Positions 1 to 48,800 of a DNA stretch of 48,800 nt are shown here, one piece after another. Under the pieces are notes generated by a model that saw only the letters and a program-made list of their open reading frames with translations, was not told the origin of the DNA and did no database searches. The position numbers were made by a program, and so were the translations under genes. The stretch is from Dehalococcoidia bacterium (GTDB taxonomy: Bacteria; Chloroflexota; Dehalococcoidia; CAUJGQ01), in NCBI GenBank assembly GCA_035310145.1, contig DATGEL010000114.1, positions 1 through 48,800 of the forward strand. Reading direction: 5' to 3'. Position 1 is the first letter of the stretch; every line of letters starts with the position of its first letter.

Positions 1-21
1 AAGTCATCGGCCCCTTCCTGC

Positions 22-60
22 GCGACCGACCGTCCTCACTACGGTCGGTCGCTCTGTTTT
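22..60 (+). terminator. Intrinsic terminator of an upstream gene
   Basis: A perfect 12-bp stem (22-33 with 41-52) closes a 7-nt loop and is followed by TCTGTTTT. The T-run lies on the plus strand, so it should end transcription of a gene that begins before the window. Positions 61-281 hold no gene that I can support. Confidence 0.75.
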
Positions 61-174
61 CCTCGTTACCCTACTGCATCGCCACGCCTCGCCTCCGTCT
101 CATCCCTGCACCGTGCTTCCACAACTTCTGGGCACACCCAATTTGCTGGCGACGGCGCACAATCGCAGTGGATG

Positions 175-183
175 TGCTAGTAT
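175..183 (+). promoter_or_regulatory. Possible extended -10 promoter for the zinc-ribbon gene
   Basis: TGC followed by TAGTAT has the form of an extended -10 element (TGn plus hexamer). No good -35 box is seen 17 nt upstream. If used, transcription would start near 190 and give a leader of about 90 nt before the ATG at 282. This rests on motif likeness only. Confidence 0.3.
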
Positions 184-281
184 TGGTTTAGCAATTCTTC
201 TTCAGCGACCCTCGGTGCTGGGTACTTCCCCGTTCCGTGCTCGATGACCGAAGCTTGCCAGAACAATGTGGAGGTCATCGG

Positions 282-647
282 ATGAATTTCGTTGACAAAA
301 CCCTCACCTGCCGCGACTGCGGCGCAGCATTTACCTTCACCGTTGGGGAACAAGAGTTCCACGCGGAGAAGGGCTTCACCAATGAGCCCGGCCGGTGTCC
401 GGACTGCCGCGCGCGGCGACGCAGCGAGCGCGACGGCTACGGCGGCGGCAGCGGCAGCGGCGGTTACGGCGGCCAGCGCGAAATGTTCTCGGCCACCTGC
501 TCCAGCTGCGGCAAGGAGGCGAAGGTGCCGTTCCAGCCGCGCGGCGACAAGCCGGTGTACTGCTCTGACTGCTTCCGCAGCCAGTCCGGCTCGTCGAGCG
601 GCGGCCGGCGCAGCGGCGGCTACAGCGACCGCGGCTCGCGCTGGTAA
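282..647 (+). CDS. Zinc-ribbon protein with CxxC-x17-CxxC motif and Gly/Arg-rich segments
   Basis: This 121-residue protein has two zinc-binding modules. The N-terminal one (about residues 8-45) has a CRDCG knuckle and a CPDC knuckle, as in the probable zinc-ribbon family. The second, near the middle, has CSSC and CSDC separated by exactly 17 residues, the CxxC-x17-CxxC signature common in Chloroflexota. A Gly/Ser/Tyr-rich linker joins them and the C-terminus is rich in Gly, Arg and Ser, resembling RGG-type nucleic-acid-binding tails. The ATG at 282 is chosen because GGAGGT lies just upstream; the frame is open earlier but lacks an SD. A role in nucleic-acid binding is inference. The gene stands alone between two terminators. 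Confidence 0.85.
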   Translation: MNFVDKTLTCRDCGAAFTFTVGEQEFHAEKGFTNEPGRCPDCRARRRSERDGYGGGSGSGGYGGQREMFSATCSSCGKEAKVPFQPRGDKPVYCSDCFRSQSGSSSGGRRSGGYSDRGSRW

Positions 648-679
648 TCAGGGCGCATCGTCCCCCAACTGAATAGCAA

Positions 680-714
680 GCAACGGCCGGCGCATCGCGC
701 CGGCCGTTGCTTTT
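680..714 (+). terminator. Intrinsic terminator after the zinc-ribbon gene
   Basis: A perfect 14-bp GC-rich stem (680-693 with 697-710) with a 3-nt loop is followed directly by TTTT. It begins 33 nt after the stop codon. Positions 715-920 hold nothing else that I can support. Confidence 0.9.
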
Positions 715-920
715 CCCGCTGGAACCGGTCCGCCAGGGAAGGCCCGAGCGGACGGCTCTCCCGGTGTGTCCTGCCGCCTATGGCGCGCGTGCGGCAGGCG
801 GCGAGCGCCATGATGTCGGCGACGAGGCCCACGACCTAGATGGCCCGGACGACGGGCGTGCGATCGTCTCCTCGGCCAAGGCCATGCATGGGCTGACGGA
901 GCAGCCCGGCAGAACGTTGC

Positions 921-1703
921 CTACAGGCAGGTGTTCGCCCCGGTCACGCTGTTCTGATTCGTGTCGTCGGCATCCCAGACGTGGAGCTGTGCTCCGCCGG
1001 TGCACGACACGCTGCCGGTAATGGTGTTGCCGCTCAGCGAGGGAGTGCTGTTGTCGATCAGCACGGCCCCACGGATACGGTTGGCTTCCACCTCGATGCG
1101 AAGGTTCGGGCTGTTGAGAACGCGCACCGTGCCGTCGATCTGGTTGGCGTGGCAGACGCCCACCGCGGCATCGTTTTCGACATCGCCAACCACGGCGCCC
1201 AACGAGCCGCCCATGTTCTCGACGGTGACATCACCGTGAACCGTCGCGCCGCAAATCGTTGGGTGGTCGAATGCACCCGCGCCGTTCAGCGTGACTCCTC
1301 CGTCGACCGTGCCGCCATGTATGTCGAGGTCGACGCCGTGCTGATCGACCACCGAACCATGAATCGTTGAGGGAGCCGCGAAATCGAAGCCATTCGTCGT
1401 ACCGCTGTCGAACTCCCCGCCGGCGTTGACGGTCACCCCTCCATTTACTGTGGAACCGAGCAAGATGAGATGCCCGTTGGTGGTGATGGTCACGCCGCCG
1501 TCGATGGTCGCCTGGCTGAGCTGGCAGACGCCGTCCACGATCAGGCCGCCGCGGACGACCGCGCCGCTGGCGGGAACGCCGGCACCGGGGCAGTGCGCCG
1601 GCGGAGCTGCCTGCACTGCGGCGCCGCTGATCAGTCCGTCGAGCAGCAGCAGCGCGGCCAGCGTGAAGCCAGAGACACCGTACACCCGAATCCAACTCCG
1701 CAT
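921..1703 (-). CDS. Secreted beta-helix-like repeat protein of unknown function
   Basis: A 260-residue exported protein. An N-terminal signal peptide is clear: Arg near the start, a hydrophobic stretch at about 11-30, and likely cleavage after AVQA (residue 32). The mature part consists of irregular repeats of about 20 residues with a core like xGGVTxxxxG (VDGGVTLNGAG, VHGDVTVENMG, IDGTVRVLN), which suggests stacked beta-strands as in right-handed beta-helix or adhesin-like proteins. Several Cys (near the N-terminus, in the middle and at the last residues) could form disulfides. The ATG at 1703 is preferred over a GTG 48 codons upstream because GGAGAAGG precedes it and the signal peptide begins there. 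No catalytic motif is recognised. It may be a surface or matrix protein. Confidence 0.7.
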   Translation of the reverse strand: MRSWIRVYGVSGFTLAALLLLDGLISGAAVQAAPPAHCPGAGVPASGAVVRGGLIVDGVCQLSQATIDGGVTITTNGHLILLGSTVNGGVTVNAGGEFDSGTTNGFDFAAPSTIHGSVVDQHGVDLDIHGGTVDGGVTLNGAGAFDHPTICGATVHGDVTVENMGGSLGAVVGDVENDAAVGVCHANQIDGTVRVLNSPNLRIEVEANRIRGAVLIDNSTPSLSGNTITGSVSCTGGAQLHVWDADDTNQNSVTGANTCL

Positions 1704-1953
1704 AATGCGCCTTCTCCGTCGCTCAGCGCATCGGCTCGTGCCCGGCGGGGCATGACCGCTGCGCAGCGTATGCAAGAAATCGCGGATCGATCGCAATGCC
1801 GCGATTCCGCAACACGAAGCCCGATACACGATGTACCAGCGTTGCACGGCTTGTCAAGCCGCGAGGCTGCGCTCACCCGTCGTCCGCTGGCTCGATGACG
1901 AAGGTCGGACCGCGCCGCCTTCCGTGCGGACGGATGGGCCGACCCCGTGCAGC

Positions 1954-2403
1954 CTACGGAGCATACTTGCGGAAGGCGAGCAGCGCCATGACGCCGAAGA
2001 CGAGGCCGACGAGGCCAACGAGCGTCAGGAAGCCGGTGACCACGCGCTCGGCTCGGCCGGTAATGCCCATATCGATGGCGATGTTGCGGATGCCGTTGAA
2101 GCCGTGAAAGAGCACAAAGGCGAGCAGCGAGACGTCGACGATCCACCACAGCCAGGTGATCGCCACGTGGTCCAGGCGGTAGGCCACGTCCTGGAAGCGG
2201 ATGAGATCGCCCCCCCGCGGCCCGCCCTTCGTCAGATCCTTGCTCAGGTTGCCGAAGTGGTTCACGGCGATGTGCACGAACATCAGCACCACCAGCACCA
2301 CGCCCGTGACGCGCTGCAGAAACCACGGCCAAAACGATCGCGACGAGCGCCTCCCCCGGAGAGAGAGTGGCCCCGCGCCCTCGCGCCGAATCACGACGGC
2401 CAT
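1954..2403 (-). CDS. sdhD: Succinate dehydrogenase membrane anchor subunit (SdhD-like)
   Basis: A 149-residue protein with three predicted membrane helices (about residues 28-48, 80-103 and 120-143). It is the second hydrophobic anchor of the downstream SDH complex and would help bind quinone and haem b. Histidines at HIAVNHFG in the first helix and FHGFNGIRN in the second are plausible haem or quinone contacts. The ATG at 2403 has GGAGG upstream. It is the last gene of the sdhABCD set, 23 nt after sdhC. Assignment rests on length, topology and context, because these anchors diverge fast. Confidence 0.85.
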   Translation of the reverse strand: MAVVIRREGAGPLSLRGRRSSRSFWPWFLQRVTGVVLVVLMFVHIAVNHFGNLSKDLTKGGPRGGDLIRFQDVAYRLDHVAITWLWWIVDVSLLAFVLFHGFNGIRNIAIDMGITGRAERVVTGFLTLVGLVGLVFGVMALLAFRKYAP

Positions 2404-2426
2404 AACCGGTCGCCTCCACGCGTGTT

Positions 2427-2822
2427 CTACAGCAGCTCGTGCGCCGCGATCAGCGAGGCCAGGAACACCGCGACGGCAAGGACGACGGCGATCCAGAAGA
2501 GCAGCTTCTGCCGGCGTATGCCCCAGCCCAGATCGAAGCCGACGATGCGCAGGCCGTTCAGCGCGTGATAGGTCACGATGCCCGCCAGGCCGGCGTCGAG
2601 GAAGACGAACACGGGCTGACCCACGAAGTGCAGCGCCGCATTGAACGCCTCTTTCGATCGCACCGATTGGCCGATCACCACGAGGTGCGTCATCAGGTAG
2701 ATCGTGAGGAAAACGCCGGTGATACGGTGAAAGATGAAGGCTACGGTGCCGGTCTCGATGGCGCCAGGCCGGAAGTGGGTTCCCGGCACACTCGGCGGAC
2801 GACGGCGGGCGATGCTGGCCAT
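2427..2822 (-). CDS. sdhC: Succinate dehydrogenase cytochrome b subunit (SdhC)
   Basis: This 131-residue protein has three membrane helices and the SdhC family signature: HRITGVFLTIYLMTHLVV in the first helix and HALNGLRIVGFDLG in the last third. The His in each is a likely haem b axial ligand by family knowledge. It anchors the flavoprotein and iron-sulfur subunits and passes electrons to quinone. The ATG at 2822 is chosen because the conserved region starts shortly after it and CCGGAG lies about 8 nt upstream; the frame stays open for 42 more codons that overlap the end of sdhB. It follows sdhB by 44 nt and precedes sdhD by 23 nt, so one operon is likely. Confidence 0.9.
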   Translation of the reverse strand: MASIARRRPPSVPGTHFRPGAIETGTVAFIFHRITGVFLTIYLMTHLVVIGQSVRSKEAFNAALHFVGQPVFVFLDAGLAGIVTYHALNGLRIVGFDLGWGIRRQKLLFWIAVVLAVAVFLASLIAAHELL

Positions 2823-2866
2823 GCGTTGCGCTCCGGAGTCAGAGTTGCGCGCGGGAGGGTCCGCGC

Positions 2867-3595
2867 TTAGCCGAACCCCAGCCGCTTGCGCACATTCATG
2901 CGCTTGAGCTGCTGGATAGCGTAGGTCGGCTCCACGCCCTTCGGGCAAACCTCGGTGCAGTTAAAGATGGTGTGGCAGCGCCAGATGCCGGCCTCGTCGC
3001 CGACGAGGTTCAACCGCTCCGTGCGGCCGTCGTCGCGCGGATCGTTGGCGAAACGGTATGCCTTCGCCAGCGCGGCCGGGCCGAGATAGTCGTCATCGGT
3101 GGCCACGATTGGACAGGAAGAGTAGCAGGCGCCGCACTGGATGCAGGCGCCGAACTGCTGCAGGTGCGTCGTGCGCTCGTCGCTCATCCGGAACTCTTTT
3201 TCCGGCAGCTCGCGCGTTGCGGCGTGGATGATGTGGGGCGAAATTGCCCGGTACTTGTCGAAGAAGGGCTTCAGATCGACGGCCAGGTCTTTGAGCACGG
3301 GCAGATTCGCCAGCGGCTCGATGCGCAACTCGCCACCGTTGTCGCCGATCACCTCGGCCACGCGCGTCATGCAGGTCAGCCGCTCGCGGTCATTGACGCG
3401 CATCGGGCAGGAGCCGCAGATGCCCTGCCGGCAGGAACGACGGAAGGTCAGCGAGCCGTCCTGAAACTCCTTGATCGCCACGAGTGTATCGAGGATCGTC
3501 GTCGCCGTCACATATTCGACGGTGAAATCCTGATGGTGGGGCTCTGCATCCCGCTGCGGATCGTAGCGCAGCACCTTCACCTGGACCTGCGCCAT
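2867..3595 (-). CDS. sdhB: Succinate dehydrogenase iron-sulfur subunit
   Basis: A 242-residue SdhB that carries electrons from FAD to quinone through three clusters. The [2Fe-2S] ligands are Cys55, Cys60, Cys63 and Cys75 (CRQGICGSC). The [4Fe-4S] motif CIQCGACYSSCP is at 151-162, and Cys207, Cys213 and Cys217 (CTEVCPKG) complete the [4Fe-4S]/[3Fe-4S] sites. Length is normal for the family. The ATG at 3595 has GGAGAG upstream. The gene lies 52 nt after sdhA and 44 nt before sdhC. It is the ordinary SdhB type, unlike the second iron-sulfur subunit at 5959-6741. Confidence 0.96.
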   Translation of the reverse strand: MAQVQVKVLRYDPQRDAEPHHQDFTVEYVTATTILDTLVAIKEFQDGSLTFRRSCRQGICGSCPMRVNDRERLTCMTRVAEVIGDNGGELRIEPLANLPVLKDLAVDLKPFFDKYRAISPHIIHAATRELPEKEFRMSDERTTHLQQFGACIQCGACYSSCPIVATDDDYLGPAALAKAYRFANDPRDDGRTERLNLVGDEAGIWRCHTIFNCTEVCPKGVEPTYAIQQLKRMNVRKRLGFG

Positions 3596-3647
3596 GGTCG
3601 AACTCTCCGTTGCGCCGGCCGTGGGCCGGCAGGCTCCGCGCCGCAGG

Positions 3648-5342
3648 TTAGTATTTGCGCTCTTCCGGCTGGTAGTGTGTCACGGTCACCGGGCCGTACG
3701 CCAGGCGCGGGCCGCCCTCGCCCAGGTAGGCGAGCGTGTGCTTCATCCAGTTTTCGTCGTCCCGCTTGTCGAAGTCGAGGCGTGAATGGGCCCCGCGGCT
3801 CTCCTTGCGCGCGATCGCGCCCAGGCAGATGATCTCGGCCTGCTCCAGCATGTTTTCGAGCTCAACTGCGCCCAGCAGATCGGTGTTAAAGATGGCGCCC
3901 TTGTCGTCGATCGGCGCCTGCTGCACGCGCTCCTGCAGCTCCTTGATCTTCTCCAGCGCCCGCTGCATGCGTTCCGGCGTGCGGAAGACGCCCATACCCT
4001 CCGCCATGGCGATGCCCTGCTCGTTGCGAATCGTCGCGAGCTTCTGGCCGCCCGTGCGACCGACGTAGCCCTTGATCCGCTCCTCTTCGCTCGTCAACCA
4101 GGAGTCGGAGAATGTCTGATAGGCGGTCGACCGCGCATACTCGGCGGCGCGCTCGGCGGCGACGCGGCCAAAGATCAGCGTGTCGAGCAGCGAGTTCGCG
4201 CCGAGCCGGTTGGCGCCGTGCACGGAGACACAGGCGCACTCGCCCGCGGCATAGAGGCCGTGGATCTCCGTTTCGGCGTAGCGGTTGGTGCGGATGCCGC
4301 CCATGGTGTAGTGCTGGCCGGGCCGCACCGGCACCGGCTCGTGCACCGGATCGATGCCGAGAAACGCCTCGCACAGCTCGCGCGTGCTCGGCAGCTTATG
4401 CATGATCTTCGCTTCGCCGAGGTGCGTAATATCGAGCAGCACGCAACCATCGATGCCTCGCCCTTCCAGCACCTCGATCGTCTCGGCGCGGGAGACAAGG
4501 TCATGCGGGCCAAGCTCCATCTTTTCCGGCGCGTAGTTGGCCATGAAACGCTCGCCCAGTGCGTTGCGCAGGTAGCCGCCCTCGCCGCGGTTCGCCTCGG
4601 TCAGCAGCACACCGTTGGACTTCAGCGTGGTCGGGTGGAACTGCACGAACTCCATATCGCCCAGCGGCGCGCCGGCCTGATAGGCCAGGGACATGCCGTC
4701 GCCGGTGCAGCTCCAGGCGTTGGTCGTGCGGCCGTGGTAGATGCGGCCGTTGCCGCCCGTCGCCATGATTACGGTCTTCGCCTGGATCACGTTCAGGCCG
4801 CCGTTGATCACGTCCCAGGCGACGACGCCCTTGCAGACGCCGTCCTCCACGATCAGCCGCGTGACGAACCACTCCTCGTACACGCTGATGCCGCGGGCGG
4901 TGAGTTGCTCGTAGAGCGTGTTCAGCAGCGCGTGACCGGTGATGTCGTGCACGAAGGCCGTGCGTGGGCGGACGGCTCCGCCGAAGGCGCGGATATCGAG
5001 ATCGCCCGCCTTGTCACGGTTGAACAGGGTGCCGGCATGCTCCAGCCAGTAGACCTCCGCCGGCGCCTCTTCGCACATGAACTCGATCGCATCCTGGTCC
5101 CCGATGTAGTCGCTGCCCTTGACCGTGTCGAAGGCGTGGTCCTCCCACCTGTCCTCCGGCGTGAGCGCCGCGTTGATCCCGCCCTCGGCCGCGCCGGAGT
5201 GGCTGCGCAGCGGGTGGACCTTGCTGAGCACGGCGACGTTGATCTTTGGGATCTCGGCCGCCCGCACCGCGGCACGCATGCCGGCGAGGCCGGCGCCGAT
5301 CACGAGGATGTCGTGCTGCAACACCCTTAACCCTCCGCTCAT
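3648..5342 (-). CDS. sdhA: Succinate dehydrogenase flavoprotein subunit
   Basis: A 564-residue flavoprotein that oxidises succinate to fumarate (or the reverse). The FAD-binding GAGLAG is at 16-21, and His48 in RSHSGAAEGG is the expected covalent FAD site. FHPTT, GGYLRN and HTLAY are family motifs of the substrate site and C-terminal domain. The ATG at 5342 overlaps the stop codon of the upstream cupin gene (ATGA), which suggests coupled translation. A GTG at 5324 has a better SD (GGAGGG just upstream) and would remove six residues, so either start is possible. It belongs to the four-gene sdhABCD set. Confidence 0.95.
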   Translation of the reverse strand: MSGGLRVLQHDILVIGAGLAGMRAAVRAAEIPKINVAVLSKVHPLRSHSGAAEGGINAALTPEDRWEDHAFDTVKGSDYIGDQDAIEFMCEEAPAEVYWLEHAGTLFNRDKAGDLDIRAFGGAVRPRTAFVHDITGHALLNTLYEQLTARGISVYEEWFVTRLIVEDGVCKGVVAWDVINGGLNVIQAKTVIMATGGNGRIYHGRTTNAWSCTGDGMSLAYQAGAPLGDMEFVQFHPTTLKSNGVLLTEANRGEGGYLRNALGERFMANYAPEKMELGPHDLVSRAETIEVLEGRGIDGCVLLDITHLGEAKIMHKLPSTRELCEAFLGIDPVHEPVPVRPGQHYTMGGIRTNRYAETEIHGLYAAGECACVSVHGANRLGANSLLDTLIFGRVAAERAAEYARSTAYQTFSDSWLTSEEERIKGYVGRTGGQKLATIRNEQGIAMAEGMGVFRTPERMQRALEKIKELQERVQQAPIDDKGAIFNTDLLGAVELENMLEQAEIICLGAIARKESRGAHSRLDFDKRDDENWMKHTLAYLGEGGPRLAYGPVTVTHYQPEERKY

Positions 5343-5848
5343 GCAGGCGTCCGTGGCCGCGCCGTACGTCTCCGGGGCCGAAGTGAACGCGGGGTCGCCT
5401 TCGCGGGCCGCATTCCGAAGCGACTCATCAGGGCGCGCTCGTCTTCGACCGACGGCGCCCGCGGACTGCGCCAGAGCGCGTCGAGCGCGGCGAAGTAGCC
5501 ATCCAGCGGCGGCGAGTGCAGCACGAGCAGCCGCGCCGCCGCGGCCGAGCGATTGCCGAACGTATGCGCCGCGTCGCCGGGCACGAGCACGAACGTCTCC
5601 GCACCCTCGGTCCGTTCCACGCCTTCCAGGATGAACGTCACCCGACCGTCCAGGACGTAATAGGCCTCGTCACAATCCACGTGGACGTGGGGCGGCGGCA
5701 TGCGCCCTCCAGGGGGAAGCGTGCGCTCCATCAGCGAGAAACGGCCGCCGGTGCTCAGCGACCCGGCCTTGAAGTGCATGACGCTGCCGCGGGCCTCATA
5801 GCGCTGCCCCTCGCCGGGGCCGAATACACGGCAGGATCGCTCCGCCAT
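5339..5848 (-). CDS. Single-domain cupin protein
   Basis: A 169-residue protein with one full cupin domain. Motif 1 is PPPHVHVDCDEAYYVLDG (two His and a Glu that normally bind a metal). Motif 2 is VPGDAAHTFGN, with the third His. The C-terminus is Arg/Pro-rich. The ATG at 5848 is chosen because GGAAAGG and GTGGAAC lie upstream and the longer open frame runs back into the previous gene. It sits 110 nt after the Sdh1-type iron-sulfur gene and overlaps sdhA by 4 nt, so it is probably translated with the second SDH set. Substrate and reaction are unknown; a link to SDH is suggested only by position. Confidence 0.8.
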   Translation of the reverse strand: MAERSCRVFGPGEGQRYEARGSVMHFKAGSLSTGGRFSLMERTLPPGGRMPPPHVHVDCDEAYYVLDGRVTFILEGVERTEGAETFVLVPGDAAHTFGNRSAAAARLLVLHSPPLDGYFAALDALWRSPRAPSVEDERALMSRFGMRPAKATPRSLRPRRRTARPRTPA

Positions 5849-5958
5849 GCCGTTCCACTGCCTTTCCGCGGCGGGATGCTGAACCGAACTCCAGTACGAA
5901 GCCGGTGGTTGCTTCGCAGCTCGCGCACGCAGAGCGTGCGCCACGGCGCTCGGCGGGC

Positions 5959-6741
5959 TTAACCTCCCGAGTCCGCACCGCCCCTGCGTCGGTGCCCGGT
6001 GACCGTGCGCAGCAGCCACACCACCGGATCGTTGAACTCGGTCACCACCCGCTCCTTCAGGGGGATGATCGCATTATCGGTAATATGAATGCCCTCCGGA
6101 CATACCTCGGTGCAGCACTTGGTGATATTGCAGTAGCCCAGCCCGGCCTTCTGCTTCAGCAGCGCCAGCCGGTCATTGGTATCGAGCGGGTGCATCTCCA
6201 GCGCCGCATAGCGCACGAACAGGCGCGGCCCCGCAAAGTTCGGTTTGTTCTCCGGATGATCGCGAATCACGTGGCACACGTTCTGGCACAGGAAACACTC
6301 GATGCACTTGTGGAACTCCTGGACCCGGTCCACTTCCTCCTGGTACATCCGCCGCGTGCCGTCCGGCTCCTTGGCCTTCGGCTTGAACGCCGGCACCGCT
6401 TTCGCCTTCTCGTAGTTGAAGGAGACGTCCGTCACCAGGTCCTTGATCGGCGGGAAGGTCTTGATCGGCGCAATCGTGATCGTTTCGCCCGGCTCGAAGA
6501 TGTCCATGCGCGTCATGCACATCAGCCGCGGCTTGCCGTTGACCTCGGCGCTGCACGAGCCGCATTTGCCGGCCTTGCAGTTCCAGCGCACGGCGAGGTC
6601 GTGCGCCTGCTCCGCCTGGATGCGATGGATCACGTCGAGCACGACCATGCCCTCGCCCACGGCCATGCGGAAATCCTGGAAGGCGCCGCCGGCCGCGTCA
6701 CCGCGCCAGACCCGCATCGTAAACTCGGCGCCGGCCGTCAT
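5959..6741 (-). CDS. Sdh1-type succinate dehydrogenase/fumarate reductase iron-sulfur subunit
   Basis: A 260-residue iron-sulfur subunit. The [2Fe-2S] Cys are 55, 60, 63 and 75 (CKAGKCGSC). CIECFLCQNVCH at 146-157 and CCTEVCPEG near 209-217 hold the remaining clusters. The ECFLCQNVCH form and the long insert before it resemble the mycobacterial Sdh1 iron-sulfur subunit rather than ordinary SdhB. The ATG at 6741 overlaps the stop of the flavoprotein gene (ATGA), so translation is coupled. It is the third gene of a three-gene set (anchor, flavoprotein, iron-sulfur). Whether it works as succinate oxidase or fumarate reductase cannot be read from sequence. Confidence 0.92.
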   Translation of the reverse strand: MTAGAEFTMRVWRGDAAGGAFQDFRMAVGEGMVVLDVIHRIQAEQAHDLAVRWNCKAGKCGSCSAEVNGKPRLMCMTRMDIFEPGETITIAPIKTFPPIKDLVTDVSFNYEKAKAVPAFKPKAKEPDGTRRMYQEEVDRVQEFHKCIECFLCQNVCHVIRDHPENKPNFAGPRLFVRYAALEMHPLDTNDRLALLKQKAGLGYCNITKCCTEVCPEGIHITDNAIIPLKERVVTEFNDPVVWLLRTVTGHRRRGGADSGG

Positions 6742-8543
6742 TGCTTCTCCTCCAGGATGGGCTTGAGATCGTCGGGAATGGCGGGCAGGGGCTCCTGGCA
6801 GATGGTCAGCGCTTCCTGCCGCTTGCGCGTCACCACGTTCACGGCGCCGAACTTCGGGTCGGGATCGGGGAAGTCGTCGCGCGTGTGCCCGCCGCGGCTC
6901 TCCTTGCGCTCGATCGCCGAGCGCGTCACTGCCTCGGCCACGGTGAGCATGGAATGCAGGTCCATCGCCAGGTGCCAGCCGGGGTTGTACTGCCGGTTCC
7001 CCTCGACGGTGACGTGCTGCAGCCGCTCGTTCAACGCCGCGATCTTCCCCAGCGCCTCCCGCATCTCCGGCTCGACGCGGATCAGACACACCAGCGCCTG
7101 CATACAGTCCTGCAGATCGCCGTGAATCGCGTACGGGTTCTCGCCGCCGGAGCGTTCGAACGGCGACAGCATCTCCTTGGCGGCGGCCGCCACATCGTCA
7201 TCGTTCACCACGGGTGCGGCGGCGAGGGCGTTCGCGTACTCGGCCGCGTACAGCCCTGCGCGGCGCCCGAACACCAGCAGATCGGAGAGCGAGTTGCCGC
7301 CCAGACGGTTGGCGCCGTGCATGCCGCCCGCAACCTCGCCGGCGGCGAACAGTCCCGGCACCGTCGAGGCGGTCGTGTCCGCATCCACACGCACGCCGCC
7401 CATCACGTAGTGGCAGGTCGGGCCGATCTCCATCGGCTCTTTGGTAATGTCGACGCCGGCCAGCTCCCTGAACTGGTGGTACATGGACGGCAGGCGCTTG
7501 CGGATGTAATCGGGGTCGCGGCGCGAAGCGATGTCAAGGTACACGCCGCCGTGCGGGCTGCCCCGGCCTGCCTTGATTTCGGCGTTAATCGCGCGCGCCA
7601 CCTCGTCGCGGGGCAGCAGGTCGGGCGTGCGGCGGTTGTTCCGCTTGTCCGCGTACCAGGCGTCGGCCTCGCGCTCGTTGTCGGCCGTCTCGGCGGCGAA
7701 GTAGGGGGTGATGTAGTTGAACATGAAGCGGACACCCTCGGAGTTCTTGAGGGTGCCGCCGTCGCCGCGCACGCCTTCGGTGACGAGGATGCCGCGCACG
7801 CTCGGCGGCCAGACCATCCCCGTCGGGTGGAACTGCACCATCTCCATATCGATCAGGTCGGCGCCGGCGTCCAGCGCCATTGCCGTGCCGTCGCCGGTGT
7901 ATTCCCACGAATTGGAGGTGATGCGCCACGCCTTGCCGATGCCGCCCGTCGCCAGCACAACCGCCTTCGACTTGAACAGCACGAAGCGTCCGCTTTCACG
8001 CCAGTAGCCGAAGGCGCCGCTGATGCGGTCACCGTCCTTCAACAGCCGCTGCATCGTGCATTCCATGAAGACGTCGAGGCCCTTGTGCACGGCGTGTTGC
8101 TGCAGGGTGCGGATCATTTCGAGGCCGGTGCGGTCGCCGACGTGCGCCAGGCGCGCGTAGCGGTGCCCGCCGAAGTCGCGCTGGAGGATGAGGCCGTCCT
8201 TGGTGCGGTCGAACAGCGCCCCCCACTCCTCCAGCTCCAGCACGCGATCGGGCGCCTCCTGCGCGTGGATCTGCGCCATGCGCCAGTTGTTCAACAGCTT
8301 GCCGCCGCGCATCGTGTCGCGCCAGTGGACCTTCCAGTTGTCCTCGGGCCAGACGTTGCCCATCGCCGCGGCGATCCCGCCCTCGGCCATGACCGTGTGC
8401 GCCTTGCCGAGCAGGGACTTGCAGATCAGCGCCGTGCGCGCGCCCTGGGCGGACGCCTCGATCGCCGCCCGCAAGCCGGCGCCGCCGGCGCCGATCACGA
8501 TCACGTCATACTCGTGCGTCTCGAACTGGTCCGCGGCAGCCAT
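6738..8543 (-). CDS. Sdh1-type succinate dehydrogenase/fumarate reductase flavoprotein subunit
   Basis: A 601-residue flavoprotein. GAGGAG at 18-23 binds the FAD dinucleotide, and His49 in KAHTVMAEGG is the expected covalent flavin site. FHPTGM and GGTLKN are the substrate-domain motifs, and ERKESRGGHTRDDFP marks the C-terminal helical domain. The protein is longer than SdhA at 3648-5342 and clearly a different subfamily, with likeness to mycobacterial Sdh1. It shares one base with the anchor gene (TGATG) and four with the iron-sulfur gene (ATGA), so the three are one translational unit. Confidence 0.94.
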   Translation of the reverse strand: MAAADQFETHEYDVIVIGAGGAGLRAAIEASAQGARTALICKSLLGKAHTVMAEGGIAAAMGNVWPEDNWKVHWRDTMRGGKLLNNWRMAQIHAQEAPDRVLELEEWGALFDRTKDGLILQRDFGGHRYARLAHVGDRTGLEMIRTLQQHAVHKGLDVFMECTMQRLLKDGDRISGAFGYWRESGRFVLFKSKAVVLATGGIGKAWRITSNSWEYTGDGTAMALDAGADLIDMEMVQFHPTGMVWPPSVRGILVTEGVRGDGGTLKNSEGVRFMFNYITPYFAAETADNEREADAWYADKRNNRRTPDLLPRDEVARAINAEIKAGRGSPHGGVYLDIASRRDPDYIRKRLPSMYHQFRELAGVDITKEPMEIGPTCHYVMGGVRVDADTTASTVPGLFAAGEVAGGMHGANRLGGNSLSDLLVFGRRAGLYAAEYANALAAAPVVNDDDVAAAAKEMLSPFERSGGENPYAIHGDLQDCMQALVCLIRVEPEMREALGKIAALNERLQHVTVEGNRQYNPGWHLAMDLHSMLTVAEAVTRSAIERKESRGGHTRDDFPDPDPKFGAVNVVTRKRQEALTICQEPLPAIPDDLKPILEEKQ

Positions 8544-9319
8544 CAGAAGAACCTCACGTCGTGGATCGTGCCCGAGGCGACGAGTCTGATATAGAGATCG
8601 GTCAGCGCGACGCTGAACAGACTGACCCAGGCAAAGGCGGCGTGGCGGGCGTTAATCCGGCTCGAGGCGCGCCACAGCTGATAGCGGACGGGCGCCTTGA
8701 AGAAGCGATCCAGGTAGCCGCCCACGAGATAGCGGCACGAGTGGCAGGAGAGGCTGTACAGCGAGAGCAGGATCACGTTGACGAGCATGATCACCGTGCC
8801 CAGGCCGATGCCGAAGCCGTCGTGGAACTGAAACGCCTCGATCACATCCCACCACAGGAAGGCGATCACGACCAGGGAAGCCCAGAAGAACCAGCGATGA
8901 ATGGCCTGCCACACCAGTGGAAAGCGAGTCTCGCCCGTATACCCCTTCCGCGCGTCCATCACGGCGCAGGCCGGCGGCGCCAGCCAGAAAGAGCGATAGT
9001 ACGACTTGCGGTAGTAGTAGCAGGTGAGGCGCAGGCCGCCGGGAAAGGCGAGGATCAGGATCGCCGGCGACAACGCCCACCAGGAGCCTATGATCCCGAT
9101 GGTCTTGTGCACGCAGTGCGTGGCCAGGCAGGGCGAGTAGTACGGCGACAGGTAGGGATTGCGGTAGTAGTTCGCATCCTGCAGCGCCGCCCAGGTGGTG
9201 TAGACGATGAACGCGGTGAAGACGACGACGACGGTCAGGGGCAAGACCCACCACAGGTCGCGCCGCTCGGTGCGGGGACCGGAGCGCCCTTGTCTCACCC
9301 CCGCCGCTTCCGTTGCCAT
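8543..9319 (-). CDS. Sdh1-type SDH membrane anchor (single large cytochrome-b-like subunit)
   Basis: A 258-residue membrane protein with about five hydrophobic helices (near 23-45, 74-95, 138-160, 172-192 and 225-245). The segment NPYLSPYYSPCLATHCVHK and the motif CHSCRYLVGG resemble the single anchor subunit of mycobacterial Sdh1; the His and Cys in them are candidates for haem or metal contacts. One anchor serves the whole complex, unlike the SdhC/SdhD pair downstream. The ATG at 9319 has a strong AGGAGGG SD. It is the first gene of the eight-gene run. The 138 nt before it show no promoter I can support. Confidence 0.87.
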   Translation of the reverse strand: MATEAAGVRQGRSGPRTERRDLWWVLPLTVVVVFTAFIVYTTWAALQDANYYRNPYLSPYYSPCLATHCVHKTIGIIGSWWALSPAILILAFPGGLRLTCYYYRKSYYRSFWLAPPACAVMDARKGYTGETRFPLVWQAIHRWFFWASLVVIAFLWWDVIEAFQFHDGFGIGLGTVIMLVNVILLSLYSLSCHSCRYLVGGYLDRFFKAPVRYQLWRASSRINARHAAFAWVSLFSVALTDLYIRLVASGTIHDVRFF

Positions 9320-9457
9320 CGGCAGCCCTCCTCAGCATCGGCGGTGAGCGCGGGCGGTGCCCCGCGCTCGCCGGGACCGATCGTACTGCGCGGTGGTTCC
9401 TGGCTCAACCGGAAAACCCCTCGGGCGGCGCGGCGTTCCGCGGCAAGCCCCCGGCCG

Positions 9458-9997
9458 TTATGCGGACGCGGACGGACGCAATCGCGCAAAAGCCAGCAGG
9501 CCGATGATCGACTTGGCGTCGCAGATGCGGCCGTCGGCGATCATTGCCAGCGCCTCGGCCAGGGTGTGGCGCTCGACCTCGATCTGCTCGTCGTCGTCGG
9601 CGGCGAGCTTGCTTTCGCTCAGCCCTTCGGCCAGATAGACGTGGATGAACTCGGTGGAGTAGCCCGGGGCCGTGTAGAAGCCGGCCAGGCGGCGAATGGT
9701 CGCCGCACGATATCCGGTTTCCTCCTGCAGCTCACGCTGCGCCGCGGCCTCCGGCTGCTCGTCAGCGTCGAGACCGCCCGCGGGCGCCTCCAGCAACGCC
9801 CGGCCGGCGGGCGTGCGATACTGACGCACCAGCAGCACGCGGCCGTCGGCGTCGATCGGCACGATTGCGACGGCGCCCGCGTGCTCGACGACTTCACGCT
9901 GCACCTCGCGCCCACCATCCATGCGCACGCGATCGACGCGCAGCTTCACAACCTTTCCGTCGTAAATGCGCTCGCTGTGCAGCGTCTGCTCGGCCAT
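9458..9997 (-). CDS. Nudix hydrolase, ADP-ribose pyrophosphatase type
   Basis: A 179-residue Nudix enzyme. The Nudix box runs from Gly74 to Tyr96 with all catalytic positions (G-x5-E-x7-REL-x-EE-x-GY). It is preceded by LLEAPAGGLD, typical of ADP-ribose/nucleoside-diphosphate-sugar pyrophosphatases, and followed by FYTAPGYSTEFIHVYLAEGL, which contains the Pro-Gly region that selects ADP-sugar substrates. It likely cleaves ADP-ribose to AMP and ribose 5-phosphate in the cytosol. The ATG at 9997 has GGGGAGG upstream. It lies 128 nt after the epimerase gene, so co-transcription is possible but not shown. Confidence 0.9.
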   Translation of the reverse strand: MAEQTLHSERIYDGKVVKLRVDRVRMDGGREVQREVVEHAGAVAIVPIDADGRVLLVRQYRTPAGRALLEAPAGGLDADEQPEAAAQRELQEETGYRAATIRRLAGFYTAPGYSTEFIHVYLAEGLSESKLAADDDEQIEVERHTLAEALAMIADGRICDAKSIIGLLAFARLRPSASA

Positions 9998-10125
9998 GCG
10001 GCGCGGCCCTCCCCGGCCTCACGCTACGCAAGGCGCGAGGTAGGAGCAATCAGCCGGCCCGGCCGGCGCGGCCGCGACGCGGCGTCTGGCAGCCGTGCGG
10101 TCCGGAACAAGCTCAACGGTATGAG

Positions 10126-11193
10126 CTACCGTGCCGTGGTGGCCCGCCGCGCCTGGTTATCGTCGACCTGTCCAGCGGTGGGGGAGTCGGCAACACGCAT
10201 TTGCCGCGCATTGAACCACGCTGCGCCCTCCGCGATCGCCTGCGGCACCGGGTGCTGCTCGCGCCAGCCGAGCTCGTCGTGTGCAGCGCTGCAATCAACG
10301 CGCAGGTCGGCGGCGATCAGTTCGACGTTGAAGCGCGTGACGGGCGGCGGGCCGTCGCGGCGCCCCAGGCGGTACGCGCCCTCGCACACCGCACCCAGGG
10401 CGTATGCCACGCGCAACGGAACCGAGAGGCGCGGGGCTCGCCGGCCGAGTGTGCCGGCGATTAGGCGGTAGAGCTGGCGCTGGGTAATCTGTTGGGCGCT
10501 GGAAACGTTGTAGGCGCGGCCAGCTGCCTGCGGCAGCGTCAGCGCCAGCGCGGCCACGTCCGCCACGTCACGCACACCGGCGCAGGGGATTCGGTTGCGG
10601 CCGTTGCCGATCAGCGCGGCGAAGGGTCTGCGTACCAGCGCGACGGCGGCGGGAAACGCCGTGCGGTCGCGGGCGCCCCAGATCACGGATGGGCGCACGG
10701 CGACGGCTTCGAGCCAGCCGCGCGTCTGGTAGGAGAAGACGAGTTGCTCCGACTGCACCTTTTCGCGCACGTAGTGGTTCCAGGGCGCGGGGCGGTAGCC
10801 GTAGGGATCGGTTTCGCGCAAGAGGCGGCCGTCGAGATCGTCGCCGTAGACCGCGATCGAGCTGAGGTGGACGAAGCGCCGCACGCCGGCGGCCCGCGCC
10901 GCATTCAGCAGATTGCGCGTGCCCAGCACGCCGACGCGGAAGTACGCCTCCGGTCGGCCCCAGCCACCGACAATCGCCGCCGCGTGCACGATGCCCTCGC
11001 AACCCGCGGCCGCCACGGCCAGCGTCTCCGGCGCCGTCACGTCGCCTGGCGCAAGCTCGACCGCCAACGCGCGGAGGAAGGCCACGTCGCTGCGCGGGCG
11101 CACGAGGGCACGGACGGCATGACCCTCGGCCAGCAGCCGCTCAGCGACGTGGCTGCCGACGAAGCCGGTGGCGCCGGTGACGAGCACGCGCAT
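10126..11193 (-). CDS. NAD(P)-dependent epimerase/dehydratase (extended SDR)
   Basis: A 355-residue extended short-chain dehydrogenase. TGATGFVG at 6-13 is the Rossmann nucleotide-binding loop. Ser111/Ser112 with Tyr141 and Lys145 (YVREK) form the catalytic set. The family includes sugar-nucleotide epimerases and 3-beta-hydroxysteroid-dehydrogenase-like enzymes; the substrate cannot be told from sequence. The start at 11193 is preferred over an upstream frame extension because MRVLVTGATG is the canonical N-terminus, though its SD is weak. It begins 4 nt after the acetyltransferase stop and is probably translationally coupled to it. Confidence 0.88.
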   Translation of the reverse strand: MRVLVTGATGFVGSHVAERLLAEGHAVRALVRPRSDVAFLRALAVELAPGDVTAPETLAVAAAGCEGIVHAAAIVGGWGRPEAYFRVGVLGTRNLLNAARAAGVRRFVHLSSIAVYGDDLDGRLLRETDPYGYRPAPWNHYVREKVQSEQLVFSYQTRGWLEAVAVRPSVIWGARDRTAFPAAVALVRRPFAALIGNGRNRIPCAGVRDVADVAALALTLPQAAGRAYNVSSAQQITQRQLYRLIAGTLGRRAPRLSVPLRVAYALGAVCEGAYRLGRRDGPPPVTRFNVELIAADLRVDCSAAHDELGWREQHPVPQAIAEGAAWFNARQMRVADSPTAGQVDDNQARRATTAR

Positions 11194-11197
11194 GACG

Positions 11198-11752
11198 TTA
11201 GGGGGCGAGGGCTTGCGTTGCCGGCGCAACGCTCAGATCGATGCCGACGGCGATCTCGTTGCAGTTGGCGAACTTGGGGCAGCGGTAGCACTCGTTCCAG
11301 ACCTTGCGTGGAAACTCCATCACGTCGGCCACGGAGAAGTTAAGCTTCTCGAAGAAGCCGGGCTTGTAGGTCAGGGCGAAGACCTTCGCCAGGCCCAGGC
11401 GTCGCGCCTCTTCCAGGCAGGCGGAGACGAGCCGGTAGCCGATGCCCTTGAGCTGGCGATCCTCGCGCACGGCGAGCGACTTGATCTCGGCCAGGTCTGC
11501 CCACCAGAGATGCAGCGCCACGCAGCCGGCGAACTCGCCGTCCACGCGCGCCACGTAGAAATCGCGCAGGTTCTCGTAGACCTCGTTCAGCGGCCGGTGG
11601 AGCATCTCGTCGCGGTCGGCGAAGTGGGTGACGAGGGCATGGATCGCCTCGGCATCGGCGGCGCACGCTTTCTCGATCGTCACGACCGGGGCGTGCGGCG
11701 GCGCCGTGCCGTTGGTCGAAATCGTGATTGCGCCGGCCTGCTCGTCAGGCAT
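11198..11752 (-). CDS. GNAT acetyltransferase related to short N-acetylglutamate synthases
   Basis: This 184-residue GNAT protein has the N-acetylglutamate synthase type of domain: MLHRPLNEVYENLRDFYVA, then the acetyl-CoA loop region REDRQLKGIGYRLV, then FALTYKPGFFEKLNF and KVWNECYRCPKFANC near the C-terminus. Short ArgA-like proteins of this kind make N-acetylglutamate, the first arginine intermediate, in several phyla, and argC, argJ, argB and argD lie elsewhere in the window. The assignment is strong for family and moderate for reaction. The ATG at 11752 is used; an earlier in-frame ATG at 11815 overlaps the zinc-ribbon gene. It lies 5 nt after the zinc-ribbon stop and 4 nt before the epimerase, so the three are probably one operon. 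Confidence 0.85.
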   Translation of the reverse strand: MPDEQAGAITISTNGTAPPHAPVVTIEKACAADAEAIHALVTHFADRDEMLHRPLNEVYENLRDFYVARVDGEFAGCVALHLWWADLAEIKSLAVREDRQLKGIGYRLVSACLEEARRLGLAKVFALTYKPGFFEKLNFSVADVMEFPRKVWNECYRCPKFANCNEIAVGIDLSVAPATQALAP

Positions 11753-11757
11753 CGCCC

Positions 11758-11928
11758 TTATGTCGCTCCCTGCGCTACCGGATTCATCCAGGCCCACTTG
11801 CGGCAGGTCGGGCACTTCTTCAGCACCGTTCCCGTCGAGATGCGGGACTCGCCATCGTTGCTCGCGTGGATCGGCGCGAGCGACACCTGCGTCGAACAGG
11901 ACGGACAGGTCACGGCATCTCGCTGCAT
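11758..11928 (-). CDS. Small two-knuckle zinc-ribbon protein
   Basis: A 56-residue protein with CPSC near residue 8 and CPTC near residue 41, a spacing that can hold one zinc ion between two beta-hairpins. No other domain is seen. The ATG at 11928 has a very strong SD (AAGGAGGGG), which decides it over a longer frame. It is 64 nt after recN and 5 nt before the ArgA-like acetyltransferase gene. It lacks the C-terminal EDWGE of LysW/ArgW carrier proteins, so it is unlikely to carry amino-acid intermediates. Function unknown. Confidence 0.7.
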   Translation of the reverse strand: MQRDAVTCPSCSTQVSLAPIHASNDGESRISTGTVLKKCPTCRKWAWMNPVAQGAT

Positions 11929-11992
11929 GGGTCGGCCCCCTCCTTCCGCGGTGCCGAAATGGTCGGCAGAGGGAGTATATCGCAATATCGTC

Positions 11993-13822
11993 TCAGCTGA
12001 ACAGTCTACTCCCTTCGGTGGATGCCGCAGGTGAGGGGTTGCGAGCGCGATTTTCTCCAGTTATGCCAAGCAGCTCGCGCGCGCTGGCGAGATTAGCCGG
12101 TGTTGCGCCGCCAAGCATCGCCGCCAGCTCATGTATACGCGCCTCGCCGCTCACCGCGGTCAGCGAGGCGCGCGTGCGTCCGCCGCGCACTTCTTTGACG
12201 GCGACGAGATGCGTGCCGGCAACCGCCGCAATCTGCGGCAGGTGCGAGATGCAGATCACCTGGTGGCGTTGGGCCAGCGCCGCGAGTTTCTGCGCCACCA
12301 CACCGGCAGAGCGCCCACCGAGCCCGGCTTCGATCTCATCAAACACGAGCGTGGGCACCGCGTCCGCCTCGCCCAGCACGCTCTTCAGCGCCAGCATCAG
12401 CCGCGAGGTTTCGCCGCCGCTGGCCACGCGCGCCAGCGGCCGCAGCGGCTCGCCTGGATTCAGCGAGACCAGAAACTCGACGCGATCGACGCCGCTCTGG
12501 TCGAAGGCGAGCGGCGCGTCCGCGGGTGGCGCCGCCTCGACCGAACCGTGCTCGATCACGGCTGCGAGCGGCAGCGCACAGGCCAGCCCATCCGCCGAGG
12601 CTCGCCTGGTGAATTGCACGGCGAAGCGGGCTTCAGCCAGGCGCAGGTCGGCCAGCTCGTGCTCCACGGCCTGCACGAGCCGCCGTGCCGCCTGCTCGCG
12701 CCGGGCGCTCAGCTCCGTGGCCCGCTCGCCGAGCGCAGCCTGCAGGGTTCGCTCTTCCGCCCGCAGCGCCGCCACGCGCTCCTCGCTGCCCGCTAGCTCG
12801 GCCAGTTCGCGCGACGCCTCCTCGCCGTAGGCGATCACGGCGGCGATCGTGGCGCCGTACTTGCGCTTCAGCGTGTTGAGCAGCGTCAGCCGCTCCTCCA
12901 CCGCGGCCAGGCGCGCAGGATTGAACTCGACGGCGTCACGGTAGGCGCGCAGCTTACGCGCGAGATCGCTCGCCTGCTCCTGCAATCCCGATGCGGTCAC
13001 CGCGTCGTCGCTCATGCGCTCGTCCAGCGCCGCGAGCTGGCCGAGCAGATCCGCCGTACGACCCAGGCTGTCGATCGCCGCCGCGCCGCGGCCGCCCCCG
13101 GCCAGCGCGGCGTGCGCGGCGTCGGCCAGCTCCGCCAGTTGCTCGGCGTTGGCGAGCAACTGGCGCTCGGCCCGTACCTCATCTTCTTCGTCGGGGCGCA
13201 GCTCGGCGGCTTCGATCTCTTCCGCCTCGAAGCGCAGCCGCTCCTGGCGGCGCACCCGTTCGCGCTCGTCCGAAACCAGCCGGTCGATCTCGGCTCGCAC
13301 GCCGCGCAGGCGCGCAGCCGGCTCGGCGAAGGCGCGGCGCGCCTCGCCCGCGCCGCCGAAACGGTCCAGCAGCTCGATATGCGTAGCCGGCTGCAGCAGG
13401 CTGACGTGATCGGACTGGCCGTGAATGTCGACCAGGCGCGTGCCCAGCGAGGCGAGCAGAGTCTGCACCACGGCGCGGCCGTTCACGCGTGCGGCCGAAC
13501 GCGCCCGGCCGTCCAGCGAAACGTCGCGGCTCACGATCAGCGTCTCGTCCTCCGCGGCGACTCCTGCCTCGTCGAGCTGCTCGCGCAGGCCTTCGCCGAG
13601 CGCATCGTCGTCCAGCGTGAACACGCCCTCGACGTGCGCGGCGGCCGCGCCGGCACGGACGGTGCCCGCGTCCGCCCGGGCGCCGAGCAGCAGGTGCAGC
13701 GCGTCGATCAGGATGCTCTTGCCGGCGCCGGTCTCGCCCGTGATCACGGTGAGGCCGGGGCCAAGCGGCAGCCGCACGTGCTCGGCGATGGCGAAATCCC
13801 TGATGTCGAGTTCGAGCAGCAC
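11993..13822 (-). CDS. recN: DNA repair protein RecN
   Basis: A 609-residue SMC-like ATPase for double-strand break repair. The Walker A GETGAGKS is at 29-36, a long coiled-coil-rich middle (about 150-350) contains many Glu/Arg heptads, and the C-terminal head carries the ABC signature ASGGETSRLML and Walker B LVFDEIEAGLGG. Length is slightly above the usual 550-570. The start codon is GTG with only a weak SD. It lies 144 nt after nadK in the conserved tlyA-nadK-recN order; argR, which often sits between nadK and recN, is absent here. Confidence 0.96.
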   Translation of the reverse strand: MLLELDIRDFAIAEHVRLPLGPGLTVITGETGAGKSILIDALHLLLGARADAGTVRAGAAAAHVEGVFTLDDDALGEGLREQLDEAGVAAEDETLIVSRDVSLDGRARSAARVNGRAVVQTLLASLGTRLVDIHGQSDHVSLLQPATHIELLDRFGGAGEARRAFAEPAARLRGVRAEIDRLVSDERERVRRQERLRFEAEEIEAAELRPDEEDEVRAERQLLANAEQLAELADAAHAALAGGGRGAAAIDSLGRTADLLGQLAALDERMSDDAVTASGLQEQASDLARKLRAYRDAVEFNPARLAAVEERLTLLNTLKRKYGATIAAVIAYGEEASRELAELAGSEERVAALRAEERTLQAALGERATELSARREQAARRLVQAVEHELADLRLAEARFAVQFTRRASADGLACALPLAAVIEHGSVEAAPPADAPLAFDQSGVDRVEFLVSLNPGEPLRPLARVASGGETSRLMLALKSVLGEADAVPTLVFDEIEAGLGGRSAGVVAQKLAALAQRHQVICISHLPQIAAVAGTHLVAVKEVRGGRTRASLTAVSGEARIHELAAMLGGATPANLASARELLGITGENRARNPSPAASTEGSRLFS

Positions 13823-13966
13823 ACCCGCGCTCCGCGGCGACCACGACCGGTGGTACAGCCTTCGCCGGCGCGGCAGGGAACGGCAGCCGGCGCCGCGCCA
13901 GCTTCTATCTTACGGCCTGAAGCTGCCGCCGTTCGTCGCCGGCACGGCGGAACGCGGCCATGCGGT

Positions 13967-14824
13967 TCACCGGCCCGACTCGCGGCCCTGTGTCGAGAGG
14001 TTGAGATGGTCGGCCAGGCGGGCGAAGAACTCGCTGGGCGGCCCCATGCGAATAAATGCGGCCGTGTGCGCCGAGCGGCGGCAGACGACCGCGCAGCCCG
14101 CGTCGAGCGTGCGCAGCGCTTCGCCGTCGGCCGTGACCACGCCCTGGCTCTGGTCTTCAACCCTGATCGCGATCGACGCGTCGCCCGGCAACACGAACGG
14201 GCGCATGCGCGAAAGATGCGGCGCTACCGCGGTGAGCACCAGGTCGCGAGACTGCGGCATCAGCACCGGCCCGCCCGCCGAGAGGTTATACGCGGTGCTG
14301 CCTGTGGCCGTGCAGACGATCAGGGCGTCCGCGCGCAGCCGGGCCAGGTGCACGCCGTCGATCGCGACCGAGAAGTCCATCGGCCTGCCGGGCGCCGCGC
14401 GGTAGACGACGACGTCGTTGAGGGCCAGCGCGCTAACCCGCTCACGCCCGTCCTCTCCGGCGAGGACGCATTCGACCAACGAGCGCTCGTCCAGCATGCC
14501 GGCGCCGTCGAGGATGGCGCTGAGTTGCTCGGCGGCGCTTTCCGGCGCCAGCTCGCTGAGAAAACCCAGGCGGCCCATATTCACGCTGACGATATGCGCG
14601 CCCTGCGGCGCCACGGTGCGGGCCGCCCAGAGCACGGTGCCGTCGCCGCCGACGCACACGGCCAGATCGGTTCCATCCAGGTGCGCCGCGACTTGCGCCG
14701 CGTCGCCGGTGGGCGCGAGCCAGGGCGAGAGGCGATGCAGCACCGTCTTTGCCAGATCCTGTGCCAGCGTGAACGCGGCCGCCTCGTGCGGGTGGTAGAG
14801 GATGCCTGCCTTCTGGTATCTCAC
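13967..14824 (-). CDS. nadK: NAD kinase
   Basis: A 285-residue cytosolic kinase making NADP from NAD and ATP or polyphosphate. GGDGT at 59-63 is the catalytic/nucleotide motif, followed by NMGRLGFLSE; the second domain has TGSTAYNLSAGGPVL. Length is normal. The start codon is GTG and overlaps the stop of tlyA by 4 nt (GTGA), so translation is probably coupled. The order tlyA-nadK-recN is conserved in many bacteria. Confidence 0.95.
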   Translation of the reverse strand: MRYQKAGILYHPHEAAAFTLAQDLAKTVLHRLSPWLAPTGDAAQVAAHLDGTDLAVCVGGDGTVLWAARTVAPQGAHIVSVNMGRLGFLSELAPESAAEQLSAILDGAGMLDERSLVECVLAGEDGRERVSALALNDVVVYRAAPGRPMDFSVAIDGVHLARLRADALIVCTATGSTAYNLSAGGPVLMPQSRDLVLTAVAPHLSRMRPFVLPGDASIAIRVEDQSQGVVTADGEALRTLDAGCAVVCRRSAHTAAFIRMGPPSEFFARLADHLNLSTQGRESGR

Positions 14825-15558
14825 GCGGCCGCGTCCGGTCGTTGCAGATGCATCAGAAACTCCCGATTGCCGGAGGCGCCGCGGATGGGAGAGAGCGCAA
14901 GTCCAAGAATACGGTAGCCCTGAGCCGTAAGCCAGTGGACGAAGCGCCCGATCACCGCCGCGTGCAGCAGCGGGTCCCGCACGATGCCGCCGCGACCGAC
15001 CTCGCCACGCCGCGCCTCGAACTGCGGCTTCAGCAGCGCCACCAGCTCCGCCCGCGGTTTGAGCGACGCGACGACGGCCGGCAGCACCTTGGTCAGCGAG
15101 ATGAAAGAGACGTCCGCCACGGCGAGATCAACCAGCTCCGGCAACGCGTCGAGATGGCGCGCGTTCACCCGCTCCATCACCACCACGCGCGGATCGGTGC
15201 GCAGGCGGTAGTCGAGCTGGCCGTAGCCCACATCGATTGCGTAGACGCGCGCGGCGCCGTGTTGCAACAGGCAATCGGTGAAGCCGCCGGTCGAGGCGCC
15301 CACATCCGCGGTCCGGAGGCCGGAGACGTTTATGCCGAACCGCCGCAGCGCGTGCTCAAGCTTCTCGCCGCCGCGGCTGACGTAGCGCGGAGGCGCGATC
15401 ACCGCCAGATCGGCCGCGGCAGGCACCAGCATCGCCGGCTTGATCGCCGGCCGGCCCTCCACCAGCACCTGCCCGGCCTCGACGGCGGCACGCGCCTGCT
15501 CGCGCGAGGCGGCGAGTCCACGCGTGACGAGCGCCAGATCGAGCCGCTGCTTCGCCAT
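14821..15558 (-). CDS. tlyA: TlyA-family rRNA 2'-O-methyltransferase
   Basis: A 245-residue protein with an N-terminal S4 RNA-binding domain (about 1-60: RLDLALVTRGLAASREQA) and a C-terminal FtsJ-like methyltransferase domain. The SAM-binding motif is DVGASTGGFTDCLL near 87-100, with Lys and Asp of the family tetrad at YVSRGGEKL and DVSFISL. TlyA methylates 16S and 23S rRNA at cytidine 2'-OH in mycobacteria; the exact target here is inferred. It overlaps nadK by 4 nt and is divergent from the YbaK gene 99 nt away. Confidence 0.93.
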   Translation of the reverse strand: MAKQRLDLALVTRGLAASREQARAAVEAGQVLVEGRPAIKPAMLVPAAADLAVIAPPRYVSRGGEKLEHALRRFGINVSGLRTADVGASTGGFTDCLLQHGAARVYAIDVGYGQLDYRLRTDPRVVVMERVNARHLDALPELVDLAVADVSFISLTKVLPAVVASLKPRAELVALLKPQFEARRGEVGRGGIVRDPLLHAAVIGRFVHWLTAQGYRILGLALSPIRGASGNREFLMHLQRPDAAA

Positions 15559-15657
15559 CCCGTCTCACGGTAACGACCTGCTGACGGCGGTTCAACGCCC
15601 GGGCGCGTTGCCCCACTTCGCCCGCATCCCTACCATCGCAGGGAGGAGGCCGAGGCG

Positions 15658-16134
15658 ATGGCCGACGACCCCGCCGCGCGCGTGCAGGCGGCGATTTCGG
15701 CGCTGCACCCCGGCCTGCACGTCGAGATCCACGCCGGTTCGACGGCAACGGCCGAGGGCGCGGCGGCGGCGGCGGGCTGCGAGCTGGGGCAGATCGTCAA
15801 GAGCCTGCTCTTCATCGCCGGTGAGCGGCCCGTGCTGGCCCTGGTGGCCGGCGACCGCAAGGCGGATGTGCCGCTACTGGCCATCTTGCTGGGCGTGCCG
15901 CGCAAGCGCCTGCGACTGGCGAAGCCGGAGGAGGTCATCGAGACGACCGGCTACCCGATCGGCGGTGTGCCCCCTCTCGGCCATCCAGTGCGCATCGAGA
16001 CGGTGATCGACGCCTCGTTCGCTCGCTACGGCGAGCTCTTCGCCGCGGCCGGCACAGCGAACACCGTCTTCCGCATTGGGCGGGATCTGCTGGTAGAGTT
16101 GACGGGAGGCCGGGTCGTGGAGTTCACGGGCTAA
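15658..16134 (+). CDS. YbaK/EbsC-family aminoacyl-tRNA deacylase
   Basis: A 158-residue single-domain protein of the YbaK/ProX family, which hydrolyses mischarged aminoacyl-tRNAs (often Cys-tRNA-Pro or Ala-tRNA-Pro) in the cytosol. The conserved Lys48 in IVKSLLF is the key functional residue, and IGGVPPLGHP is the family GxxxPxG loop. The ATG at 15658 has GGGAGGAGG upstream. The gene is followed 30 nt later by a prenyltransferase gene. Substrate specificity is not readable. Confidence 0.92.
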   Translation: MADDPAARVQAAISALHPGLHVEIHAGSTATAEGAAAAAGCELGQIVKSLLFIAGERPVLALVAGDRKADVPLLAILLGVPRKRLRLAKPEEVIETTGYPIGGVPPLGHPVRIETVIDASFARYGELFAAAGTANTVFRIGRDLLVELTGGRVVEFTG

Positions 16135-16164
16135 TCGGGGCAGCCCGCGGCCCGCGGAGGCTCG

Positions 16165-17142
16165 TTGACCAGCTCCCTCTCAGAAGCCGAAGGCAAGCGG
16201 CCGGCCGTGCCGTGCGCCCCCGCTGCCGCGGCCGCGTCGCGGCTGCAGACGATCGCCGCGCTGCTGCTGGCGTTGCGGCCGAAGCAGTTTGTCAAGAACG
16301 GCGTCGTCTTCGCGCCGCTGGTCTTTACGGTGCGCCTGGCCTGGCGCCCGCTCTATCCCGACACCTGGCTGCCGCTGCTGGGGCGCTCGCTGCTCGCCTT
16401 CACAGCGTTCTGCGCCGTCTCCGCGGCCGGCTACCTGGTCAACGACCTGCGCGATATCGAGGCCGACCGGCTGCACCCGCGCAAGCGGCTCCGCCCGATC
16501 GCCTCCGGCGCCCTGGCGGCGAGGCCAGCCGTGTACGCCGCGCTCGCGGGCTACGCCGCGGGGCTGCTCGCCGGCGTGCCGCTCGGCTGGCGCTTCGAGG
16601 CGACGATCACCGGCTACGGCCTGCTGGTGCTGGCCTACACGTTCGTGTTGAAACAGGCCGTGATCCTCGACGTGCTGGCGATCGCCTCCGGCTTCGCTCT
16701 GCGGGCGATGGGCGGCGCCTTCGCCATCGCCGTGCCGGTCTCGCCCTGGCTCTACCTCTGCACCGTGCTCGGCGCCCTGCTGCTGGCCGTGAACAAGCGC
16801 CGCCACGAGCTGCTCTTGCTCGACGCCGAGGCGGTTCATCACCGGCCGGCGCTGGCTGCCTATTCCGTGCCGTTACTGGACCAAATGTCGAGCACGGTCG
16901 CCGCGGCCACGGTGATCGCCTACAGCCTTTACACCTTCACGGCCGAGAACCTGCCGACGAACCACGCGATGATGGTGACGGTGCCGTTCGTGCTCTACGG
17001 CATCTTCCGCTACCTGTTCCTCGTCTACCGCCGCGACGAGGGCGGCAGCCCCGAGGACCTGCTCGTACGCGATCTGCCGCTGCTCGCCTGTGTCGCCCTT
17101 TGGCTGATCACCGCCGCCGCCGTGCTGGCGATCTATCGGTAG
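16165..17142 (+). CDS. UbiA-family prenyltransferase (decaprenyl-phosphate phosphoribosyltransferase-like)
   Basis: A 325-residue membrane enzyme with about nine hydrophobic helices. LRPKQFVKNGVVFAPLVF at 37-54 and NDLRDIEADRLHPRKRLRP at 93-111 (first Asp-rich motif) are typical of decaprenyl-phosphate phosphoribosyltransferase, which joins PRPP to polyprenyl phosphate in cell-envelope pentose synthesis. The second Asp motif is less clear. The start is TTG at 16165, chosen because GCGGAGG lies 4 nt upstream and no earlier start fits. The reaction is inferred from family; another UbiA substrate is possible. Confidence 0.86.
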   Translation: MTSSLSEAEGKRPAVPCAPAAAAASRLQTIAALLLALRPKQFVKNGVVFAPLVFTVRLAWRPLYPDTWLPLLGRSLLAFTAFCAVSAAGYLVNDLRDIEADRLHPRKRLRPIASGALAARPAVYAALAGYAAGLLAGVPLGWRFEATITGYGLLVLAYTFVLKQAVILDVLAIASGFALRAMGGAFAIAVPVSPWLYLCTVLGALLLAVNKRRHELLLLDAEAVHHRPALAAYSVPLLDQMSSTVAAATVIAYSLYTFTAENLPTNHAMMVTVPFVLYGIFRYLFLVYRRDEGGSPEDLLVRDLPLLACVALWLITAAAVLAIYR

Positions 17143-17186
17143 CCAGAGAACCACCCGGTTCCGCGGGCTGCCAATAGGTGCCCGCC

Positions 17187-17257
17187 TTCTGCCCCGCAAC
17201 TCCGGAACGCCGTTCCCCTCGCCCAGGCTTGGGAGAGGGGCCAGGGGTGAGGGCCGA
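17187..17257 (+). repeat. Right half-copy of the MITE-like repeat; likely terminator hairpin
   Basis: This stretch matches the right half of the elements at 22703-22880 and 42907-43080: a GGAAC lead-in, a hairpin formed by CCCCTCGCCCA and TGGGAGAGGGG (one mismatch), and the end TGAGGGCCGA. It lies between the convergent ends of the UbiA-family gene and clpX, where its hairpin could terminate both transcripts. The left half is missing. Confidence 0.75.
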
Positions 17258-17260
17258 GTG

Positions 17261-18559
17261 CTACGCCGTCTCCCCGCGCTGCTGCTCTTCGAAGTCGATC
17301 GCCTGGCCAGCACGGTTCAGCAGCAGCGGCCGCTGGCGCTTGATGATCGTGTCGGCGTTGATCACGCACTTCTTCACATCGGAGCGCGAGGGCACCTCGT
17401 ACATCGTCTCCAGCAGCGTGTCTTCGAGCACGGTGCGCAGGCCGCGGGCGCCGGTGCGATGGCGAATGGCCTCGTCGGCGCAGGCGCTCATCGCCTCCGG
17501 CGTAATCACCAGCTCAACGCCGTCCATGGCGAAGAAGCGCTGGAACTGCTTGATCAGCGCGTTCTTCGGCTCGGTGAGGATGCGCACCATCGAGTCTCGG
17601 TCGAGCGATTCGAGCGCGACCACCATCGGCAGGCGACCGACGAACTCCGGGATCAGGCCGTACTGCAGCAGGTCGTCGTGCGTCGCCTGCTTCAGCAGCG
17701 CGTCCGTCTCCTTCTGCGGCGAGGCGTACACCGGCCGGTTGCCGGCGAGGAAGCCGAGCGAGCGCTTGTCGAGGCCGAGACGGCGGTCGATGACCTTGTC
17801 CAGGCCTTCGAAGGCGCCGCCGCAGATGAAGAGGATGTTGGTGGTGTTGATCTGGATGAAGTCCTGGTGCGGGTGCTTGCGCCCGCCCTGCGGTGGCACG
17901 CTGGCGACCGAGCCTTCGATGATCTTCAGCAGGGCCTGCTGCACGCCCTCGCCGGAAACGTCGCGCGTGATCGAGGGGTTGTCGCTCTTGCGGGCGATCT
18001 TGTCGATCTCGTCGATGTAGACGATGCCGCGTTCCGCCTTGGGAATGTCGAAATCGGCCGCCTGGATCAGGTGCAGCAGGATGTTCTCGACGTCTTCGCC
18101 GACGTAGCCCGCCTCGGTGAGCGCGGTGGCGTCGGCGATGCTGAAGGGTACGTCGAGGATCTTGGCGAGCGTGCGGGCGAGCAGCGTCTTGCCGGAGCCG
18201 GTCGGCCCGACGAGCAGGATGTTGCTCTTCTCCAGTTCGACATCGGCCGAGGCCGGCGCATTGATGCGCTTGTAGTGGTTGTAGACGGCGACCGAGAGCA
18301 CCTTCTTCGCCTGCTCCTGGCCGACGACGTAGTCGCTGAGCTGGTCGTAGAGGTTCTTCGGCGGGGGAATGCGCTGGCCGCTGGTCTTCGGCTTGGACGG
18401 GCCGCTCGCCTCTTCCTGGATGATCTCGCGGCAAAGCTCAACGCACTCGTTGCAGATGTACACCGCGCCCGGACCCGCGATCAGCCGCTGCACCTGGTCC
18501 TGGTTCTTGCCACAGAACGAACAGTGGTATTGAACCCTGGGCGTGCGGTTACCGGCCAT
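17261..18559 (-). CDS. clpX: ATP-dependent Clp protease ATP-binding subunit ClpX
   Basis: A 432-residue AAA+ unfoldase. The N-terminal zinc-binding domain uses Cys13, Cys16, Cys36 and Cys39. Walker A GPTGSGKT is at 118-125, Walker B is VYIDEIDKI, and [13 protein letters not shown] and the IGF-like segment [11 protein letters not shown] (ClpP docking) follow. The ATG at 18559 has AGGAGA upstream and gives the canonical start. It unfolds substrates for ClpP. It lies 248 nt after tig; the common order tig-clpP-clpX is broken because no clpP is present between them. Confidence 0.97.
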
Positions 18560-18807
18560 ACCTGGTCTCCTGTGCGAGCGAGATCGGCGGTGCCACCGCC
18601 TGCTCACCGACTCCGTGCGTGAACCGCCGGTCGACGCGAACTCGGTTGCCGCCGGCGGTTGCTGGATCTTTCTCTTATGTCAGTCTCGGATGAACGCCCC
18701 GATCGGTGAACCCCTGACGGCCGGGTAACCGCGCCGCGGGCAGCGCGGGAACTGATGCCCAACATAAATCCGCCGGAGGCGCTCGCGCTACCCCGGTGGG
18801 CCTTTGA

Positions 18808-20241
18808 CTATTCCGCCTCGTGCGCCGGCGCCTCGGCGGCCGGCGCGGCGCTGCTCTGCTCGGCCCTCGCGGCCTCCTGCGCCGGGTCGGTTTCGGCCTC
18901 GACGGCCGCTGCCGGCGCCGCCTCGTCCGTGGCCTCCGCGGCCTTCGGCTCGGGCAGCGGCGGCAGCTCCTTGCCATCGGTGATGTCGCGCAGCCGCTGG
19001 TAGACCTTCTTCGTCAGCGCCGTGCGGCTCAGCAGCTCGCGGCCGCTGGGGTTATCGAAGATCGTGCGCATCTGCGCCGCCTGCGGCCTGTCGCCGGCGA
19101 TGCGGTTCAGCTCCGCGTCCACCTCGGCATCGGCGACGGCGAGGCCCTCTTTCTCAGCTACCTCGGTCAGCACCAGCGAGCGCTTGACGCGCTCCAGCGC
19201 CAGCGGCCGCACCTGCTCGACCAGCGCATCGGCCGAGCCGCCGCCGCCTTTGCGCAGCGCGGCTTCGATGCTGGCGCGCGTGCCGCCCCCGGTCTGCTCG
19301 CTGAGAATGTGGTCGATCTCGCGGTCGACCAGCACGGGCGGGAAATCGATCTGCGCCTGCTCGATCAACGTCTCGACGATCTTCTGGTCGTAGTCGCGCT
19401 CGGCCTGTTCCTCGGCCCGCTTCTGCAGGTCGCCGGCGAAGCGCTCGCGCAGGGCCGCGTACGACGGGAAGCCTTCGCCGACTTCGCTGGCAAAGGTATC
19501 GTCCGCCTCCGGCAGCTTCTCCTCTTTGACTTCTTTGACCACGACGTGGTACGTCGCCTGCTTGCCGGCGAGGCTGGCCTCGTCGAACTCCGCGGGCACG
19601 GCAACCTCGAAGGTGTACTCCTTGCCCTTTTCGACGCCGATCAGCTGCTCCATCAGCCCGGGCAGCCCTTGCATCCCCTGCTCGCTGAGACGCAGGTCGC
19701 TGTCCTCTTCGGAGATCAGCTCGCGCCCCTCGACCTCGGCCTTGAGATCGGCGCGCACGACATCGCCGGCCTGCGCCGGACGTTCAACCGGTGTAAGCGA
19801 GGCATACTGCCGCCGCAGGTTCAGCATCGTCTCCTCGAGCTGTTCGGGCGGCACGGTCGCTTCCGGACGCGGCAGGCGCAGGGCGCGGTAGTCGCCCAGG
19901 TCCACGGTGGGCTTCAGCGGCACCGTGGCCTTGATCAGCAGCGGCTCGAAGGTGGGAATTTCAAACGAGGGCTGGTCGATCGGGTCCAGCGACTCCTCTT
20001 TGATCGCCTCTTCGTAGACCTGGGGCACAAGCTTTTCGAGCGCCTCGCGCAGCAGCGTGTCGCGGCCGACGTAGCGCTCGAACATCACACGGGGCGCTTT
20101 GCCCGGACGAAAACCCGGGATGCGGTAGCGGCCCGACATGCGGCGGAAGGCCTGGTCCATCGACTGCTCGACGCGCTCAGGCTCGACCTCGATCTCGAGC
20201 AGGATCTGGCTTTCGGGCTGGCGTTCAGCGGTGATCTTCAA
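18808..20241 (-). CDS. tig: Trigger factor (ribosome-associated chaperone, prolyl isomerase)
   Basis: A 477-residue trigger factor. The N-terminal ribosome-binding domain contains YRIPGFRPGKAPRVMFERYVG near 38-58 (the signature GFRxGKxP). A PPIase domain follows (AGDVVRADLKAEVEGREL, with GLPGLMEQLIG), then a helical substrate-binding domain. The last 50 residues are rich in Ala, Glu and Pro and probably disordered. The start is TTG at 20241: it gives the canonical MKITAE-like N-terminus and has GGAGGA about 10 nt upstream; a longer frame reaches 20301 but is not conserved-looking. Next gene is clpX. Confidence 0.94.
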   Translation of the reverse strand: MKITAERQPESQILLEIEVEPERVEQSMDQAFRRMSGRYRIPGFRPGKAPRVMFERYVGRDTLLREALEKLVPQVYEEAIKEESLDPIDQPSFEIPTFEPLLIKATVPLKPTVDLGDYRALRLPRPEATVPPEQLEETMLNLRRQYASLTPVERPAQAGDVVRADLKAEVEGRELISEEDSDLRLSEQGMQGLPGLMEQLIGVEKGKEYTFEVAVPAEFDEASLAGKQATYHVVVKEVKEEKLPEADDTFASEVGEGFPSYAALRERFAGDLQKRAEEQAERDYDQKIVETLIEQAQIDFPPVLVDREIDHILSEQTGGGTRASIEAALRKGGGGSADALVEQVRPLALERVKRSLVLTEVAEKEGLAVADAEVDAELNRIAGDRPQAAQMRTIFDNPSGRELLSRTALTKKVYQRLRDITDGKELPPLPEPKAAEATDEAAPAAAVEAETDPAQEAARAEQSSAAPAAEAPAHEAE

Positions 20242-20317
20242 GGGGCGGCAGTCCTCCGGCGCCTCAGTATAGCATGCAGTCTCAGCCTCTCCCAAAGCCA
20301 CGCACGACCGGCAGCAA

Positions 20318-20347
20318 CAGGGACGGCCGAGATGTTTCGGCCGTCCC
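20318..20347 (-). terminator. Hairpin terminator after the molybdenum hydroxylase operon
   Basis: A perfect 12-bp stem (318-329 with 336-347 of the 20 kb block) with a 6-nt loop lies 40 nt beyond the stop of the large hydroxylase subunit and before tig. There is no long T-run on either strand, so termination strength is uncertain. The flanking sequence contains the pyrimidine-rich repeat ACGCCC, also found near 23505-23530. Confidence 0.6.
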
Positions 20348-20386
20348 TCTCATTCCCCACGCCCTTCGACCTACGCCCCACGCCCT

Positions 20387-22657
20387 CTACTGAGGCAGGC
20401 CGACCGTCTCCTCCAGGATGCGGCCCGGCGACATGGGCAGGTCGGTGAAGCGGTGGCCGGTGGCGCGGTAGACGGCGTTCGCCACGGCGGCCAGCGGCGG
20501 CACGATCGGCACCTCTCCCACGCCGCGCACGCCGTACGGGTGGCCGGGGTTGGGCACCTCCACGATGATTGCGTCGATCATCGGCAGGTCAAGCGCCGTC
20601 GGCATGCGGTAGTCCAGGTAGCTGGCGTTGGCCATGCGGCCCGACTCGTCGTAGAAGTACTCCTCGTTCAGCGCCCAGCCCACGCCCTGCGCCACCGCGC
20701 CCTGCATCTGCCCTTCGACATAGCTCGGGTGCACGGCTGTGCCCGCATCCTGCACCACGGTGTAGCGCAGCACCGTGACCTTGCCCGTCTCCGGGTCCAC
20801 TTCCACGTCTGCGATCTGCGTGCTGAAGGCGCCGCCGACACCGCCCGGCGCCACCGTGGCGCGGCCGACCACCGGCGCGCCCGTGCGCATGATCTGCCCG
20901 GCGATCTGCTTGAAGCTCAGCGTCTTCTCGGCGTCCGCCGAGGTCTTGAAGGCGCCGTCCTCGAAGGAGACGGTATCCGGCTCGACCTCCCAGATCTTGG
21001 CCGCGCGCTCTTTGAGCTGGCGGATGATGTCCTGACCCGCCTCGTAGGCCGCGTATCCGCTGGCGAAGGTCGTGCGGCTGCCGCCGGTCACGTCGTTGTA
21101 GCCGACGGAGTCAGTATCGACCACCTGCGGCTTCACATCCTCGGCGGCGATGCCCAGCGTCTCCGCGAGCTGCATGGCGATCGACGCTCGCGTGCCGCCG
21201 ATGTCCGTCGACCCTTCGGTGAGGCTCACCGTGCCATCCGGGTTGACGCTGGCCGAAACCGACGACTTGAGACCGACGTTGAACCAGAACCCCGAGGAAA
21301 CGCCGCGGCCGCGGTTCGGCCCCTCGAGCGGCGTGTTGTAGTGGGTCGAGGCGAGCGCCGCCTGCACGCACTCGATGTTGCCGATGCGCGGGAACCTGGC
21401 GCCGTTCGCCTGCACCGTGCCCTCTTTCGAGCCGTTCTGCAGGCGGAAGCGCAGCGGGTCGATGCCGAGCTTCTCGGCGACCTCGTCCATCACCTGCTCG
21501 ATGGCGAAGGCGGCGTTCGGGGCGCCCGGCGCACGGTAGGCCGAGACCTTCGGCTTGTTCACCACCACGTCATAGCCGTCAATCGTGGCGTTTGCCACCT
21601 CGTACGGCGCCAGCATCGTCATGCAGCCGGCGCCCACCGGCGAGCCCTTATAGGCGCCCGCTTCGTAGGCCAGCATCGCCTGCACCGCGGTGACGGTCCC
21701 GTCCTTCTTCGCCCCGACCTTGACCTTCATGTACGAGCCAGAGGTCGGACCGGTGCCTTCGAACACATCGGTGCGGCTCATCGTGAGCTTGACGGGTTTT
21801 CCGCTCTTCTTGGAAAGCAACGCCGCCAGCGGCTCCAGGTAGATCGGAATCTTGCCGCCGAAGCCGCCGCCGATCTCCGTGGGCACGACCTTGATGCGCG
21901 AGACGGGCATGCGCAGCAGCTCGGAGAGCTGCGCCCGCACGGGGAAGGCGCCCTGCGTGCAGGTGTACACCGTGAGACGGCCGTCCTGGTTCCAGTGTGC
22001 CGAGCTGGCGTGCGGCTCAATGTAGCCCTGGTGCACCATCTTCGTCGTGAACTCGCGTTCGACCGTCACGTCGGCCTCGGCGAAGCCCTGCTCGATATCG
22101 CCCTTCTGGAAGTGCAGGTGCTGCGCCACGTTGCTGGCCTTGTCGGAGACGCCGGCCATCGACTTGGTCTTCTGGTTCTCGTGCAGCAGCGGCGCGTCCT
22201 CCCGCATCGCGTCGCGCACCTCCACCACCGGCGGCAGCGGCTCGTACTCGACCCGGATCAGGCCCACCGCTTCTTCCGCGATGTGCGCGTTGGTTGCCGC
22301 CACCGCCGCCACGGCGTGGCCGCGGTAGAGGACTTTCCCGTCCGCCAGCACGTTGTTGCTCAGCTCGCGCAGATTGACCGCGCCCTCGCCAAGATCCTGC
22401 GTCTTGTCCTCGGCCTGCGGCAGGTCTTTGGCCGTGACCACGGCGCGCACACCCGGCAACGCCTCCGCCTCGCGCGTGTCGATCGAGACGATGCGGGCGT
22501 GGGCGTAAGGGCTGCGCAGCACTTTGGCGTGCAGCGTGCCGGGCAGGGTGATGTCCGCGCCGTACTGCGCCCGACCGGTGACTTTATCCACGCCGTCGTG
22601 GCGGATCGGCCGCGTGCCGATGACTTTGTACTTCGTCTCTTTGTCCGCGATGACCAT
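20387..22657 (-). CDS. Xanthine dehydrogenase-family molybdopterin-binding (large) subunit
   Basis: A 756-residue molybdenum hydroxylase catalytic subunit. The N-terminal a/b hammerhead domain (TGRAQYGADITLPGTLHAKV) is followed by the molybdopterin domains with GGGFGGK, the AYRAPG loop and the C-terminal GVGE motif, whose Glu is the catalytic base by family knowledge. The loop AYRAPGAP differs from the AYRCSFR loop of form I carbon monoxide dehydrogenase, so the substrate is more likely an aldehyde or N-heterocycle. The ATG at 22657 has AGGAG upstream. Order medium-small-large is typical; a 178-bp repeat element separates it from the small subunit. Confidence 0.92.
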   Translation of the reverse strand: MVIADKETKYKVIGTRPIRHDGVDKVTGRAQYGADITLPGTLHAKVLRSPYAHARIVSIDTREAEALPGVRAVVTAKDLPQAEDKTQDLGEGAVNLRELSNNVLADGKVLYRGHAVAAVAATNAHIAEEAVGLIRVEYEPLPPVVEVRDAMREDAPLLHENQKTKSMAGVSDKASNVAQHLHFQKGDIEQGFAEADVTVEREFTTKMVHQGYIEPHASSAHWNQDGRLTVYTCTQGAFPVRAQLSELLRMPVSRIKVVPTEIGGGFGGKIPIYLEPLAALLSKKSGKPVKLTMSRTDVFEGTGPTSGSYMKVKVGAKKDGTVTAVQAMLAYEAGAYKGSPVGAGCMTMLAPYEVANATIDGYDVVVNKPKVSAYRAPGAPNAAFAIEQVMDEVAEKLGIDPLRFRLQNGSKEGTVQANGARFPRIGNIECVQAALASTHYNTPLEGPNRGRGVSSGFWFNVGLKSSVSASVNPDGTVSLTEGSTDIGGTRASIAMQLAETLGIAAEDVKPQVVDTDSVGYNDVTGGSRTTFASGYAAYEAGQDIIRQLKERAAKIWEVEPDTVSFEDGAFKTSADAEKTLSFKQIAGQIMRTGAPVVGRATVAPGGVGGAFSTQIADVEVDPETGKVTVLRYTVVQDAGTAVHPSYVEGQMQGAVAQGVGWALNEEYFYDESGRMANASYLDYRMPTALDLPMIDAIIVEVPNPGHPYGVRGVGEVPIVPPLAAVANAVYRATGHRFTDLPMSPGRILEETVGLPQ

Positions 22658-22702
22658 CGCTTCACTCCTGCCCGTTGTTTGGGCCCCGCTGCTATTGTAG
22701 AC

Positions 22703-22880
22703 GGCCGTCGGCCCTCATCCTCTCCTGTCTCCTTCTCCCATGCGTCGCCCGATGGGAGAAGGAGACGATCGTGCACTGAGCGTTCCGATCGGCCTACGGT
22801 AAAGCCGGCGCCGCATCGATTTGGCACCCCCGGTTCGCCCTTCCCCCAATCCTGGGGAAGGGAAGGGGATGAGGGCCGAA
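22703..22880 (+). repeat. Complete MITE-like palindromic element, copy A
   Basis: The left end (22704-22717, GCCGTCGGCCCTCA) and right end (TGAGGGCCGAA at 22870-22880) are inverted repeats, 10 of the outer 11 bases matching. Inside are two hairpins: a perfect 15-bp stem 22727-22741 with 22752-22766, and one at 22840-22860 (CTTCCCC with GGGGAAG). The spacer between them aligns with copy B at 42907-43080. It fills the gap between the small and large subunit genes and stops 5 nt before the small subunit stop codon. No transposase is encoded. Confidence 0.8.
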
Positions 22881-22885
22881 CGCCG

Positions 22886-23371
<486 letters not shown>

Positions 23372-23436
23372 GGCCCTCTTCCCCCTTCCCCTTCTCCCAA
23401 GATTGGGAGAAGGGGCGATCTTGTCGTGAGCGTTCC
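23372..23436 (+). repeat. Left half-copy of the MITE-like repeat, forming the 5' leader of the small subunit gene
   Basis: GGCCCTC, a pyrimidine-rich stretch, a 13-bp palindromic arm pair (388-400 with 403-415 of the 23 kb block), CGATC and finally TGAGCGTTCC follow the left half of copies A and B base for base in order. The right half is absent. On the minus strand its end supplies the ribosome-binding region of the gene ending at 22886. Confidence 0.7.
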
Positions 23437-23477
23437 AGCTTGCAGCGGGTGAGCGGTGCGCTGTGGGTTGCGCCTGC

Positions 23478-23505
23478 GGGCGCACAGGGCATGCCCTGTG
23501 CGCCC
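23478..23505. repeat. Perfect 28-bp palindrome
   Basis: The sequence is its own reverse complement over 28 bases, centred on GCATGC, with arms GGGCGCACAGGGC and GCCCTGTGCGCCC. It lies in the 148-nt gap between the FAD and [2Fe-2S] subunit genes. It could form an RNA hairpin that tunes expression between subunits, or be another dispersed repeat; only one copy is in the window. Confidence 0.7.
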
Positions 23506-23519
23506 CTACGCCTCTCGCC

Positions 23520-24395
23520 CTACGCCCTGGCGCGTTCGACGGCGCCGGCGAGGGCGCGGCGCACCATCACGCCGACCAGGTGCTTGCGCTGGCCGATGTT
23601 GCCGCGCATGTCGTCGATCGGCCGGGCGGCAGTGATCGCCACCTCCGCCGCGCGCTGGTATGACGCCTCGTTCGCCTCCTGCCCGGCCAGCGCCGCGCCC
23701 GCCGCCTCAAGGTAGAGCGGCGTGGGCGCCACCGCGCCGATCGCGATCCGCGCCGAGGCGATGCGGTTGCGCGACTCATCGAGCTGCACCGCGGCCGCCG
23801 CGTTCACCACGGCGATGTCCATCTCGTTGCGCGGAATAAAGCGCAGGAAGCGCGCCCCAGAGCGCGGCTGCGGCGTCGGGAAGCGCAGGCCCACGAGCAT
23901 CTCGCCCGGTTGCAAGGCCGTGCGGCCCGGCGCGATGCAGAACTGCTCTACGGGCAGCTCGCGCGTGCCCTCCGGCCCGGCGATCTCCGCCACGCCTGAC
24001 AGCACGATCAGCGTCGGTATCGTATCGGCGGCGGGCGAGGCGTTGCAGAGGTTGCCGCCCAGGCTGGCGCGGCCCTGGATGGCGGTGCCGCCGATCAGCG
24101 AAGCCGAATCGATCAGCGCCGGGTAGAGCCGCGTCACCATCTCGTTTTCGTAGATGCGGTAGCACGGTGTCGCCGCACCGATACGCAGGCCACGTTGCTG
24201 GTCGAAGGTGATGCTGGTGAGCTCCGGGATCTTCTTGACGTCCACGAGGAGCGAGACGTTGGGCCGCCGGCCCTCGCGCACCTGCACAATGACGTCGGTG
24301 CCGCCGGCCAGCACGCGCGCGTTCTCTCCCGCGCCCTGCAGCAGCCCCACCGCTTCGCGCACCGTTTGCGGCGCCTGGTACTCGATCGCCTGCAC
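23520..24395 (-). CDS. Xanthine dehydrogenase-family FAD-binding (medium) subunit
   Basis: A 291-residue FAD-binding subunit of the molybdenum hydroxylase. It has the CoxM-type FAD motifs: VLAGGTDVIVQVREG (about 27-41) and TAIQGRASLGGNLCNASPAAD near 104-124 in abbreviated form GGN-C-NASPAAD. It accepts electrons from the [2Fe-2S] subunit. The start is GTG at 24395, decided by AAGGAGAGG 5 nt upstream and by the canonical N-terminus; the open frame continues for hundreds of codons upstream as an artefact. It is the first gene of the operon, divergent from the hydratase genes at 24777. Confidence 0.93.
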   Translation of the reverse strand: MQAIEYQAPQTVREAVGLLQGAGENARVLAGGTDVIVQVREGRRPNVSLLVDVKKIPELTSITFDQQRGLRIGAATPCYRIYENEMVTRLYPALIDSASLIGGTAIQGRASLGGNLCNASPAADTIPTLIVLSGVAEIAGPEGTRELPVEQFCIAPGRTALQPGEMLVGLRFPTPQPRSGARFLRFIPRNEMDIAVVNAAAAVQLDESRNRIASARIAIGAVAPTPLYLEAAGAALAGQEANEASYQRAAEVAITAARPIDDMRGNIGQRKHLVGVMVRRALAGAVERARA

Positions 24396-24552
24396 GAACC
24401 TCTCCTTACTGATCTCGCGCTCCGCGCGATGGCGCTCGGATCCTGCGACCCGCGCTCGTCTCACCGGCACGCCGGCGCCATTCCGAAGACAAGAACAGAC
24501 CGCGCCGGCTGCATACGCTTGCGCGGGCGACCGCTCCGGCCGCGGCAGGGCC

Positions 24553-24574
24553 GTTATGCTGAACCCAGCATAAC
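24553..24574. promoter_or_regulatory. 22-bp inverted repeat, possible operator
   Basis: GTTATGCTG and CAGCATAAC are perfect 9-bp inverted arms with a 4-bp spacer (AACC). It is AT-richer than its surroundings and lies between two divergent transcription units, about 160 nt from the start of the FAD subunit and about 100 nt upstream of the hydratase promoter. A dimeric repressor or activator could bind it. No regulator gene is adjacent. Confidence 0.5.
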
Positions 24575-24670
24575 GAGCGACCACTACCGTGTGTCCAGCG
24601 CGCAGCGTACCGCACGCGGGCATCGCTTCGCCATAGCGGCGGCGCGGCACCGTCGCGTGGCGGCTTGACT

Positions 24671-24699
24671 TTGACAAGCCACCCTGCGGCGCGTAGTGT
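24671..24699 (+). promoter_or_regulatory. Sigma-70-type promoter for the hydratase pair
   Basis: A perfect TTGACA (-35) at 24671-24676 is followed after 17 nt by TAGTGT (-10) at 24694-24699. The likely start near 24706 gives a leader of about 70 nt to the GTG at 24777. The -10 box matches the consensus at only three positions. Confidence 0.5.
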
Positions 24700-24776
24700 G
24701 AACCCTGCCGGAACGGGATCGCCCGGCGCGGCCCGTATCCCGAAGCAACGACCAGCAACAGCACGAGGAGGCAGTC

Positions 24777-25262
24777 GTGGCCGAGAACCTCATCACCGAG
24801 GAGATGAAGGCCGCTATCGGCAAGGAGTCGGAGCCCACGACCAACGAAGTCGACAAGACGGGCGTGCGCATGTTCGCCCGCGCCGTCGGCCACACCGACC
24901 AGGTCTTCTACGACGAAGACGAGGCGAAGCGGCGCGGCTACCGCGGTCTGCTCGCCCCGCCGCACTATCTCGGCACGCCCATCTTCAACCCCAGGTATTC
25001 CGATCCCACCTTCGGCGGCCGCCGCGGCGGCATGCGCGAGTTCAGCACCGGGCTCAAGCGCCGGCTGAACGGCGGCACGGAGATCGAGTACCTGGGCGAT
25101 GTCTGCGCCGGCGACACGCTCACGGTCAGCTCGCACATCGCCGACATCCAGCAGCGCGAGGGCGGCATCGGCACGATGTTGATCACCACGACCGAGACGA
25201 CGTACAAGAACCAGCTCGGCCAGGTCGTGGCGAAGGTCCGCGGCACCGGCATCCAGTACTAG
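24777..25262 (+). CDS. FAS1-like dehydratase-domain protein (first subunit of MaoC-type hydratase)
   Basis: A 161-residue hotdog-fold protein of the MaoC N-terminal/FAS1-like dehydratase family. The region GHTDQVFYDEDEAKRRGYRG (38-57) aligns with the catalytic helix of MaoC hydratases, but the position of the catalytic His is Asp46, so it is probably the non-catalytic partner of the next gene, as in HadA of mycobacterial HadAB. The start GTG at 24777 has GAGGAG upstream. It lies 89 nt before the second gene. Acyl-CoA or acyl-carrier substrate is unknown. Confidence 0.82.
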   Translation: MAENLITEEMKAAIGKESEPTTNEVDKTGVRMFARAVGHTDQVFYDEDEAKRRGYRGLLAPPHYLGTPIFNPRYSDPTFGGRRGGMREFSTGLKRRLNGGTEIEYLGDVCAGDTLTVSSHIADIQQREGGIGTMLITTTETTYKNQLGQVVAKVRGTGIQY

Positions 25263-25351
25263 GCTCGGTCTCCCTGGCGGGTATTTGGTCATGCCGCATC
25301 CGGCACCGCGGCCGGATGTGGAGTGAAACCGCAGCGAGAGGACAGCGCACA

Positions 25352-25804
25352 ATGACGACGGCGGCAGCAAGCGGCACCAAGGTCTATTTCGAAGACGTCA
25401 AGGTCGGCGACGAGATCCCGAAGCTCGTCAAGAATCCCTCCACGCAGCAACTCGTGCACTGGGCGGCGGGCTCCGGCGACTTCTACCAGATCCACTACGA
25501 TCAGGACTTCGCCCGTTCCACCGGACTGAACGGCATCATTGTCCACGGCGCGCTCAAGCACGCCTTTCTCGGCCAGCTGCTCTGGGACTGGGTGGCGCCC
25601 AGCGGCGGCAAGATCAAAAAGTGGGGCGTGAGCTACCGCGGCATGGACTATCCGGCGCAGGACATGACCTGCCGCGGCGTGATCACCGGCAAGAGCCAGG
25701 AGAACGGCGAAAACCTCGTTACGCTCGATATCTGGACGGAGAACCCTTCCGGCCAGAAGACCTCGCCCGGCACGGCGACGGTGTCGCTGCCCTCCCGCGG
25801 CTAA
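25352..25804 (+). CDS. MaoC-family (R)-specific enoyl hydratase/dehydratase
   Basis: A 150-residue hotdog-fold protein with the hydratase 2 motif GSGDFYQIHYD: Asp43 and His48 are the expected catalytic pair. IVHGALKHAFLGQLL follows, as in MaoC enzymes. It probably forms a heterodimer with the preceding protein and adds water to trans-2-enoyl thioesters, or removes it. The ATG at 25352 is chosen because GAGAGGA lies upstream; the frame is open much earlier, overlapping the first gene out of frame. A terminator hairpin follows at 25830. Confidence 0.87.
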   Translation: MTTAAASGTKVYFEDVKVGDEIPKLVKNPSTQQLVHWAAGSGDFYQIHYDQDFARSTGLNGIIVHGALKHAFLGQLLWDWVAPSGGKIKKWGVSYRGMDYPAQDMTCRGVITGKSQENGENLVTLDIWTENPSGQKTSPGTATVSLPSRG

Positions 25805-25829
25805 ATCCGCAGGAACCGCTCGGTTGATC

Positions 25830-25864
25830 GCCAGGGGCGCGTCCCGTTGAGGCGCGCCCCTGGC
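25830..25864. terminator. Bidirectional terminator between convergent genes
   Basis: A perfect 12-bp stem (830-841 with 853-864 of the 25 kb block) with an 11-nt loop lies between the MaoC gene (plus) and the GNAT gene (minus). No T-run of length follows on either strand, so strength is uncertain. Confidence 0.7.
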
Positions 25865-25895
25865 TTGCTGCGGCGTCGTGTCGCGAGCCGCAGGC

Positions 25896-26465
25896 TTACG
25901 AACCTTCGCGCTGGGCAGCCTCCGCGTCCTCGCGTTCGACCCACTCGCGGCGGATTTCCATCGAGACGAAAGTGTGCAGGCCCCGGCGATTGAGACCGAT
26001 CGGCAGGAAGCCGGCGGCACGGAAGCTGTGCTGGGCGCGCACGTTCCAGTCGAGCGTGTTCAGATAGATGCGGTTCAGCGCGGTGAACTCGAAGACGTAG
26101 CGCACGAAGGTGCGCACGGCGTCGCGGCCGTAGCCTGCGCTCCAGTAGCGCCGCTCGCCGATCGTGATGCCCAGCTCGGCTTCGCCCCGACGCTCGTCGA
26201 TGTTGTAGTACATCACGTTGCCGATGTGCTCGCCGGCGAGCGTCTCAATCGCGTAGACGCGGCGGAAGGGGCTGGGGTAGCGCAGGTCCTCCTGGTAGGT
26301 CACCAGGAAATCGGCGAAGGAGACACGCAGCGGCGTCGCGGCATCGAAGCGCGCCAGCTCGGGATCGCGGCGCCAGCGATAGTCGGCCTCGGCGTCGGCG
26401 TGGCGCTTGCGCCGCAGGCGAATGCGGGCGCCATGAGCGACAACGTCTTCGACTTCGAGCGCCAC
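25896..26465 (-). CDS. GNAT acetyltransferase, RimJ/RimL type
   Basis: A 189-residue acetyltransferase. It has the order typical of ribosomal-protein-type GNATs: RIRLRRKRHADAEADYRW near the start, ELGITIGERRYWSAGYGRDAV (acetyl-CoA loop, about 94-114), and LNRIYLNTLDWNVRAQHSF followed by AAGF. The substrate could be a protein N-terminus, an amino acid or a drug; sequence does not decide. The start codon is GTG at 26465 with AAGGAG upstream. It follows the Nudix gene by 88 nt. Confidence 0.86.
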   Translation of the reverse strand: MALEVEDVVAHGARIRLRRKRHADAEADYRWRRDPELARFDAATPLRVSFADFLVTYQEDLRYPSPFRRVYAIETLAGEHIGNVMYYNIDERRGEAELGITIGERRYWSAGYGRDAVRTFVRYVFEFTALNRIYLNTLDWNVRAQHSFRAAGFLPIGLNRRGLHTFVSMEIRREWVEREDAEAAQREGS

Positions 26466-26553
26466 GCGGCGTCTCCTTCGCAGACCGTTTGGCTGCCGCT
26501 CCCACCGTAGCGCGGATTCGCGCCACCGTGCCAGCCGCGCGGTCTGCTGCGCG

Positions 26554-27039
26554 TCAGTCGGCCTCGCTCACGTTGCCGTTCACATGTTCGGCAGGGGCAT
26601 GCAGCAGGGCGGCGGCCCGGCGCAGGATCTCCGCCTCGTTGGCGTAGGTCAGCGCGTGCTCGGCGTCCCACAGCGGGAACCACTGCACCACGTCGTATTC
26701 GTGATCGTGGTCGGCAGTGTTGCCGCCCGTGGGCACCATCAGGTAGTGGTGGACGCGCTTATGAAAGCGCACGCCCTGTTCGACGCGCGAGAACCAGTAC
26801 TCGATCTCGCCGACCTTGCGATCGATCTGCACTTCAAGTCCGGTCTCTTCCTGGACCTCACGCAGGGCCGTTTGCTCCAGCGTTTCGCCGGGAAGCGGCG
26901 TGCCCTTCGGCAAGCCCCAGATGCCCTGCGGCGTGCGGCCGCAAAGCACCACTTCGAAGCCGCCATCGGTGCGGCGATAGACGATGCCGCCGGAGGAAAC
27001 CGCGTCCTCGATGCGTAAACGCTGCCCCGTGCGCCTCAC
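26554..27039 (-). CDS. Nudix hydrolase (MutT/Ap4A-hydrolase-like)
   Basis: A 161-residue Nudix protein. WGLPKG at 41-46 leads into a complete Nudix box Gly46-Leu68 (G-x5-E-x7-REV-x-EE-x-GL). WGLPKG is common in MutT and diadenosine polyphosphate hydrolases. It probably removes oxidised or signalling nucleotides. Start codon GTG at 27039 with GGGAG upstream. It lies 24 nt after the HEAT-repeat gene, so the two are probably co-transcribed. Confidence 0.89.
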   Translation of the reverse strand: MRRTGQRLRIEDAVSSGGIVYRRTDGGFEVVLCGRTPQGIWGLPKGTPLPGETLEQTALREVQEETGLEVQIDRKVGEIEYWFSRVEQGVRFHKRVHHYLMVPTGGNTADHDHEYDVVQWFPLWDAEHALTYANEAEILRRAAALLHAPAEHVNGNVSEAD

Positions 27040-27063
27040 CGCCGCACTCCCTCGCTCGCCGCG

Positions 27064-28068
27064 CTAGTCGTCGTCCGGCTCATCGTCGTCGGACTCGTCC
27101 CACTCTTCCAGCTCATCCGGCTGCACGGCGGCATCGCGTCGCAGCAGGCGCTGCGCTGCGCCGCCGATCAGCCCCTCCTCGGCGCGGGCCGCGGCGATCG
27201 CCGCCTGCACCGCCTCGGCGATCCGCCGATCGGCATCCTGCGTCCGCCGGTTCAGCGCCTCCAGGGCGCTGCGCCCGCCGATCTCACCGAGCGCCCGGAT
27301 CGCCTGCTCCTGGACCTCCTGGTCGGGGTCGTCAATCAGCGGTGTCAGGTGAGGCGCCGACTCTTCTTCGCCGATTTCGCCCAGCGCCTCGGCCGCCTCG
27401 AAGCGGCGCAAGGGATCGTCACTGGCCAGCTCACGGTAGAGCACCGGCAGCCAGGCCGCGTCGCCGTTGCGCCCCATCGCGTGCAGCGCGGCGATCTGCA
27501 ACGCCGGCGCGGGGTCGCGGTAGGTTCGCTCGATCAGGTCGTGCACCCAGCCCTGGCTGCAGGCGCCCAGCGACTCGACCGCGCGCCCGCGCAGCTCGGC
27601 CGGCTGCGCCGTGTCGCCGGCGACGGCGCGCAGCGCGTCCAGCACGCGCTCGTTGTCGCGCGGGCGCAGCGCGTCAAACTCGCCACGCAGCACCCAGTTG
27701 CCGAGCAATGCCGCCGCGGCGGTGCGTACACCCGCGTCCGGGTCGGCGCCGAGCAGCATCAGGAAGTTGTCGAGCAGCGTGCGGTCGTCGCTCTCCCACA
27801 GGCCGTCAAGCGCCAGGCGGCGCAGCTCCGGGTCCGGGTCTCCGAGCAGATGCGTGAAGACGGCATCGAAGTTCAGCGTGGCATCGTCTTCGCTGAGGTC
27901 GAGCAGACGGCGGGCGATCTCCTGCCGGCGGGCGGCGCTGACCTGCGCCAGCAGCCGGGCAAGCTCGGCCAGGCGCCCGCGGTCCAGGTCCGAAAGCACT
28001 ACCAGACGCGCCGCACGCAGCGGCTGCGAGAGATCGGCAAGGTCGGCAAAAGCACTGGCTTGCGCCAC
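27064..28068 (-). CDS. HEAT-repeat protein
   Basis: A 334-residue all-helical protein made of about eight HEAT/PBS-type repeats of roughly 30 residues, from about residue 60 to 290. The clearest are ELRRLALDGLWE, PALQIAALHAMG, PLRRFEAAEALGEIG and EVQEQAIRALGEIG. The last 20 residues are almost all Asp, Glu and Ser, an acidic tail. Such proteins are scaffolds for protein-protein contacts. The GTG at 28068 has AAGGGGG upstream. Partner unknown; the adjacent Nudix and GNAT genes follow in the same direction. Confidence 0.83.
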   Translation of the reverse strand: MAQASAFADLADLSQPLRAARLVVLSDLDRGRLAELARLLAQVSAARRQEIARRLLDLSEDDATLNFDAVFTHLLGDPDPELRRLALDGLWESDDRTLLDNFLMLLGADPDAGVRTAAAALLGNWVLRGEFDALRPRDNERVLDALRAVAGDTAQPAELRGRAVESLGACSQGWVHDLIERTYRDPAPALQIAALHAMGRNGDAAWLPVLYRELASDDPLRRFEAAEALGEIGEEESAPHLTPLIDDPDQEVQEQAIRALGEIGGRSALEALNRRTQDADRRIAEAVQAAIAAARAEEGLIGGAAQRLLRRDAAVQPDELEEWDESDDDEPDDD

Positions 28069-28156
28069 CGCCGGCCCCCTTGGGGGGCGGCCGATTCAGA
28101 CAGGGGAGCCTCGTACAGGTACGCGGGCTTCGGAAACGGCCACGCCTCTTGACGGA

Positions 28157-28185
28157 AGTTTGTCACGCGGGTTTGGGGCTGTCAA
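28157..28185 (-). promoter_or_regulatory. Possible promoter of the HEAT-repeat gene
   Basis: Read on the minus strand, TTGACA (28185-28180) is followed after 17 nt by CAAACT (28162-28157). The likely start is about 80 nt upstream of the GTG at 28068. The -35 is perfect and the -10 is weak. It lies in the 166-nt gap downstream of the debranching-type enzyme gene. Confidence 0.4.
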
Positions 28186-28234
28186 ACCGTTACGGCGCGG
28201 CGCCTGGCTTGACCTGCGCCGTAGCCGCAAGGCG

Positions 28235-30388
28235 TTACCGCTTCGTCGCGGCGCTCAGCTTCCGCCAGACGCGCAGCGTCTCGGCCACGCTCCAGGCCTG
28301 CGCGATGCAGCCACGCGGCGTGTGCGGCGGGTCGCCGTCAAAGATCTCCGAAATGGTGCCGAGGCCCGCATCACGCAGGTGGTCTTCCAGCGGGCGCAGC
28401 AGGGCCAATGCCGCGTGCGCGTCGCGGTAGACACGATAGTGCGCCTCCGCGTAGGGGCCGAGCAGCCAGGCCCAGACGGTGCCCTGGTGGTAGGCGCCGT
28501 CGCGCTGCGTCTGGTCGCCACCGTAGCCGCCCTGATACGCCGGTTCGGCCGGCGCCAGCGAGCGCAGGCCGCCGCTGGTCAGCAGATCGCGGCCCACGGC
28601 ATCGACCACGCCCGCGGCCACGGCGCCTTCCAACAGCGGATTGGGCAGTGAAACGGCGAAGATCTGGTTGGGCCGCTCGCTGAAGTCATCGCCGTTCGGG
28701 CCATCGACGACATCGGCAAGATGCCGACTATCCGGCCGCACGAAACGCGTGCGGAACGAGTCACGCACGCGATCGGCGAGTGCCGCATACTCGCTGCCGG
28801 TCTGCGGGTCGCGGGTGGCGTAGATTGCGGCGGCGATGCGCAGGACGTTGTACCAGAGCGCGTTGATCTCCACCGGCTTGCCAGCGCGCGGCGTCACCAC
28901 CCAATCGCCGACTTTGGCGTCCATCCAGGTCAGTTGCAGGCCCGGAGCGCCGGCCTGCAACAACCCGTCGCGCTGGTCCATACCGATGCCGAACCCGGTG
29001 CCCCGCCGGTGCCGTTCGACGATCTCGTGCAGCGCCGGCAACAGCTCCTCGATCAACGTCTCGCTGCCGGCGACGTCGCAGTAGGCTCGCACCGCCAGCA
29101 CATACCAGAGCGTGGCGTCGGCGGTGTTGTAGCTGGGCGGCAAGCCGGAATCGTCTGGGAAGTTGTTGGGGCAGAGGCCGCTCTCAATGTAGCGGGCGAA
29201 GGTGCGTAGCACGTCGGCCGCCTCGGCGGCGCGGCCCGTGCTCAGCGCCAGGCCGGGCAGCGAGATCATGGTGTCGCGGCCCCAGTCGTTGAACCAGTGA
29301 AAGCCGGCGATCACCGTGCGCCCGCCTGCCGGGGCCGCCGTCGTGCCGTCGTCCCCGGTCACGGACATGCCGTTACCGGACGCAGAAGCGGTGTCGCCGC
29401 CATGCCCCACGCCTGCCGTTTGACTGCCGCCGCGCCGCGCCAGGAACTGATCCGCGGCCAGCACAAGCTGCCGCGCGAACGGATCGCCCGCACCGGCGTC
29501 GCGGATCAGGCCGATCTGTCGCGCCTCGGCCATCGCCAGCGCATAGCCGCTGTTCAAATCCGCGCTGGACTCCGTGGTCAGCACCAGGGTGAACAGGGCG
29601 CCGGGCCAGAGCGTGGCGCTGAATTGGCCCGGCGCGAACAGATCACTGCGATCGTCCAGGCCGCGGGCCGTCTCCTCGCGGTGATGGAAGTTCCACCACC
29701 AGCCGCCGCTGGGCGTAAACTCGCCGCCGTCGGCCAGAAGGCGGAAGGGCCGCGCGCCGGAGAACGCCACGATCTCGGCGCCACGCGGCCGCGCCTGCAC
29801 CGCCGGTTGCCAGCCCTGGCCCGACGTCAGGCTGTGGAAGTCACGATAGGTGACAAGCGGGGTGACATGCAGCTCCAGCGAGTGCGTGCCGCGCAACAGC
29901 CGGTAGCAGACGTAGGTCGTGTTCTGGCCCTGGGCCATCCACACGCGCCGCTCCAGCAGCGCATCGCCCAGCGCGAAGGTCCAGACCGGCAGCATGCCTT
30001 CCAGATGGAAGGATTGCAGGTACCGAAAACCCTGCGGGTCGATCGTGCCGCCGGCGAACTCGTGCGCGGAGAGCTTGCAGACGCCGCCGTCGTAGGTCGC
30101 CTGCTCGTCCAGTGCGCCGACCAGCACCGTGCGGCCCACCGGCGGCGTGAGCGCGGCCACGAGCAATCCGTGGTAGCGGCGGGTGGCGATACCGGCCAGC
30201 GTGCCCGAGGCATAGCCGCCGAGGCCGTTCGTCACCAGCCATTCGCGGCGCAGCGCCGCTTCGAGATCACCGCAAATCTCGCGGCCGAACGCGACGAGCG
30301 GCCCGCCGGCTTCGCGCTGCACGGGGAGCGGCGGCGCGGCGTTCTGCGCCGTGGATTGCACCGAGCCGGAAACGATCGCCTCCGCCAT
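28235..30388 (-). CDS. Glycogen-debranching-enzyme-like amylo-alpha-1,6-glucosidase
   Basis: A 717-residue protein with two parts. The N-terminal beta-rich domain (about 35-330) begins EWLVTNGLGGYASGTLAG and ATRRYHGLLVA, the start of the GDE N-terminal family. The C-terminal (alpha/alpha)6 domain has HWFNDWGRDTMISLPGL, PNNFPDDSG and NTADATLWYV, typical of the debranching enzyme glucosidase domain, with Asp residues as likely catalysts. A Gly/Ser/Thr-rich low-complexity insert of about 40 residues lies near 355-395. It probably removes alpha-1,6-linked glucose from glycogen. The ATG at 30388 has GGGGAGGG upstream. No glycogen genes are nearby. Confidence 0.9.
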   Translation of the reverse strand: MAEAIVSGSVQSTAQNAAPPLPVQREAGGPLVAFGREICGDLEAALRREWLVTNGLGGYASGTLAGIATRRYHGLLVAALTPPVGRTVLVGALDEQATYDGGVCKLSAHEFAGGTIDPQGFRYLQSFHLEGMLPVWTFALGDALLERRVWMAQGQNTTYVCYRLLRGTHSLELHVTPLVTYRDFHSLTSGQGWQPAVQARPRGAEIVAFSGARPFRLLADGGEFTPSGGWWWNFHHREETARGLDDRSDLFAPGQFSATLWPGALFTLVLTTESSADLNSGYALAMAEARQIGLIRDAGAGDPFARQLVLAADQFLARRGGSQTAGVGHGGDTASASGNGMSVTGDDGTTAAPAGGRTVIAGFHWFNDWGRDTMISLPGLALSTGRAAEAADVLRTFARYIESGLCPNNFPDDSGLPPSYNTADATLWYVLAVRAYCDVAGSETLIEELLPALHEIVERHRRGTGFGIGMDQRDGLLQAGAPGLQLTWMDAKVGDWVVTPRAGKPVEINALWYNVLRIAAAIYATRDPQTGSEYAALADRVRDSFRTRFVRPDSRHLADVVDGPNGDDFSERPNQIFAVSLPNPLLEGAVAAGVVDAVGRDLLTSGGLRSLAPAEPAYQGGYGGDQTQRDGAYHQGTVWAWLLGPYAEAHYRVYRDAHAALALLRPLEDHLRDAGLGTISEIFDGDPPHTPRGCIAQAWSVAETLRVWRKLSAATKR

Positions 30389-30416
30389 GCCGCCCTCCCC
30401 GCCGCCCGCGCGGGCG

Positions 30417-31655
30417 TCACACCGCTGCGGCCGGAGCCATCGCCTCCACCATGCCCGCGCGCGGCATACCGCCGGCGCGCGGTTCGACGTAGGCGCGTAT
30501 CGCCAGGGCCACGGCCGCGCCCTCGCCCGCCGCCGACGCGGCCTGCTTGGTGCTGCCCGCGCGGCAGTCGCCCGCCACGAAGATGCCCGGCACACTCGTC
30601 TCCAGCGTCGGACTGGAGACGATGAAGCCGCGTTCGTCGGTGTTCACCAGCTCGCGCACCAGCGCCGTGTTCGGCGAAAGGCCGATAAACACGAACACGC
30701 CCGCCGGCGTGATCGTGCGCGTCTGGCCGCTGTCCACATCCTTCAGCTCCACCGCCTCGAGATGGCCTTCGCCGCTGAAGGCCGCGGGTGACACGCTCGT
30801 CAGGACATCGATTCGCGGGTTGGCCTCGACCTTCTCCACGACGACACGGCTGGCCGTGAGCGCCGGAGCGCGCGTTGCAATCGTCACTTTGCTGGCGAAT
30901 TTCGTCAAGAAGAGGCTCTCCTCACCCGCCGAGTTGCCGCCGCCGACGACGAGCACCTCGCGGCCGCGGTAGAACGGCCCGTCGCAGGTGGCGCAGAAAT
31001 GCACGCCCGCGCCGACGAAGTCGTCTTCGCCGGGAATACCCAGCCGCCGGTAGGTCGAGCCGAGCGCCAGCAGCACGGCCCAGGCGCGATACTCACCGCC
31101 GTCCGCGGTGCGTACCCAGCGGTAGTCGCCGTCGGCGCCCACACCGATCACCTCCTGCGCCGAGAGGATCTCGACGCCGAAGCGCTCGGCCTGGCGGCGC
31201 AGGCGATCGGCGAATTCGTTGCCGGAGACGCCGTCGGGGAAGCCGGGAAAGTTGTCGAGTCGCTCAGTGACGCCGGCCTGGCCGCCGACGCCGCCGCGCT
31301 CGATCACAAGGCTGTCGATTCCCTCTCGCGCGGCGTAGAGCGCGGCGGTCAGCCCCGCCGGCCCGCTGCCGACGATGATCAGGTCGTAGAAGGTGCGCTT
31401 CGCCATCGTCTGCAGGCCAAGCTTGGCCGCCAGCTCGGCGTTCGACGGCTCGACCAGCGTGGTGCCGTCGCCGAAGATCAGCGTGGGGATGATGTGCTTG
31501 CCGACGTTCACCCGCTCCACGACCTGCAGGCCGGCCGTGTCCTTGTCGATGTCGATGAAGTCGTAGTGCACCCGCTGCTCGCCGAAAAACTGCTTCGTGC
31601 GCTTGCAATCGCTGCACCACTGCGTGCCATACATGGTGATCTGTGTGTGCGACAT
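30417..31655 (-). CDS. Glutaredoxin-like/thioredoxin reductase fusion protein
   Basis: A 412-residue fusion. Residues 1-80 are a glutaredoxin-like domain with the active site WCSDC (Cys14, Cys17) and cis-Pro in IIPTL. From about 88 a thioredoxin-reductase domain follows: FAD motif GSGPAG at 96-101, redox pair CATC (Cys221, Cys224), NADPH motif VGGGNSAGEE, and GIFVAGDCR at the end. Electrons could pass from NADPH through FAD and CATC to the fused CSDC. The ATG at 31655 has GGAGGA upstream. It is divergent from an ECF sigma gene, 192 nt away. Confidence 0.94.
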   Translation of the reverse strand: MSHTQITMYGTQWCSDCKRTKQFFGEQRVHYDFIDIDKDTAGLQVVERVNVGKHIIPTLIFGDGTTLVEPSNAELAAKLGLQTMAKRTFYDLIIVGSGPAGLTAALYAAREGIDSLVIERGGVGGQAGVTERLDNFPGFPDGVSGNEFADRLRRQAERFGVEILSAQEVIGVGADGDYRWVRTADGGEYRAWAVLLALGSTYRRLGIPGEDDFVGAGVHFCATCDGPFYRGREVLVVGGGNSAGEESLFLTKFASKVTIATRAPALTASRVVVEKVEANPRIDVLTSVSPAAFSGEGHLEAVELKDVDSGQTRTITPAGVFVFIGLSPNTALVRELVNTDERGFIVSSPTLETSVPGIFVAGDCRAGSTKQAASAAGEGAAVALAIRAYVEPRAGGMPRAGMVEAMAPAAAV

Positions 31656-31847
31656 CGGAGCGAGTCCTCCCCACTGTCAGGCCGCGGCCCTCGCCGCGGC
31701 GCACTGCTGATCGGTCTACGCCGGCGAGCGTACGTTACAGCATTCCGGATCACGGGCATCGTGCGGGTGCTGACAGCCGCATCGAATATGATCGCCGCGC
31801 TCGATTGTCGATTGCGCATCGGCTACCCTCTGCCCGAAGGAGCCGCG

Positions 31848-32528
31848 ATGACCACCCCGTCGAGCCCTGCCGGCGGCGCCCCGCTCGAGCCGCGCGTTTC
31901 CGCGGATGATGCCCGCATGCTCGCCGCCCTGCAGGCGGGCGACGAGGCGGCGTTCGAGGAGCTGATCGGCCGCTACCACACCGGCATGGTGCGGCTGGCG
32001 CTGAACTACGTGCCGAGCGCCGCCGTGGCCGAGGAGGTGGCGCAGGAGGCATGGATCGGTGTCCTCAAGGGCGTTGGCCGCTTCGAGGGCCGCTCCTCGC
32101 TGCGCACCTGGATCTACCGCATCCTCGTCAATACGGCGGTCACGCGCGGCCGGCGCGAAGGGCGCAGCGTGCCCTTTTCGGCGCTCTTCGACGCCGAAGG
32201 CGCGCCGCCGGAAGTGGCGATGGATCCAGCCTACTTCGGCAGCAGTTCTCACCATTGGGCCACGAAGCCCGAGAGCTGGGAGGGAGCGCCGGAGGCGCAG
32301 CTTCTCGCCGGCGAGACGCGCGCGCGTATCGATCAGGCGATCGCGGCGCTGCCGCCGGCGCAGCGCGAGGTGATCACCCTGCGCGACGTGCAGGGCTTCG
32401 CCTCGGACGAGGTCTGTAACATTCTCGGCGTCTCCGAGTCTAATCAGAGAGTGCTGCTGCACCGGGCGCGGTCCAAAGTCCGCCGCGCCCTCTCCGCATA
32501 CCTGGGAATGGAGCCGGCGCCGGCGTGA
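31848..32528 (+). CDS. ECF-type RNA polymerase sigma factor
   Basis: A 226-residue sigma-70 family protein of the ECF group. Region 2 runs from about 26 to 95 (FEELIGRYHTGMVRLALNYV, VAEEVAQEAWIGVLKGV, RSSLRTWIYRILVN). Region 4 lies in the last 60 residues (LPPAQREVITLRDVQGFASDE, ILGVSESNQRVLLHRARSK). The linker of about 50 residues between them is longer than usual. The ATG at 31848 has CGAAGGAG upstream. The anti-sigma gene starts within its stop codon (GTGA overlap), so the two are made together. Confidence 0.93.
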   Translation: MTTPSSPAGGAPLEPRVSADDARMLAALQAGDEAAFEELIGRYHTGMVRLALNYVPSAAVAEEVAQEAWIGVLKGVGRFEGRSSLRTWIYRILVNTAVTRGRREGRSVPFSALFDAEGAPPEVAMDPAYFGSSSHHWATKPESWEGAPEAQLLAGETRARIDQAIAALPPAQREVITLRDVQGFASDEVCNILGVSESNQRVLLHRARSKVRRALSAYLGMEPAPA

Positions 32529-32776
32529 GCGAACCAGCGGAACTGAACTGCCAGGAACTGGTCGAGCTGATCACGGCGTACCTCGAGGGCACGCTGCCGG
32601 CAGACCAGCGCGCCCGCTTCGACGCCCACCTGCCGCACTGCTCCGGCTGCCGCAACTACCTCCAGCAGATGCGCCTCACCATCCGCACCCTCGGCTCGCT
32701 CTCGGAAGCCACCATCGCCCCCGTCGCCCGCGATCGCCTGCTCGACGTTTTCCGCGACTGGAAGGCCGGGCGCTAG
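32525..32776 (+). CDS. Zinc-binding anti-sigma factor (zf-HC2)
   Basis: An 83-residue soluble anti-sigma factor with the zinc motif Cys9 and HLPHCSGC (His35, Cys39, Cys42). No membrane segment is present, so it resembles cytosolic RsrA/ChrR-type anti-sigma factors that release sigma on a redox or similar signal. The GTG at 32525 overlaps the sigma stop codon by 4 nt, so translation is coupled. The adjacent, divergent thioredoxin reductase fusion makes thiol stress a possible signal; this is inference. Confidence 0.9.
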   Translation: MSEPAELNCQELVELITAYLEGTLPADQRARFDAHLPHCSGCRNYLQQMRLTIRTLGSLSEATIAPVARDRLLDVFRDWKAGR

Positions 32777-32898
32777 CCACGCGGACTCGATCCCCGGCGT
32801 TCGCCGCAGCGAGACTCTCCCTGCCGCCGCTGCTCCGGCCCCTGCCTGCTGCGCGGCTCGGACTCGCCTCGCTCCCGGGCCGCCCGCGCGCCGACGCT

Positions 32899-33255
32899 TT
32901 ATCCGGTCGGCGTATCAGTGGTCGGAGACGCCGGCTCCCAGGCTTCGCCGTAGCAACGCATGGCGATGAGGACGGGCACAAACGCCTTGCCCTTCTCCGT
33001 CAGCGTGTACTCGGCGCGCGGCGGGTGTTCGCGGTAGAACACCCGCGTGACCATACCGCGCGCCTCAAGACGCTTCAGTCGGTCAGAGAGCACGTTCGCG
33101 GAGATGCCGTCGAGCGACACCAGCAGGGCGGAGAAGCGCCGGCGACCCCATGAAAGGTCGCGCAGGATGAGCATGGTCCAGCGGTCGCCAACAACGTCGA
33201 GCGTGCGGGCGACCGGGCAGTACTGTTGGGTTTCGTAGCTGCGTGTCTCGGACAG
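32899..33255 (-). CDS. HxlR-family transcriptional regulator (start codon uncertain)
   Basis: A winged-helix regulator. The conserved HxlR N-terminus, YCPVARTLDVVGDRWTMLILRDL, is encoded without interruption up to at least position 33222, yet the first ATG (33174) lies inside it, at its middle. Upstream to the in-frame stop near 33312 there is no ATG, GTG or TTG; a CTG at 33255 follows GGCGGAAGG, and would give 118 residues, a normal length. I list the CTG start as the better guess. The DNA-binding helix is in ANVLSDRLKRLEARGMV. Its promoter and that of the divergent crotonase overlap an inverted repeat. A sequencing error or truncated gene is possible. Confidence 0.78.
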   Translation of the reverse strand: MSETRSYETQQYCPVARTLDVVGDRWTMLILRDLSWGRRRFSALLVSLDGISANVLSDRLKRLEARGMVTRVFYREHPPRAEYTLTEKGKAFVPVLIAMRCYGEAWEPASPTTDTPTG

Positions 33256-33288
33256 CCTTCCGCCCCCGAACCGAACTACATTAACTTT

Positions 33289-33317
33289 CTGATACTGACT
33301 TGATCTTCGTCAATCAA
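33289..33317 (-). promoter_or_regulatory. Promoter of the HxlR gene
   Basis: On the minus strand TTGATT (33317-33312) is followed after 17 nt by TATCAG (33294-33289), four of six -10 matches. Transcription would start near 33282, about 27 nt from the CTG at 33255. The region is much more AT-rich than its surroundings and overlaps the inverted repeat 33298-33319. Confidence 0.5.
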
Positions 33318-33319
33318 GT
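33298..33319. promoter_or_regulatory. 22-bp inverted repeat, probable HxlR operator
   Basis: ACTTGAT and ATCAAGT form perfect 7-bp arms around an 8-bp spacer. They cover the -35 box of both divergent promoters. Binding of the adjacent HxlR protein here would repress itself and the crotonase gene, the arrangement common for HxlR regulators. Confidence 0.55.
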
Positions 33320-33328
33320 GAGTAATAA
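33300..33328 (+). promoter_or_regulatory. Promoter of the first crotonase gene
   Basis: TTGATC (33300-33305) is followed after 17 nt by TAATAA (33323-33328) in an AT-rich stretch. Transcription would start near 33335, about 70 nt before the ATG at 33406. The -35 lies within the presumed operator. Confidence 0.45.
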
Positions 33329-33405
33329 ATCATAGAGTGAGTAGCGATATCTCAAGTCTGTGGCCCGGCCATGGCCGGTCGCGGAAGCGCCAGGAGGAGT
33401 AGCCG

Positions 33406-34200
33406 ATGACCACCGTGGAAGCGCCGGCCGTGCAGTTCGACGTCAGCGCGGGTGTGGCGACGATCACGCTCAACCGGCCCGAGCAGCTCAACGCGATCAA
33501 CGCCGAGCTGGGCGCGGGACTGATGGAGGCGTTGCGCCAGGTGCGGACTCGCGACGATATCCGCGTGGCGATTCTCACCGGCAATGGGCGCGCCTTCTGC
33601 GCCGGGGCAGACCTGCGCAGCCGGGCCGGCGGGCCGGCCGCAGCGGGCGGGGTAGCCGGTCTGTTCCGGACGGACGACGCGGTCGGCTTCCACGAGTTCG
33701 AACCGAAGAAGCCGATCATCGGCGCGGTCAACGGCTACTGCCTGGGCGGCGGCTTCGAGATCGCGCTCTCCTGCGACCTGCTGATCGCCAGTGAGGCCGC
33801 GCAGTTCGGGCTGCCGGAGATCACGCTCGGCTTCTTCCCCCTGGCGGGGGCGCCGGTGACCCTCCCGCGCTCGATCCCTCGCGTGCTGGCCAATGACCTG
33901 CTCTTCACCGGCGAACGCATTCCCGCCGCGACTGCCTACGCCTTCGGGCTGGTGAGCCGGATTGTGCCGCCCGATGAGCTTCTGCCGACAGCACGGGCCA
34001 TGGCCGAGAAGATCGCCGGTTACGCCCCGCTGGCGGTGCGGGCGATGCACGAGCTCGTGCGGCGGCAGGGGAACATGCCGCTCGGCGAGGCGCTCCGCCT
34101 GGCGAGCACCATGCGCTGGGCCATCGGCCAGACCGAGGACGCCAGGGAGGGTCCGCGGGCGTTTGCCGAGAAGCGTACACCGGTGTTTAAGGGCGAATAG
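33406..34200 (+). CDS. Enoyl-CoA hydratase (crotonase family)
   Basis: A 264-residue crotonase. The oxyanion-hole segments are GRAFCAGADL (61-70) and NGYCLGGGFE (109-118). Both Glu residues used for hydration are present: Glu118 (GGGFEIALSCD) and Glu138 (GLPEITLGFFP). It likely hydrates 2-enoyl-CoA in fatty or aromatic acid breakdown. The ATG at 33406 has CAGGAGGAG upstream. It is the first gene downstream of the HxlR-type operator and is followed, 54 nt on, by a second crotonase, so both probably share a promoter. Confidence 0.94.
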   Translation: MTTVEAPAVQFDVSAGVATITLNRPEQLNAINAELGAGLMEALRQVRTRDDIRVAILTGNGRAFCAGADLRSRAGGPAAAGGVAGLFRTDDAVGFHEFEPKKPIIGAVNGYCLGGGFEIALSCDLLIASEAAQFGLPEITLGFFPLAGAPVTLPRSIPRVLANDLLFTGERIPAATAYAFGLVSRIVPPDELLPTARAMAEKIAGYAPLAVRAMHELVRRQGNMPLGEALRLASTMRWAIGQTEDAREGPRAFAEKRTPVFKGE

Positions 34201-34254
34201 GGCCAGGCAAACGCCCCGGCGCAGCGGCACGGCGTGGGAAAAGGAACCAAGCGG

Positions 34255-35052
34255 GTGAGTGAACTGCAAGCGGGTCAGTCGCAGGGGCGAGTCCGCCATG
34301 AGGTGGTCGGGCGCATCCTGAAGATCACCATCGACAACGCCGCGAAACGCAACGCCTTTGTCCCGGAGATGATGCAGCAGCTCTCGGAGGCGCTGACTCT
34401 GCTCGACCGCGACAGCGATCTCCGGGTTGGCGTGCTGTGCGCGGAGGGCGCGCACTTCACCGCCGGGCTGGATATGCCGAAGTTCTTCGGCCCCGGCGCG
34501 AGCACACGACCAACACCGCCGGAGAATATCGACCCGTTCCAGCTGGCGAAGCTCTGCCGCAAGCCGATCGTGACGGCCGTGCAGGGCGTAACCTTCACGA
34601 TCGGCATCGAGCTGATGCTGGCCGGCGACATCGTGGTCGCGGCAGAGGATGCGCGCTTCTGCCAGATGGAGGCGAAGCGCGGCATCGCGCCGCTGGCCGG
34701 CGCCCATTTCCGCATGCTCATGCGGGCGGGCTGGGGCGACGCCATGTATCATCTACTGCTCTGCGATGAGTTCGGCGCCGCCGAGGCGCATCGCATCGGG
34801 CTGATCCAGGAAGTTGTCCCCGTTGGCCAGCAGGTCGACCGCGCCATGGCGCTGGCAAACATCATCGCCGCGAACGCGCCGCTCGGCATCCAGGCCACGA
34901 AGCGGGCGGCGCGCACGTTCATCGCGGCCGGGGAGGCGGCGGCCAGCGCGGCGATCGCCGACATCCGGGCCAGTGTGCTTGAGACAGACGACGCCAAAGA
35001 GGGGGTTCGATCCTTCGTCGAGCGGCGGCCGGCAGTGTTCCGCGGAGCGTAG
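34255..35052 (+). CDS. Crotonase-family protein (enoyl-CoA hydratase/isomerase)
   Basis: A 265-residue crotonase, distinct from the preceding one. Segments HFTAGLDMPKF and GVTFTIGIELMLAGD form the oxyanion hole; Glu119 and Glu139 (QMEAKRG) occupy the two catalytic positions, so hydratase or isomerase activity is possible. The GTG at 34255 is preferred because AAAAGGAA lies 7-14 nt upstream; an upstream GTG at 34234 has no SD. It likely shares a transcript with the first crotonase. Substrate unknown. Confidence 0.9.
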   Translation: MSELQAGQSQGRVRHEVVGRILKITIDNAAKRNAFVPEMMQQLSEALTLLDRDSDLRVGVLCAEGAHFTAGLDMPKFFGPGASTRPTPPENIDPFQLAKLCRKPIVTAVQGVTFTIGIELMLAGDIVVAAEDARFCQMEAKRGIAPLAGAHFRMLMRAGWGDAMYHLLLCDEFGAAEAHRIGLIQEVVPVGQQVDRAMALANIIAANAPLGIQATKRAARTFIAAGEAAASAAIADIRASVLETDDAKEGVRSFVERRPAVFRGA

Positions 35053-35188
35053 CCGCCACCGGCCGAATCGCGACGAACAGTGTGCCGTATGGAGCATCTC
35101 GGCTCGGTCCTTCGCCCGAGCGCGGTGAGGGATCGGCGAGTGGCTCACTCCCCATTGCTGCTCCGGGCGCCAGGCGAACGCCGCGTCC

Positions 35189-35217
35189 TTGTCCGCGGGC
35201 CAGCGACTGTCTATAGT
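35189..35217 (+). promoter_or_regulatory. Sigma-70-type promoter of the arginine cluster
   Basis: TTGTCC (35189-35194) and TATAGT (35212-35217) are separated by 17 nt, each with four or five consensus matches. The likely start near 35224 leaves a leader of about 17 nt before the argC GTG at 35241. No ARG-box-like pair is recognised next to it. Confidence 0.6.
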
Positions 35218-35240
35218 GCGGATACGAGCGAGGGCGGGCG

Positions 35241-36272
35241 GTGATCCGAGTCGGGGTCGTCAACGTCACGGGCTATGCGGGTGTGGAGGCAGCACGCCTG
35301 CTGCTCACCCACCCGCAGGCGCGCATGGTCGCTTGCACCGGCCGCAGCGAGGCCGGTAAGCCACTGGCCGCCGTCTTCCCGCACCTCTTCCAGTACGATC
35401 TAACGATCACCGAGCAGATCGAAACCGATGTCGACGCCGTGATCGGCTGCCTGCCGCACGCGGCCAGCGCCGCCGCGCTTGCGCCGTTCGTCGAGCGCGG
35501 CATTCCCGTCGTGGACGTGAGCGCCGATTTCCGCCTGCACAACCCGGCCGAGTACGCCGCCTGGTACGGCGGCGACCACCCGGCGCCGCAGCTTCTGGAC
35601 GGCGCCGTCTACGGCCTGCCCGAGCTGCACCGCGAGGCGATCGCGGCCAGCAGGCTCGTCGCCAATCCCGGCTGCTTCCCCACCTCGGCGCTGCTGGCGC
35701 TGGCGCCGGCCTGGCAGGCGGGTCTGATCGAACCCGGGATCATCGTCGACAGCAAGTCGGGCATCTCCGGCGCCGGGCGGGGCCTGGCGCTCGGCTACCA
35801 CTTTGCCGAGGCCGACGAGGATGTCGTCGCCTACGGCCTCAAGGGGCACCGGCATCTGCCGGAGATCACGCAGGAGCTGAGCCTGCTGGCGGAGTCGCCG
35901 GCGCCGCGCGTCACCTTCGTACCGCATCTTTCGCCGATGGTGCGCGGCATCGAGAGCACCTGCTACGCCGATCTGCGCCTCGACCGGCTCGGCGCCGACC
36001 CGGCGTCCGAGCTGCTGGGGCTCTACCGCGACTTTTACCACGACGCGCCCTTCACCCGCGTGGTCGGAGCGGCGCCGCACACCAAGCACACCGCGGGCAC
36101 CAACTTCTGCCTCGTGCATCCCACCGTCGATCGCCGTACCGGCCGTCTGGTCGTCTCCGCCTGCCTGGACAATCTGGTCAAGGGGGCGAGCGGCCAGGCG
36201 GTGGAAAACCTCAACCTGATGCTCGGGCTGCCGCAGGGCGCGGGGCTCGACGGCGCGGCGCTCTATCCCTGA
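35241..36272 (+). CDS. argC: N-acetyl-gamma-glutamyl-phosphate reductase
   Basis: A 343-residue NADP-dependent reductase, the third step of arginine synthesis. The nucleotide-binding start is VGVVNVTGYAGVEAARLL; Cys145 in ANPGCFPTS is the catalytic nucleophile. HRHLPEI and PHLSPMVRGI are further family segments, and the C-terminus has HTAGTNFCLVHP. The start codon is GTG with GAGGGCGG upstream. It is the first gene of the arg cluster, directly after a good promoter. Confidence 0.97.
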   Translation: MIRVGVVNVTGYAGVEAARLLLTHPQARMVACTGRSEAGKPLAAVFPHLFQYDLTITEQIETDVDAVIGCLPHAASAAALAPFVERGIPVVDVSADFRLHNPAEYAAWYGGDHPAPQLLDGAVYGLPELHREAIAASRLVANPGCFPTSALLALAPAWQAGLIEPGIIVDSKSGISGAGRGLALGYHFAEADEDVVAYGLKGHRHLPEITQELSLLAESPAPRVTFVPHLSPMVRGIESTCYADLRLDRLGADPASELLGLYRDFYHDAPFTRVVGAAPHTKHTAGTNFCLVHPTVDRRTGRLVVSACLDNLVKGASGQAVENLNLMLGLPQGAGLDGAALYP

Positions 36273-36294
36273 CCGGCGGTTTGGCGGAGCGGCG

Positions 36295-36338
36295 CAGCGC
36301 GGCGGCAACGAGCATCAGCATCCGTTGCCGCCGCGCTG
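36295..36338 (+). terminator. Strong hairpin between argC and argJ
   Basis: A perfect 16-bp stem (36295-36310 with 36323-36338) closes a 12-nt loop, starting 22 nt after the argC stop. No T-run follows (TTATGTTG), so it may act as a partial terminator, an RNA-stability element that sets the argC:argJ ratio, or an end of transcription before an argJ promoter. I cannot tell which. Confidence 0.65.
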
Positions 36339-36399
36339 TTATGTTGACGACGGTGCGACCCTGGAGCGATCGCGCCGCCGGCATTCGGAGGCTAGACCA

Positions 36400-37635
36400 A
36401 TGACACAGGCGACGCAGACCACGGCGAGCGTGCAGGAGATCCCCGACGGCAGCGTCACCACCCCGGCCGGCTTTCAGGCGGGCGCCACCCATGCCGGCGT
36501 CAAGTACCAGGACACCGCGCGGCACGACGTCGGCCTGCTCTACTCCGAGCGGCCCTGCGTCGCCGCCGGTATGTTCACGAAGAGCAGCGTGGTCGGTGCG
36601 CCGGTGATCGTCTCCAAAGAACATCTGGCCGACGGCTCGGCCCGGGCGATCGTGGCGAACTCGGGCATCGCCAACGTGGCGACCGGCGCCGAGGGACTGC
36701 AGGCGGCGCGCGCCATGGCCGAGCAGGCGGGCGGGAAGCTCGGCATCGCCGCCAGCGAGGTGCTCGTCGCCTCCACCGGTGTGATCGGCTGGCAGTTGCC
36801 GATGGATCGCATCGCCCGCGGCATCGACGCGATCACCCTCGCTTCAGACGGCGGCATGGACCTGGCCCGCGCGATCATGACCACGGATACCAGGCCGAAG
36901 CACGCCGCGGCCGCCTTCGTTTTCGGCGGCAGGCGCTACCACGTCGGCGGCATCGCCAAGGGCTCCGGCATGATTCACCCGGACATGGGCACGATGTTCG
37001 GCTTCCTCACCAGCGATGTGCCGGTGGCGCCGGAGCTGATCCGGCCGCTGTTGCGCTCCGTGGTGGACGAGACCTTCAACATGGTGAGTGTGGACGGCGA
37101 CACCAGCACCAGCGACACGGTGGTGCTGCTCGCCAATGGCGCGGGCGGCGGCGCGCCGTTCACGCCCGGCAGCGCCGGCGCCGAGGCGCTGCGTGCGGCG
37201 CTCTTCGCGACTTCGCGCAGCCTTGCCAGGCAGATCGCGGCGGACGGCGAGGGCGCCTCGAAGCTGATCGAGGTGCGGATCAGCGGCGCGGCGAGCGTGG
37301 AAGAGGCGCGCCGCGCCGCGCGCACCGTCTCCGTCTCGCCCCTGATGAAGTCGGCGGTCTACGGCAACGACTTCAACTGGGGGCGCGTGATGATGGCGGT
37401 CGGCCGCAGCTACGTCGCGATCGACCTCGACAGGGCCGAGGTGCGGATCGGCGACGTGATAGCCTATGCCTGCGGCGCCCCGCGCGCGGTTGACGAGCAA
37501 ACCGCGCTGGACGCACTGAAGGGCCCGGAGGTGGTGATCGCCGTGCAGCTCGGCGTGGGCGAGGCGGCGGCCACGGCCTGGGGCTGCGACCTCACCGAGG
37601 AGTACGTGCGCATCAACGCCGAATACACGACATAG
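36400..37635 (+). CDS. argJ: Bifunctional glutamate N-acetyltransferase/amino-acid acetyltransferase
   Basis: A 411-residue ArgJ, which moves the acetyl group from acetylornithine to glutamate and recycles it. The precursor self-cleaves before the nucleophilic Thr in KGSGMIHPDMGTMFG; here that is Thr198, giving alpha and beta chains of about 197 and 214 residues. VLVASTGVIGWQLPM and MTTDTRPKHAAAAF are family landmarks. The ATG at 36400 has CGGAGG upstream; a longer frame runs into the preceding hairpin. It follows argC. Confidence 0.96.
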   Translation: MTQATQTTASVQEIPDGSVTTPAGFQAGATHAGVKYQDTARHDVGLLYSERPCVAAGMFTKSSVVGAPVIVSKEHLADGSARAIVANSGIANVATGAEGLQAARAMAEQAGGKLGIAASEVLVASTGVIGWQLPMDRIARGIDAITLASDGGMDLARAIMTTDTRPKHAAAAFVFGGRRYHVGGIAKGSGMIHPDMGTMFGFLTSDVPVAPELIRPLLRSVVDETFNMVSVDGDTSTSDTVVLLANGAGGGAPFTPGSAGAEALRAALFATSRSLARQIAADGEGASKLIEVRISGAASVEEARRAARTVSVSPLMKSAVYGNDFNWGRVMMAVGRSYVAIDLDRAEVRIGDVIAYACGAPRAVDEQTALDALKGPEVVIAVQLGVGEAAATAWGCDLTEEYVRINAEYTT

Positions 37636-37769
37636 GCATGAATGCGGAGCCGGCCCGCACGCCCGCGCCTGATGGCGCGAAGGCGCCCGATGGCCGGTAT
37701 GGCATCCAGTGGATAGACGCTCGCCGCCGATCGGCGCATGCTGGACGGCGGCGGGCGTAAGCGATGGGG

Positions 37770-37826
37770 CAAGACCGGTCGCGGACCGGCAGCGAAGCCT
37801 GCACCGGCGGGCGGTCGCCGGTCTTG
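37770..37826 (+). other. Possible nested RNA hairpin between argJ and argB
   Basis: Within the 219-nt argJ-argB gap, CAAGACCGG (37770-37778) pairs with CCGGTCTTG (37818-37826), GACCG (784-788) with CGGTC (812-816), and GCAG (789-792) with CTGC (799-802), forming one long nested structure. It ends 28 nt before the argB TTG. It could be a regulatory RNA fold or a processing signal. Nothing else is recognised in the gap. Confidence 0.4.
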
Positions 37827-37854
37827 AGTCCATCTGTAAGGCGGCGGGGCAGGG

Positions 37855-38625
37855 TTGTCGGCAGCGGACACGGTCATCGTCAAGATCGGCGGCAGCACCT
37901 TCGGCTCGGGCGATACCACGCTGGCAGACGCGGCGGCGCTGCACCGCGCCGGCACGCGCGTCGTGATCGTGCACGGCGGCGGCGCGGAGATCACGCGCTG
38001 GCTGGGCATTCACCAGGTGCCCTCGCGCTTCGTCGACGGTCTGCGCGTCACCGATGCGGCGGCGATCGATGTCGTGGTCGCGGTGCTGGCCGGGGTGGTC
38101 AACAAGCGGCTCGTCGCACAACTCGGCCGGTTCGGCGTCAGCGCGCTCGGCCTCTGCGGGCCGGACGGCGGCGTGCTCGTCGGCGAGATCGAGAACCCGG
38201 CGCTCGGCTTCGTCGGCGCGGTGCGCGAGGTGGGCGTGACCGTGCTGGCGGCGCTGCTCGACGCCGGCCTGCTGCCCGTGATCGCGCCGATCGCGGTGCA
38301 ACGCGGCGGCGATCAACTGCTGAATGTGAACGGCGACACGGCGGCCGGCGAGGTCGCGGCGGCGCTGCCCGGCTCGCGCCTCGTCTTCCTCACCAACGTG
38401 GCCGGCGTGCTCGACGGCGACGGCAGGCCGATCGTGCGGCTGGACGCGGCCGAGAGCGGCCGCCTGCGTGCGGCGGGCGTGCTGACGGGCGGTATGCTGC
38501 CGAAGATCGACGCCTGCCTGCGCGCCGCCGCCGCCGGCTCGCGCCCGGTCATCGTGGACGGACGCGCGGCCCACGCGTTGCAACAGGCGATGGCGGCCGC
38601 GCCCGCCGGTACTGTCTTCGCCTGA
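37855..38625 (+). CDS. argB: Acetylglutamate kinase
   Basis: A 256-residue amino-acid kinase, the second step of arginine synthesis. It opens VIVKIGGSTFGSGDTTL, where GGSTFG replaces the usual GGNAM motif, a form seen in Chloroflexota and Thermus-type relatives. VIVHGGGAEITRWL binds phosphate, and LLNVNGDTAAGEVAAAL and FLTNVAGVL are later motifs. It is shorter than typical ArgB (about 290), lacking an N-terminal extension. The start is TTG at 37855 with GGGGCAGGG upstream. UPF0182 follows 34 nt later. Confidence 0.92.
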   Translation: MSAADTVIVKIGGSTFGSGDTTLADAAALHRAGTRVVIVHGGGAEITRWLGIHQVPSRFVDGLRVTDAAAIDVVVAVLAGVVNKRLVAQLGRFGVSALGLCGPDGGVLVGEIENPALGFVGAVREVGVTVLAALLDAGLLPVIAPIAVQRGGDQLLNVNGDTAAGEVAAALPGSRLVFLTNVAGVLDGDGRPIVRLDAAESGRLRAAGVLTGGMLPKIDACLRAAAAGSRPVIVDGRAAHALQQAMAAAPAGTVFA

Positions 38626-38659
38626 CGGCGAAGCGGCAGAGAGCGGAAGGAGCCTGAGG

Positions 38660-41596
38660 GTGGCGTCCGGCGACCCGCCGAGAGAAGACCGCGAGGGCCT
38701 GGGACCGCCGCCGATCCCCTTCCGGGTCGGCCGCGAACAGTTGCCGTCGTTTCACGCCATGCGCTGGCTGGTTGTGGTCGCGGTGCTGATCGGGCTGTTC
38801 ACGCTCGCCTCGATCTTCAAAGGGCTCTATGCCGATTTCCTCTGGTTCGACAGCCTGGGCTACGCCGCGGTCTACAACACGATGCTGATCACCAAGACGG
38901 TGCTGTTCTTCGTGGGCGCCCTGCTCTTCCTCGGCTTCATCGCCGGCAACCTCTGGCTGGCGCGCCGGCTGGCTCCGGTCGGCCTGGAAGAGAGCTTTAT
39001 CGCCGAGGTCGAGCCGGCGACGCTGAAGCGCATCGTCACGATCGTCGCTGTGGCCGGCTCGATCTTTCTCGCCATCGTCTTCGGCTCCGTCGCCTCGAGC
39101 GAGTGGGAGACCTGGTTGCGGCTCGTGAACGGCGCCAGCTTCGGCGGCAGCGACCCGGCATTCCACATGGACCCGGGCTTCTACATGTTCACCCTGCCGG
39201 GCCTGTGGGCGATCTTAGACTGGCTGCTGGGCCTCACGATCGTGACGCTGCTGGCGGTGATCGGCGTCTACGCCTTCGTGATCAGCCTGCAAAACTTCGA
39301 GGTGCGGCTCAGCCGGGCGATCAAGGCGCACGTTGGCTGCCTGGGCCTGCTGCTGCTGCTGGTCTACATCGTGCGCTACCGGCTCGACATCTTCAGCCTG
39401 GCGATCACCAAGAACGGCGTGGTCGAAGGCGCGACGTACACCGACATTCACGCCCGCATTCCCGGCTACTACATCCTCATGGTCTTCGCCGTGGCTGCGG
39501 GCGCCTGCATCGTTTGGTCGATCTTCCGACGGCGGTTGATCGTCGCCGGAGCGGGCGTCGGCGCCTGGATCGTGGCGGCGATCGCGCTGCTCGGCATCTA
39601 CCCGGCCGCGGTGCAGCGGCTCAACGTCGACCCGAACGAGCTGGCCAAGGAGCAGCCGTACATCCAGCGCAACATCGACGGCACGCGCACGGCCTTCAAC
39701 CTGCAAGCGGTGGATTTGCAGCCGTTCCAGGCGAGCAGCGACATCACGCGCCAGACGCTCAGCCAGGACCAGGCGACGATCGACAATATCCGCCTCTGGG
39801 ATCCGCGCTTCGAGATCCAGACCTATAAGCAGCAGCAGGAGATCCAGCAGTACTACGTTTTCGACGATGTGGACGTGGATCGCTACGCACTGAACGGCAG
39901 AATGACCGAGGTCACGCTCGGCGCCCGCGAGCTGTCGCAGGACAGCCTGCAGCCGAGCGCCAGGACCTGGGTGAATGTGCACACCCGCTACACGCACGGC
40001 TACGGCGCGGTGATGAACCCGGTCAACAAGGTCGATGTCTTCGGCCTGCCAGCCTACAACCTGCAAAACATCCCTCCGCAGGGCGAGCCCGCGATCGAGC
40101 AGCCGCGCATCTACTACGGCCAGCAAACCAAGGAGTACGAGATCGTCGGCGCCAAGCAGGCCGAGATCGACTTCGAGGACAACACCGGCACGCAGCAGGA
40201 GACCCGCTACAACGGCAACGGCGGCGTGGGCATCGGCTCGTTTTTCCGGCGGCTGGTCTACGCCTGGGAGTTCGGCGACACGAACCTCTTGATCAGCGGC
40301 CAGATCACCGGGCAGAGCAGGCTGCTCTACCGCCGCACGCTCAAGGACCGGATCTCACATATCGCCCCGTTCCTGACGCTGGACAACGATCCGTATCTTG
40401 TGATCGTGGACGGCAAGCTGTACTGGATCCAGGACGCCTTCACGACCTCGGACAGCTTTCCCTATTCCGAGGACGAGAATGGCATTAACTACATCCGCAA
40501 CAGCGTCAAGATCGTGGTGGATGCCTACACCGGCGATGTGACCTTCTACCTGGTCGATCCGAGCGATCCGGTGGCCAAAACCTACCAGAAGATCTATCCC
40601 ACGCTGTTCAAGCCGTTCGATGCGATGCCCGCCTCGCTGCGCAGCCACATCCGCTACCCGGAAGACCTCTTCCGCATCCAGTCCGATGTCTACCGCACCT
40701 ATCACATGACCGATCCGAGCGTGTTCTACGGCAAGCAGGATCTGTGGGCCACGCCGCAGGAAGGCACCGGCGGCTCGGCCAAGGACCTCGACCCGTACTA
40801 CCTGATCATGCGCCTGCCCGGCGAGCAGCGGCAGGAGTTCGTGCTGATTCGTCCCTTCACCCCGGCGAACAAGCCGAATGCGATCGCCTTGATGGCGGCG
40901 CGGATGGATGCGCCGAACTACGGCCAACTGCAGGTCTTCCGCTTCCCCTCCGGTCAGGTGATCGCCGGGCCGGTGCAGGTGCAGTCGAGCATCGACGCCC
41001 AGCCGGAGATCTCGCAGCGGTTAACACTGCTGAACCAGCAGGGCTCGCACGTGCAGCGCGGCAACCTGCTGATGATCCCGATCAACCAATCGTACATTTA
41101 TGTCGAGCCGGTCTACCTGCAGGCCGACCAGAACCCGAAGCCGGCCGTCGTCGCCGTGATCGTCTACGCGGCGGGCAAGGTCTTCATGGAGCCGTCGCTC
41201 AACCAGGCGCTGGCCGCCGCGGTGGGCGAGATCACGCCGACCTACAGCTTCAGCAGCTTCGCCGCGAGCGCCGCCACGGCCGCCGCGCAAACCAACAACT
41301 CTGGCGGCAACGGCCAGCCGACGCCCACGGCCACACCCGCCGCCGGCGCCTCCCCTGCGCCCGCAAGCACCACGCCGCCGAACGTCGCTGCGCCGCCGGC
41401 AACCTCGGTCACCCCAACCGCGACCGATATCCCCGGTCTGATCCGCGAGGCGTCGGACGCGAACGCGCAGGCGCAGCAGCGCCTGCGTAACGGCGACTTC
41501 GCCGGCTACGGCGAGGAAGAGGCGCGTCTGCAGGCGGCGCTGAACCGGCTGGGCCAGCTCATCGCTCAGCCGACAGCGTCGCCCGCACCTCGCTGA
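38660..41596 (+). CDS. UPF0182-family membrane protein
   Basis: A 978-residue protein with about seven membrane helices in the first 320 residues (near 35-55, 75-95, 120-140, 170-190, 195-215, 240-260 and 285-305), then a long hydrophilic part facing outside. The segment FLWFDSLGYAAVYNT near 60-75 is typical of the family. The C-terminus (about 880-930) is rich in Ala, Pro, Thr and Ser, followed by a short helical tail (RLRNGDFAGYGEEEARLQ). Function is unknown for the family. The GTG at 38660 has GGAAGGA upstream. It sits between argB and argD, an unexpected place. Confidence 0.94.
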   Translation: MASGDPPREDREGLGPPPIPFRVGREQLPSFHAMRWLVVVAVLIGLFTLASIFKGLYADFLWFDSLGYAAVYNTMLITKTVLFFVGALLFLGFIAGNLWLARRLAPVGLEESFIAEVEPATLKRIVTIVAVAGSIFLAIVFGSVASSEWETWLRLVNGASFGGSDPAFHMDPGFYMFTLPGLWAILDWLLGLTIVTLLAVIGVYAFVISLQNFEVRLSRAIKAHVGCLGLLLLLVYIVRYRLDIFSLAITKNGVVEGATYTDIHARIPGYYILMVFAVAAGACIVWSIFRRRLIVAGAGVGAWIVAAIALLGIYPAAVQRLNVDPNELAKEQPYIQRNIDGTRTAFNLQAVDLQPFQASSDITRQTLSQDQATIDNIRLWDPRFEIQTYKQQQEIQQYYVFDDVDVDRYALNGRMTEVTLGARELSQDSLQPSARTWVNVHTRYTHGYGAVMNPVNKVDVFGLPAYNLQNIPPQGEPAIEQPRIYYGQQTKEYEIVGAKQAEIDFEDNTGTQQETRYNGNGGVGIGSFFRRLVYAWEFGDTNLLISGQITGQSRLLYRRTLKDRISHIAPFLTLDNDPYLVIVDGKLYWIQDAFTTSDSFPYSEDENGINYIRNSVKIVVDAYTGDVTFYLVDPSDPVAKTYQKIYPTLFKPFDAMPASLRSHIRYPEDLFRIQSDVYRTYHMTDPSVFYGKQDLWATPQEGTGGSAKDLDPYYLIMRLPGEQRQEFVLIRPFTPANKPNAIALMAARMDAPNYGQLQVFRFPSGQVIAGPVQVQSSIDAQPEISQRLTLLNQQGSHVQRGNLLMIPINQSYIYVEPVYLQADQNPKPAVVAVIVYAAGKVFMEPSLNQALAAAVGEITPTYSFSSFAASAATAAAQTNNSGGNGQPTPTATPAAGASPAPASTTPPNVAAPPATSVTPTATDIPGLIREASDANAQAQQRLRNGDFAGYGEEEARLQAALNRLGQLIAQPTASPAPR

Positions 41597-41669
41597 CGCG
41601 GCGAATCGAGGCAATCCCGGCCAGACTCCCGTACACTGGCCGTCACAAGCAGCAGACGGAGCGACAACG

Positions 41670-42899
41670 ATGACGTCGACGACGACGAGCAGCACAACCG
41701 GCGCCGGCTCGAGCGCGGATTGGCAGCAGCGCGAGGCCGCGGTCTTCTTCCAGGCGGCCAAGCGTGTGCCGCTGACGATCATGCGCGGCGAAGGCACCGC
41801 CGTCTACGACGTGGAGGGCCGCCGCTACCTGGATTTCGTGGCCGGCATCGCCACCAACTCGCTCGGCCACCGCCATCCGACCGTGGTGGAGGCGATCAAG
41901 GCGCAGGCCGATACGCTGATCCACATCTCCAACGTTTTCTACAGCGAGCCGCAGGTGCAGCTGGCGGAGCTGCTGGTGCGGCATTCGGCGCTGGACCGCG
42001 CCTGGTTCTGCAACAGCGGCGCCGAGGCGAACGAGGCGGCGATCAAGCTGGCCCGCAAGTGGGGCGGCATGCACAAGCAGGGCGCCAGCGAGATCATCAG
42101 CACCGAGAACGGCTTTCACGGCCGCACCCTGGCCGCGATCACGGCCAGCGGCACCGAGCGCTACAAGCAACCGTTCGCGCCGCTGCCGGGCGGCTTCGTC
42201 GTCGTGCCTTTCAACGACATCGAAGCCATGCGCGCCGCCGTAACACCACACACCTGCGCAATCCTGCTGGAGCCGATCCAGGGCGAGGGCGGCGTGAACC
42301 TGCCCTCGGCCGGCTATCTCGCGGCCGTACGCCAACTCTGCGACGAGCAGCACATCCTGCTCATTCTGGACGAAGTGCAGACCGGCGTGGGCCGCACGGG
42401 CACGCTCTGGGGCTACCAGCAGTACGGCGCCGAGCCGGACATCATGACCCTGGCGAAGGGACTGGCCGGCGGCGTGCCGATCGGCGCCATCCTGGCGAAG
42501 GAGCCAGTCGCCGCCTGCTTCGTGCCCGGCGACCACGGCTCGACCTTCGGCGGCAACCCGCTGGCGACGGCGACGGGCTACTCGGTCTTGAAGTTCGTGA
42601 TCGAGAACGATCTGCCGGCGGAGGTCGCGCGCAAGGGCGAGCGGCTGATGCGGGGTCTGCACGGCTTCGAAGACCGCCACGGCAGCATCGCCGAGGTGCG
42701 CGGCAAGGGCCTGCTCTGCGCGGTGCAGTTCAGCAGGGACATCGCCGACCAGGTCATGAAGCAGTGCGTGGAGCGCGGGCTGTTGGTCAACATGCTGCGC
42801 GCCAACCTTGTGCGCTTCTCCCCGCCGCTGACCGTCACTGACGCCGAGATCGACGAGGCCCTCGCCAGCTTCGAGGCCGCGCTGAAGGCGGCAGAATAG
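41670..42899 (+). CDS. argD: Acetylornithine aminotransferase
   Basis: A 409-residue class III PLP aminotransferase that makes acetylornithine. Lys263 in MTLAKGLAGG is the PLP Schiff-base residue; ILDEVQTGVGRTG carries the pyridine-binding Asp; NSGAEANEAAIKLAR is the phosphate-binding segment. The arginine cluster supports acetylornithine as substrate, though related aminotransferases accept other omega-amino acids. The ATG at 41670 has ACGGAG upstream and lies 73 nt after UPF0182. It faces the acyl-CoA ligase gene convergently, with a repeat element between. Confidence 0.94.
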   Translation: MTSTTTSSTTGAGSSADWQQREAAVFFQAAKRVPLTIMRGEGTAVYDVEGRRYLDFVAGIATNSLGHRHPTVVEAIKAQADTLIHISNVFYSEPQVQLAELLVRHSALDRAWFCNSGAEANEAAIKLARKWGGMHKQGASEIISTENGFHGRTLAAITASGTERYKQPFAPLPGGFVVVPFNDIEAMRAAVTPHTCAILLEPIQGEGGVNLPSAGYLAAVRQLCDEQHILLILDEVQTGVGRTGTLWGYQQYGAEPDIMTLAKGLAGGVPIGAILAKEPVAACFVPGDHGSTFGGNPLATATGYSVLKFVIENDLPAEVARKGERLMRGLHGFEDRHGSIAEVRGKGLLCAVQFSRDIADQVMKQCVERGLLVNMLRANLVRFSPPLTVTDAEIDEALASFEAALKAAE

Positions 42900-42906
42900 A
42901 AGCGCC

Positions 42907-43080
42907 GGCCGTCGGCCCTCAACCTCTCCTGTCTCCTTCTCCCAATCCTGGGAGAAGGAGACGATCCAGCCTGGAGCGTTCCGTGGTCGGTACGGTTACC
43001 CCGGCGCAGTCCGATTCCAGCACCCCAGGAACACCCCTCTCCCAGGATTGGGAGAGGGGACGGGGGTGAGGGCCGACGGC
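42907..43080 (+). repeat. Complete MITE-like palindromic element, copy B
   Basis: Its ends, 42908-42921 (GCCGTCGGCCCTCA) and 43067-43080, are perfect 14-bp inverted repeats. Inside are a 14-bp hairpin (931-944 with 949-962 of the 42 kb block) and an 11-bp hairpin (43034-43044 with 43049-43059). It fills the gap between argD and the acyl-CoA ligase gene almost exactly and could terminate both. It aligns along its full length with copy A. Confidence 0.85.
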
Positions 43081-44664
43081 TCAGTTCACCCGCTTCTTCT
43101 GCCCCGCCCAATACTTGTCGCGCAGCACGTACTTCTGCAGCTTGCCGGTGGCCGTGCGCGGCAGCTTCTCGACCAGCTCCACGCTCGTCGGCGCCTTGAA
43201 GTGCGCCACGTGCTCGCGGCAGAAGGCGATGATCTCGGCCTCGGCCGGCTGCATGCCCTCGCGCGGCACGATCAGCGCACGCGGCGTCTCACCCCACTTC
43301 TCGCTCGGCACGCCGATCACCGCCGCTTCCAGCACCGCCGGGTGCTTGTAGAGCACGTCCTCGACCTCGATCGACGAGATGTTCTCGCCGCCGGAGATGA
43401 TCACATCCTTGGCGCGGTCCACGATGTTGATGTAGCCGTGGCGGTTGACAGTGGCGAGGTCGCCGGTGTGGAACCAGCCGTTCTCGATCGCCTTGTCCGT
43501 TTCACCGGGCTGGCGCCAATAGCCCGCCATCACCACGTTCGAGCGCGCCAGCACCTCGCCGATCTGCTCGTCGTCGGGCGCAACGGCCTCGCCGTCGGCG
43601 CCGGCGATCTTGAGCTGCACGCCGATCATCGGCACGCCGGCGCGGGCGAGGATCTGGCAGCGCTCGTTTTCCGGCAGCGCCTCCATGTCGGGGCGCAGCG
43701 TGCAGATCGTGAGGAACGGCGCCGTCTCGGTGAGCCCGTAGACCTGGATGAATTCCCAGCCCAGCTCCTCGCGCAGCCGCTTGATGAACGCGGCCGGCGG
43801 CGGCGCCCCGGCCACGACCAGGCGCGGCCGCGTGCGGATCGCGTAGCTCGCCTTGTCGGGGAAGTTGAGGATCGTGCTGAGCACGGCGGGCGCCATGCAG
43901 GCCCAGGTCACGCCCTCGTCCTGCACCATGCGGAAGATGTCGGCGCCGTCGACTTTGCGCAGCACGACGTGGCGCACGCCCATGCCCGTGGCCGTGAAGG
44001 GCGTTCCCCAGCCGTTGGCGTGGAACATCGGCAGCGTGTGCAGCAGCACGTCATCGTGCGTGACGCGCAGGTGGCCGATCGAGTTCCAGGCGTTGGCGTA
44101 GAGGTTGCGATGCGTCATCATCACGCCCTTGGGTCGCGCCGTCGTGCCGGAGGTGTAGTTGATCGTGGCGAGATCCGTCTCCTGCAGGCGCGCGTCGGGC
44201 GGCTCGGCGTCGGTCGCTTCCGCCAGCAGCGCCTCGTAGCTCCGCCAGCCGTCGCGCGGGGCGCCGCCGAGCATTACGTACTCGCGCACCGTGCCCAGCG
44301 CCGGCCGGATCTCCTCCGCCACCGGCGCCAGCTCTTCGTCCACCAGAAAGACCGAGGCGCCCGCGTGGTTGACGATGTAGGTGAAGTCCGAGGGCACGAG
44401 GCGGTAGTTCAGCGGCACGAGCACAGCGCCGATCGCGCTGACGCCGTAGAACGATTCCAAGAAGCGGTGGCAGTTGGGGCTGAGGATGGCGACGCGGTCG
44501 CCTTTCGCCACGTTCAGCGCCGCCAGCGCGTTCGCCAGGCGGTTCGTGCGTGCGGCAAACTGGCTGTAGCTGAATCTCTCGTCTCCGCAGACGACGCCCT
44601 CGCGGTCGCCGTACAGCTCGACCGCGCGGCGCAGGAAGTCCGAAACCAGCAGCGGCACGTCCAT
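43081..44664 (-). CDS. Acyl-CoA ligase (AMP-binding, fatty-acyl-CoA synthetase-like)
   Basis: A 527-residue adenylate-forming enzyme. P-loop motif YTSGTTARPKGVMMTH (Ala where Gly is usual), YGLTETAP, GWFHTGDLA and Lys508 in TATGKLQKYV are all present, so both half-reactions are likely intact. It activates a carboxylic acid with ATP and CoA; medium-chain fatty acids are most likely by family likeness, but substrate is not fixed. The ATG at 44664 has AGGAGAGG upstream. Its 3' end abuts the repeat element. Other CoA-related genes (two crotonases) lie about 8 kb away. Confidence 0.92.
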   Translation of the reverse strand: MDVPLLVSDFLRRAVELYGDREGVVCGDERFSYSQFAARTNRLANALAALNVAKGDRVAILSPNCHRFLESFYGVSAIGAVLVPLNYRLVPSDFTYIVNHAGASVFLVDEELAPVAEEIRPALGTVREYVMLGGAPRDGWRSYEALLAEATDAEPPDARLQETDLATINYTSGTTARPKGVMMTHRNLYANAWNSIGHLRVTHDDVLLHTLPMFHANGWGTPFTATGMGVRHVVLRKVDGADIFRMVQDEGVTWACMAPAVLSTILNFPDKASYAIRTRPRLVVAGAPPPAAFIKRLREELGWEFIQVYGLTETAPFLTICTLRPDMEALPENERCQILARAGVPMIGVQLKIAGADGEAVAPDDEQIGEVLARSNVVMAGYWRQPGETDKAIENGWFHTGDLATVNRHGYINIVDRAKDVIISGGENISSIEVEDVLYKHPAVLEAAVIGVPSEKWGETPRALIVPREGMQPAEAEIIAFCREHVAHFKAPTSVELVEKLPRTATGKLQKYVLRDKYWAGQKKRVN

Positions 44665-44785
44665 CGTTCCATCCTCTCCTGACCGGCGCCCGGCCCCACG
44701 ACCGGGCCTGCCTTTGAATTCAGCCTATGCGCTGCGCCCGTTGCGTCAAGCGAGCGCCGCGGGAGCGCGCTATCCTGATCGCACG

Positions 44786-45592
44786 ATGGCGATGCGCGCG
44801 CTGCTGTTCGACCTGGGAGACACGCTCTGGCAGACCCCCGTGCCGCCTCGGCCCGGACTGGAGGCCGAGCTTGCGGCTCGCCGGCTGGCCCTCGTGCCCG
44901 GCGGCCGCGGCGAGGGTATCGATCTCACGCGCCTCGCCGCGGCGCTCCTGGAAACGACGCGGGCGGCGCAGCAGGCGGCAGCGCACGGCTCGCTGCTTTC
45001 ACCGGACTTCGCCGGTCTCGCCGACACGATCATCCGCGACTTCGGCTTTGCCCGTGGCGCTGACGAGACGGCGGGCGTCTGGCGCGCCTGCTACGTGCCG
45101 ATCGATCGGCTCGGCCGCCAGGTTTTTCCGGATGCGCACGCCACGCTGGCCTGGGCGCGCGCTGCAGGGCTTCGTCTCGGCGCCGTTGCCAACCACCCCT
45201 ACGGCGCTGCCGCCGTCGAGGCCGAGCTGTGCAGCGCCAACCTGCGCGAATTCTTCGACGCCGTGACCGTCTCCGCCGACGTCGGCTGGCTGAAGCCGCA
45301 CCCGGAGATCTTCTTCGCCGCTCTCGCTGCACTGGGCGTCACGCCTGACGAAGCCGTGATGGTGGGCGACTCGTTGAGCGTGGACGTGAAGGGCGCGATG
45401 ATGATCGGGATGGCCGCGGTCTGGAAGCGCAACGGGCGGCGAGGCCGGGCCGGCGCGCGGCCGCCGATCGAGCCGACCTATCAGATCGACGACCTTGGCG
45501 AGTTGCCGCGCCTTGTGCACGGCGCCCCGGCCAGCCTGCTCACGGCCGATGCGCTCGGCTACCGCGAGGCCGGACCGGACCGCTACGCGTAG
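44786..45592 (+). CDS. HAD-superfamily hydrolase
   Basis: A 268-residue haloacid-dehalogenase-fold protein. Motif I is FDLGDTL with nucleophile Asp9; the position two residues on, usually Asp in phosphatases, is Gly11, with Asp12 next. Motif II is replaced by AVANHP. Lys in GWLKPHPEIF and GDSLSVDVKGA form motifs III and IV. The changed motif I leaves phosphatase activity uncertain. The ATG at 44786 has only a weak SD. It lies 58 nt before argH and is probably co-transcribed with it. Confidence 0.83.
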   Translation: MAMRALLFDLGDTLWQTPVPPRPGLEAELAARRLALVPGGRGEGIDLTRLAAALLETTRAAQQAAAHGSLLSPDFAGLADTIIRDFGFARGADETAGVWRACYVPIDRLGRQVFPDAHATLAWARAAGLRLGAVANHPYGAAAVEAELCSANLREFFDAVTVSADVGWLKPHPEIFFAALAALGVTPDEAVMVGDSLSVDVKGAMMIGMAAVWKRNGRRGRAGARPPIEPTYQIDDLGELPRLVHGAPASLLTADALGYREAGPDRYA

Positions 45593-45650
45593 CCCCTTCG
45601 TCCGAAACCGCAAACCAACGACTCCCGCTCGTACAGATTCGAGGTGCACG

Positions 45651-47186
45651 GTGGCGAAGAAACCAGGTCCACGGCGCCAGAACGCCCGCGGCGCCCCGGA
45701 CGCGGCCCAGCGCGAGGGCAACATCCTGCGCGCCGGCCGCTTCGCGAAGCGCATGGACCCGCTGGTCGAGGAGTACACCTCCTCGATCGAGCAGGACGCG
45801 GCGCTTCTGCCTTTCGACATCGCAGGCTCGCGCGCCCACGCCGCCATGCTCGGCCAGCAGCGCATCATCCCCGCGGCCGACGCCGCCGCGATCGAGCGCG
45901 GCCTCTCGGCCATCGCCGCGGACGCCGAGACGGGCGCCTTCCGGCTCAGGCCAGAGCAGGAAGACGTGCACATGAACGTCGAGGCCGAGCTGGAGCGGCG
46001 CATCGGCGCGCCCGCCGGCCGGCTGCACACCGCCCGCTCGCGCAACGACCAGGTCGTGAACGACTTTCGCATGCTCGTACGCGACACCGCCGAGATGGTG
46101 AGCGAGAAGCTGCACGACCTGGCCGAAGTGACCGTTAACCTGGCGGAGCAGCACCTCGACACGGTGATGCCCGGCTACACGCACCTGCAACTCGCGCAGC
46201 CTGTTCTGCTTGCCCATCACCTGCTGGCCTACTTCCAGATGTTCGCGCGCGACGCCGAGCGCTTCTGGGCCGTGAGCGAGAGCGCGAACGTGCTGGCGCT
46301 GGGCAGCGGCGCCCTCGCCGGCCTGCCCTATCCGCTCGACCGCGACTTCACCGCCAACGAGCTGGGCTTCGAGCGCGTCTCGCCCAACAGCATGGACGCC
46401 GTCTCTGACCGCGACTTCGTGCTGGAGTTCCACGCCGCCGCCGCGATCTGCATGATGCACATCTCGCGGCTCTCCGAAGAGATCATCCTCTGGTCCACGC
46501 GCGAGTTCGGCTTCATCACTCTGGACGATGCCTACGCCACCGGCTCCAGCATCATGCCGCAGAAGAAGAACCCTGACATCGCCGAGCTGGCGCGCGGGCG
46601 CACGGCCCTCGTCTACGGCAACATGGTCGCGGCGTTCGCCCTGATGAAGGCGCTGCCGCTGACCTACAACCGCGATCTGCAGGAGGACAAGGGCCCGTTC
46701 CTGCAAAGCGTGGACCTGCTGGTGCCCACGCTCGAGATCTTCGCGGCGATGCTGCCCACGATCACCTGGCACAAGCAGCGCCTGCGCGAGGCGGCCGGGG
46801 CCGGCTACTCACTGGCCACGGACATCGCCGACTACCTGGTGCACAAAGGGCTGCCCTTCCGCCAGGCGCACGAGATCGTCGGCCAGCTCGTGCGCTACGC
46901 CGACGCCCAGCACAAGGACTTCCCCGACCTCTCGCTGGGCGAGTACCGCCAGTTCTCTGACCTCTTTGACCAATCGGTGCTCAAGATCAACCTCGATACG
47001 GCGATCGACGGCCGCAACACGGCCGGCGGCACGGCGCGGCAGCAGGTGCGCGATCAGATAGCGCTGGCGCGCGAGTGGCTGAACCCGCCGAACCTGGACG
47101 AGCTGGATGAGCTGTTTGCGCAGGCCGCCTCGGCCTTCGAGCTGCCGCCGGGCGGCGGGAGGGGTGGCAGTGGCCGCAAACGCTAA
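45651..47186 (+). CDS. argH: Argininosuccinate lyase
   Basis: A 511-residue fumarase/aspartase-superfamily enzyme, the last step of arginine synthesis. The signature SSIMPQKKNPD starts at about residue 299 and contains the catalytic Ser and Lys region; HTARSRNDQVVND and GYTHLQLAQPV are further conserved blocks. The first 30 residues and last 20 (Gly/Arg-rich) extend beyond the usual length. The GTG at 45651 has GAGGTGC upstream. It overlaps rpe by 17 nt. argG, normally next to argH, is not in the window. Confidence 0.95.
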   Translation: MAKKPGPRRQNARGAPDAAQREGNILRAGRFAKRMDPLVEEYTSSIEQDAALLPFDIAGSRAHAAMLGQQRIIPAADAAAIERGLSAIAADAETGAFRLRPEQEDVHMNVEAELERRIGAPAGRLHTARSRNDQVVNDFRMLVRDTAEMVSEKLHDLAEVTVNLAEQHLDTVMPGYTHLQLAQPVLLAHHLLAYFQMFARDAERFWAVSESANVLALGSGALAGLPYPLDRDFTANELGFERVSPNSMDAVSDRDFVLEFHAAAAICMMHISRLSEEIILWSTREFGFITLDDAYATGSSIMPQKKNPDIAELARGRTALVYGNMVAAFALMKALPLTYNRDLQEDKGPFLQSVDLLVPTLEIFAAMLPTITWHKQRLREAAGAGYSLATDIADYLVHKGLPFRQAHEIVGQLVRYADAQHKDFPDLSLGEYRQFSDLFDQSVLKINLDTAIDGRNTAGGTARQQVRDQIALAREWLNPPNLDELDELFAQAASAFELPPGGGRGGSGRKR

Positions 47187-47865
47187 CGCCGTCAAGATCG
47201 CCCCGTCCATCCTCGCCGCGGACTTCGCGCGCCTTGGCGAGCAGGTGCAGGCGATCGAGGCGGCCGGCGCCGACTGGGTGCATGTCGACGCGATGGACGG
47301 CCAGTTCGTGCCGAACATCACCTTCGGCCCGCTAATCGCCGCCGCGGTCAAGCGCAGCAGCGCGTTGCCGATCGACCTGCACGCGATGATCGCCGAGCCG
47401 GAGCGCCAGATCCGCGCCTTCGCCGACGCCGGCGCGAGCCTGCTGACGGTACACGCCGAGGCGACCGTCCACCTCCACCGACTCGTGCATGACATCAAGC
47501 ATGCCGGCATGCTCGCGGGCGTGGCGGTCAACCCGGCCACGCCGCTCGACGCTGTCAAGTGGATCGCGCCGGACCTCGACCTGCTGCTGGTGATGAGCAT
47601 CAACCCCGGCTGGGGCGGCCAGAAGTTCCTGGCGCTGGCGCTGCCCAAGCTGCACGAGGCGCGGCGCCTGCTCGACGCCGCCGGCAGCACGGCGGAGCTC
47701 GAAGTCGACGGCGGCGTTGACACTGAAACGGCGGCGGCGTGCGTCGCCGCCGGCGCCACCGTGCTGGTCGCTGGCACCGCCGTCTTCGGCGCCGCAGTGG
47801 GCATTCCGGCGGCGATCAGGCGTCTGCGCGACGCGGCCGCCGCTGCCGTGCAGCGCATCGTGTGA
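47170..47865 (+). CDS. rpe: Ribulose-phosphate 3-epimerase
   Basis: A 231-residue TIM-barrel enzyme of the pentose phosphate pathway. IAPSILAADFARLGEQV, WVHVDAMDGQFVPNITFGP, VMSINPGWGGQKF and EVDGGVDTETA carry metal and phosphate-binding residues; Asp in VDAMDG and VDGGV are catalytic by family knowledge. The start GTG at 47170 is chosen since GGGAGGGG lies about 6 nt upstream, giving a 17-nt overlap with argH; a GTG at 47164 is too close to the SD. Confidence 0.95.
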   Translation: MAANANAVKIAPSILAADFARLGEQVQAIEAAGADWVHVDAMDGQFVPNITFGPLIAAAVKRSSALPIDLHAMIAEPERQIRAFADAGASLLTVHAEATVHLHRLVHDIKHAGMLAGVAVNPATPLDAVKWIAPDLDLLLVMSINPGWGGQKFLALALPKLHEARRLLDAAGSTAELEVDGGVDTETAAACVAAGATVLVAGTAVFGAAVGIPAAIRRLRDAAAAAVQRIV

Positions 47866-48023
47866 CCGTTGCGGCGACGCCGATCGCTCGGGACGCCTCT
47901 GTTGGCGAGTTCACGCAGATCGGGTGAAGCAGCCAACACTTGCAAAGATCGTCCGTATGTCGCGCTTCCGTACCTCCTGCATCAGCGGTCCACAAGGGAT
48001 CGCTCGAATTCAGGAGGTAGCTC

Positions 48024-48617
48024 ATGCCGCGATCGCTTCGTTCCGCCATCCGTCTCGGCGCCCTGGCCCTGGTCGTGGGGGCAACGGCCATGATTGGTGT
48101 CCGCACCTTCGCCTCGGCCTCGCAGCCCTTCGCCCGCTTCGACATGATCGCCAGCCCCGGCATCTCGTCCTGCCTGCCCAACGCCGTGGGGCATGTGACC
48201 ATCGTTTCGCAGGGCGTGGTCGAGGTCATGCGGCTCGACGTCAGCGGCCTGCCGGCCAACACGGACTTCGACTTCTTTGTCACCGAGCTGCCGAACAAGC
48301 CCTTCGGCGTCGCCTGGTACCAGTCCGACCTGGAAACGAACAGCCACGGCGAGGGCCACGTGACGGTCGTCGGCCGCTTCAACATTGAAACCTTCTCGGT
48401 CTCCACCGGCGGCCCCACGACCACCTTCCCGCCGACGCACATGTACCACCTCGGCCTCTGGTTCAACGACCCGCAGGTGCCCTTCAACCTGGGCTGCGAG
48501 CCGGGCAAGACGGAGCCCGTGGTCACGCCCTTCAACGGCGAGCAGCACGCCGGCATCCAGGTGCTCAATACCGCGAACTTCCCGGACAACGCCGGCCCGC
48601 TCAGCCAGGTGCAGTAG
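48024..48617 (+). CDS. Secreted protein of unknown function
   Basis: A 197-residue exported protein. The N-terminus (MPRSLRSAIRLGALALVVGA) is a signal peptide with cleavage likely after ASA (about residue 33). The mature part is beta-rich, with two Cys (SSCLPN and NLGCEPG) that could form a disulfide and a conserved-looking segment MYHLGLWFNDPQVPFNLG. No known domain is recognised. The ATG at 48024 has an excellent SD (CAGGAGGTAG). It stands 158 nt after rpe and is followed by a terminator. Confidence 0.75.
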   Translation: MPRSLRSAIRLGALALVVGATAMIGVRTFASASQPFARFDMIASPGISSCLPNAVGHVTIVSQGVVEVMRLDVSGLPANTDFDFFVTELPNKPFGVAWYQSDLETNSHGEGHVTVVGRFNIETFSVSTGGPTTTFPPTHMYHLGLWFNDPQVPFNLGCEPGKTEPVVTPFNGEQHAGIQVLNTANFPDNAGPLSQVQ

Positions 48618-48638
48618 TCCGAGCCGGATCAGCGCACG

Positions 48639-48666
48639 GCCGGCGGGAAATGCTTCCCGCCGGCCC
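48639..48666 (+). terminator. Terminator hairpin after the secreted protein gene
   Basis: A perfect 12-bp stem (639-650 with 655-666 of the 48 kb block) with a 4-nt loop begins 22 nt after the stop codon. Only a weak T-rich stretch (ACTTTGG) follows. The rest of the window, to 48800, holds nothing that I can support. Confidence 0.7.
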
Positions 48667-48800
48667 TGGACTTTGGCACATCGACCGTGCTCGCCGCGTG
48701 GTCCAGGCGAGCGGGAGCCGGGAGTGCAGGTCCGGATCAGGCTCAGGCGCGCAGGACACCGCTCGCGGCGTTGAGCAAGCCGCCAAGCTGATCGGCTTTT

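Follow-up and report, generated by a model that had tools for sequence, protein, structure and literature searches.

Our analyses have identified, in a 48,800 nt stretch of DNA from a Dehalococcoidia bacterium (hereafter the window), an intact gene for an HxlR-type regulator which, on the comparison of its sequence with those of related genes, is very probably translated from a CUG codon at position 33255 of the minus strand. This start, among the rarest used by bacteria, is unusual and probably weak, and the regulator is probably autoregulated. Initiation at the CTG is favoured because orthologous genes have TTG or ATG at exactly the same place. The features that define the gene are the following:

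32899..33255, minus strand: gene for an HxlR-family winged-helix regulator, with 118 codons and a final TAA when read from the CTG (frame, PF01638 match, orthologous starts)
33253..33255, minus strand: CTG, very probable start codon (aligned codons in six orthologues: CTG, TTG, TTG, ATG, ATG and GTA, the last with an ATG two codons up)
33310..33312, minus strand: in-frame TGA closing the frame upstream (codon reading)
33172..33174, minus strand: first ATG of the frame, discarded as a start site (lies within the conserved domain; Shine-Dalgarno duplex only -1.9 kcal/mol)

The Reading Frame and Its Candidate Start Codons

HxlR-type regulators carry a conserved N-terminal CPVAR segment, with a Cys before helix 1. 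The first-pass annotation of this DNA had described an HxlR frame without an ordinary start codon above the ATG at 33174, a family motif continuing in frame above that ATG and an in-frame stop near 33312, and all of this is borne out by a codon-by-codon reading. The frame ends at TAA (32899-32901) and is open upstream to the TGA at 33310-33312; the 45 sense codons between this TGA and ATG 33174 include no ATG, GTG or TTG, the CTG at 33255-33253 is the sole NTG codon in this interval, and the motif YCPVARTLDVVGDRWT is present in frame upstream of the ATG. The product read from the CTG has 118 residues, and a start at ATG 33174 would cost 27 of them, the CPVAR segment and Cys13 included. A minimal start-stop (ATG-TAG) is also present on the minus strand at 33276-33281, 26 nt above the CTG, and is absent from the aligned orthologues.

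The Start Column in Orthologous Genes

Among 393 genomes of the class we found six close orthologues (L112, L113, L114, L115, L116, and L117), which share 71-76% identity with the window protein. One of these (L112, from genome G164) lies on the same contig (WHSU01000045.1) as L037 of the public Dehalococcoidia MAG Dino_bin15. The codon that aligns with the window CTG is CTG in L112, TTG in L113 and L115, and ATG in L116 and L117, while L114 has GTA there and an ATG two codons upstream; thus, with the window gene counted, six of seven genes have ATG, TTG or CTG in the column. In L115 (genome G186), an in-frame stop is found at residue -6 and no ordinary start other than the TTG at residue 1 occurs as far as residue 27, and therefore this protein must start at the TTG of the column. 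The first-pass annotation had offered three options (initiation at CTG 33255, an error in the assembly, decay of the start) and had suggested that the starts of orthologues be compared; the comparison clearly favours the first of these, as the CTG sits on the start column, is also found in a second genome (L112/L037), and is directly followed by codons under purifying selection (see below). Against the CTG reading stands the only ordinary upstream start of L112, a TTG located in frame 19 codons above its CTG, which could serve as the start of that gene. This TTG lies inside the TTGACGGACGTCAA dyad, and a comparable upstream TTG is present in L117 despite the ATG that this gene has in the column; we take both TTGs to belong to the operator.

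Extending the search to 400 genomes of the phylum revealed no orthologue closer than those in the class, and searches of the order (2 genomes), the family of G164 (44 genomes) and the family of G117 (38 genomes) revealed none beyond those from the class search. The viral collection contained no relative, and the HxlR proteins in plasmid records were all under 60% identity.

Coding Signal Around the CTG and Alternative Explanations

In comparisons of the window gene with L112, L113, L115, L116, L117, and L114, the pN/pS values for codons 2-27 are 0.32, 0.23, 0.27, 0.31, 0.13, and 0.27, respectively, similar to and no higher than those for codons 28-105 (0.29-0.47). Purifying selection acts on codons 2-27, all of which precede the first ATG. 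In the same frame above the CTG (aligned without gaps), pN/pS is 0.78-1.72 and stops are met in 3 of the 6 comparisons; an indel is located directly above the CTG in the orthologue alignment, and the third-position G+C of the window changes from 0.39 above the CTG to 0.81 below it. The pN/pS values and the step in third-position G+C therefore locate the start of translation at the CTG or in its immediate vicinity.

These results also bear on three other explanations. The first is that the start codon has been lost, so that a pseudogene is forming or only a short form is made from ATG 33174. That 33174 is the first ordinary start, and that CUG is described as a poor initiator (PMC11497404; this and the other papers cited by PMC number are cited from excerpts), would both accord with such decay, but we consider it very unlikely, since the frame is open throughout, codons 2-27 are no less constrained than the remainder of the gene, the CTG state is common to two genomes of different families, and ATG 33174, which is without a Shine-Dalgarno sequence (-1.9), would remove 27 conserved residues together with Cys13. 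Slightly less probable again is an assembly or base error, in which the C is a consensus mistake for the A, G or T of an ordinary start codon. The assembly consists of 148 contigs with 3.63% contamination and close kin have TTG, both of which would suit such an error; however, CTG also occupies this column in the separately assembled genome G164 (Dino_bin15), whose gene differs from that of the window at ~41% of the synonymous sites of codons 2-27, and it is improbable that the same error arose twice at one codon. The presence of the same CTG in this second genome thus makes both assembly error and decay unlikely. Entry into the frame by another route, either at a non-NTG codon higher up (AGG 33258) or by a frameshift from an upstream ATG such as that of the ATG-TAG at 33281, which lies 26 nt upstream in a different frame, is of similarly slight probability, as the ATG-TAG is missing in the aligned orthologues, the codons above the CTG are without coding selection, and kin already have ATG or TTG in the start column.

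Protein Family and Structural Relatives

The product read from CTG 33255 matches the Pfam HxlR family PF01638 (E 1.1e-25; 89.7 bits against a gathering cut-off of 20.8) over residues 21-108, which correspond to positions 1-88 of the 91 in the profile. Its scores for NCBIfam RrpB (73 bits) and RrpA (47.1 bits) are below the respective cut-offs of 175 and 185. The product also matches 16 distinct PDB sequences, the best of which align from residue 5-6; PA1607 (2f2e, E 1.3e-19) and YybR/HypR (4a5m, E 1.4e-17) resemble it over residues 5-106, and YodB (5hs7) and QsrR (4hqm) are further HxlR-family regulators with solved structures. The window gene differs from the genes for HypR, PA1607, YodB, and QsrR in its neighbouring gene and in its CTG start codon.

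Cys13, which is found in the window gene and in 6/6 close orthologues, is part of the window protein only if translation starts above ATG 33174. It aligns with position 14 of 4a5m, which we take to be the redox cysteine of HypR; a serine occupies this position in the companion entry 4a5n. At the position of the second redox cysteine of HypR (presumably residue 49) the window protein is without a cysteine. The window genome contains nine HxlR matches including this gene, the others being 38-57% identical to it, and thus has a sizeable set of paralogues.

Ribosome Binding and the Region Upstream of the CTG

The 16S RNA of the window genome ends in ...GGATCACCTCCTTTC, and matches to this anti-Shine-Dalgarno tail were sought at spacings of 4-10 nt from the start codon. 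One such match precedes the CTG:

33263..33267, minus strand: Shine-Dalgarno-like GGGGG, 7 nt before the CTG (pairs with the genome's own 16S tail at -9.2 kcal/mol)

The first-pass annotation had pointed to a purine-rich stretch ahead of the CTG. A GGAAGG does adjoin the codon, but at a spacing of 0, and the GGGGG at 33267-33263 with its spacing of 7 is the better placed of the two. The corresponding energies in the orthologues are -10.7 and -11.5 for the ATG genes, -9.8 for the other CTG gene, and -5.8 and -5.2 for the TTG genes, with no match in L114 (0.5) at spacing 4-10. A duplex as good as that in the window was found at 30 of 1500 CTGs sampled from the 2034 in the window, and it is thus only moderately unusual. 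The Shine-Dalgarno sequence and CUG of the window can pair in a predicted local hairpin (MFE -19.6 kcal/mol, z -1.67), which would weaken initiation further; such a hairpin is not predicted in L112, the other CTG gene. The earlier annotation had also presumed a promoter giving a 27 nt leader, a proposal that is unsupported because no sigma-70-like promoter passed a consensus scan of 33200-33420.

A Candidate Operator and a Divergent Neighbour

HxlR-type regulators bind as dimers to an inverted-repeat operator near their own gene. Two features on the upstream side of the window gene are of interest in this regard:

33298..33319, no strand: dyad ACTTGAT-N8-ATCAAGT, candidate operator between divergent genes (contains a TTGAC-N4-rTCAA box)
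33406..34200, plus strand: divergent enoyl-CoA hydratase/isomerase-like gene, likely target of the shared operator (ORF; synteny)

The dyad is the single match to ACTTGAT-N8-ATCAAGT in the window when up to 2 mismatches are allowed, against 0.14 expected. A generic palindrome score was significant in the window (6/300 shuffles) and at that level in 0 of the other 11 loci; the specific box TTGA-N6..8-TCAA was more telling, as it is present within 120 nt upstream at 8/66 HxlR loci of the class, 1/70 other loci and 6/3066 control slices, the 8 loci including L007 (the window) and L140 (the same gene as L112 and L037). Boxes resembling TTGAC-N4/5-GTCAA are found upstream of the HxlR genes of the window, L112/L140, L116, L120, L122, L123, L137, and L139, and represent a candidate family operator in this class.

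The divergent gene, which from its motifs we take to be enoyl-CoA hydratase/isomerase-like, has a counterpart of 80-85% identity in the same arrangement in 4 of the 6 close orthologues (L112, L113, L115, and L117); it is not kept in L116 and L114. Given this conserved neighbour, autorepression combined with control of the divergent gene would be the plain reading of the locus. In the mechanism that we infer for use of the CUG in vivo, the mRNA carries the G-rich Shine-Dalgarno-like sequence 7 nt upstream and initiator tRNA would decode CUG 33255 as fMet. The probable binding site of the regulator is the dyad at 33298-33319, from which it may repress both itself and the divergent enoyl-CoA hydratase-like gene, Cys13 probably senses oxidants or electrophiles, and the purpose of the weak CUG start may be that it would keep the autorepressor scarce.

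History of the CTG

In a tree based on HxlR only, the window gene and that of G164 are grouped weakly (72/54), whereas a tree of five species based on HxlR and its neighbour places G164 with the two TTG species (95/94); the two trees thus disagree on the grouping of G164. On the latter tree, a CTG common to the window, G164 and the ancestor of the TTG pair requires, by our own count, two changes, and separate origins require three. On either tree the CTG is common to genomes of different families. It is possible, although on balance doubtful, that CUG has been retained since before the window and G164 lineages (different families of the same class) split, that selection for very weak initiation has maintained it in a redox-sensing autorepressor, and that the TTG of the sister genus is derived from it.

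Known CUG Starts and Significance of the Window Gene

Within the excerpts considered here, the closest precedent is the rep gene of FIB plasmids (F, pO157, P307), which is reported to start at a CTG, as confirmed by mutation and with N-terminal analysis also reported (PMC11983097). Like the window gene, it combines a CTG start with an upstream Shine-Dalgarno sequence and low-level protein, the last of these a prediction in the window; the case made there is that selection maintains the CTG because it yields just enough expression, and that annotations err in putting the start downstream (PMC11983097). The two differ in that rep is a replication gene of E. coli plasmids, whereas the window gene is a chromosomal HxlR regulator in Dehalococcoidia for which the evidence is comparative.

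Other reports indicate that such starts are rare and, counting against the CTG reading, that CUG initiates poorly (PMC11497404, PMC4633059). Of nearly 85,000 genes, 20 are annotated with CTG, and expression from CTG is about tenfold below that from TTG (Hecht et al., 2017, as cited in PMC11983097). Switches to CUG are given for 2 of 61,358 reconstructed AUG starts and 1 of 2,468 UUG starts (PMC5622118), CTG is described as not enriched in mycobacterial selections (0.03%) and as ineffective when leaderless (PMC4633059), which disfavours a leaderless start for the window gene, and CUG complexes are reported to be less stable than those with AUG, GUG or UUG (PMC11497404). In Caulobacter dnaA, a predicted upstream CUG with a Shine-Dalgarno sequence gives toeprints in vitro and is reported as unused in vivo (PMC8443254), which by analogy is a caution for the window CTG. 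As CUG starts are both known and rare, the window gene represents a well-supported new case and not a new principle.

Gene finders restricted to ATG, GTG, and TTG starts would cut 27 residues from this protein or miss the gene, and the truncation loses the probable sensing cysteine and part of the conserved domain. The occurrence of ATG, TTG, and CTG at one orthologous site also provides a small natural series for the cost or benefit of weak initiation.

How Unusual the Gene Is

Among 137 distinct HxlR-containing loci (from 146, after removal of duplicates and of those that gave no match at E 1e-8), the ordinary start lying closest in frame above the CPVAR region is ATG in 80, GTG in 48, and TTG in 7, according to a nearest-start rule that is crude and can pick an internal codon. 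In the remaining 2 loci, the window gene and L015, the stretch from the upstream stop to the CPVAR region is devoid of ATG, GTG and TTG. Chance is thus an insufficient account of the missing ordinary start in the window gene. In L015 (G010:C67) the frame is broken by a stop immediately above the conserved domain, shortly before the match at locus 1501, and this is possibly a frameshift or a decayed gene. In L003, ATGs are found only at least 20 residues above the CPVAR region.

Conservation above the first ordinary start was also compared between 420,347 nt of the window genome and 373,551 nt of G164. Of the 57 non-overlapping ORFs with a match, only the HxlR ORF exhibits long and strong conservation in this region, with 21 of 27 residues identical. 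The runner-up (9/11 identical) is antisense to a permease-like frame, the case at 2869-3679 of the window (5/19 identical) has an ordinary ATG near its start, and two further cases have 5 to 8 identical residues (L155, 8/24; L156, 5/13).
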